Below are positions 1-34,426 of a stretch of DNA of 34,426 bases, in pieces. Every line of letters starts with the position of its first letter. The stretch's first letter is position 1. The position numbers and the translations under genes are program-made. The notes beneath the pieces are model-generated. The model worked only from the letters and a program-made list of their open reading frames with translations, ran no database searches and was not told the origin of the DNA. The stretch comes from Sulfurihydrogenibium sp. (GTDB lineage Bacteria > Aquificota > Aquificia > Aquificales > Hydrogenothermaceae), in the NCBI RefSeq assembly GCF_028276765.1, contig NZ_JAPYVU010000018.1, positions 1 through 34,426 on the forward strand. The letters are read 5' to 3'.

Positions 1-245
1 ACTGCTACCTGATAGTCATTTTCATACAGATAATCAGCAAGCTTTAAATGATAAACTCCTGTATGCTCCATTATGATAAGCATATCTGACTTTTTAAACT
101 TTTTAAGATAAGGCTTAATTTTCTTTTCAAACTCTACTGGGTCAGATTTAACTTCAAAAGTTTCTTTCTTGTTATCATACAATACTGTTGCAGTAAATGA
201 TTTTTTAGATACATCTACTCCTACGACAATTTTATAGTTGTTCAT
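1..245 (-). CDS. IS110-family transposase (DEDD recombinase), N-terminal part
   Basis: This is the first 81 codons of a transposase that continues off the window. Translation from the ATG at 245 begins MNNYKIVVGVDVSKKSF, which is the IS110 RuvC-like start with the first catalytic Asp in GVDVSK. A second acidic residue appears in IIMEHTGVYH, matching the E-x-TG-x-Y signature of the DEDD domain. A strong ribosome binding site (AAGGAGG, about 252-258) precedes the start. IS110 recombinases act with a structured RNA encoded in the leader, and such a leader is present here. The serine-containing C-terminal Tnp domain is outside the window, so intactness cannot be judged. Confidence 0.9.
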   Translation of the reverse strand, partial: MNNYKIVVGVDVSKKSFTATVLYDNKKETFEVKSDPVEFEKKIKPYLKKFKKSDMLIIMEHTGVYHLKLADYLYENDYQVA

Positions 246-283
246 AAAAGCACCTCCTTTCATAAAATACTTGACATGAGAGA

Positions 284-430
284 AACTTCCTGATAACCTA
301 TCATCGTAATCAATACAGGCTTAAAAGCCTAATGTTCTGATTCAGGCTTTAGGAAGTTGTAGGAAGGACAGTCTAAAACATCCTGAACGGTCTTAAAAGA
401 CCAATGACAGAAACTTGATCTGTCCTTCCT
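284..430 (-). ncRNA. candidate IS110 bridge RNA (two guide loops)
   Basis: In the transposase-sense strand the leader folds into two consecutive stem-loops. The first has an 11-bp perfect stem (361-371 with 420-430, AGGAAGGACAG) closing a 48-nt loop that contains a short internal hairpin (GGTCT/AGACC, 389-402). The second has an 8-bp perfect stem (284-291 with 351-358) closing a 59-nt loop with a near-identical internal hairpin (AGGCTT/AAGCCT, 317-330). Two large loops, each split by a small hairpin and placed between the element end and the recombinase start, is the known arrangement of target-binding and donor-binding loops in IS110 bridge RNAs. The loop assignments and RNA ends are inferred. 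Confidence 0.7.
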
Positions 431-440
431 TTTTTCTCCC

Positions 441-495
441 ATGTCTGTAATTATTATAAAACTTATTCTCTTAAAGTTTAAAAATTTTTGGTATA
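441..495. repeat. 55-bp repeat, copy A (identical inverted copy at 33901-33955)
   Basis: This stretch is identical, in inverse orientation, to 33901-33955. Similarity continues for about 12 bp more with three mismatches on the side away from the IS110 element. It contains TATAAT on the minus strand (453-458), placed so that transcription could begin near the IS110 leader. Whether it is a target sequence of IS110, part of an element end, or an older dispersed repeat is unresolved. Confidence 0.85.
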
Positions 496-557
496 CTTAA
501 TATACGATGACAGGAAAAGGTTAAATGATAAACATTAGAAAAAAGACAACCTTATTT

Positions 558-618
558 GTCATTCTGCAGCCGGCGAAGAATATCATGCTTTTATTGAATT
601 TCTCACCCGACGTATATG
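558..618. repeat. MITE-like dispersed repeat, single end
   Basis: This carries the family features found about ten times in the window: GTCATTCTG, then CGGCGAAGAAT, then TTATTGAATTTCTCACCCG, and finally CGTATATG. It is one half of the roughly 185-bp element best seen at 27040-27223. No gene is visible in 246-754 apart from this, the IS110 leader, the 55-bp repeat and the terminator at 699-723. Confidence 0.8.
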
Positions 619-698
619 TAGAAATATAATGTAAATCTATTTCAACAGCAACATTAATATCTCTCACCATCTAACCTATCCATTATCACACTTTAAAA

Positions 699-723
699 TA
701 AAAAAGCCCGCATTAAGCGGGCA
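699..723 (-). terminator. Rho-independent terminator of the bc1 operon
   Basis: A perfect 6-bp GC stem (706-711 with 717-722, GCCCGC/GCGGGC) with a 5-nt loop is followed on the minus strand by a run of T (complement of the A-run at 700-705). It lies about 32 bp after the cytochrome c1 stop codon. Confidence 0.85.
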
Positions 724-754
724 AGGATTAGGGAGGTAAGCCTAAGGGACTATA

Positions 755-1591
755 TCAATGAACATTTTTCCAAATTTTCTTTTTCCATGCAAAAGTTAAT
801 CCAGCCATGACTAACAAGTAGCCTAACACCCAAATACCTAATCTATTTCTTTGGTCTCTGTGTGGGTCTGCTATCTGATCAAGATAAGCTACAGTTTTTT
901 CTGTTGCTTCTTTTGTTAGACCAAGTCTTGGCATTGACGTACCAGGAAGACCATTTTGAGGATTGTTTATAAAACTTTCTAAGTATTCCAATTCCTTAGC
1001 TTTTCCCATAACAGATAAATCCGGTGGAATTTTTCCAAGATATGCTTTTAAGTTATCTTTTGGAGTTTCTGCTTCAATTTTTTGATATTTTACAGAGTGA
1101 CATCTTCCGCAAGCTTCAACTACTATTTCTTTACCTGTTAAATCTTTTTTAGCAACAGAAGACAAGTAAGCAATTATATTAGCTACATCTTCGTCAGAAA
1201 GCTGAGCCATTGGTGGCATTGCAAACTTTGGATTTTTTGTTGCTTCTTGAGGATTTTTAATAAACGCAGCAAGGAATTTATGGTCTACGATTGCAGCAAT
1301 GTTTGACAGATCCGGAGGAACAACGTTAAAAGACGTAATAGCCGTGTTTTTATCCATTCCAGGGTTTATGCCATCATTTTTTAAACCATGGCAGGATGCA
1401 CAGTTTGCCGTGAATAACTCTTTTCCCTTTGTAGCATCACCACCGGTTGGTGCAGACACTTTTAAATCAGAGTATGCATAATCTGGTTTTTTTATCTCTC
1501 CGTGCATAACAGAATGTGCATATGGTTCAATCCCCCAATATCCTATCAGAACTATTACAACCAGTATAGCTAATATTTTAAGTTCTTTCAT
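755..1591 (-). CDS. petC: cytochrome c1, di-haem type, of the bc1 complex
   Basis: This is the haem-c subunit of the quinol:cytochrome c oxidoreductase, passing electrons from the Rieske centre to a soluble cytochrome. The 278-residue protein has an N-terminal membrane segment (about residues 5-22), two cytochrome c domains with haem motifs CASCHG (about 64-69) and CGRCHS (about 161-166), and a C-terminal anchor (about 252-270) ending in a basic tail. Two haems and two membrane segments are the form known from Epsilonproteobacteria and Aquificae, unlike the mono-haem mitochondrial c1. It is the last gene of the operon. Its ribosome binding site (AGGAGG) overlaps the final codons of the cytochrome b gene, so translation is probably coupled. 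The start ATG at 1591 fits this site. Confidence 0.92.
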   Translation of the reverse strand: MKELKILAILVVIVLIGYWGIEPYAHSVMHGEIKKPDYAYSDLKVSAPTGGDATKGKELFTANCASCHGLKNDGINPGMDKNTAITSFNVVPPDLSNIAAIVDHKFLAAFIKNPQEATKNPKFAMPPMAQLSDEDVANIIAYLSSVAKKDLTGKEIVVEACGRCHSVKYQKIEAETPKDNLKAYLGKIPPDLSVMGKAKELEYLESFINNPQNGLPGTSMPRLGLTKEATEKTVAYLDQIADPHRDQRNRLGIWVLGYLLVMAGLTFAWKKKIWKNVH

Positions 1592-1593
1592 AA

Positions 1594-2778
1594 TTATCTA
1601 CCTCCTGCCACTTTTTTCTTTTCTATTTTTGAGACAATAGGAAGCGCCAAGAAGAATGCGAAGTAAATTAAGCTACCAACAAATCCAAGCCAAGCATACA
1701 ATCCAGTAGGAGGTAATTTTCCAAGAATTGTTAAGAAAACAAAATCAGCGATAAATATCCAGAAAAGGACTTTATAGATCGGTCTGTGTTTTCCGCTTAC
1801 GATTGGAGATTTGTCAAGCCATGGTAAAAATGCTGCAATAAACATGCTAAGAACGAATGCAATAAGTCCAAGGTTTTGGCTGAAGAAGAATCCTCTTAAA
1901 ACTTCATAAAACGCCAAGAAATACCATTCTGGGTAAATATGCATTGGAGTTTGCAAGTAATCTGCAGGTTGGAAGTTGATTGGGTCCATTGCAAATTTAT
2001 ATTGATAGAAAACTAAATAGAAGAAGAAAATTAAGAAAACCGACATAACAAAGAATTCTTTAGCCATGAATACTGGCCAGAACGGAATTCCTTTTCCATG
2101 TTTTTTCTCTTCTTTAGTGTAACGTTCCCCATCTTCGTTGTTTGAACCCACTATTCTAACTGCATAAAGGTGGATTGCAGTAAACACAATAAGCAATAAT
2201 GGTAAAAATACTACGTGCAATGCAAAGAATCTTGTCAATGTTGCATCTTCAACTATATAGTTACCTCTTATCCAAACAACTAAATCTGGACCAATAAATG
2301 GGATTTTTTCAAATAATGTAGTGATTGTTTGAGCTGCCCAGTAAGACATTTGACCCCAAGGAAGAAGATAACCAGTAAATGCTGTTGCAGACATTAAAAC
2401 AAAAAGAATGTATCCTGTAATCCATACTATTTCTCTTGGTGGTTTAAAAGAACCATAGTAAATTCCTCTTGCCATATGGATATATAAAACTAAGAACATA
2501 ATAGATGCAGCAACAGCATGTGTATGTCTAAATAACCATCCGTATTCAACATCCATCATTATTGTTTTATTTACGCTATCAAATGCAAGGTGTGCATCCG
2601 GTTTATAGTACATCAATAAAAAAATACCACTAACTACTAAAATTGCAAAAACAAGCATTACAAGGACGCCAAAACTCCATAAAAAGTTAATATTTTTTGG
2701 CACATAATACTCTGTAAGCATTACTTTTACAAGTTCTCTGACGGCTAATCTTTCATCCAACCAATCTATAAATTTCAT
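1594..2778 (-). CDS. petB: cytochrome b of the bc1 complex
   Basis: This is the membrane subunit that oxidises and reduces quinol through two b haems. The 394-residue protein is the long, undivided form with about eight membrane helices. Haem ligands are visible as paired histidines on two helices (RHTHAVAAS...YIHMARG and FALHVV...AIHLYAV). The quinol-oxidation motif PEWY is at about residue 290. The ATG at 2778 was chosen because it follows a strong site (GAGGAGG) by a few bases; a TTG two codons upstream is less likely. It lies between the Rieske gene (20-bp gap) and cytochrome c1 (2-bp gap) in one operon. Confidence 0.95.
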   Translation of the reverse strand: MKFIDWLDERLAVRELVKVMLTEYYVPKNINFLWSFGVLVMLVFAILVVSGIFLLMYYKPDAHLAFDSVNKTIMMDVEYGWLFRHTHAVAASIMFLVLYIHMARGIYYGSFKPPREIVWITGYILFVLMSATAFTGYLLPWGQMSYWAAQTITTLFEKIPFIGPDLVVWIRGNYIVEDATLTRFFALHVVFLPLLLIVFTAIHLYAVRIVGSNNEDGERYTKEEKKHGKGIPFWPVFMAKEFFVMSVFLIFFFYLVFYQYKFAMDPINFQPADYLQTPMHIYPEWYFLAFYEVLRGFFFSQNLGLIAFVLSMFIAAFLPWLDKSPIVSGKHRPIYKVLFWIFIADFVFLTILGKLPPTGLYAWLGFVGSLIYFAFFLALPIVSKIEKKKVAGGR

Positions 2779-2798
2779 CTTCAACCTCCTCTATGTTT

Positions 2799-3305
2799 TT
2801 ATGTAGTTAGACCTTTTTCTTTCATTTGTTTGTATTCAGACCCTTCTTCACCTAAAACAATAGTTGTTCCTTCGATTTTAAACGGTGGAACATCTAACGG
2901 TCTTGGTGGAGGTCCAAATATGTTTTTTCCGCAAGCATCATACTCACCGCCGTGACATGGACAATGCCAGATTTTTTTGTCTGCTTCCCAGTTTGGAATA
3001 CAACCAAGGTGTGTACAAATACCCATTACGACTGTGTACTCGTCTTTTACACTTCTGTCTTTACATTGAACCATGTCCGGAGTTCTTCTCAAAACGAATA
3101 CAGGTTTTCCTCTCCATGATATAACTTTAAACTCTCCTGGTTGTACTGTTGAAAGGTCAAAACTTACCGTTGCTTGAGCTTTTACTTCCGGAAGTGGTTC
3201 CCACGTTTTATACATTGCATACAAAACTCCACCAACACCTACCGCAGCCCATCCACCCATAGCATACAGTAGGAAGTCTCTACGGGACATTTTTTCATCT
3301 GTCAT
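2799..3305 (-). CDS. petA: Rieske iron-sulfur subunit of the bc1 complex
   Basis: The Rieske protein takes the first electron from quinol and hands it to cytochrome c1. The 168-residue product begins MTDEKMSRRDFLLYAMGG, a twin-arginine signal followed by a membrane anchor. The 2Fe-2S ligands are in CTHLGC and CPCHGG, including the disulphide cysteines. The ATG at 3305 is preceded by GGAGGT at a good distance; longer upstream reading frames lack a ribosome binding site and would run through the promoter. It is the first gene of the bc1 operon, with a promoter and a palindromic operator-like site immediately upstream. Confidence 0.94.
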   Translation of the reverse strand: MTDEKMSRRDFLLYAMGGWAAVGVGGVLYAMYKTWEPLPEVKAQATVSFDLSTVQPGEFKVISWRGKPVFVLRRTPDMVQCKDRSVKDEYTVVMGICTHLGCIPNWEADKKIWHCPCHGGEYDACGKNIFGPPPRPLDVPPFKIEGTTIVLGEEGSEYKQMKEKGLTT

Positions 3306-3330
3306 AACTTTACCTCCTGCTAAATTTTTA

Positions 3331-3344
3331 ATGATAATTATCAT
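3331..3344. promoter_or_regulatory. 14-bp perfect palindrome, Fur-family-like operator
   Basis: ATGATAATTATCAT is a perfect palindrome that overlaps the -10 box of the bc1 promoter. TGATAAT half-sites facing ATTATCA are the known core of Fur/PerR-type boxes. Placement over the -10 would fit repression. The regulator is inferred, not seen. Confidence 0.5.
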
Positions 3345-3368
3345 AACTCTTTTTAAACAGTTTGTAAA
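3340..3368 (-). promoter_or_regulatory. sigma70-type promoter of the bc1 operon
   Basis: On the minus strand TTTACA (3363-3368) and TATGAT (3340-3345) are separated by exactly 17 bp, each matching the consensus at five of six positions. The start codon of the Rieske gene lies 34 bp downstream of the -10. Confidence 0.75.
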
Positions 3369-3450
3369 TATTTACTAAGCCAAGATCACCTAACTTTTTT
3401 TTCAATTTAATTAATGATATCGTCCATGACAGTTGATAAATTTAAAAAAC

Positions 3451-3506
3451 AGGAAATTCTTTGCCGATTGCAGAATGACTGGGTGGATTTTTGAAACAGC
3501 TTCCAG
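3451..3506. repeat. degenerate dispersed repeat
   Basis: Contains ATTCTTTGCCGATTGCAGAA followed by TGAC, and then GGATTTTTGAAACAGCTTCC. It matches the variant of the family that ends in a GATTTTTACAAACAGTTTC-like tail, also present near 28540 and 32590. Confidence 0.65.
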
Positions 3507-3547
3507 TAACGATGCTGACTTTCTGAAATGTACAAGCTAAAAGAAAC

Positions 3548-3977
3548 ATGGGAAAATATTATAAAAGAAAGCTTTTAAAACAAGTAAAAGAATTAGATGA
3601 TGTTATGGAAAAACATCCAGAAATAATCTTTAGATTACAAGTTGTAGAATTTGCTTTAGAACACTGTAGTAAAACTTGCAGTTGAAGCTTTTGGTGTATC
3701 AAAATCTACCATATACAGATGGATTAAAAATTATAAAAGCAGTAATAACAATCCTTTATCTTTAAAAAATCGTTATGTATCAAAAAAAATGCTGCAATAT
3801 ATGCTATGGTATAACACAGAAAGACCTCATCATAGTTTAAACAAAAAATCACCTTTACAATACTTTTGTGATATTATGAATTCAAGAAAATCGGAATTTT
3901 CCCAAACCGGTATAACCTATACAAAGATAAGCTTACGAAAATTTTGGAACACCCTCTACAAACGCTTGACAAATTAG
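3548..3977 (+). pseudogene. remnant of a DDE insertion-sequence transposase (IS3/IS481-like)
   Basis: Three pieces of one transposase are recognisable in order. From 3548 a frame begins MGKYYKRKLLKQVKELDD and stops at about 3684. After a frameshift near 3665 a helix-turn-helix segment reads AFGVSKSTIYRWIKNY. Then, after an apparent large internal deletion near 3770-3785, the C-terminal end of an rve-type catalytic domain reads WYNTERPHHSLNKKSPLQY, which is diagnostic of IS3/IS481-type transposases. The first two catalytic acidic residues are missing. The extreme 3' end of the open frame (to 3977) overlaps the promoter of the HU gene, so the exact gene end is uncertain. Confidence 0.8.
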
Positions 3978-3995
3978 GTATAATATTGGTAAACT
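3955..3995 (+). promoter_or_regulatory. promoter region of the HU gene
   Basis: TATAAT at 3979-3984 is the best -10, with a weak TCTACA 18 bp upstream (3955-3960). Alternatively a perfect TTGACA at 3966-3971 could pair with TAAACT at 3990-3995 (18 bp). Both are within 70 bp of the start codon; the sequence does not decide between them. Confidence 0.5.
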
Positions 3996-4023
3996 TAGAT
4001 ATCATTACTTAAGGAGGTTAGAT

Positions 4024-4299
4024 ATGACAAAGTCAGAGCTCATTGCAAAGGTGGCGGAGAAAGCAGAGTTAAAAAAATCAGAGGCTGAAAGAGCAGTTAA
4101 TGCTGCTATCGAAGCATTAGTAGAAGCTCTTTCAAAAGGTGAAAGAACGGCTATTCCTGGTCTTGGTGTTTTTAATGTAAAAGAAAGAAAAGCAAGAAAA
4201 GGAAGAAATCCAAGAACTGGTAAAGAAATCAAAATACCGGCAAGAAAAGTTGTTGTATTTACAGCCGCAAAATCTTTAAAAGAAGCGTTAAACAAATAA
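4024..4299 (+). CDS. hup: histone-like DNA-binding protein HU
   Basis: This 91-residue protein is a bacterial HU/IHF-family nucleoid protein, which bends and compacts DNA as a dimer. It has the usual length, begins MTKSELIAKVAEKAELKKSE, and carries the beta-arm signature GRNPRTGKEIKIPARKVVVF with the DNA-intercalating proline in the RNPRTG arm. The body is HU-like rather than clearly IHF alpha or beta. AAGGAGG at 4011-4017 sits at good spacing before the ATG. It is monocistronic, with its own terminator, convergent with the zinc permease gene. Confidence 0.95.
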   Translation: MTKSELIAKVAEKAELKKSEAERAVNAAIEALVEALSKGERTAIPGLGVFNVKERKARKGRNPRTGKEIKIPARKVVVFTAAKSLKEALNK

Positions 4300-4308
4300 C
4301 ATTTATCC

Positions 4309-4333
4309 GGGAGGAGTCAATCCTCCCTTTTTA
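4309..4333 (+). terminator. Rho-independent terminator of the HU gene
   Basis: A perfect 7-bp stem GGGAGGA/TCCTCCC (4309-4315 with 4321-4327) with a 5-nt loop is followed by TTTTT, 9 bp after the HU stop codon. Confidence 0.9.
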
Positions 4334-4367
4334 TAATATATTCACGAGACTATTTCTTTAGACTCAA

Positions 4368-5117
4368 TCATTGAGACCCTCTTAAAAATGAGAATATAGA
4401 AGACAATATCGCTAAAAAAGTTTGAAAAAATACGATAGTGTAACCTGTTGGTAAGTCAAAGTTATAAGATACATAAACTGCCAAAAGATTGATTAAACTA
4501 CCTAAAATCACAGCATAAAAAATTAAATTCTTAGAGAAAAACTGCATAACCGTAAACGCCGGAGCTATCAAGAGAGAAAAGACGACAAATACGCCGGCTA
4601 ATGAAACTGAACTTGTGATTGTAATTGAAAATACAGAAAAAAATAACATTTCTTTTATAAATCCTGCCGTAAATCTGTTAATCACAAATAAAAACAACCC
4701 TAAGACTGTGTATAAAATAGCTGTTTTGTAAACCTCTGTCATATTTACAAACAGGATATCGTATGCAAGCAAATTGTTTAATTCCTCAAGACCGTGAGGT
4801 GATTTTGACATAATAATGAATATTAAAGAAATTCCAAAAGCATAAATCAGTCCAATAAAACCCTCTACAGAAACTTTTTCTTTTTTTGTTGCAAGCGTTA
4901 TTAAAATAGCCGTTATTAGTGCAAAAGATAGTGAGATTAAATATCTATACTGACCTTCAAAAAAGAAAAGAGAGACTGCCGCTCCTGCGGCAGCCATTTG
5001 TCCAATAGATAAATCAGTAAAGATTATCCCTCTTTTTATTATTTCTATTCCAAAGTAAGAATGGATAACCAATAAAACTATAGATAAAGTCAATGCAGGT
5101 ATTAAAATATCACTCAT
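4368..5117 (-). CDS. znuB: zinc/manganese ABC transporter permease (ZnuB/MntB type)
   Basis: This 249-residue polytopic membrane protein belongs to the ABC-3 family of metal permeases, with about seven to eight predicted helices. The family pattern IFTDLSIGQMAAAGAAVS near residue 31 and the SSVSLAGVFVVFSLLIAPA segment in the C-terminal half are typical. It moves a divalent metal, probably zinc or manganese, delivered by the binding protein encoded just upstream. The two genes overlap by 4 bp (ATGA type), so they are co-translated. No cognate ATP-binding subunit is encoded in the window. It ends the operon about 35 bp before the HU terminator, facing it. Confidence 0.88.
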   Translation of the reverse strand: MSDILIPALTLSIVLLVIHSYFGIEIIKRGIIFTDLSIGQMAAAGAAVSLFFFEGQYRYLISLSFALITAILITLATKKEKVSVEGFIGLIYAFGISLIFIIMSKSPHGLEELNNLLAYDILFVNMTEVYKTAILYTVLGLFLFVINRFTAGFIKEMLFFSVFSITITSSVSLAGVFVVFSLLIAPAFTVMQFFSKNLIFYAVILGSLINLLAVYVSYNFDLPTGYTIVFFQTFLAILSSIFSFLRGSQ

Positions 5118-5998
5118 TTATTCATCCTTTCAACGATTGTATCAAATAAAGAGAACATATCCTTTGCCTCTTCTACTGCTCCAGCGTCATGAGGAAGGAC
5201 TACAATTTTTAAACCCATCTTTTCTGATATGTATTTTGCAGGTTTGATAGGATGGTAAACATCTTGTAATATCATCTTCACATTTTCAGATTTTGATTTT
5301 AAGATTAGCTCCTCTAAATGCTTTGCTGTTGGTGGTATTCCGGGTAATGGCTCTATCGTGTCTACAGAGATAATGCCATATCTTTTTAAGAAATAATCAA
5401 ACAGCTTATGATACTGATAAACTTTTACTCCTTTCAAGCTTGCCATTTTTGAATTCCAAACGGCTAATTTTTCATTCCATCTTTTCTTAAAGTCAGACAA
5501 ATTATTTTTGTAATAATCACAGTTTGAACCATCAAGCTTACATAGTTTTTCTGTAATTACTTGTGAGATAATTGGCACATTATATGGGTCTAAGTGAAAG
5601 TGAGGGTTTCCCTCCGGATGTACATCTCCCATTGCTCTTGATACATTCTCCGGTTTTTCTATCAGATTGATGTACTGAGATAAGTCTAAAAATCCATTTG
5701 ACCCGGGATTAATTTTTCTGTTACTTGCTTGGTTTAAAAGTGGTGGAAGCCAGCCAATTTCAAGACCAGCTCCATTGATGATTAATAAATCTGCGTTTCT
5801 AAGCTTTACAGTCAAAGATGGCTTTGGAACGATAAAGTGAGGGTCTAAGTTTCCGGAAGCTAAATAATCTACCTGTGCTTTCTCTTTTACAATCTCTTTT
5901 GTAATACTTGCTATGTATGGATATGTTGCTACTACTTTAATTTCTGCTTTTACAAATCCAAATGTTAATAAAATTAATAAAAACGATAAAACTCTCAT
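5114..5998 (-). CDS. znuA: zinc/manganese ABC transporter substrate-binding protein (ZnuA type)
   Basis: This is a periplasmic metal-binding protein of 294 residues in the ZnuA/TroA cluster. It has a signal peptide (about 1-18) and then KVVATYPYIASITKEIV, the usual first strand. Candidate metal ligands are His54 in LDPHF, His133/His135 in NPHFHLDP, His in YQYHKLF (about 197) and Asp in LPHDAG (about 272). The long His/acid-rich loop of proteobacterial ZnuA is absent. The ribosome binding site is poor (only AGG in CCAGGCTT), and the TnpB element sits immediately upstream, separating this gene from its presumed operon promoter. Zinc versus manganese cannot be settled from sequence; zinc is favoured by context. 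Confidence 0.85.
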   Translation of the reverse strand: MRVLSFLLILLTFGFVKAEIKVVATYPYIASITKEIVKEKAQVDYLASGNLDPHFIVPKPSLTVKLRNADLLIINGAGLEIGWLPPLLNQASNRKINPGSNGFLDLSQYINLIEKPENVSRAMGDVHPEGNPHFHLDPYNVPIISQVITEKLCKLDGSNCDYYKNNLSDFKKRWNEKLAVWNSKMASLKGVKVYQYHKLFDYFLKRYGIISVDTIEPLPGIPPTAKHLEELILKSKSENVKMILQDVYHPIKPAKYISEKMGLKIVVLPHDAGAVEEAKDMFSLFDTIVERMNK

Positions 5999-6029
5999 TT
6001 TTAAGCCTGGTCAACCAAACTGTACAAAA

Positions 6030-6055
6030 CTGTATAAAAGTGTAAAAAAGTGTAT
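6030..6055 (+). repeat. right terminal inverted repeat of the TnpB element
   Basis: This 26-bp sequence matches the inverse of 7780-7805 at 24 of 26 positions. It is built of tandem 10-bp units (TGTATAAAAG, TGTAAAAAAG, TGTATCAGTT), with a further unit TGTACAAAAC just outside at 6021-6030. Its outer flank AAAA also occurs outside the left repeat, a possible but weak target duplication. Confidence 0.75.
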
Positions 6056-7716
6056 CAGTTTGCACAGCTTGGGTCAGGGTATTTATAGTCCGCCACTTCA
6101 GACACTTCCGACCCTGACAGGCGGTATTTTGGAAGTGTCATAGTCCCTGTACCAAGCACAGGAACTAACCTGTTAACCACTGCTATCCAATCCCCTAAAA
6201 CGATTATTTGTTTTAAGGGAGAAAGATCTCTGTATGATCTTTCAAGACAGCAGAAGGCTAAGGCTATGGAAAGAACTTGCCAGCTTTTATGTCCGCTTGT
6301 AGGCAGACCCCTCACCTGTTCCTTCCGTTGGTTTAAAGGTTGTTGGGTAGCTGTCTTGCTCTTTCCACTTTCTAAACGTGAAACGTGAGATGTGAAACGT
6401 GAGACGTGGTTTTGTAGTGTTTTTAGGTTTTTTCTTAATTTTGCTAATTTACTTTTTAGTTTATTTCTCTTGTATTCATTGTTTTCTTCTTTTAACTTTT
6501 GTTTTAATTTTGCGATATTATCTTCAATTTTTGCTATAGTGTATGATAGAAAGTCGGTATCATTTAAAAGTTCTTTATAATTCTTAGGCAATTTCTCTTT
6601 AAATCCAAATCCTCTTCTTGCTATTACGTAAGCTCCTGCTATATCTTTGTCTATGTTGTATTGCGGAGAGTATTTTAATTTTCCAATTACTGATGTGTAT
6701 GCAGGATTGACTTTTATTATTTCTATCCCGTTTCTTTTTGCTAATATTTCTATTTTGTTTAACAGTCTTTTATAGCTCCACTTTTGTAGTCTAATTCTTA
6801 ATTTTGTAAATCCGTCTCCTTTTTTACCCTTTGGTAGTTTTTCTAAATTCTCAATAGCAATAGCTTTATTCTCTTCTTTTGCTATCTCTATTATCTTATA
6901 TGCTATTTGCCATTCTAAGTATTGTCTTTTTTCTGAGTTTGCTTCTAATAATTCGTTTAAATCAATTCTTTCGTATTTCTCTAAATTTCCGTTTTTAGTT
7001 GCAAAAGCTAATGCTAAATGAAATGGGTATGCGTTTACGTCTATGCCTATTATTCCATTGTCTTTCTTGATTTTTATAGATGGTAGTTTTTCTTCTATGG
7101 ATATAAAAGCATATAGATTACCGTTTTTTACTTTTAGTCTGACTGAATATGGGAACCATTCTTTGTATTTATATGCATTTTCAAGCATGAACATAAAATC
7201 TATCCATTTGTCTTTTTCTCTTCTGACATCTCTAATTACTTTTGCGTAGATATATTGTCTGTCTCCTATGTTTATTCTCAAATAAAGCTCATTATCTATC
7301 CACTCAAATCTTAGATTTAGATTTCCTTGTCTAGATTTATCTCCTCTTGAATATAAATTTCCTTGTCTGCTTTCTTTCCATTTTGCTTTTAACTGTTTTC
7401 TTCTTTTTCCTGTTAGGTGGTTTTTCTTTAATTGTTCAAACACTTTCCTTGAGCCAAATATAAGCTTTTTTGGATTTTGACCTCTTTCTTTACATGATGA
7501 AATGGTGGATTGTGCTAAGAGTATTGCATCATCTGAGTACCTTGTGTTTATGTCAAATAGTTTTGATAGTGTCTTTTTTAGATCTTTTCTTTTTTCGCCT
7601 TCCAATAATCTCTGGTATGCATATCTCATAGCAGATGAGAATCTACGCATTAAATCTAATATAGTTTCTCTATCTTGCGTATTTTGGAATTCAAGTAGGC
7701 ATTGGAGTGTTGTCAT
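6055..7716 (-). CDS. tnpB: TnpB-like RNA-guided nuclease lacking a zinc ribbon
   Basis: The 553-residue reading frame contains a TnpB/OrfB-type RuvC domain. Catalytic candidates are Asp226 in GIDVNAY (RuvC-I), Glu289 in AIENLEKL (RuvC-II) and Asp358 in DKDIAGAYVIARR (RuvC-III). Between motifs II and III, where TnpB usually has a four-cysteine zinc ribbon, the sequence NPAYTSVIGKLKYSPQYNID has no cysteine. The true protein probably ends near residue 436: the last 117 residues begin with the heptanucleotide repeat (HVSRFTSHVSR) and then read through the structured RNA. The family cleaves DNA at sites specified by its omega RNA. No tnpA is present. The ribosome binding site is weak. An internal duplication (SRQGNL twice, about residues 117-133) is visible. 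Confidence 0.82.
   Translation of the reverse strand: MTTLQCLLEFQNTQDRETILDLMRRFSSAMRYAYQRLLEGEKRKDLKKTLSKLFDINTRYSDDAILLAQSTISSCKERGQNPKKLIFGSRKVFEQLKKNHLTGKRRKQLKAKWKESRQGNLYSRGDKSRQGNLNLRFEWIDNELYLRINIGDRQYIYAKVIRDVRREKDKWIDFMFMLENAYKYKEWFPYSVRLKVKNGNLYAFISIEEKLPSIKIKKDNGIIGIDVNAYPFHLALAFATKNGNLEKYERIDLNELLEANSEKRQYLEWQIAYKIIEIAKEENKAIAIENLEKLPKGKKGDGFTKLRIRLQKWSYKRLLNKIEILAKRNGIEIIKVNPAYTSVIGKLKYSPQYNIDKDIAGAYVIARRGFGFKEKLPKNYKELLNDTDFLSYTIAKIEDNIAKLKQKLKEENNEYKRNKLKSKLAKLRKNLKTLQNHVSRFTSHVSRLESGKSKTATQQPLNQRKEQVRGLPTSGHKSWQVLSIALAFCCLERSYRDLSPLKQIIVLGDWIAVVNRLVPVLGTGTMTLPKYRLSGSEVSEVADYKYPDPSCAN
6070..6310 (-). ncRNA. candidate omega RNA (guide RNA scaffold) of TnpB
   Basis: A ladder of hairpins lies at the 3' end of tnpB in the same sense: 6291-6296/6303-6308, 6222-6228/6236-6242 (7 bp), 6192-6201/6210-6219 (10 bp), 6146-6150/6158-6162 and 6101-6109/6131-6139 (9 bp). 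Two of these stems contain a U-G pair on the minus strand that would be a C-A mismatch on the plus strand, so pairing is kept only in the tnpB-sense transcript. The loop of the 9-bp hairpin contains 8 nt (6111-6118) perfectly complementary to 6073-6080 downstream, giving a pseudoknot. TnpB omega RNAs overlap the tnpB 3' end and carry such a pseudoknot near the guide. RNA ends are unknown. Confidence 0.68.
6374..6409. repeat. heptanucleotide tandem repeat (CGTGAAA/CGTGAGA)n
   Basis: About five units of 7 bp, CGTGAAA, CGTGAGA, TGTGAAA, CGTGAGA, CGTGG. It lies exactly where the conserved part of TnpB ends, and is translated as HVSRFTSHVSR. Related arrays are at 29219-29249 and 31871-31906. Confidence 0.85.
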
Positions 7717-7779
7717 CTTTAATTACTCTCTTTTCTTACTATTTACAATTTTACACTTTTTGTTTTATATATTATCAAT

Positions 7780-7805
7780 ATACGCTTTTTTACACTTTTT
7801 TACAG
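7780..7805 (-). repeat. left terminal inverted repeat of the TnpB element
   Basis: On the minus strand two perfect 10-bp units TGTAAAAAAG are followed by CGTATATTGA. It pairs with 6030-6055 in inverse orientation (24 of 26 positions). A further partial unit (TGTAAAATTG) lies inside at about 7746-7755. Confidence 0.75.
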
Positions 7806-7825
7806 AAAATAGCAACTGTTGTGCA

Positions 7826-7832
7826 CCTCCTT
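7826..7832 (-). promoter_or_regulatory. orphan ribosome binding site after the porin gene
   Basis: AAGGAGG immediately after the porin stop codon is followed by GTGCAC, exactly as in the site in front of the porin gene itself (AGGAGGTGCAC at about 9262-9272). No suitable gene follows; the TnpB element begins about 20 bp further on. Confidence 0.5.
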
Positions 7833-7833
7833 T

Positions 7834-9258
7834 TTAAAATCCGTGTGCTCCATGGGCACCAATTGCTAAGTTAAACTGCAGAATAACCTCATGAATGGGT
7901 TTTCTTTCCAAATTTTCTGTAAACAAGCTTTTGTCGTAGTTATACTGAAGTCTGATTCTTGAAAACTCGCTTGGCAAAAAGTCTATCATAGCAGAGTATT
8001 TATACATATTGTCCGGCAGGCTCCTGTTTCTACCGTTTACAAATACATCATTTTTATTGATTAAATCATATCTCAAACCGGCTCTCCATCTTTGGGCAAA
8101 TTTATAGATACCTTCGACATAAAATCCTACCTGTTTTTTTTCAAGTTTTGGAGTTTGAAGGTTTCCACTGTTGTCATAACCAAACCTTGTTCCATCAAAC
8201 TTTCTATAGATATATTCAGACTGTAAAAGTAAATATCTGTAAGAGTCTAACGTGTGTCTTGTTGTCAGCTCAAATCCATAAATTTTCGTATCGCCAGATA
8301 GTGCATGAGGGTTGTCATCTTCTAAATGGTTAATTCTTGTTTTTCCTTGTGCACATGATACACCTGTCAAGATTGAAGTATTGCCTATGTCAAAAGATGG
8401 TTTGATGAAAAATGTAAATAGATTTGGCTTTTTGGTGTCGCTGATTTTTATATTATCTCCGCTCCCATCTTTTTTAGTGTTGACAATAAATCCATTTCTG
8501 TTAAAGTTGTTTTCATTATCTCCTTGGAAGACTTCAAAGCCGGTTAAAAGATAAAATGGAGTTGGTGCAAGCCACGATAATTGAATGCCTGTTTCGTTTA
8601 GATTTTCTTCTCCAAAAACAGCTCTGTATATCAAAGGTGCGTCTGCAAAGTTCCAAACGTGATGGTGTTGCTTATTTAGCCTTCCAAACTCGCTATAAAA
8701 TTTACCACCTTTTAGCTTTAAGTTATAGGGCAAATCTCTTGTTTGAAAATATCCTTCTTCAATTTCAAAGCTATCTTTACCAAGATGAAAAACACCAACC
8801 AAATCAAAGTATGGGTCAACTGCTGAAGATATATACATTTCAGAATAATTGAAGTTAAAACCTCTTTCAGCATTATATGGCGCGTGACCATGACTATGAT
8901 CTCCGTGACTATGGAAAAATCCATGATTAAATCCTGGAATTTGAATAGATTTGTAGGTATCATCTGTAAGACTTCTGCTTACATAAGAAAAGTCTGTAAT
9001 CAAAGATATATCAGGTACAAACTTAGCCTGCGAGAATGGATTAGATAGTATTTTATCAATGGTGCTTTCTGTTTGTAAGTTTTGTAATTTTTCCTTTGTC
9101 TGATTTAAAACTTCCTGTTGTTGCTCTAACTGGTTCAATCTTTCTTGAAGTTTATTTATAATCTCCCTTTGTTTTTCGAGCTCTTTTTTTAACTCCTCTA
9201 TGTCTTCTGCGTATGAAAATGTAAATAACGCCAACGTTGCAAGTAAGTATTTTTTCAT
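7834..9258 (-). CDS. outer-membrane porin-like protein with a His-rich loop
   Basis: The 474-residue protein has a signal peptide (MKKYLLATLALFTFSYA), a periplasmic coiled coil (about 19-70, ELEKQREIINKLQERLNQLE), and a long region of alternating beta strands ending in phenylalanine, as in outer-membrane barrels. A loop at about residues 116-127 reads HSHGDHSHGHAPY, and the C-terminus has GAHGAHGF; both suit zinc binding. I do not recognise a named family with certainty. Position between a small His/Cys protein and a ZnuA-type binding protein suggests it lets zinc through the outer membrane or captures it. A strong site (AGGAGG) precedes the ATG at 9258. Confidence 0.8.
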   Translation of the reverse strand: MKKYLLATLALFTFSYAEDIEELKKELEKQREIINKLQERLNQLEQQQEVLNQTKEKLQNLQTESTIDKILSNPFSQAKFVPDISLITDFSYVSRSLTDDTYKSIQIPGFNHGFFHSHGDHSHGHAPYNAERGFNFNYSEMYISSAVDPYFDLVGVFHLGKDSFEIEEGYFQTRDLPYNLKLKGGKFYSEFGRLNKQHHHVWNFADAPLIYRAVFGEENLNETGIQLSWLAPTPFYLLTGFEVFQGDNENNFNRNGFIVNTKKDGSGDNIKISDTKKPNLFTFFIKPSFDIGNTSILTGVSCAQGKTRINHLEDDNPHALSGDTKIYGFELTTRHTLDSYRYLLLQSEYIYRKFDGTRFGYDNSGNLQTPKLEKKQVGFYVEGIYKFAQRWRAGLRYDLINKNDVFVNGRNRSLPDNMYKYSAMIDFLPSEFSRIRLQYNYDKSLFTENLERKPIHEVILQFNLAIGAHGAHGF

Positions 9259-9311
9259 AGTGCACCTCCTGTTTTTAATTTTAAAAAGTTAAATCGTAAA
9301 AAGTTTAGATA

Positions 9312-9593
9312 TCAAGCTAATACAGGAGGTGCTCTTGGATTTTTATTAGATGTTTTTTGAGATTTTAAGATTGACGTTTTGAATATTATTGGAAAATCTT
9401 GATTAAAAGTTTGTATCTCATAAAAAAATTCAAGAGAATTTGGGTCTTCTGATTGTTGGTTTAGTTGCAGTATACAAACCTGACAGTCAGTATGATGTTT
9501 TCCATCCTTATGATGGTGTGTTATAGTTAAACTATTTGCAATTAATAGTATTATGCTTATTAATAAGCTAAGAATTCTGCTTAGTTTTAACAT
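9312..9593 (-). CDS. small secreted His/Cys protein (DUF2946-like)
   Basis: This 93-residue protein has an N-terminal signal or membrane segment (about 5-24) followed by THHHKDGKHHTDCQVC, a dense histidine stretch with a CxxC motif. It ends NPRAPPVLA, a tail seen in small DUF2946-type proteins near metal transport genes. A metal-binding or metal-sensing periplasmic role is inferred. It is the first gene of the zinc operon, 53 bp before the porin-like gene, and starts just downstream of the Zur-like dyad. The family call is from motif similarity only. Confidence 0.65.
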   Translation of the reverse strand: MLKLSRILSLLISIILLIANSLTITHHHKDGKHHTDCQVCILQLNQQSEDPNSLEFFYEIQTFNQDFPIIFKTSILKSQKTSNKNPRAPPVLA

Positions 9594-9601
9594 GATAATA
9601 T

Positions 9602-9614
9602 TGTTATTATAACA
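9602..9614. promoter_or_regulatory. Zur-like dyad overlapping a -10 box
   Basis: TGTTAT-N-ATAACA is a perfect 6-1-6 dyad that closely resembles the core of the enterobacterial Zur box (TGTTATA-N-TATAACA). On the minus strand TATAAT (9606-9611) lies inside it, so binding would block transcription of the metal operon. No convincing -35 is seen. Confidence 0.55.
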
Positions 9615-9677
9615 TATACGTCGGGTGAGAAATTTAAAAAACCTGGAGATTCTTTTGTTGCCGGCAGCGGGTGACAG
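9615..9677. repeat. MITE-like dispersed repeat, single end
   Basis: TATACGTCGGGTGAGAAATT, the terminal sequence of the family, is followed by GGAGATTCTTTTGTTGCCGG and GGTGACAG, degenerate versions of the usual inner sequence. It abuts the zinc-operon promoter. Nothing else is evident between 9678 and 9776. Confidence 0.75.
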
Positions 9678-9776
9678 CGTTAGATGACTTTGTCTTCATG
9701 ATGGCTTTATTGGAGGCTTTATTTTCAAAGTTTATAAAAATCACTTATTTCTCACTTGAAATTAATAACAAAATAT

Positions 9777-10517
9777 TTAATTTCCAATCTCTTTCTCTAC
9801 CAAACTACAAAATCGTTCATAATCTTCTTTTGTATCGATGCCGACGGTATCCTTAGAAGCTTTGGCAAGTTTTATTTTGTAGCCATTGTATAAAAATCTT
9901 AGCTGTTCTAACTTTTCTACTTCTTCTATTGGTGCAGGTTTAAGATTGTATGAAAAATCTATCAATGCTTTTTTATGATAGCCATAAATGCCTAAGTGTT
10001 TTTTTGGAGTAAGAGTTTTTAACATCTGATTAAAATCTAAATCCCTATAAAATGGAATTGGACTTCTTGAAAAGTAGATGGCAAAATCGTCTTTATCAGA
10101 AATAACTTTAACTATGTTTGGATTTAAATAATCATCTTCTTTTTCTATTGGATAATACAAAGTTGCAACAGGAGAATCTTTTAACAGGTCAAAAAGCTTG
10201 ACTATATCTCCAGGGTCAATGAGTGGCTCGTCGCCTTGAACGTTGACTATATAGTCTAAATCTTTATCTTTTACTGCGTAAGCTATCCTGTCTGAACCAC
10301 TTTTTAAATCCGATGGTGTAAGAATAATTTCAATTGGATAATCTTTCAAAATTTCTATAAATTCTTGACTATCGCAGGCAACTATTACAGGTATCTCCGT
10401 TTTAAGACAGTTTTCAACAGTCCAAGCAATTACAGGCTTTCCATTTACTGGCAAAAGTAGCTTATCTTTTAATCTTGTAGAACCTTTCCTTGCCGGTATA
10501 ACAATAGCTTTTCTCAT
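9777..10517 (-). CDS. kdsB: 3-deoxy-manno-octulosonate cytidylyltransferase (CMP-KDO synthetase)
   Basis: KdsB activates KDO with CTP for lipid A-core synthesis in the cytoplasm. The 246-residue length is normal. The N-terminal nucleotide-binding motif IPARKGSTRLKDKLL and the metal/substrate motif VNVQGDEPLI near residue 95 are characteristic. It begins one base after the stop codon of the GH57 glucanotransferase gene, without its own clear ribosome binding site, so it is translationally coupled as the last gene of the sugar operon. Confidence 0.95.
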   Translation of the reverse strand: MRKAIVIPARKGSTRLKDKLLLPVNGKPVIAWTVENCLKTEIPVIVACDSQEFIEILKDYPIEIILTPSDLKSGSDRIAYAVKDKDLDYIVNVQGDEPLIDPGDIVKLFDLLKDSPVATLYYPIEKEDDYLNPNIVKVISDKDDFAIYFSRSPIPFYRDLDFNQMLKTLTPKKHLGIYGYHKKALIDFSYNLKPAPIEEVEKLEQLRFLYNGYKIKLAKASKDTVGIDTKEDYERFCSLVEKEIGN

Positions 10518-10518
10518 T

Positions 10519-12537
10519 TTACAATACAGATAACTTAAACTTTATGTAAAGCTCTTTTTGAAAATCTGTTAAAAATCCAATGGTTAAGCCTTGGTTTGTA
10601 ATATCAACACCTTTTTCCGATTGGCTGATTGTGTTGATTGGATAGCTAAATATATCGCAATCTTTTACAGATTCTATAATGATCGTTTTATTTGTAAACT
10701 CATCAAATATAGAAAATTTATTGCTTTTTCCATGATAGATTGGCTGTCTGAACCTCTCTTCTAAATTTGCAAAATGGAAGTTAAATTCCAACAAGTATTT
10801 TAAAGGATTTTCGTATCTTGTTGTAAGGTTTACAATATACTCTATTGTACTTCCTTTAATAAAGTATTTTTTAACAAGAGTTGAATCATACTTTTTGTCT
10901 AAGTAAATACCACCTTCTCGTTTAAAAATGATTTCTTCGTTTACGTATTCAATATTAAATGGCTGGTTTGCAAAGTCCGAAAACTCTCTAAAACTACATC
11001 TATAAAAACTGTCTAAACTAAAGCTCTCATCTGTAATATGGTCTATAAATGAGTTTTTGTTATACCAATCGTAAATCAGCAAATCTTTTGCTTTTTCTGG
11101 GTCTATCGTCGTTTGCATCTCGTGAATTGTTGAGATTCCTTCATCGTTATGATTGCTTGATTGATTTGTTTGAAGTAGCTTATAGTGATATCCTTCTTTT
11201 CTTCTTGTTAAAGTGTTTTGAAAATTAAACTCTTTATCTTTAATTGAAAGCTCTGTTAGCTGACCTGCTTCTTTGCTATCAAAAATCAATATTAAATTAT
11301 CTGTATGAACTTTTACCTCTTCGTATCCATCGTAATTTATATCTTTAATTTCAACTTTTTTATGTTTTTTTGTTATTTTTTCAATCTCTTTTTCTGCTTT
11401 TATGATAAATCTGTAAGCATTATTTCTTAAGTTTGGAAGATAAAGACCACCAAAAATTCCGTGCCATAAAACATCATTACATTGAGATTTTAAAAGATTG
11501 TCTAAAAAAGCTTGGTTTTTCTTATAATCTCTGTAAGAGATTGACAAGTCTAAAAATCTTTTATGTATCCTGTTTGATTCTGGATATTTTACTAAAAAGT
11601 TGTGCCATATGTTGCCTTTTACAAACTTTTCAAACTCTCGACTCATGTCGTTTTTTTCTAAAAATTCTTTTAATTTTTCAAACTTTTCAAAATCTTCTGC
11701 AAATAAGCTCCATTCTCCCATTTCATGGTATGAAGTGATAGGAAGGTAAGCTATTCCAAGTGGTTTTTGATTTTCTGAATATTCTTGATAGTGGGTAAAT
11801 TCGATGTTCTTTGAGTTTGAAATTTCACTTAAAAAATTTTCTAACCAACCTTGCTGATAAACCCACTGGTAAGTTTTTGGCCAAATTCCAAACTTTTCTC
11901 CATCATCAAAAATTATTCCAGCTGGATTTTCAATGTTTGGCAAAGTATACAGATATTCTTTTATTTTATCGACTGTTTTAAACGGGATTAAATATCTAAG
12001 ATTTTTATCTATTGGAAAAAGTTTTACTTTGTAGCCGTTTGACTCTGTAATGTAATATCCATAAAGATTTTCTTTTCTAAATCCTGCTGACAAGAAATGA
12101 TAATCATCTACAATCACATAGTCAATTCCAAGATTTACAATATCCGGTACGATGCTACTGTCCCAAACCCTTTCTGTAAGCCATAATCCTTTTGGTGTCT
12201 GGTCAAAGTTTTCTTTGATAAATTTATTTAACTTCTCAATTTGATATTTTCTATCATCTGACGGGATGGCTGCAAGGATTGGCTCGTAGTATCCACCACT
12301 GAAAAATTCTATCTGACCGTTAAATGCTAAATCTTGAAGAAGTTTAAATGTTTCTTTACTATAATTTTTTATGTACTCTAAAAGCCATCCTGAGTAATGA
12401 ACTGCAAACTTAAATTTTGGATATTTTTTAGCTGTTTTTAAAAAAGGTTTATAAGCCTTTTCTATAGCTTCATCAAGTACTTCATAAAAGTTTTCAACCG
12501 GCTGATGACAATGTATTCCAAATAGTAATTTAACCAT
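10519..12537 (-). CDS. GH57 4-alpha-glucanotransferase/alpha-amylase
   Basis: This 672-residue enzyme belongs to glycoside hydrolase family 57, in the subgroup of Thermococcus 4-alpha-glucanotransferase (usually about 660 residues). The N-terminal HCHQPVENF motif is typical; the nucleophile Glu122 is in LWLTERVWDS and the acid/base Asp is in IIFDDGEKFG (about 211-212). The C-terminal half fits the beta-rich domains of this subgroup. It disproportionates or shortens alpha-1,4-glucans, probably glycogen. I chose the ATG at 12537, which begins MVKLLFGIHCHQ and sits one base after the upstream stop; a longer frame starting 24 bases earlier is not conserved. Confidence 0.88.
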   Translation of the reverse strand: MVKLLFGIHCHQPVENFYEVLDEAIEKAYKPFLKTAKKYPKFKFAVHYSGWLLEYIKNYSKETFKLLQDLAFNGQIEFFSGGYYEPILAAIPSDDRKYQIEKLNKFIKENFDQTPKGLWLTERVWDSSIVPDIVNLGIDYVIVDDYHFLSAGFRKENLYGYYITESNGYKVKLFPIDKNLRYLIPFKTVDKIKEYLYTLPNIENPAGIIFDDGEKFGIWPKTYQWVYQQGWLENFLSEISNSKNIEFTHYQEYSENQKPLGIAYLPITSYHEMGEWSLFAEDFEKFEKLKEFLEKNDMSREFEKFVKGNIWHNFLVKYPESNRIHKRFLDLSISYRDYKKNQAFLDNLLKSQCNDVLWHGIFGGLYLPNLRNNAYRFIIKAEKEIEKITKKHKKVEIKDINYDGYEEVKVHTDNLILIFDSKEAGQLTELSIKDKEFNFQNTLTRRKEGYHYKLLQTNQSSNHNDEGISTIHEMQTTIDPEKAKDLLIYDWYNKNSFIDHITDESFSLDSFYRCSFREFSDFANQPFNIEYVNEEIIFKREGGIYLDKKYDSTLVKKYFIKGSTIEYIVNLTTRYENPLKYLLEFNFHFANLEERFRQPIYHGKSNKFSIFDEFTNKTIIIESVKDCDIFSYPINTISQSEKGVDITNQGLTIGFLTDFQKELYIKFKLSVL

Positions 12538-12538
12538 C

Positions 12539-14563
12539 TTACACCATCCAATCATAATCAAAATTTTCTGATATATCTAACATAATTATACTGCAAACAG
12601 GCAACTTCTGTAAAAGCTGAGAATCTTTTAAGATTTCTATATAAAACTCAAACTTTTTCTCGTTTAGAAGATTTAAAGGTATTTTAATTTCAATTATTTT
12701 TTCGCTTACAGCTTCAACGCCGTTTTCATCTGTGTATTTTTCATTTGAAATTGGAACGGAAAATGAAATTTCTTTATCTGTGATGAAATTTAGTCTTAGT
12801 ATATCGTTTTTTATCTGATTAACACTGCCATCAAATCTAAGATAAAAATTTTCTTTATCATAGCCATAGTAAAGTTTATTTAATAAAATCTCTGTGTTCA
12901 TGGATGATAAATCAAAAGTTAAGTCTATCTCTCCTGAAAACAACCATTCAAAGTAGTTTGTAATCTTTCCATCAATTGTCGGTTTAATATAGTTTTTTGG
13001 CTTTTTTATGACAGGTTGTTTAAATGTTTGCTTTATCGGTTTACTTAGCTTAGCCGGTGGCTTTTTGCCAAGAACATCATAAACTTTCATTAGATTAGAC
13101 CTAAATAAAAGGTCAAATTTATCTGCGTAGATGGTAAAATGGTCATCTCCATACCACCAAAACCAATCACTTCCTTCTGCTATGTAGATATATTCTATTG
13201 CTTTTTTATATAGATCATTTTCTTTTTCTGATTCTAAAAAGTTTCTTGTTTCTGATAGGTACTCCCACGCCGTGTTTTTCTCCGGATGTCCTATCCATGT
13301 TGTAAAATTTCCATATATCCAACTACCGGCTTTTATTGATTCTAAATTTTCGGTTTCTACATTTTTCTCTAAAACTTCTGAAAATGTAATACATTCTATC
13401 CATTTTTGGTGAGAGATTTCAAAGTATAATCTATCGAAAAAATCTTTACCATTGTTTTTATAAAACTCCCAAGCATTCTCTCCATCGAGAATCACACTTA
13501 CAACTTGACAGTGCTGAGAAGAATTATAGATTGATTTTAGATGGGATATAAAATCATCCACTGCATCCTTTTCGTTCATGTTCTGATATCTAAATCCTAT
13601 GCTATCGCTTAAATATCTATCTCTAAAAAACAGGTAAACATCTTTGTACTTGTAAATCTTATACTTATCTCTTTTTCCTATTGAGTTATAAAGCACATCT
13701 TCATCTGTTGCTGTCCATTTTATTTTATGCTCTATAAATAAATCTAATGTTTGATTTGATAAAGAACCTTCAGCCGGCCAAAGTCCATTTGGTTTTTTAT
13801 CAAAAATACTTTGATACTCATCTAAAGCTGAATTAAGATGATAAACTGCATCTTCTTTAAAGTTTGCTGTAATCTTTGGTAGAGAGATATCAGGTTTAGA
13901 TTCTTTGGCTGATTCTATGTTTAAAAGTAAAGGTAAGATGGGATGGTAATACGGCGTTGTGGTAATCTCAATCTTTCTGTCGCTTTCAAGTTTTTTGTAA
14001 AACGGGATGATTTCTTTTAGAAAGTCTAATAAAACATTTATGAGCTTTTCTTTTTCTTCTTGAGTAAAATCTTTTCCTTTTTCTAAAAGGGTTTTTATAT
14101 AACGATTGTTTTCTCTAAGATAATTACCCGTCCAAGATAGCAAAAAGAGAACTTGTAAATCTAAAAAGTCTTGATTAGTTAAATTTTGAGTAGTCATATA
14201 CTTTTGATAAATCTGAAAGTATCTTGGAATTGGCTTTATCATGGTGGTAAGATTTGCACTAAAAAGTATCTTTAGAAGATAGTCTTTTTCAGCAACAGAA
14301 ATTTTATCTACGTCTTTCTTCGATAAGTTTAAGAATTTACAGCTTGAAGGATTTTCTGAATATATTTGAAGTTGTTTTATTAAAGAAGGAACTAAGTTAA
14401 ACGTTGCTTTTATTTTTTTGTATCTTGAGACAAGCCATGGCATTTCGTAGTAATCTTTTATCGCATGTAAAAACACCCATGGCATTTCAAATTCTTGGGT
14501 AAATGGGTCTATATACCAAGGTTGGTGCATATGCCATAAAAAACAGAGGTATAGCTTTTTCAT
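12539..14563 (-). CDS. GH57 family glycoside hydrolase (amylopullulanase-like)
   Basis: A second family 57 enzyme, 674 residues, distinct from its neighbour. It has the N-terminal HMHQPWY motif, a nucleophile candidate Glu265 in LWPAEGSLS and an acid/base candidate Asp360 in VILDGENAWEFY. A conserved helical segment (SDWFWWYGDDH) follows, and the last 130 residues form a beta-rich domain. It acts on alpha-glucans or related oligosaccharides in the cytoplasm; no signal peptide is visible. It overlaps the upstream Rpn gene by 4 bp and is followed almost directly by the glucanotransferase gene, so the three are co-translated. Confidence 0.87.
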   Translation of the reverse strand: MKKLYLCFLWHMHQPWYIDPFTQEFEMPWVFLHAIKDYYEMPWLVSRYKKIKATFNLVPSLIKQLQIYSENPSSCKFLNLSKKDVDKISVAEKDYLLKILFSANLTTMIKPIPRYFQIYQKYMTTQNLTNQDFLDLQVLFLLSWTGNYLRENNRYIKTLLEKGKDFTQEEKEKLINVLLDFLKEIIPFYKKLESDRKIEITTTPYYHPILPLLLNIESAKESKPDISLPKITANFKEDAVYHLNSALDEYQSIFDKKPNGLWPAEGSLSNQTLDLFIEHKIKWTATDEDVLYNSIGKRDKYKIYKYKDVYLFFRDRYLSDSIGFRYQNMNEKDAVDDFISHLKSIYNSSQHCQVVSVILDGENAWEFYKNNGKDFFDRLYFEISHQKWIECITFSEVLEKNVETENLESIKAGSWIYGNFTTWIGHPEKNTAWEYLSETRNFLESEKENDLYKKAIEYIYIAEGSDWFWWYGDDHFTIYADKFDLLFRSNLMKVYDVLGKKPPAKLSKPIKQTFKQPVIKKPKNYIKPTIDGKITNYFEWLFSGEIDLTFDLSSMNTEILLNKLYYGYDKENFYLRFDGSVNQIKNDILRLNFITDKEISFSVPISNEKYTDENGVEAVSEKIIEIKIPLNLLNEKKFEFYIEILKDSQLLQKLPVCSIIMLDISENFDYDWMV

Positions 14564-15495
14564 TTAATATTTTCTAACTCCTCAACACTTTTAGCTAAAG
14601 CTACTTTTGTAAAAATCTTGTCTAACTCTTCTATCTCTTTACACTGTTTTATAATCTTTTCTAAGCTCTCTGGAACAGTCCCAAATTTTAGCCGAGTTAA
14701 TTTTATCAAATCTTCCATTTTAGCTTCTAATTTGCCTTCCAATTTTCCTTCCATTTTTCCTTTTATCCAACCTTCCATTTTCCATTTTTCTGTTAAAGTC
14801 ATCATTTTTTCATCACCTCCAACTACTTCTTTTAAAACTTCTTCTACTTTTTCAATATCCTTCTTTACTAATACAATGTAGTCAAAAGCTAAATAAAGGC
14901 AATCTGATTTATATTCAATCATTAACTTAAAAATCGGCTTAAAGTTTTGGATGTCCTCAAAGATATGTTTCATAACAAGTAATGCTGAAATTGTGCATAC
15001 ATCTTGATATAGTCTGTTTTTCAAATCTTCATCTGATATTTGATTTAGATCTATAAGCAGGTAGTTTAACTTTAAGCTGTATTTTTCTAAATTTTTACTA
15101 TTTAAAACAGGCAGAGTTGTAGGTATGTTCCATTTTCTTTCCCCGTGATAGAAAACTATATTAATGATTGGTGGGTAGTATTGTTTTTCTTTTGCTGTTT
15201 CTTGCCAAATTACGGCGTTATAGTGTAGTAGTTGAGATGGTAAATCGTAATCTATGTAAGATTTATGCTCAAAAATCAGTCTAATAAATGCTTCTTGGTC
15301 TTTAACTTTACATGTGTATAACAAATCAAGCACAAACTTTTTAGACTTTTTAGAAAATTTTTCTGTGTTTACTATGTTAAGCTGCTGTACTTCTTCTGCT
15401 AAATCTGGAGCAAATATATCTAAAACAGTTTTTACACTTTTGGGATTAGAAAATATTTGCTTAAAAAACCAATCATGTGGCTGGATATTTTCCAT
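14560..15495 (-). CDS. Rpn/YhgA-type PD-(D/E)XK nuclease (transposase_31 family)
   Basis: The 311-residue protein belongs to the Rpn family, whose members are DNA nucleases that promote recombination and have been linked to phage defence. It starts with PHDWFFKQIFSNP, the family N-terminus. The nuclease core is Asp57 in FVLDLLY and Glu76/Lys78 in IFEHKSY. The C-terminus has a run of near-repeats (GKMEGKLEGKLEAKMED) typical of these proteins, whose repeat number varies. It lies inside a metabolic operon, overlapping the GH57 gene by 4 bp. Confidence 0.86.
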   Translation of the reverse strand: MENIQPHDWFFKQIFSNPKSVKTVLDIFAPDLAEEVQQLNIVNTEKFSKKSKKFVLDLLYTCKVKDQEAFIRLIFEHKSYIDYDLPSQLLHYNAVIWQETAKEKQYYPPIINIVFYHGERKWNIPTTLPVLNSKNLEKYSLKLNYLLIDLNQISDEDLKNRLYQDVCTISALLVMKHIFEDIQNFKPIFKLMIEYKSDCLYLAFDYIVLVKKDIEKVEEVLKEVVGGDEKMMTLTEKWKMEGWIKGKMEGKLEGKLEAKMEDLIKLTRLKFGTVPESLEKIIKQCKEIEELDKIFTKVALAKSVEELENIK

Positions 15496-15498
15496 TTT

Positions 15499-17985
15499 CT
15501 ATTCCATCCATTTGTTTATCTTGTCAATATACTCATTTAAAACAGCTTTTGCTTTCTCTTCTTTGTCAGAATTGACATATAGATGTAAACTATCTGCGTA
15601 CTGGTCTGGAAGCATTAATATCCAAGTTTTCTTATCTATAAAAATTTTAACACCATCAACAAAAGATGCATCTTTTCCTATTGCTTCTTCGGTGAACTTT
15701 CTCATCATCTTTCCTTTTAGATTGATAGGACAAGATACAACTTTATGCTCAAAGTAATGGTTTGGAATAATTTTTTGTATATCTGATATTTTTTGTTTTG
15801 TTTTACTTAACATCTCAAGAATTTTAATAGAAGCAAACATACCATCAAAGCTGTAAGACATCTCTGTAAATGTATAATTTCCTTCAAGATTTCCAAAGAA
15901 GTAATAATCTTTTAAAAAGTTAGATTTTAGACCGATAGTTTTACCCCTTTCTATGATTATATTTTCAAACATCTCATCCATAACTTCAGGAACATAGACA
16001 GGTAAGTAAACTTTAACTTGTCTATTGACTGTTTTATCTATCAAATAAAGTATTATCAAAATAGCTGTTTCATTGTCTAAAATTTCACCATTATCTGATA
16101 TGATTACCACTCTTTGACCGTTTGGATACATCACAAATCCAATATCAGCAGATAATACATTGACCATTTTTGAGATCTCTTCTGCGGATTTTTTATGAAG
16201 AGTTGAGATCTGAGACAATTTTTTCTCATCAAAATAAGCATTTAGAATAATGTTTTCTATCCCGATTGTATTTACTATATCCGGATATATGATAGAAGTA
16301 GAACCATTTAACAGGTCTGCGATGATTTTAAATTTATGACTTTTAATACTCTCTTGGTCTATCAATGATAAAAATTTTTCTTTGTAAGATTTCAGTGGCA
16401 GTGGTTCATCTTTGATTTCTCCTATTTCATTATAATTTACTCTTCTAAAACTTTCTCTAAAGAATATTCTTTCTATGGATTTTTCTGTGTTTGTGTCTAT
16501 CAAAAGCCCGTCGTTGTCGTAGAATAAAATCTCTGTGATTGTTGGATTTTCTGGAGATTGTCTGAAATGTACTCCACCAATTGCATCAGTGTTTGATAGT
16601 AAAAATCTCATAACGGGAAGTGGCATAAGTTTTAAGTCTATAACGTTTAAACCTGACCCAAGCAGTCCACCAAGGAAAGACCTTTTTAGCATTCTTGAAG
16701 CCCTATGATAATCTCTTGACATTAAAATTGTCTTTCCAAGTGGCAATATAGACCCAAAGCTTGCAGCAAGCTTGGCTGCCATTTCGTTAGAAAGTTCAAT
16801 ATTGGTTCTTCCGGAGACTTTACCACCTTCAAACAATGAAGATTTCCATTTATCACCCCAAATAAGATTGCTGCTAATAATAGAGCCTTCTTCAATGAGT
16901 TTGTTTGGCCAAATGATAACATCTTTCTCAAATGCTACATTATCTTTTATCTCACAACCTTCTGCTATGATGACTCCATGCTCGGCTCTTACATTGTTTT
17001 CTATAATGTTATTATTACAGATGACAGAGTTTAAAAATCTGCAGTTGCTGCCAATTTTAATATCCCACCATAAAACACTGTCTTTAATGTATGTATTTTT
17101 TCCTATATGACAGTTTTTACCAATGACTACATTTTCAAGTGTGATATTTTCTTCTAATTTTACATTTTCATCTAATACAACTCTACCAACGACTTCTAAA
17201 CTTGCTGGTAAATCTTTTGTTTTTGTGTATAAAACACCGGATGGATAAACGAGTTTTTCACCTTCAAAATCTATCTTTACTTTCTCTTTTAAAATATCTT
17301 TATTTACTTCTCTATAACTCTCCGGATTTCCAACATCTCTCCAATAGCCTTTCGCATTATATCCGTAAAGTGTGATTCCTTCTTTCATAAGCTTAGGAAA
17401 TAGGTCTTTACTAAAATCAAACGGAATATTATCCGGAATATAATCTAATATCTCTGGTTCAATTACATAAATTCCTGTGTTTATTGTGTCGCTAAAAACT
17501 TCTCCCCATCCTGGCTTTTCTAAAAATCTAAGAATTTTTCCATCTTTATCTGTAATTACTACTCCAAACTGCAGCGGGTCTTCAACAGATGTTAGAGTGA
17601 TTGTTAATTTAGAGTTAACAGCATCATGAAATCCGATGATTTCTTTAAAATCAAAATCTGTAACTAAATCCCCGCTTACTACGATAAACCTTTCATCAAG
17701 ATACTTTTGGGCTTTTTTTACAGCTCCGGCTGTTCCATAATCATCGTCCGGCAGCACATAGTTTATTTTGATTCCTAAATCAGAGCCATCTTTAAAGTAG
17801 TTCTGGATAACTTCTGGCTTAAAGTATAGTAAGACAACAATTTCATTTATGCCAACAGATTTAAGTTTTTTAATAATATGTTCCATCATTGGCTTGTTAA
17901 GGATTGGAAGCATCGGTTTTGGAATGCTGTTTGTTAATGGTTGTATTCTTGTACCAAATCCACCTGCCATGACTACTGCTTTCAT
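15499..17985 (-). CDS. sugar-nucleotidyltransferase fused to a degenerate phosphomannomutase domain
   Basis: This 828-residue fusion has three parts. Residues 1-230 are a nucleotidyltransferase with GGFGTRIQPLTNSIPKPMLP. Residues 250-370 are left-handed beta-helix repeats (ENVVIGKNCHIGKNTYI). Residues 385-828 resemble phosphomannomutase. In the mutase part the catalytic TASHNP loop is replaced by HFRQSPENP, and the metal loop DGDxDR by DIGFVMYPNGQRV, so mutase activity is doubtful. Similar fusions are known in cyanobacteria, actinobacteria and archaea as mannose-1-phosphate guanylyltransferase-like proteins. It is the first gene of the sugar operon and is preceded by a GGGGGGAG site. The nucleotide and sugar are not determined by the sequence. 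Confidence 0.85.
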   Translation of the reverse strand: MKAVVMAGGFGTRIQPLTNSIPKPMLPILNKPMMEHIIKKLKSVGINEIVVLLYFKPEVIQNYFKDGSDLGIKINYVLPDDDYGTAGAVKKAQKYLDERFIVVSGDLVTDFDFKEIIGFHDAVNSKLTITLTSVEDPLQFGVVITDKDGKILRFLEKPGWGEVFSDTINTGIYVIEPEILDYIPDNIPFDFSKDLFPKLMKEGITLYGYNAKGYWRDVGNPESYREVNKDILKEKVKIDFEGEKLVYPSGVLYTKTKDLPASLEVVGRVVLDENVKLEENITLENVVIGKNCHIGKNTYIKDSVLWWDIKIGSNCRFLNSVICNNNIIENNVRAEHGVIIAEGCEIKDNVAFEKDVIIWPNKLIEEGSIISSNLIWGDKWKSSLFEGGKVSGRTNIELSNEMAAKLAASFGSILPLGKTILMSRDYHRASRMLKRSFLGGLLGSGLNVIDLKLMPLPVMRFLLSNTDAIGGVHFRQSPENPTITEILFYDNDGLLIDTNTEKSIERIFFRESFRRVNYNEIGEIKDEPLPLKSYKEKFLSLIDQESIKSHKFKIIADLLNGSTSIIYPDIVNTIGIENIILNAYFDEKKLSQISTLHKKSAEEISKMVNVLSADIGFVMYPNGQRVVIISDNGEILDNETAILIILYLIDKTVNRQVKVYLPVYVPEVMDEMFENIIIERGKTIGLKSNFLKDYYFFGNLEGNYTFTEMSYSFDGMFASIKILEMLSKTKQKISDIQKIIPNHYFEHKVVSCPINLKGKMMRKFTEEAIGKDASFVDGVKIFIDKKTWILMLPDQYADSLHLYVNSDKEEKAKAVLNEYIDKINKWME

Positions 17986-18016
17986 ATTCTCCCCCCTATC
18001 TCAAAAAGGTTAAATA

Positions 18017-18044
18017 ATTATAGCATTATTTGAGGCTACCCCAA
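18017..18044 (-). promoter_or_regulatory. probable promoter of the sugar operon
   Basis: TATAAT (18017-18022 on the plus strand as ATTATA) lies 16 bp from TTGGGG (18039-18044), 32 bp before the start codon. The -10 is perfect, the -35 moderate. Confidence 0.5.
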
Positions 18045-18046
18045 AA

Positions 18047-18190
18047 AATCCACATTGTCATTCTGTGGTCGCGCGAAGAATCTCTTAATTTTCTTTTAAA
18101 TCAAAAAATCAAAAGAGAAGACTCTTCGGCTTATAGCCTCAGGATGACACGGAAAGGCAAACTTACAAAAATTTTGAAACAGTCTATATC
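18047..18190. repeat. MITE-like dispersed repeat, divergent copy
   Basis: Has both inner landmarks of the family, GTCATTCTG with CGCGAAGAATCT on the left and ACTCTTCGGCTTATAGCC with TCAGGATGACA on the right, but the terminal sequences are poorly preserved. It fills most of the 407-bp divergent region between 17985 and 18393. Confidence 0.7.
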
Positions 18191-18289
18191 ATTAATTGGT
18201 ATGTTAAAATAATACTTAAAGCAATATTTTCGTTGAGAAATTGGGAATTAATATTTAGATAATAAGCGTCAGAGAAAGGGTGAATTTAT

Positions 18290-18355
18290 TGCCGTTCTGC
18301 ACCCGGCGAAGAATCTCATGTTTTTATTGAATTTTTTGCCCGCCGATGTATATAG
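18290..18355. repeat. MITE-like dispersed repeat, single end
   Basis: TTCTGCACCCGGCGAAGAAT leads to CTCATG and TTATTGAATTTTTTGCCCG, ending at GTATATAG. It has three more bases between TTGAAT and TATATA than the copy at 558-618. Confidence 0.78.
18327..18354 (+). promoter_or_regulatory. possible promoter supplied by the repeat end
   Basis: TTGAAT (18327-18332) and TATATA (18349-18354) are 16 bp apart and 38 bp before the aminotransferase start codon. Both boxes lie inside the dispersed repeat. Confidence 0.35.
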
Positions 18356-18392
18356 TGGATTTTAAATATAAAAAAAGTATAAGGAGTTTTGA

Positions 18393-19553
18393 ATGAATAA
18401 AGCGATAAAAAATCTTAAAAATTATCCTATGGAAGAATTAAATAAAATTAAAGCATCGCTAAAAGAAAGAGGAATAAAGATTTATGATTTTGGAACAGGC
18501 GACCCAAAAGAACCAACGCCAGAAATAATAAGAAATGCAATTAAAAATGCAATTCCGGAAGTTAGCCAGTATCCATCAGTTGCCGGAAGAAAGGAATTAA
18601 GAGATACAATTTCAAAATGGTTTGAAAACAGATTTTCTGTAAAACTAAATCCAGATACACAAATAATACCATCGGCAGGCTCTAAGGAAGCAATTTTTCA
18701 TTTTCCGTTGGTTTTTATAGACCAAGAGGAAGATAAAAAAAGAGTCATATTTGGAACGCCGGCATATCCAGTATACGAAAGAGGAACGTTGTATGCTGGA
18801 GGAATTCCAACGCCTGTAAAACTAAAAGAAGAAGACGGCTTTTTACTCAGACTTGATAAAATTGATAAAGAAATACTAAAAGAGACAAAGATAGTATGGA
18901 TAAACTATCCACACAACCCAACCGGAGCAGTAGCACCTGCAAGCTATTTTGAAGAAACTATAAAAATCTGTCAAGAATACGATATTATTTTATGCTCTGA
19001 TGAATGTTATACAGAAATATACTTTGAAGAAAAACCACATTCAGCTTTACAGTTTGGTATGAATAACGTTGTAGTTTTCCATTCCTTATCAAAAAGAAGT
19101 GGTATGACTGGTTATAGGTCTGGCTTTGTTGCCGGAGATGAAAAGATTATAAGCTTTTATAAAAAAGAAAGGGCAAATTTTGGCGTTGCAAGTCCGGATT
19201 TCATTCAAATGGCAGCTAAAACAGCATGGGAAGACGAAAGCCATGTAATTGAAAGAAACAAAATTTTTAGAGAGAAGAGAGATTTATTTTTAGAATTTTT
19301 AAATAAAAAAGGTTTTGAATATCTGTATCCAAAAGCAACTTTTTATATTTGGATTAAAGCTCCAAACGGAATCTCTTCAAAAGATTATGCAAAGATTTTG
19401 TTAGAAAATGGTATTATAGTTTCTATCGGAGAAAATTTCTGTAGCAATACAGAGATAAACGAAGGAACCTGTGAAAGTCAATATTTTAGAATTGCATTAG
19501 TTCCAACCATTGAGGAATGCAAAGAAGCAATAAAAGTTTGGGAAAAGATTTAA
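18393..19553 (+). CDS. dapC: class I aminotransferase, probable succinyldiaminopimelate aminotransferase
   Basis: The 386-residue protein is a fold-type I PLP aminotransferase. The PLP lysine is in HSLSKRSGMTGYRSGF (about residue 229), the ring-contacting motif is NYPHNPTGA, and the substrate-carboxylate arginine is near the C-terminus in QYFRIALVP. Overall it resembles the predicted DapC group that transaminates N-succinyl-amino-ketopimelate in lysine and peptidoglycan precursor synthesis; aspartate or LL-diaminopimelate aminotransferase are alternatives. AAGGAG precedes the ATG. It is alone on the plus strand and converges with the flippase gene, with only 10 bp between the two stop codons. 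Confidence 0.78.
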   Translation: MNKAIKNLKNYPMEELNKIKASLKERGIKIYDFGTGDPKEPTPEIIRNAIKNAIPEVSQYPSVAGRKELRDTISKWFENRFSVKLNPDTQIIPSAGSKEAIFHFPLVFIDQEEDKKRVIFGTPAYPVYERGTLYAGGIPTPVKLKEEDGFLLRLDKIDKEILKETKIVWINYPHNPTGAVAPASYFEETIKICQEYDIILCSDECYTEIYFEEKPHSALQFGMNNVVVFHSLSKRSGMTGYRSGFVAGDEKIISFYKKERANFGVASPDFIQMAAKTAWEDESHVIERNKIFREKRDLFLEFLNKKGFEYLYPKATFYIWIKAPNGISSKDYAKILLENGIIVSIGENFCSNTEINEGTCESQYFRIALVPTIEECKEAIKVWEKI

Positions 19554-19563
19554 ATTGCAACAT

Positions 19564-20745
19564 TTATATCTTTTGAGTATCTTGGTATTTCTTTAAAAAG
19601 AAATAAAGATTAATCATGAAAGAGATAAAGTGGAACAAAAATATGTATAGAATGTATTGATAAACATCGTGAAAGCGTATCAGGATAAATCCAACGTAGT
19701 ATAAAACCAAATTTACAATTACTAAAGCTTTAAATCTTTCCAAAGTTATGTTTGATGTAAAGATAACTAAGTTAAATATCAAAGGAATGATAGCTAAAAT
19801 ATAAAAGGGCAAATATTGGTAAGCATCTAAAAATTTACTTCCAAAAAGCATAAGGAAAATAGGTTTTCCTAAAATCACAGTTCCAATGAAAGCTATTAGA
19901 TTTATAACCAAGAATAATACAAGTGAGTAAAGTAGGTACTTCCTATAATTAGTTTTGTCTTCCGTTAGCTTAACAAAGATTACTGAAAATAAAGTCATAC
20001 AAAACCAGATTAAAGCTTTTCCAAGTATGGATGCAGATGCATATAAGCCGGCAGTTGTCGGGTCAAAAACTCTTTTGATAAAAAGGTCATCCGCATAAAC
20101 AAAAAGTCCAACTGGAACGGACAAGAAAGATGTTTTAAAAATATCTTTTATTGGAATTTTTTTTATCTTTCCGAACAAATTTTTATTGATAAACAACACA
20201 ATTGTTAATACTAACAATTCAGCAAACAATGACGAACCAACAGCACCGTAAATATTTAATCCTATTTCTATTAAAAAGACGGCTATTATTAAACGAATTG
20301 TTAATCCAAATGAATTTAAAAATGAATATTCTTTAAACTTTTCTTGAGCTTGCAAAAAGCCTTTTTCTACACTTAAAAGAAAAACAACCAACCAAACCAA
20401 CCCAACTATTATAATTGCAAGCTTATGAGTTATTTTAAAAAAAACTTGTACAAATGGCAGAGATATCATTAATCCAATGAAGAATATTAACCCTGTTAAG
20501 CCGGCTATCATTCTGATGAATCTTAAAGTATCATACTTTTGTTCTTTATTTTCTAAAACTGCTTTTATGGTTAAAGTTGGATAGATATTAGATAGAAAGC
20601 TGACGGTAAGCATGAGGGAGTATAAAACCATAAATTCGCCGTATAGCTCCGGACCAAGCTTTCTGCTTACAATAAAATGGAATATGTAGCCAAGAATGTT
20701 TACGTAGAAAAACATCAAAGATAAATAGCTAAAATGTTTAAGCAT
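19564..20745 (-). CDS. polysaccharide flippase-like membrane protein (Wzx/MATE-type)
   Basis: A 393-residue protein with about ten to twelve membrane helices and the N-terminal pattern of the polysaccharide-biosynthesis (MOP) superfamily: HFIVSRKLGPELYGEFMVLYSL, where G-x-x-x-YG is conserved. It probably flips lipid-linked glycans across the inner membrane. It is the last gene of the glycan cluster and overlaps the preceding glycosyltransferase gene by 8 bp. Length is slightly below the usual 420-480 residues, but no truncation is apparent. Confidence 0.82.
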   Translation of the reverse strand: MLKHFSYLSLMFFYVNILGYIFHFIVSRKLGPELYGEFMVLYSLMLTVSFLSNIYPTLTIKAVLENKEQKYDTLRFIRMIAGLTGLIFFIGLMISLPFVQVFFKITHKLAIIIVGLVWLVVFLLSVEKGFLQAQEKFKEYSFLNSFGLTIRLIIAVFLIEIGLNIYGAVGSSLFAELLVLTIVLFINKNLFGKIKKIPIKDIFKTSFLSVPVGLFVYADDLFIKRVFDPTTAGLYASASILGKALIWFCMTLFSVIFVKLTEDKTNYRKYLLYSLVLFLVINLIAFIGTVILGKPIFLMLFGSKFLDAYQYLPFYILAIIPLIFNLVIFTSNITLERFKALVIVNLVLYYVGFILIRFHDVYQYILYIFLFHFISFMINLYFFLKKYQDTQKI

Positions 20746-21799
20746 GACTGCTCAAAACTTTAAGTAAATAATCTTCAAACTCAGAAGCTATTTTGTCCCA
20801 TGTAAACTTTTTAGCATATTCTATACCTTTTTTCCCCATTTTTAAAATTAAATCTTTATTATTCCAAAGATAGTCTATTTTTTCTTTAAAGTCTTCTATA
20901 TCTTCATTTTTAAAGCTTATTCCAAATCCATTTTCTATAGCATATCTAAGTTCAGGAATGTCTGAGACTATCACAGGCTTTCCCATAGATGCAGATTCTA
21001 ACGCAACAATTCCCTGTCCTTCAAACCGAGAAGGCATTACTAAAAATTTGGCATTTTTTATTAAATCTAACTTTGTTTTCTCATCTGCAAAGCCAATGTA
21101 CTTATAATTGGATTTAAGATTTTTTAATTTATCTTCATCTTTTCCTTTTCCTGCAATTACTACAGGATATTTAATGTCTGCATTGATTAGCAAGTCTAAA
21201 CCCTTATTAAAAAAATCTATTCTTCCAACGTATAAAATATAGTTTCCAATATTTGAATCTTTTTCATCCAAGGTAAATTTTATACCGTTTGGTATTACCG
21301 TTCCTCTGACATTAAATTTTTCTAAAGTTTGGGCTGATACAGAAATAATGTTTTTAAATCGTTTTGGATAATAATTTTCTATAAACAAAAAAGGTAATCC
21401 AAAAATATTGTATTTTTTCAAAATATTGATTCCTGTTTTATGATGTATCTGTAAAATTACAGGCTTTTTATCTTGTAGTTTATAAGCAAATATCGGATTC
21501 CATGGAGCAAAATCTTCAATTATAACATCGTAATTTTTAAAATTTTCTCTTAAAAATTTGTAGGCTTTAAAAGCATATGAAAATGTGCTTAAAATATAGT
21601 TTTTATCATTACCTATAAATCTATACTCAAAGTTTTCATTGACTTTATAATCTTCTGCTTTTGGAAAATTGCCACTGACAACTGTTATTTTATGTCCTTT
21701 TTCAGAAAGTCTTTTATATATTTCATAAACCCTAACTGCTCCGCCACCACCTACCCATGGATTTTTTATATGGTCGTAGATAAAGTGAAGTATTTTCAT
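20738..21799 (-). CDS. family 4 glycosyltransferase
   Basis: A retaining GT-B enzyme of 353 residues. The N-terminal domain starts MKILHFIYDHIKNPWVGGG with the acceptor-side glycine loop. The C-terminal domain has ILYVGRIDFFNKGLDLLI (nucleotide-sugar binding) and MPSRFEGQGIVALESASMGK, the EX7E motif for the donor. It adds a sugar to a lipid-linked or surface glycan; donor and acceptor are unknown. It overlaps the methyltransferase gene by 4 bp. Confidence 0.9.
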   Translation of the reverse strand: MKILHFIYDHIKNPWVGGGGAVRVYEIYKRLSEKGHKITVVSGNFPKAEDYKVNENFEYRFIGNDKNYILSTFSYAFKAYKFLRENFKNYDVIIEDFAPWNPIFAYKLQDKKPVILQIHHKTGINILKKYNIFGLPFLFIENYYPKRFKNIISVSAQTLEKFNVRGTVIPNGIKFTLDEKDSNIGNYILYVGRIDFFNKGLDLLINADIKYPVVIAGKGKDEDKLKNLKSNYKYIGFADEKTKLDLIKNAKFLVMPSRFEGQGIVALESASMGKPVIVSDIPELRYAIENGFGISFKNEDIEDFKEKIDYLWNNKDLILKMGKKGIEYAKKFTWDKIASEFEDYLLKVLSSHA

Positions 21800-22524
21800 G
21801 GTTTTTTAGCTATTATATAAACTGTTCTTCCTAAGATTTCACAAGGAATAAAAGAAAAATTACTTGGAGTCAGTAAATTAAGAATAGGAAAAGTTGGCAA
21901 TAAAGGTAAATATTCCCACCATCTAATAATTCCAACTTTATAAACCTCAAATCCACTCATTTCCGCTAAAGTAGATAAACTTTTTTTGGTCCAAGGTCTA
22001 ACATGAGTTGGGTCAGAATAAAAATTATAACCATCAGGGCAAAAAACAGATGTATAATACTCAGTGACACAATAAAAATAACCACCGCTTTTTAATGTTC
22101 TAAAAGCCTCTGAAAAAAGATTTTGTGGATTTTTTAAATGCTCTATAACAAAAGACGATATAACGATATCAAACTCATTATCACTAAAAGGAAAAGCTTC
22201 AACATCCACATCGCATTTTGAAAATTCTATTTTCTCAGAAAGTATAGGATTTTTATCTAAATCTAAGCAGTAGAATTTTGCTTTAGGGTTTAAAAATCTA
22301 CTTATATAATCAATAATATTACCAGTGCCACAGCCTACATCTAAAATTTTATCTGCATTTTTTATGTTTGGAACAGAAGATAATTTTTTTACCGGTATAT
22401 CTGTAAGCCTCATATATAATTTGTAAAGAAAATCATTTTTATAAGCAAAATCTTTAGCGATTTTTTTTAATCCTCTTTCTTTTTCTTTGGTTAAGATATT
22501 TTGATATCCTTTATGCTTTTCCAA
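21796..22524 (-). CDS. class I SAM-dependent methyltransferase
   Basis: A 242-residue Rossmann-fold methyltransferase. Motif I reads KILDVGCGTGNIIDYI, the acidic ribose-binding end is YCLDLDKNP, and motif IV is FDIVISSFVIEHLKNP, as in Methyltransf_11 proteins. It probably methylates a sugar of the glycan made by the cluster. The start codon is TTG at 22524, supported by a strong GGAGG site seven bases upstream; no better ATG follows. The gene overlaps the GT2 gene by 14 bp. Confidence 0.86.
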   Translation of the reverse strand: MEKHKGYQNILTKEKERGLKKIAKDFAYKNDFLYKLYMRLTDIPVKKLSSVPNIKNADKILDVGCGTGNIIDYISRFLNPKAKFYCLDLDKNPILSEKIEFSKCDVDVEAFPFSDNEFDIVISSFVIEHLKNPQNLFSEAFRTLKSGGYFYCVTEYYTSVFCPDGYNFYSDPTHVRPWTKKSLSTLAEMSGFEVYKVGIIRWWEYLPLLPTFPILNLLTPSNFSFIPCEILGRTVYIIAKKP

Positions 22525-23218
22525 ATTTCAACCTCCATACCATGATAGCAGCCTCTAATGCTATTTTTTTACTCATTTTAGAAGACCCACCATTTCTTTC
22601 ATAAAAGATAATCGGGATTTCTCCAATCTTACAACCTTTTTTATAACATCTGTAAACCATCTCAATTTGAAAAGCATATCCATTAGATTTAATCTTATCT
22701 AAATCTACAGCCTCTAAACATTTTCTACTATAAACTCTATATCCACTTGTTATATCTGTAAGATGTTTCAGTCCAAGAATTGTAGTAGCATACCAATTGG
22801 CAAACTTAGAAAGTAAAAGTCTTTTAAAATCCCATCCAACAACGCTTATAGTATTATTCATATATCTTGAACCAATAACAACATCATAGCCATTCTTTAA
22901 AGTTTCTATAAACCTTGGAATATCATCAGGATTATGGGATAAATCTGCATCCATTTCAAAAAATGCTTCATAATCTTTTTTTAATCCCCATTTAAAACCA
23001 TCTACGTAAGCTGTACCAAGTCCAAGCTTTCCCGGTCTTTCTAAAATATGTATCTTTGGATTATTTTTTATCCAATTATAAACTTTTTCTCTCGTCCCAT
23101 CTACTGAGTTATCATCAACTACTAAAATATCTAAAAAATCATACTTTGTTAATCTTTCTAAGATTTTGTCTATATTCTCAGCCTCATTATAAGTTGGTAA
23201 AACCACTAATGATTTCAT
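22511..23218 (-). CDS. polyprenyl-phosphate mannosyl/glycosyltransferase (GT2, DPM1-like)
   Basis: The 235-residue enzyme resembles dolichol/polyprenol-phosphate mannose synthases. It begins MKSLVVLPTYNEAENI, has VVDDNSVDGT, the metal-binding DADLSHNPDDIP, and the TSGYRVYSRKCL motif of DPM1-type enzymes. It transfers a sugar from a nucleotide donor to a lipid phosphate at the membrane; no C-terminal membrane anchor is seen. I chose ATG 23218, with AAAGG upstream. A longer frame to 23329 is made of repeat sequence (its extra residues include CHSERSKESHIF) and is rejected. Confidence 0.9.
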   Translation of the reverse strand: MKSLVVLPTYNEAENIDKILERLTKYDFLDILVVDDNSVDGTREKVYNWIKNNPKIHILERPGKLGLGTAYVDGFKWGLKKDYEAFFEMDADLSHNPDDIPRFIETLKNGYDVVIGSRYMNNTISVVGWDFKRLLLSKFANWYATTILGLKHLTDITSGYRVYSRKCLEAVDLDKIKSNGYAFQIEMVYRCYKKGCKIGEIPIIFYERNGGSSKMSKKIALEAAIMVWRLKFGKA

Positions 23219-23231
23219 TTTCCAAATTCCT

Positions 23232-23413
23232 TTATTGCGTCGGCTAAAAAATTCAATAAAAATATGAGATTCTTTGCTTCGCTCAGAATGACATTCAAGG
23301 TTATTCTTTTTCTGATATTTATCAGCCAACCTTTAACTGTCATCCTGAGGCCGTAAGTCCGAAGGATCTCCTTTTTAAATTCTACAAAAACCACTAATTT
23401 TTCACCCAAGGTG
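23232..23413. repeat. full-length MITE-like element inside the glycan operon
   Basis: Imperfect terminal inverted repeats (GCGTCGGCTAAAAAATT at the left, TTTTTCACCCAAGGTG at the right) enclose two internal dyads: GAGATTCTTTGCTTCGCTCA with GAATGACA, and GTCATCCTGAGGCC with GTCCGAAGGATCTC. It parallels 27040-27223 along its whole length. Confidence 0.82.
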
Positions 23414-24463
23414 TTCCTCTATTGCTTTTAAAAACTCGCTCTTTGTTTTATCCCAAGAAAAGTTTTTAGCCCAGTTTAAAGCATTTTGGCAGAGCTTATT
23501 ATACCCTTCTTTGTTATTCCAAATGTCTATAATCTTTTTCACAGCTTCATCTTCAGAATTTACTAAAAAACCTGTTTCATTATCTTTTATACTATCAACA
23601 AGACCATGAACCCTAAAGCCAACTGCCGGCGTTCCAAAAGCGTTAGCCTGTATTACAACCTGCCCCCACCCCTCCCGAATACTTGGTACAATCAAAAAAT
23701 GGGACTGTTTCATTAAGTTTATCTTTTCTTCTTCCGAGACATAGCCTAAAAATTTTATGCCTTCAATATTTGAATACTTATCTTTTAAATAATCCAACAA
23801 AGGACCTGTACCGGCAACATAAAGATTTACATCTTTTATATACTCTTTTACTTTTAAAAAAATCTTAATCGCAGATTCTGGATTTTTTGTTTTTTTTAGC
23901 CTTCCAAGATACAGCAATGTTAGATTTTCATTTTTCTTTGGCACTTCTTCTAACGGTTGATACTCTAAGCCATTATAAACTACAAGTATATCTTTAAATC
24001 CAAGGTTTTTTAAATCTAATTGGGTTGATGGTGAGACTGTGATAGTTTTTTTGTTTTTGTACAATCTTAAAAATATCTTTTCTAAAAATCTTGGAATGTA
24101 ACCAACAAATCCAAGCTCTGCATTCCAAAACTCTTCATACAGCTGATGTATAAGCAATATTGAGTTGTTCTTAAAGAATGTAAAATATCCTACGCCGTTA
24201 AACTCATCTATGATTAGCCAGTCTTGATTTTTGTTTAGCATATACATAAACCCATAAAAATGAGTTGTTAGCTCGTTTCCTTTACGGATAAACTTTATAC
24301 CATCAATTATTTCTTCACTTTTTAATTCTTTTGTCTTTGAAGAAAACCACTCAACACTGTATCCGGCTTCTATTAAGCCTTTTGCGATATGGTATGTATA
24401 ATTTTCAGCTCCGCCCTTTTCAGGATGTTTTATGCATCTTCTGTTTAGAATTAAAACTTTCAT
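23402..24463 (-). CDS. family 4 glycosyltransferase
   Basis: A second GT-B retaining glycosyltransferase, 353 residues. It starts MKVLILNRRCIKHPEKGGAE, with the GGAE loop, and has LTLLYLGRLKKTKNPESAI and VPSIREGWGQVVIQANAFG, the donor-binding EX7E region. It acts on an unknown glycan. It overlaps the small membrane protein gene upstream by 4 bp. Its last residues (HLG) and the TGA stop codon lie within the terminal inverted repeat of the adjacent MITE-like element, so the original C-terminus was probably altered by the insertion. Confidence 0.9.
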   Translation of the reverse strand: MKVLILNRRCIKHPEKGGAENYTYHIAKGLIEAGYSVEWFSSKTKELKSEEIIDGIKFIRKGNELTTHFYGFMYMLNKNQDWLIIDEFNGVGYFTFFKNNSILLIHQLYEEFWNAELGFVGYIPRFLEKIFLRLYKNKKTITVSPSTQLDLKNLGFKDILVVYNGLEYQPLEEVPKKNENLTLLYLGRLKKTKNPESAIKIFLKVKEYIKDVNLYVAGTGPLLDYLKDKYSNIEGIKFLGYVSEEEKINLMKQSHFLIVPSIREGWGQVVIQANAFGTPAVGFRVHGLVDSIKDNETGFLVNSEDEAVKKIIDIWNNKEGYNKLCQNALNWAKNFSWDKTKSEFLKAIEEHLG

Positions 24464-25074
24464 GCTTTATATAAGCTTACAATCCAAAGCGAAAAAAATG
24501 CTACAAACATCAGAGAGTATAATAAAATCTGCTTTCTGTCGTTTGCTTTCCAGATAAACAACAGTACCGAAGAAATCCAGCCTATTAAAGATAAAACAAC
24601 TATAAAACTCCAAAAATCTGAAGGCTTATTATCATAATTTAATACCTGCATTTGTGCGTTGTATAATTTTTCATAGTCTGCCATAGTATAATTGTTAAAC
24701 TCCCAATTTATAGATTCTAAAGCTCTTAATTTTGCAATTTCAGGATTAATCTTTTCTAAATACTCTGTATATGGTCTTGTGATTGGGTTTTGTATTTGGT
24801 ATATACTTGTTCTGAGAGTTTCTAAGCAGTATAATCTTTCATCATCTTTTTTAAATGTATGGCAATATAGATATAATTCTTCTACAGCTTTTGAACCAAG
24901 CGGACTAAGTGGTACATAAGATAAAATTACTTTTTCATATGCTTTAACCTTTGCTATCCCGTCTTGCTGTTTTGCAGTATTGTAATACCTATTTTGATAG
25001 TAAAGATTTTTCGCTAAAAAAGTTATGAATATTGTTACTAAGAGTAAAATTGTTAGCTTGCCATATCCTTTCAT
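24460..25074 (-). CDS. membrane protein of unknown function in the glycan cluster
   Basis: A 204-residue protein that I do not recognise. It has one N-terminal membrane helix (KLTILLLVTIFITFLA), a central soluble stretch of about 100 residues rich in tyrosine and leucine, and two C-terminal helices (about 155-175 and 183-200). The soluble part resembles helical repeat material but no motif is visible. The start at 25074 was chosen because AAAGG lies just before it; a frame starting 63 bases earlier overlaps the upstream gene. It lies between the DUF2723 gene and a glycosyltransferase gene, overlapping the latter by 4 bp. Confidence 0.75.
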   Translation of the reverse strand: MKGYGKLTILLLVTIFITFLAKNLYYQNRYYNTAKQQDGIAKVKAYEKVILSYVPLSPLGSKAVEELYLYCHTFKKDDERLYCLETLRTSIYQIQNPITRPYTEYLEKINPEIAKLRALESINWEFNNYTMADYEKLYNAQMQVLNYDNKPSDFWSFIVVLSLIGWISSVLLFIWKANDRKQILLYSLMFVAFFSLWIVSLYKA

Positions 25075-25078
25075 AATC

Positions 25079-26998
25079 TTACCTTTCATTTTTATTTCTA
25101 AATTTATCCGGAACCAAATAGATTTCTTTTTCGTCATTGATTTTTCTAATTATACTCTGAACTTTTATATATTCTGATGTTTCTTCGTTTATGTAAACGT
25201 TTGCGGTTATAGACCCACCACCTTCTCCGTAGAATTTAACTTCAACAGGATTGACTAATAAAAACGGCTTTACAGAACTTGCAGCAACTATTAAACCATT
25301 GGCTATATAATTACAAATTCTGATTGTGTAATCGTCATCTGTATTGTGAAATAAGCATACTTCCGGAGAGATAAATTTATACTTATCTATGTTTATTTTG
25401 TCAAACCATACATCCGGTGTGTTGTCTTCTTTTAAAAGCCAAAAGAATGTGTATAAATAAGGTTTTACTTTTACAAAATCGTAAAGTGGATGTGTAATAT
25501 CCGGAATAACGTTAAATGTATAAAGTTTTTTCTCCATAACTTTTCCTAAATTTCCTTCAAAAAATTCAGGGAGTAAGTTTTTATAAATCTGCTTTGGCTT
25601 ACAGCCTTCATTAAGCCACTGTGCTACGCCTGCTGTATGATTTGTTAAGATACAAACATCATCCCGATACTTTCCAAGAAGCTTTAAATACAACGTACCG
25701 AAAATTTCCGGGTCTCCTCTTACCGCTGCAATCGATGCAACAGGAGAGATGCTTAAAAAATCCTTTCCAAAGTAGTAAGGAACCCAGTTGTTTATGTTAT
25801 TTGTCTGAGAAAATCTGCCGATTATAAACACAAAAGGAAAAATCATCAAAATAACCGGAACAACTTTATAAACAAATTCCATTTTTTGAGATTTAATAAA
25901 TAAAAAGCTGTTATAAATTCCTATTCCAGAAATGATAGAAAATAAAGCCATTGCCGGTAAAAAGTACTGATTACCTACAACGTTTAAAGCTTGAGCAACG
26001 TCAGAAATCTTGCCACTAAATATATCTTCTGTAAATGTTAATTTGCCTACAAGAAGGGTATAAACTAAAAATGTGATTAGTAGAAATATAAATACTTGTC
26101 TGTCTTTTTTGAACAGATAGATAAACCCTAATATTAAAAACAGAAAAAAGACGGCTGAAAAGTTTATAGAAAGAAGATAGATTAGATTTTTAAAAGCATT
26201 TATAAATCCTTGAAAGTTGCTTACACTCTGCGATGCTAAATCAATAGATGAACCAGAACCATAAGCCTTTCTTGCGATCAAAAAATAAAAGTTGTACAGA
26301 TTTTCAGCCTTACCCATTACAGCAAAGCAGTCTTTTTGACTTCTTATATAAAGATAAGCATTTACAAGAAACCCCAAGAAAAACAAGAATGCTGAAGGGA
26401 TGATTAATCTGATGAAGTTTTTAAAGTAAAAAACTCCTAAGATAAATAATGGTATTGTCATCATCAATGAAGTGTGATGTATAGATGAGCCGATGCCGAG
26501 CAAAAACGATGCAGTTAGAACTAACCTTTTGTCTAAATTTCTATTAAAAGAAACTTCTAAGCCAATTAAAACTAAAAGAAGCACTAAAAACAACGTAAGT
26601 GGATAAAATTTTATGACAACTGCATTATAATAAAAGCTGTAAGCTATCCCGAGAAAAGTAGCCGGAATGGTAGAAAAAATTTCTATATTATCTATTTCTG
26701 AAGATGTTTTTGAGATTATCTTTTTTGTAATAAGATAAACTAAGTATAACGATAATACAGCAAAAAATACGGAAGATAAAGCAATCCTTGAGCCAATATT
26801 ACCTACCGGAATGAAGGAAAATATTTTATTAATCTGTGCGTAAAATGGATAGCCCGGTGGATGTGCTATTCCAAGTAAGTGGGATGCTAAAGCTAATCCT
26901 CCTCCATCTCCGGTAGAAAATACTGGAAAGGTTGATGCTACGTATATGATAGAAAAAATAAAAAGAACCGGATATATGGGTTTTATTTTTATTATCAT
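25079..26998 (-). CDS. DUF2723 family membrane protein (glycosyltransferase-like)
   Basis: The 639-residue protein has about ten to twelve membrane helices in its first 400 residues and a soluble C-terminal part. The N-terminal region FSTGDGGGLALASHLLGIAH followed by PPGYPFYAQ is the signature of DUF2723, a family related to PMT/GT-C lipid-linked sugar transferases; an acidic residue in the first periplasmic loop would be catalytic. It likely transfers sugar from a polyprenyl carrier to a protein or glycan on the outer face of the membrane. AAGGTGG lies before the ATG. It is the first gene of the glycan cluster, directly downstream of a MITE-like element and the pilin gene. Confidence 0.85.
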   Translation of the reverse strand: MIIKIKPIYPVLFIFSIIYVASTFPVFSTGDGGGLALASHLLGIAHPPGYPFYAQINKIFSFIPVGNIGSRIALSSVFFAVLSLYLVYLITKKIISKTSSEIDNIEIFSTIPATFLGIAYSFYYNAVVIKFYPLTLFLVLLLVLIGLEVSFNRNLDKRLVLTASFLLGIGSSIHHTSLMMTIPLFILGVFYFKNFIRLIIPSAFLFFLGFLVNAYLYIRSQKDCFAVMGKAENLYNFYFLIARKAYGSGSSIDLASQSVSNFQGFINAFKNLIYLLSINFSAVFFLFLILGFIYLFKKDRQVFIFLLITFLVYTLLVGKLTFTEDIFSGKISDVAQALNVVGNQYFLPAMALFSIISGIGIYNSFLFIKSQKMEFVYKVVPVILMIFPFVFIIGRFSQTNNINNWVPYYFGKDFLSISPVASIAAVRGDPEIFGTLYLKLLGKYRDDVCILTNHTAGVAQWLNEGCKPKQIYKNLLPEFFEGNLGKVMEKKLYTFNVIPDITHPLYDFVKVKPYLYTFFWLLKEDNTPDVWFDKINIDKYKFISPEVCLFHNTDDDYTIRICNYIANGLIVAASSVKPFLLVNPVEVKFYGEGGGSITANVYINEETSEYIKVQSIIRKINDEKEIYLVPDKFRNKNER

Positions 26999-27039
26999 TA
27001 GTCCACCTTACAATTTTTAATACATTTTATAAAAATAAA

Positions 27040-27223
27040 TATACGTTGGATAAGAAATTAAAAGCATAAGATTCTTCGCTTTGCTCAGAATGACATATAA
27101 GGCAACTATTAACGTGCGATATGCACTTGTCATCCAACCTTTTCCTGTCATCCTGAGGCCGTTAGGCCGAAGGATCTCATTTTTAAATTTTATAAAAACC
27201 GCCAATTTCTCGCCCAAGATACA
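27040..27223. repeat. full-length MITE-like element (184 bp), family type copy
   Basis: Terminal inverted repeats of about 20 bp are visible: TATACGTTGGATAAGAAATT at the left, and at the right AATTTCTCGCCCAAGATACA, whose complement reads TGTATCTTGGGCGAGAAATT. Inside are two dyads, AGATTCTTCG with CAGAATGACA, and CTGTCATCCTGAGGCC with GGCCGAAGGATCTC. No coding capacity beyond a chance frame. Confidence 0.85.
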
Positions 27224-27251
27224 CTTTAAGTAAGATTGTTTTTAAATTAAA

Positions 27252-27275
27252 TTATAATCCAGAGCATTAAAAAAT
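27252..27275 (-). pseudogene. remnant of a pilin gene 3' end
   Basis: ATTATAATCCAGAGCATTAA matches the last codons and stop of the pilin gene at 27461-27480 at 18 of 20 positions (encoding CSGL and stop). Upstream similarity stops at once. The stretch 27224-27461 holds otherwise only the tiny frame at 27321-27374 and the terminator. Confidence 0.5.
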
Positions 27276-27320
27276 GGGCAGTGAGGTTAGCTTGTTTATT
27301 AAGGTTCCTCAACTCTCTCT

Positions 27321-27374
27321 TTACTTCTCGCTTACTACAGCAATCAATCCCGCCAAAACCAATTTCTTTTTCAT
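27321..27374 (-). CDS. tiny reading frame with signal-like N-terminus, probably a remnant
   Basis: Seventeen codons starting at an ATG preceded by AGGGGA encode MKKKLVLAGLIAVVSEK and stop. The start resembles a signal peptide cut short. It may be the beginning of a lost secreted protein or pilin-cluster gene; a functional peptide is not supported. Confidence 0.25.
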   Translation of the reverse strand: MKKKLVLAGLIAVVSEK

Positions 27375-27413
27375 TGCAAGTCCCCTGTTTTGCTTAATTA
27401 TGTTTTGAATAGA

Positions 27414-27441
27414 CAAAAAGAGCAAGCCTTTTAAGCTTGCC
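27414..27441 (-). terminator. Rho-independent terminator of the major pilin gene
   Basis: GCAAGC/GCTTGC (27422-27427 with 27435-27440) with a 7-nt loop is followed on the minus strand by CTCTTTTTG. It lies about 20 bp after the pilin stop codon. Confidence 0.82.
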
Positions 27442-27461
27442 CCCTAAATATTTAGGTTAGA

Positions 27462-27902
27462 TTATAATCCAGAACATTGAACTTGTGTTCCGTTGTTTGA
27501 TGATACCGCCCAGCATTGAACACCTTGTAAAACGTTTTTACCATCACAAGTACAATCTGTGGAAGAGGACACTGCATTATATTTCCAAGTACAACTTTGA
27601 GTATTTGGAGAAGTGTTTGAGTAAGTACCTGATGAAGCTACACTTCCACCTGCCATTTGTGCGCTTGTGATTTGAGATACAGCATCTGTTACACAGTTTC
27701 TTGCGTCAGCTTGTAACGATGCGGCTGCAGCTTGTTTTCTGTACTTAGCAAACTGCGGAATAGCAATTGCTGCTAAGATTGCAATGATCGCTACTACAAC
27801 GAGAAGCTCGATGAGTGTAAAACCTTTTTCACCCTTTCTCTCACCTTCTAATCTTCTTGTGAGAGATAGAGCCTGTGACACTGACTTGAAAAGTTTTTCC
27901 AT
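27462..27902 (-). CDS. pilA: type IV major pilin-like prepilin
   Basis: A 146-residue prepilin. An unusually long leader of 27 residues ends KGEKG, followed by the mature start FTLIELLVVVAIIAILAAI with Glu5. The mature part is about 119 residues, rich in Ser, Thr, Asn and Gly, and has six cysteines, suggesting disulphide bonding. Type IV pilins polymerise into surface fibres for adhesion, twitching or DNA uptake. It has its own strong promoter and its own terminator, consistent with high expression as the main subunit. AAGGAGG precedes the ATG at 27902. The leader coding sequence contains an 8-bp inverted repeat (27837-27844 with 27859-27866). Confidence 0.88.
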   Translation of the reverse strand: MEKLFKSVSQALSLTRRLEGERKGEKGFTLIELLVVVAIIAILAAIAIPQFAKYRKQAAAASLQADARNCVTDAVSQITSAQMAGGSVASSGTYSNTSPNTQSCTWKYNAVSSSTDCTCDGKNVLQGVQCWAVSSNNGTQVQCSGL

Positions 27903-27938
27903 GGTACATACCTCCTTTTAAAATAATTTACAGTTATA

Positions 27939-27989
27939 AATATAACATAGTTTAAAATATCAGTCAATACTTTTTCACATTTTTTTCAT
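27939..27989 (-). promoter_or_regulatory. major pilin promoter with shared upstream element
   Basis: TTGACT (27962-27967) and TATATT (27939-27944) are exactly 17 bp apart. Directly upstream lies ATGAAA-N5-GTGAAAAAG (to 27989), two bases from the -35. The same element at the same distance precedes two other pilin genes. Confidence 0.8.
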
Positions 27990-27994
27990 ATTAA

Positions 27995-28345
27995 TTAAAA
28001 AACAGAATCGCAAGCAATCCTTCCATTATTCTCATCATACTCACATTTAAAATCCAATTCATTGGAAACAGCTTGTAATTTTATAGGATTTTCACTTTGG
28101 AGTATTATCTCCTTTGTAAATTTAGATCTCGGACAGTTGTTAACAATATCGTTTAAGCTTGTATTTTGCCCTGTTTGCCTTGATATAGCAATCTCAGAAA
28201 TGCAGTTTCTAATATCAGACATTAAAGCTGTTTTTATTGCCTGAGTTTTATATTTGTTATACATTGGAATAGCAAGACCTGCTAATATAGCTATGATGAC
28301 TATAACAATTAAAAGCTCCATTAATGTAAATCCTTTTTGTTTCAT
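27995..28345 (-). CDS. type IV pilin, second prepilin
   Basis: A 116-residue prepilin with a short leader MKQKG and the mature start FTLMELLIVIVIIAILAGLA, with Glu5. The globular part is small (about 80 residues) and has four cysteines (two near NCISE and NNCPRS, two near the C-terminus: FKCEYD, IACDSV). It could be a minor pilin or an alternative main subunit. It resembles the adjacent pilin gene only in the N-terminal helix. It has its own promoter with the shared upstream element. GGAGGAG precedes the ATG. Confidence 0.86.
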   Translation of the reverse strand: MKQKGFTLMELLIVIVIIAILAGLAIPMYNKYKTQAIKTALMSDIRNCISEIAISRQTGQNTSLNDIVNNCPRSKFTKEIILQSENPIKLQAVSNELDFKCEYDENNGRIACDSVF

Positions 28346-28380
28346 AGCATCTCCTCCTTATTGAAAAAGGACAGATTTAT

Positions 28381-28431
28381 TATATACTTTTATGTATGAA
28401 ATTAAATAAAAATTTTTCACAAAAATTTCAT
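28381..28431 (-). promoter_or_regulatory. second pilin promoter with shared upstream element
   Basis: TATATA (28381-28386) is 17 bp from TTATTT (28404-28409), a weak -35. ATGAAA-N5-GTGAAAAA ends two to three bases before it, at the same register as the other two pilin promoters (to 28431). The weak -35 may make activation by the upstream site necessary. Confidence 0.7.
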
Positions 28432-28505
28432 GCTATTTGTAAACAATCAAAAACAGATGTAAATATCATTTTTGACTTTTTAGTTTTTGTAGAGTTAAAA
28501 GAAAA

Positions 28506-28564
28506 GCATGAGATTCTTCGCACGGCTGCAGAATGATGATGTTGATTTTTACAAACAGTTTCAG
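28506..28564. repeat. MITE-like dispersed repeat, tail variant
   Basis: GCATGAGATTCTTCGCACGG, CTGCAGAATGATGATG, and then GATTTTTACAAACAGTTTCA. It lacks the outer TATACGTCGGG end. The rest of 28346-28590 contains the second pilin promoter and nothing else evident. Confidence 0.75.
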
Positions 28565-28590
28565 AGTTTTTAAACAAACTCAATCAATAG

Positions 28591-29133
28591 TTATCTACAT
28601 CCTCCGCTTCCTTTTTCGATATTTATCCTACCGCTTAAAGATTGAACTGAAATTTTATAATACATGCTTCCATCAGCTGATTGAATGCAAATGTTTCCTC
28701 CAATAATCCCAAGTCCTCTTGGGTCAAAAGAAAAGCCAACACTGTTACTTCCTACAGTAGCAATAGAGTTATCAATGTTAATCGTATAAATTATGTTTCT
28801 AGCACTATTATTACTATTAGAATTAGAATTACAAAGAGCAGACCTATCTAACCCATTATCATAAACTACAATTGAATTATTATTAAGATCAGGGCAAACA
28901 GAGACATTGACGCTTCTTTCTACTGCTTTTAACTTTGCCATTCTAACAGCTGTCTCTAATTCAGATATATACTGCTGATATGTGTAAATTCTCCTCTGCT
29001 TTGGAAAATTGTTTATAGCAATGGCAAGAATGAGAGTTGCTATTAGCAGGACTATTAACATTTCTACAAGCGTAAAACCTCTTGATGTAGCACGTAAAGA
29101 ATTGGATAAATGAAAAAACTTTCTATTTCCCAT
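28591..29133 (-). CDS. minor pseudopilin, GspH/FimT-like
   Basis: A 180-residue prepilin. A 19-residue leader ends ATSRG, and the mature start is FTLVEMLIVLLIATLILAIA, with Glu5. The following helix (ELETAVRMAKLKAVERSVNV) and the beta-rich C-terminal domain with DPRGLGIIGGNICI match the GspH/FimT family, minor pseudopilins that prime pilus assembly. I chose the ATG at 29133, preceded by AGGAG. It lies downstream of the large PilX-like gene in the minor pilin operon. Confidence 0.85.
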   Translation of the reverse strand: MGNRKFFHLSNSLRATSRGFTLVEMLIVLLIATLILAIAINNFPKQRRIYTYQQYISELETAVRMAKLKAVERSVNVSVCPDLNNNSIVVYDNGLDRSALCNSNSNSNNSARNIIYTINIDNSIATVGSNSVGFSFDPRGLGIIGGNICIQSADGSMYYKISVQSLSGRINIEKGSGGCR

Positions 29134-29218
29134 GATCAATCTCCTTTCTATTACGAGAGATATCCAAATATGAGAAGCAGAACATAGATGTATTTATTTG
29201 GTTATTTAAGTAAATTTT

Positions 29219-29249
29219 ACGTCTCACGTCTCACCTCTCACGTTTCACT
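29219..29249. repeat. heptanucleotide tandem repeat (TCTCACG)n
   Basis: Four 7-bp units (GTCTCAC, GTCTCAC, CTCTCAC, GTTTCAC) directly after the PilX-like stop codon. Confidence 0.8.
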
Positions 29250-30968
29250 TCAGTACAGCGTTTGAACTGTTGTTTTAAAGTTTATTTTCTGTGTATTAAT
29301 TGAAAGATTAACAACAGGAACTGTAACAGTTGCACCACATTGGGGTGGATTAACTAAACCACTAAATTTATTTGAAAGATTTTGAATTATACTACTATTA
29401 AAGTTAATTTGTGAGTTTCCGCTCATGTTAATGTTATTATTGCTACCTGATGCCGAACCAACGGAACCGTTTATAGTATAATTTCCGGATATATTTAAAC
29501 TAAAGTTGTTATTGCTACCTGTAGAAAATATTAAGCCGTTAATTTCGTTTGAACCATTACCTTGAATGTTAATATTATTATCTGAGATAATTAAAGCTGG
29601 ATTATCCTGCGTTCCTATGTTGCTATTTCCTTTAAGTGTCATGTTCAAGTTTGAACTATTGCCAAGAGATGCAATTATAGAAGAAGATTTTATATGCAGA
29701 TTGTTTGCATCTATATTATAGTTTTTAGCAAACATGTAAACAGGAGAGTTAATATCTATTCCGTTAGATGTCATGTTAATCTGATTTTTTCCTACTAATG
29801 TTAAAGGACTTCCGTTAACATCTCCCATATTAATAGACCCAGCAGCCAATCCGCCACCACCGGAAAAATTTGATATATTAAGCGTAGCATTCCATCCAAA
29901 ATCAATCTTATTGCAGTAAAAAGTAGTTGTGCTTACAATTTTATTTCCATTTCCATAGCAATTTAACGTGCCTACGTATTTACTACCGTCCCACGTAAAT
30001 GTTGGTTTTGCTTGACAGTTTAAACCAGATATATTCCAACTGCTGCTTGTTGTGATTGTATTTCCTGATGCTACAGCTGTCCCTACATTTGCATTTTGCC
30101 CGAAATTGCATAGGTCATAAGATGAACCATTGGCAGGCAAACTGCTTTGTTGGTCTGTAATTGTAATAGAATTAGACGAAGTAAACCCAACAGGCTCATT
30201 ATTGCTGTTAAAAGCTATGCCATACATATTTTGAAATTTGTTAAATAAATCATTTCTACTATTTACTCCACTAAAGTATGTGCTGTATATCTTATCAGGA
30301 GTGAGTTGCTCTGTTCCATTGCTACCGTCTTTTATCAAAATAGGGCTATCGGAGTTGGAAGCTACGCCGTTATTGTTATTCTTACATTGAGATGTTGTTA
30401 CTTGCTGACCTTGTGGTAGCGGACTTCCAAGTATCATAGCAGCCGCAGGACAACTATTATCACATGCAGCAAGCGAAGCAGATGTAGAAGTCCCAAGTCC
30501 GCTTATATTTGTTATTTTTGTCATCATCACAGCACCCATGTTAGCCACCGTTTTACCTATATTCGTATTCGGAATTGTCTTCAAAACAGTATTGGCAGAG
30601 GCTATTTTAACTACCGTAGCCCCTTGATAAGTGCCTGTAGAATGTATAATGAATGTATTGTTTAAAGATATTATCCTAACAGTCGCAACCGGATCGTTTG
30701 AATTTGGATTTGGCTTTAGCGTGCATACACAATAGCTGTTATTAGGACAATTACATTGACTATCTGCAAAGGGAGATTTATTAGCCGTGTATCCGTCTAT
30801 GTAATAACTAATCCCATAATCTGCCGCTTTTTCTGCTATGTTATACCTTACCTGCGAACCTGTTATTAAAAAGCCATTTTTTGCCACCAAAAAAGTAGCA
30901 CCACCTATCAAAGATATAACAAATCCAAGAACTAAAACACTTACTAATGCAAATCCTTTGTTATTCAT
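29250..30968 (-). CDS. PilX/GspK-like large minor pilin
   Basis: A 572-residue protein with the short leader MNNKG and mature start FALVSVLVLGFVISLIGGA, as in PilX_N proteins. Position 5 is Ser, not Glu, as in GspK and some PilX proteins that sit at the pilus tip. The remaining 500 residues are rich in Asn, Ser and Gly, with many short strand-like repeats such as NNINMSGNSQINF, suggesting a beta-helix adhesin-like domain. There are ten or more cysteines. It starts after AAGGAGG, 12 bp downstream of the PilW-like gene. It may be the tip adhesin of the pilus; that is inference. Confidence 0.78.
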   Translation of the reverse strand: MNNKGFALVSVLVLGFVISLIGGATFLVAKNGFLITGSQVRYNIAEKAADYGISYYIDGYTANKSPFADSQCNCPNNSYCVCTLKPNPNSNDPVATVRIISLNNTFIIHSTGTYQGATVVKIASANTVLKTIPNTNIGKTVANMGAVMMTKITNISGLGTSTSASLAACDNSCPAAAMILGSPLPQGQQVTTSQCKNNNNGVASNSDSPILIKDGSNGTEQLTPDKIYSTYFSGVNSRNDLFNKFQNMYGIAFNSNNEPVGFTSSNSITITDQQSSLPANGSSYDLCNFGQNANVGTAVASGNTITTSSSWNISGLNCQAKPTFTWDGSKYVGTLNCYGNGNKIVSTTTFYCNKIDFGWNATLNISNFSGGGGLAAGSINMGDVNGSPLTLVGKNQINMTSNGIDINSPVYMFAKNYNIDANNLHIKSSSIIASLGNSSNLNMTLKGNSNIGTQDNPALIISDNNINIQGNGSNEINGLIFSTGSNNNFSLNISGNYTINGSVGSASGSNNNINMSGNSQINFNSSIIQNLSNKFSGLVNPPQCGATVTVPVVNLSINTQKINFKTTVQTLY

Positions 30969-30980
30969 AGCTTTGCCTCC

Positions 30981-31955
30981 TTACTTAGCATAAACTTTTC
31001 TAAATCTATACGCCACATTACCGTTTTCATCTACAAAATCTGCCTGCAATTCTACAGCATTTTGTCCTCTTGGTACTACTTGAAAACTTCCTCTTCTTAT
31101 TCTGCCAATATGGGTAGCATTTTCATTATCATTACAATTATAGGCAAGGTCTGTTCTGTCAAAAGCAAGCCATGATGTTCTGCTGTCAATAGGTATCTCA
31201 AAAATTCTTATCAAATGTGGCACTCTTTGAAATCTATCTCCCGGACTTAAGCCACCAACGTTTATAGTTGTATTAGAAGTTTGATTATTCTGTAAATTCA
31301 GGCAGTCTATATTATCATTAGCAAGGTCTTTACTACCTAATTCGTAGTATCTGATAGATGTTCCATCTGCTGAAAATATAAAGTAGCATTTATTGGTTTT
31401 GTTTGACGTTAATCTGCAAGATAATATATTGCAAGGCGGTACGTTGTTAAGGCAATTTACTACATATCCAGTACCACCAAGTGAAGCAAAGAAATAAATT
31501 GTATCATTTCTGCCATCATTATTAGTATCTACCGCTTGATACCAAAAAGGATTTGCGGGCGGAAAGGTAATTCCATTAGGTAAACTCGGTTGCCACTTTT
31601 TAGGATTGCCGTTTTTATCTGTCCGTAAAGCGCCATCGTAATCCATTATATAGATTGAAATAGTATCTGATGAAGGCATCCCTACTCCCCATCTTGAAAA
31701 CAGAAAATCAAGAGTAGCAACTAAATTTTGTGCTTCTTGTATAGCTTGGCTAACAGGTTTATTTTGCTGAAATCCTCTATTAGCTACTATAAAAGCAATA
31801 GATATAGCCCCAAGTATTAAAAGGGATATCAATATACTCATTAAAAACTCAACAACTGTAAAACCTCTTTTACGTGAGACGTGAGATGTAAATTGTGAGG
31901 TGAAAATAATTAGTAAGCTGGATTTAAAGCGTAAAATGTAGCCTTTTCTATTCAT
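30981..31955 (-). CDS. PilW-like minor pilin
   Basis: A 324-residue prepilin with mature start FTVVEFLMSILISLLILGAIS and Glu5. The leader is 31 residues long, and its last third is encoded by a heptanucleotide repeat (FTSQFTSHVSRKRG). The first five residues, MNRKG, are themselves a standard leader end, suggesting insertion between MNRKG and FTVVE. The C-terminal domain contains acidic turns such as DTNNDGRNDT, possibly calcium-binding, and matches PilW-type minor pilins. AAGGAG precedes the ATG. It is the second gene of the minor pilin operon. Confidence 0.82.
   Translation of the reverse strand: MNRKGYILRFKSSLLIIFTSQFTSHVSRKRGFTVVEFLMSILISLLILGAISIAFIVANRGFQQNKPVSQAIQEAQNLVATLDFLFSRWGVGMPSSDTISIYIMDYDGALRTDKNGNPKKWQPSLPNGITFPPANPFWYQAVDTNNDGRNDTIYFFASLGGTGYVVNCLNNVPPCNILSCRLTSNKTNKCYFIFSADGTSIRYYELGSKDLANDNIDCLNLQNNQTSNTTINVGGLSPGDRFQRVPHLIRIFEIPIDSRTSWLAFDRTDLAYNCNDNENATHIGRIRRGSFQVVPRGQNAVELQADFVDENGNVAYRFRKVYAK
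31871..31906. repeat. heptanucleotide tandem repeat inside the PilW-like leader
   Basis: Units ACGTGAG, ACGTGAG, ATGTAAA, TTGTGAG in the plus sense. In the coding sense it specifies FTSQFTSHVSR, immediately before the prepilin cleavage site. Confidence 0.8.
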
Positions 31956-31966
31956 AGCTTAACTCC

Positions 31967-32329
31967 TTAATTACATATTCTTACAGTTTGTGAAAATCTA
32001 AAAATACTAAAAGAGGACGTAAATGTAATATCTTGGCAAGTATTTGGAGCTACAGTGCATCCGGGAGGGTTAATCTGGTTAACTATGTTTAAACCACCAC
32101 ATTGATAGCTATTTATATTAGAGATATCCACCGTATTATCCAACACATGAGCTTTACATAGTCCAACTGCATAATTATTAGCATCAACTAAACAGTTTTG
32201 GATAAAAGTTCTTTGATTATTTAAACCAAACAGAGTAATGGTTGTCATAACTCCAACAACGATAATTACCGTTAAAGCTGCAGCAATCAAGCCCTCTATT
32301 AATGTAAATCCTTTATTGTTTAAATTCAT
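31967..32329 (-). CDS. PilV-like minor pilin
   Basis: A 120-residue prepilin with leader MNLNNKG and mature start FTLIEGLIAAALTVIIVVGV with Glu5. The short globular domain has six cysteines, several near the C-terminus (GCTVAPNTCQD, RICN). N-terminal TLIEGLIAA is typical of PilV/GspI. It is the first gene of the minor pilin operon and starts after GGAG. It has its own promoter with the shared upstream element. Confidence 0.82.
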   Translation of the reverse strand: MNLNNKGFTLIEGLIAAALTVIIVVGVMTTITLFGLNNQRTFIQNCLVDANNYAVGLCKAHVLDNTVDISNINSYQCGGLNIVNQINPPGCTVAPNTCQDITFTSSFSIFRFSQTVRICN

Positions 32330-32363
32330 TGAATAACTCCCGAAATTGTAATTTCAATTATAA

Positions 32364-32414
32364 ATAATAAAGATATTTAAAAAATACATCAAGGCTTTTT
32401 CACGGAAATTTCAT
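32364..32414 (-). promoter_or_regulatory. minor pilin operon promoter with shared upstream element
   Basis: TTGATG (32387-32392) and TATTAT (32364-32369) are exactly 17 bp apart. Upstream is ATGAAA-N5-GTGAAAAAG (to 32414), two bases from the -35, as in the pilA promoter. Confidence 0.8.
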
Positions 32415-32454
32415 AAACAAATAACGGCACTTAAGAGAATTAAGACAGAATGTA

Positions 32455-32611
32455 AGATTGTTTCAAAATTCTCGTAAGTTTATCTTTCGGTGTCACTCTG
32501 AAGACGTAAGTCCATAAGACCTCCTCTTTGAAAAATTGAGAAAATAGAGATTCTTTACACGTCTTCAGGATAACAATGATGTTGGTTTTTACAAGCAGCT
32601 TCAATAGAGAT
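32455..32611. repeat. divergent MITE-like repeat
   Basis: TGTCACTCTGAAGACGTAAG with CATAAGACCTCCTC, then GAGATTCTTTACACGTCTTC with AGGATAACA, and GGTTTTTACAAGCAGCTTCA. It fills most of the 339-bp gap between 32329 and 32669; no gene is seen in it. Confidence 0.7.
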
Positions 32612-32668
32612 GACGCATATCTTTCAAAGTGTATAAAACCAAAAAATCGTCTCTTCTTACTATTTCAC

Positions 32669-33172
32669 CTAATTACTTTTTTTACTTATATAATCTAAAA
32701 CTTTGTGTGGGTCAGATGCTGGGTCTACGCCTCTATATATTTTTTCAACTTTACCCTCTGGATTTATAAGAATTGTATCTCTTGAACACAGTCCAAAGAA
32801 TGTTTTAACATCATAAGCTTTAGCTACTTCTCCTTTTGGGTCTGATAGTAAGCTGTGTTTAAAGCCGTATTTTTCCTTAAATTTTTTTATTGATTCTATA
32901 TCATCAGTACTTATGCCAAATACAACTGCATTTACTGAAACAAATTTATCGTATAACTTTGAATATTCTTTGCCTTGTGTGGTACATCCGGGAGTGCCTG
33001 CTTTTGGATAGAAGTATAAAATTACCCATTTTCCTTTGTAATCTGAAAGCTGGACCAACTTGTTAGATTCGTTATAAAGCTTGAAATTATAAGCTGGCTG
33101 TCCTTCTTCAATAGCTATCCCTGATTTTACAATTCCAAGCAGAATTAAAATCTTTACTAAAAAATTTTTCAT
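32669..33172 (-). CDS. secreted peroxiredoxin, BCP/PrxQ-like
   Basis: A 167-residue AhpC/TSA-fold peroxidase with a signal peptide or anchor (about 1-20). The peroxidatic cysteine is Cys63 in YPKAGTPGCTTQG. BCP usually has its resolving cysteine five residues later, but that position is not cysteine here. The only other cysteine is Cys129 in FFGLCSRDT, a possible alternative partner. It probably removes peroxides in the periplasm. The gene follows folE by 17 bp, with AAGGAG before its ATG, so the two are likely co-transcribed. Confidence 0.88.
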   Translation of the reverse strand: MKNFLVKILILLGIVKSGIAIEEGQPAYNFKLYNESNKLVQLSDYKGKWVILYFYPKAGTPGCTTQGKEYSKLYDKFVSVNAVVFGISTDDIESIKKFKEKYGFKHSLLSDPKGEVAKAYDVKTFFGLCSRDTILINPEGKVEKIYRGVDPASDPHKVLDYISKKSN

Positions 33173-33189
33173 CTTTTACTCCTTACTTC

Positions 33190-33753
33190 TCATATTTTTT
33201 TATGAGAATTTATCAAATTCAAAAATTCTTCTCTTGTTTTTTGACACTCTAAGAATCTTCCTTTAAGCTTGCTTGTTACTGTGATAGACTCTGGATTTCT
33301 TACTCCTCTCATTGCCATACAAAGGTGAACTGCTTCCATTACAACAGCTACACCTTTTGGCTGTAGCTCTTTTTCAAGATGCTCAGCAATTTCCGCTGTC
33401 AATCTTTCTTGGACTTGTAGTTTGTAAGAGAATTTGTTTACAACTCTAACAATTTTAGACAATCCGCATACTTTTTTATCTGGAATGTATGCTACGTGTG
33501 CTTTTCCAAAAAAAGGAAGTAAGTGATGTTCACATAAAGAATAAAATTGAATATCTCTTACAACTACCATCTCATCGTAGCTTCCTACTTCTTCAAAGAT
33601 GGTCATGTTCATTTCTCTATAACTTTCAAACTCTTCCCACATTTTAGCCACTCTTTTTGGTGTGTCTCTTAAGCCTTCTCTGTTTGGGTTTTCTCCAATG
33701 CCTTCTAAAAATAATCTTATTGCTTGCTCAATTTTATTTTTGTCTATTGCCAT
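33190..33753 (-). CDS. folE: GTP cyclohydrolase I
   Basis: This enzyme converts GTP to dihydroneopterin triphosphate, the first step of folate or pterin synthesis, as a decamer in the cytoplasm. The 187-residue length is standard. Zinc ligands are in [12 protein letters not shown] and HLCMAMRGV, and the family motifs [14 protein letters not shown] and [20 protein letters not shown] are complete. A GGAG site lies before the ATG at 33753. It heads a two-gene unit with the secreted peroxiredoxin; a functional link between the two is not obvious. Confidence 0.96.
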
Positions 33754-33808
33754 TATTTTTTCTCCTTTTTATAGTAATTTTTTAAATACTTCGAGCTAGA
33801 AAATCAAT

Positions 33809-33850
33809 ATTCAATAAAAACATGAGATTCTTCACTCCGCTCAGAATAAC
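33809..33850. repeat. MITE-like dispersed repeat, inner part
   Basis: TTCAATAAAAACATGAGATT, CTTCACTCCGCTCAGAATAA. It lies upstream of folE; the promoter of folE is not clear. Confidence 0.75.
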
Positions 33851-33900
33851 AAAATAAGATAAATATTAACATACTTTCACTTTCTCTGTCGCATAATAAA

Positions 33901-33955
33901 TATACCAAAAATTTTTAAACTTTAAGAGAATAAGTTTTATAATAATTACAGACAT
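33901..33955. repeat. 55-bp repeat, copy B
   Basis: Identical to 441-495 in inverse orientation. At its 3' end it runs directly into a MITE-like end (CTCGGGTGAGAAATTC) instead of IS110 sequence. Confidence 0.85.
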
Positions 33956-33990
33956 ACCTCGGGTGAGAAATTCAAATATAAATAAAACAT
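33956..33990. repeat. MITE-like end truncated by the following insertion sequence
   Basis: CTCGGGTGAGAAATTCAAAT and then AATAAAACAT, where other copies continue GAGATTCTTCG. Here the family sequence stops and the insertion sequence starts. Confidence 0.65.
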
Positions 33991-33999
33991 CTAAAAAAG

Positions 34000-34047
34000 C
34001 TCCTTGGTGGCAGTTAAAATTGTAATAGCAAAAATTCCACCAAGGAG
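34000..34047 (+). promoter_or_regulatory. hairpin sequestering the transposase ribosome binding site
   Basis: CTCCTTGGTGG (34000-34010) pairs perfectly with CCACCAAGGAG (34037-34047). The 3' arm contains most of AAGGAGG (34042-34048), five bases before the ATG. In read-through transcripts the site would be closed. Confidence 0.7.
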
Positions 34048-34053
34048 GTAAAA

Positions 34054-34426
34054 ATGCAAAACTCTAATCTTTATTTTACAATATTTCAAAAAATCTCTGA
34101 GCATTTAACTATACTTTTAAACGTTCAATCAAAAAAGAAAGCAGGTAGACCACCTAAGGTATCTGATTTACAGCTTGCAGCTTTATATATCACATCCTAC
34201 ATTTCAAACACTCCTATTCTTACACTTGCCAGATTTCTAATTTGTCCTTCTATTCAATCTTGGCATCTGTTTAGAAAATCAAAATCAGAAAGAGTTTACA
34301 AAATCCTTAGAGAATATTGGCTAAGAAGAATCACGATTATTATGATGCTTAAAATTGTTCTTGGAAAAAAGGGAAAGCTTATAGTAGATGGCACTATAAT
34401 TGAAGCAGCAAGATTAAGCAGAGCAA
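34054..34426 (+). CDS. DDE-type IS transposase, N-terminal part
   Basis: The first 124 codons of a transposase that runs off the window. It begins MQNSNLYFTIFQKISEHL, has a basic GRPPKVSD segment followed by a helical region (LQLAALYITSYISNTPILTL), and reaches KLIVDGTIIEAARLSRA, where the Asp of DGT is a candidate first catalytic residue of a DDE domain. The layout suggests the IS4/IS5/IS982 superfamily; the exact family is not clear from the part seen. Its ribosome binding site lies in the hairpin described for 34000-34047. Confidence 0.72.
   Translation, partial: MQNSNLYFTIFQKISEHLTILLNVQSKKKAGRPPKVSDLQLAALYITSYISNTPILTLARFLICPSIQSWHLFRKSKSERVYKILREYWLRRITIIMMLKIVLGKKGKLIVDGTIIEAARLSRA

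What the first reader, a model, noticed from the sequence alone, without database searches (positions are those of the whole stretch)
6020..7810. TnpB element with 26-bp terminal inverted repeats built of 10-bp iterons
Seen: 6030-6055 and 7780-7805 are inverted copies (24/26), each a tandem of TGTAnAAAAG units spaced 10 bp. Known: IS200/IS605 and IS607 elements, the usual TnpB carriers, have no such inverted repeats and use subterminal hairpins or none. Inference: this TnpB is carried by a different, possibly non-autonomous class of element mobilised by an unlinked enzyme, or the iterons bind TnpB or another factor. A 4-bp AAAA may be the target duplication.
Basis: partly seen in the sequence, partly recalled or inferred. 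Interest (0 to 1): 0.68.

Follow-up and report, generated by a model that had tools for sequence, protein, structure and literature searches.

The report
IS607-type TnpB element targeting Shine-Dalgarno sites
The reported repeats are the inner ends of a jumping-DNA element that carries an RNA-guided DNA cutter but has lost its own transposase, and in this bacterium every mapped copy sits inside the ribosome-binding site of a gene, many of them essential, so it shows how a selfish element can live next to essential genes without destroying them.

Summary
The inverted, 10-bp-phased repeats are real (24/26; shuffles reach at most 20), but they are not terminal and do not mark a new transposon class. 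About 20 copies in the genome and empty sites in two close relatives place the element at about 6006-7827, with the repeats 12-25 bp inside both ends. There is no target duplication: both junctions lie at GG. Relatives in Aquificota and Thermus keep the same ends and encode an IS607 serine transposase (TnpA) upstream of this TnpB type. Copies here are tnpA-deleted; some retain a TnpA fragment. The repeats therefore most likely bind IS607 TnpA, as in IS1535. No TnpA is recognisable in this genome, so mobility needs a helper from elsewhere or since lost.
The unexpected result is the insertion site. In 18/18 mapped copies here, and 28/31 elsewhere, the right end lies a few bases before a start codon (infC, infB, rplU, aspS, atpC, znuA). 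Empty sites carry an intact Shine-Dalgarno GGAGG. Each guide would thus read a gene's start. The tnpB frame stays open through the guide RNA and usually stops 5 nt before the element's end, suggesting translational coupling to the interrupted gene. Coupling is inferred; insertion into Shine-Dalgarno sequences is shown.

The parts
7826..7830 (-). Host half-site GGAGG, the former Shine-Dalgarno of znuA; the GG at 7826-7827 is the inferred crossover dinucleotide at the left end
   Evidence: G003 has GGATTTTAAAAAGGAGG followed directly by TTTTAAAATGAGAG at the same locus
6006..7825 (-). Whole element (tnpA-less IS607-type), left end at 7825, right end GG at 6006-6007
   Evidence: Homology between ~24 copies/fragments in the genome stops here; length 1820
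7780..7805 (-). Left-end iterons, units starting 21, 31 and 41 bp inside the end; inferred TnpA-binding motifs
   Evidence: Same 21/31 register in the autonomous copy L133; geometry as in IS1535 (PMC6188088)
6020..6055 (+). Right-end iterons, units starting 13, 23, 33 and 43 bp inside the end; only the first is conserved in the family
6055..7716 (-). tnpB, 553 aa ORF; RuvC-type acidic residues D226, E289, D358 (and D356) invariant in 19 relatives
   Evidence: NCBIfam TIGR01765 75 bits and TIGR01766 59 bits, both over cut-off; alignment A3; dN/dS 0.1-0.2 over codons 1-400 between close copies; fold matches include ISFba1 TnpB and Cas12f
6006..6374 (-). Inferred omega/reRNA, overlapping the 3' end of the tnpB ORF and ending at the element's right end
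   Evidence: 33 of 74 predicted pairs show two-sided compensatory changes over 21 sequences; mini copies keep only the left end plus this block
6062..6072 (-). 5' arm of the terminal RNA hairpin; iterons 2-4 lie in its loop
   Evidence: Consensus fold columns 467-477 with 543-552
6015..6025 (-). 3' arm of the terminal RNA hairpin, overlapping the first right-end iteron
6006..6013 (-). Right-end tip TGACCAGG. In most full-length copies its TGA/TAA is the in-frame stop of tnpB; in this copy an extra TGA at 6055-6057, at the edge of the iteron array, ends the frame 44 nt earlier
5996..5998 (-). Start codon of znuA, 7 nt after the right-end GG; the presumed guide would read from here into znuA
5114..5998 (-). 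znuA, zinc-binding periplasmic protein, the gene whose Shine-Dalgarno is interrupted
   Evidence: PF01297, 150.8 bits

Best explanation
This is a tnpA-deleted derivative of an IS607-family transposon. A serine transposase of the IS607 type, acting in trans, binds the 10-bp-phased iterons just inside each end, pairs the ends and recombines the element between GG dinucleotides. Its target is the motif GGAGG, which in this AT-rich genome is often a Shine-Dalgarno sequence; insertions elsewhere are probably purged. Insertion leaves GGAGG on the left and CCAGG on the right, so neither junction keeps a functional motif next to the guide target. The 3' part of the tnpB transcript folds into a guide RNA whose guide reads the start of the interrupted gene. 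TnpB then cuts alleles that lack the element (GGAG(G) plus gene start), favouring retention and homing. Shown here: ends, target, empty sites, family identity of autonomous relatives, selection on TnpB, RNA covariation. Inferred: TnpA binding to the iterons, trans-mobilisation, the TnpB nuclease role and its motif.
For: Ends from ~24 copies/fragments. Empty orthologous sites for 16 of 18 insertions, GGAGG intact at the junction in 15, no duplication. 18/18 right ends here are followed 4-9 nt later by a start codon, and 28/31 elsewhere within 3-10 nt; a GGAGG taken at random in 416 kb of this genome has that property in 36.5% of cases, any position in 3.6%. TnpA of L133 and L141 hits NF033518 transpos_IS607 at 231 and 220 bits against a cut-off of 110, next to the same TnpB type; the six best-scoring TnpA genomes of the order also pair it with this TnpB type, one partly. 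Remnants of the TnpA N-terminal helix-turn-helix in tnpB-only and mini copies: L136 7e-9, L147 7e-9, C74 3e-6, C30 2e-5. Same GGAGG|TGCAAACAGTTG left end in Thermus, with the TGACCAGG right end in the two copies whose right ends were read. GG crossover and guide-RNA boundary described for IS607 ISXfa1 (PMC10711439); AGGAG is the cleavage motif of IS607 TnpBs in 18/22 strains (PMC11061315).
Against: No IS607 TnpA is found in the window's genome: PF00239 gives nothing and NF033518 only a 22.8-bit HTH match, so current mobility is unexplained; the assembly is a draft in 84 contigs. The right-end iteron number varies widely, so a strict need for several units there is doubtful. The C38 site differs by one AGG from the empty site. 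No binding or cleavage was measured. The NF040570 guided-TnpB model is matched only below its cut-off (51.9 against 100).
Confidence: 0.88

Rival explanations
1. A different class of element: a classical cut-and-paste transposon with terminal inverted repeats and a target duplication, mobilised by an unlinked DDE transposase.
For: A 24/26 inverted repeat exists and no transposase is linked.
Against: Repeats are subterminal and variable, empty sites show no duplication, autonomous relatives encode an IS607 TnpA, and TnpA remnants persist in non-autonomous copies.
Confidence: 0.03
2. The iterons bind TnpB or a host factor, for example to control tnpB or znuA expression, and not a transposase.
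For: In this copy the right-end iterons lie in the loop of the terminal RNA hairpin, so they are also transcribed; the genome has no recognisable TnpA.
Against: The same 21/31 left and 13 right register occurs in the autonomous L133, and IS1535 TnpA binds motifs in nearly the same places (PMC6188088). The more distant TnpB lineage of G001 (54% identity) lacks the left array.
Confidence: 0.1
3. The copies spread without any transposase, by TnpB cutting and repair from an element-bearing allele (homing), and by exchange between strains.
For: TnpB is under strong purifying selection; sites at atpC, aspS and dapD are occupied in two species; gene drive by TnpB is shown for IS200/IS605 (PMC11870625).
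Against: Homing copies into the same site only; most of the insertions here are new sites relative to G003 and G006 and need a site-choosing step.
Confidence: 0.1
4. The element has been domesticated as an RNA-guided regulator of the genes it precedes, as in the TldR repressors.
For: Guides would read gene starts; copies sit upstream of essential genes, always in the same direction.
Against: Acidic RuvC residues are invariant, unlike nuclease-dead TldR; sites are mostly not conserved between species; the orientation follows from the asymmetric GGAGG target.
Confidence: 0.07

Closest known systems
IS607 family (IS607, IS1535, ISC1926, ISXfa1)
   Same: GG crossover, no target duplication, phased subterminal direct repeats plus imperfect inverted repeat, tnpB with a guide RNA at the right end; autonomous relatives pass the NCBIfam IS607 TnpA model.
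   Different: tnpA deleted; specific GGAGG target with nearly all copies in Shine-Dalgarno sequences; right-end motifs expanded inside the guide-RNA hairpin loop; tnpB frame open to the element's tip in most copies.
ISFba1-type IS607 TnpBs with RAGATH-18 RNAs (PMC11061315)
   Same: AGGAG cleavage motif is the same Shine-Dalgarno-like sequence as the GGAGG target here; ISFba1 TnpB (8iaz) is among the fold matches.
   Different: No Rfam match for this RNA; TnpB here is ~430-450 aa plus an RNA-coding tail, without the usual zinc-finger cysteines; word searches of the paper found no mention of Shine-Dalgarno, ribosome or start codons.
IS200/IS605 TnpB elements
   Same: TnpB with overlapping guide RNA.
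   Different: No Y1 transposase in the genome; [quoted passage not shown]
Thermus 'TnpB-related' IS607 elements (L169, L201-L206)
   Same: Same left end and GGAGG target; same right end in the two copies whose right ends were read; annotated tnpB ends 5 nt before the end of the match.
   Different: GC-rich host, where GGAGG is not tied to gene starts: several copies are not at a start codon.

Membership tests
IS607 family | Serine-recombinase TnpA with N-terminal helix-turn-helix | tested here: not met
   Absent from this copy and this genome. Met by relatives with the same ends and TnpB, and remnants of its N-terminus persist in non-autonomous copies. Hence filed as a tnpA-deleted derivative, not as a full IS607.
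IS607 family | Exchange at GG, no target duplication | tested here: met
   Empty sites
IS607 family | Subterminal short direct repeats near ~10-bp pitch | tested here: met
   compare PMC6188088
IS607 family | Binding of TnpA to the repeats | not testable with these tools
   Needs protein
TnpB/OMEGA nucleases | RuvC D-E-D residues | tested here: met
   D226, E289, D358 invariant; 8iaz and Cas12f among fold matches, model mean pLDDT 70.6
TnpB/OMEGA nucleases | Structured guide RNA at the 3' end of tnpB, ending at the element's right end | tested here: met
   33/74 pairs with compensatory changes; transcript not observed
TnpB/OMEGA nucleases | RNA-guided cleavage next to a defined motif | not testable with these tools
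   Predicted motif GGAG(G)
RAGATH-18 RNA (Rfam) | Match to the Rfam model | tested here: not met
   No relevant hit
IS200/IS605 family | Y1 (HUH) transposase | tested here: not met
   PF01797 none in genome
IStron | Group I intron in the element | tested here: not met
   No Rfam match in 5900-7900
DDE transposon or MITE with terminal inverted repeats | Terminal repeats and target duplication | tested here: not met
TldR-type dead TnpB regulator | Loss of catalytic residues | tested here: not met

The most novel reading that the evidence does not exclude
A transposon family adapted to live in the Shine-Dalgarno sites of essential genes. Its transposase and TnpB both recognise GGAG(G). Its tnpB is translated through the guide RNA to a stop codon built into the element's tip, so that ribosomes ending there re-initiate at the host start codon 9-14 nt downstream. 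Insertion is thereby made tolerable, while the guide is programmed to conserved gene starts, which are permanent homing targets.
Probability: 0.35. Interest if true: 0.82.

Novelty: new variant of a known kind. Interest (0 to 1): 0.62.

Why it matters
It identifies a natural target rule for a lineage of TnpB-bearing elements, insertion into Shine-Dalgarno sequences, which explains how they persist next to infC, infB, aspS, rplU, atpC and similar genes and gives each guide a conserved target. It may also explain the AGGAG cleavage motif already measured for IS607 TnpBs. It makes two questions directly testable: how an interrupted ribosome-binding site stays functional, and whether an open frame through a guide RNA is kept for that purpose.

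Tried and rejected
Host-locus origin of the iterons: rejected, they occur at many insertion sites. Classical TIR transposon: rejected. Group I intron/IStron: no Rfam match. RAGATH-18 RNA: no match. The single TnpA in the close relative G003 (L097) as helper: the TnpB frame after it is of a different type and its upstream region shows no such iterons by eye, so not supported, though its ends were not mapped. C-terminal tail of TnpB as a protein domain: unlikely, since substitutions are nearly even over codon positions and the model is below 50 pLDDT over most of 443-553. Preference for the same genes in different lineages (trpS and nuoK twice each): not beyond chance by a rough estimate. One search failed on a pseudogene row and was repeated without it. 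The automatic left-end finder missed several copies; the printed ends were used for those. A comparison copy on a Paraclostridium plasmid was opened and then not used. Literature searches for Shine-Dalgarno-targeting transposons found nothing; subscription journals are mostly not held.

Full report
Observation. The two arms at 6030-6055 and 7780-7805 match at 24/26, and each is a run of TGTAnAAAAG-like units at 10-bp pitch. Shuffles preserving dinucleotides never exceed 20/26. The feature is real.

Ends. The genome holds about 24 copies or fragments of the TnpB element. Aligned on the tnpB strand (window minus strand), homology starts at GGAGG|TGCACAACAGTTGC and stops at GTTTGGTTGACCAGG|. In the window these are 7826-7830 and 6006-6010, giving 1820 bp. 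The inverted repeats therefore lie inside the ends: left units start 21, 31 and 41 bp in, right units 13, 23, 33 and 43 bp in. The right array is variable: copies on contigs C4, C23, C31, C32, C74, C8, C30 and C9 have about one unit, while C10, C5 and C17 have CACGTT repeats. The long 26-bp inverted repeat is thus a local expansion, not a defining feature.

Empty sites. Sequences 3' of 18 insertions were sought in two relatives and found at 88-99% identity. Sixteen sites have an ortholog lacking the element in at least one relative, and 15 of these have GGAGG exactly at the junction. For rplU (C74) the 70 bp before and 45 bp after match perfectly. For znuA (this window) the relative reads GGATTTTAAAAAGGAGG-TTTTAAAATGAGAG. 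No bases are duplicated. Two copies have a left flank that does not match (C10, C5); the flank expected for C10 is found at C40, which suggests recombination between copies or an assembly swap. C38 differs by one AGG.

Where it inserts. In 18/18 copies here the right-end GG is 4-9 nt from the start codon of a downstream gene in the same direction, including infC with its AUU start. Outside this genome 28/31 show the same, within 3-10 nt, with ATG/GTG/TTG and twice ATT taken as start. In 416 kb of this genome 36.5% of GGAGG sites precede an ORF start, against 3.6% of random positions. If copies fell on GGAGG at random, 18/18 would have a chance of about 1e-8; removal of insertions inside genes by selection can account for the excess. 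In GC-rich Thermus the same element family uses the same GGAGG, and several copies are not at gene starts. The target is therefore best read as the DNA motif, not the ribosome.

Family. A scan of 84,980 genomes with the TnpB alignment found 21 loci, mostly Aquificota. L133, L134 and L141 have a serine recombinase just before tnpB, and L140 its last codons at a contig end; L133 and L141 score 231 and 220 bits on the IS607 transposase model (cut-off 110). In the order, 20 of 112 genomes pass that cut-off, and the TnpA loci of the six best-scoring genomes carry this TnpB type nearby, one only in part at a contig end. tnpB-only and mini copies keep part of the TnpA helix-turn-helix; L136 joins the first 28 codons to the last six. 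This shows internal deletion of tnpA. The window's genome and most of the genus have no such gene.

Iterons. The autonomous L133 has the motif at the same left positions 21 and 31 and right position 13. IS1535 TnpA binds 9-bp motifs in helical phase 20-60 bp from the left end and two at 10-28 bp from the right end (PMC6188088). By position and conservation the iterons are most likely TnpA sites; this is inference.

TnpB and its RNA. The TnpB core is under purifying selection (dN/dS 0.1-0.2 between close copies) and keeps D226, E289 and D356/D358 in 19 sequences. The AlphaFold model (mean pLDDT 70.6) has poor confidence in its C-terminal 110 residues; among its best matches are Cas12f and ISFba1 TnpB. 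The 370-nt right-end block folds with 33 of 74 pairs supported by two-sided changes. Minis keep only the left end and this block. The terminal hairpin CCAAGCTGTGC/GTACAGTTTGG holds the extra right-end iterons in its loop.

Open frame. The tnpB frame has no stop through the RNA block, while the other two frames have 3-13 in the last 330 nt in nearly all copies. In most lineages the stop is the TGA/TAA of TGACCAGG/TAACCAGG, 5 nt before the element's end; all six tnpB-only Thermus copies and the tnpA-bearing Thermus copy examined end their annotated tnpB there. Substitutions in this block are spread nearly evenly over codon positions, so the protein is not what is conserved. Random substitution at the observed distance would usually create a stop (0.9% escape at 110 changes, a simple model without RNA constraint). 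Most minis lacking tnpB have stops in this frame. Keeping ribosomes moving to the tip could serve translational coupling or avoid polarity on the downstream gene. This window's copy stops 49 nt before the end because of its iteron array, so coupling would be weaker here, and minis without tnpB also sit before essential genes, so coupling cannot be strictly required. This point is inference.

How it most likely works. TnpA in trans recombines the ends at GG into a GGAGG site. The left junction keeps GGAGG but not the guide target; the right junction keeps the guide target next to CCAGG. TnpB with a guide reading the gene start would cut uninterrupted alleles, where AAAGGAGG precedes that sequence. 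AGGAG is the measured motif of IS607 TnpBs in 18/22 strains (PMC11061315), and the guide RNA scaffold of the IS607 element ISXfa1 extends by the flanking G (PMC10711439), which together fit AGGAGG. Homing by TnpB is documented for IS200/IS605 (PMC11870625).

Novelty. The parts are known: IS607, TnpB, AGGAG motif. What I did not find described is systematic residence in Shine-Dalgarno sequences of housekeeping genes, with a tnpB frame running to the element's tip. I rate it a new variant of a known kind.

Noticed in passing
window 6376-6407; L097 2628-2657: A CACGTTTCACATCTCACG-type short repeat lies inside the tnpB ORF and recurs at some 25 other places in the genome, also inside a different IS607 tnpB of G003 and, in a variant, in the right ends of three copies.
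   Followed up: no
L097 1324-1929 and downstream: A separate IS607 element (TnpA plus a different TnpB) in G003, the only serine recombinase found in the genus.
   Followed up: partly
L002 (C10) and L010/L059 (C40): The left flank of the C40 copy and the right flank of the C10 copy together form one empty site of G006, pointing to recombination between copies or an assembly swap.
   Followed up: partly
L016 (C30) and L017 (C9): In two mini copies the left end lacks GGAGG and its first few bases and is joined to other sequence.
   Followed up: no
L077, L081, L078 (alignment A2 columns 310-360): G001 and G005 copies carry an extra inverted repeat (AAATCGTGTTTCAAA...TTTGAAACACGATTT) inside the guide-RNA block.
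   Followed up: no
L017/L116 (atpC), L018/L099 (aspS), L012/L127 (dapD-like): Three sites are occupied in both this genome and G006 (Sulfurihydrogenibium yellowstonense SS-5 by matching contigs), as full-length or mini copies, which fits shared ancestry or homing.
   Followed up: partly
L016, just after the right end at 1805: infC starts with AUU here and in the relatives, so the insertion lies 8 nt before a non-canonical start codon.
   Followed up: no
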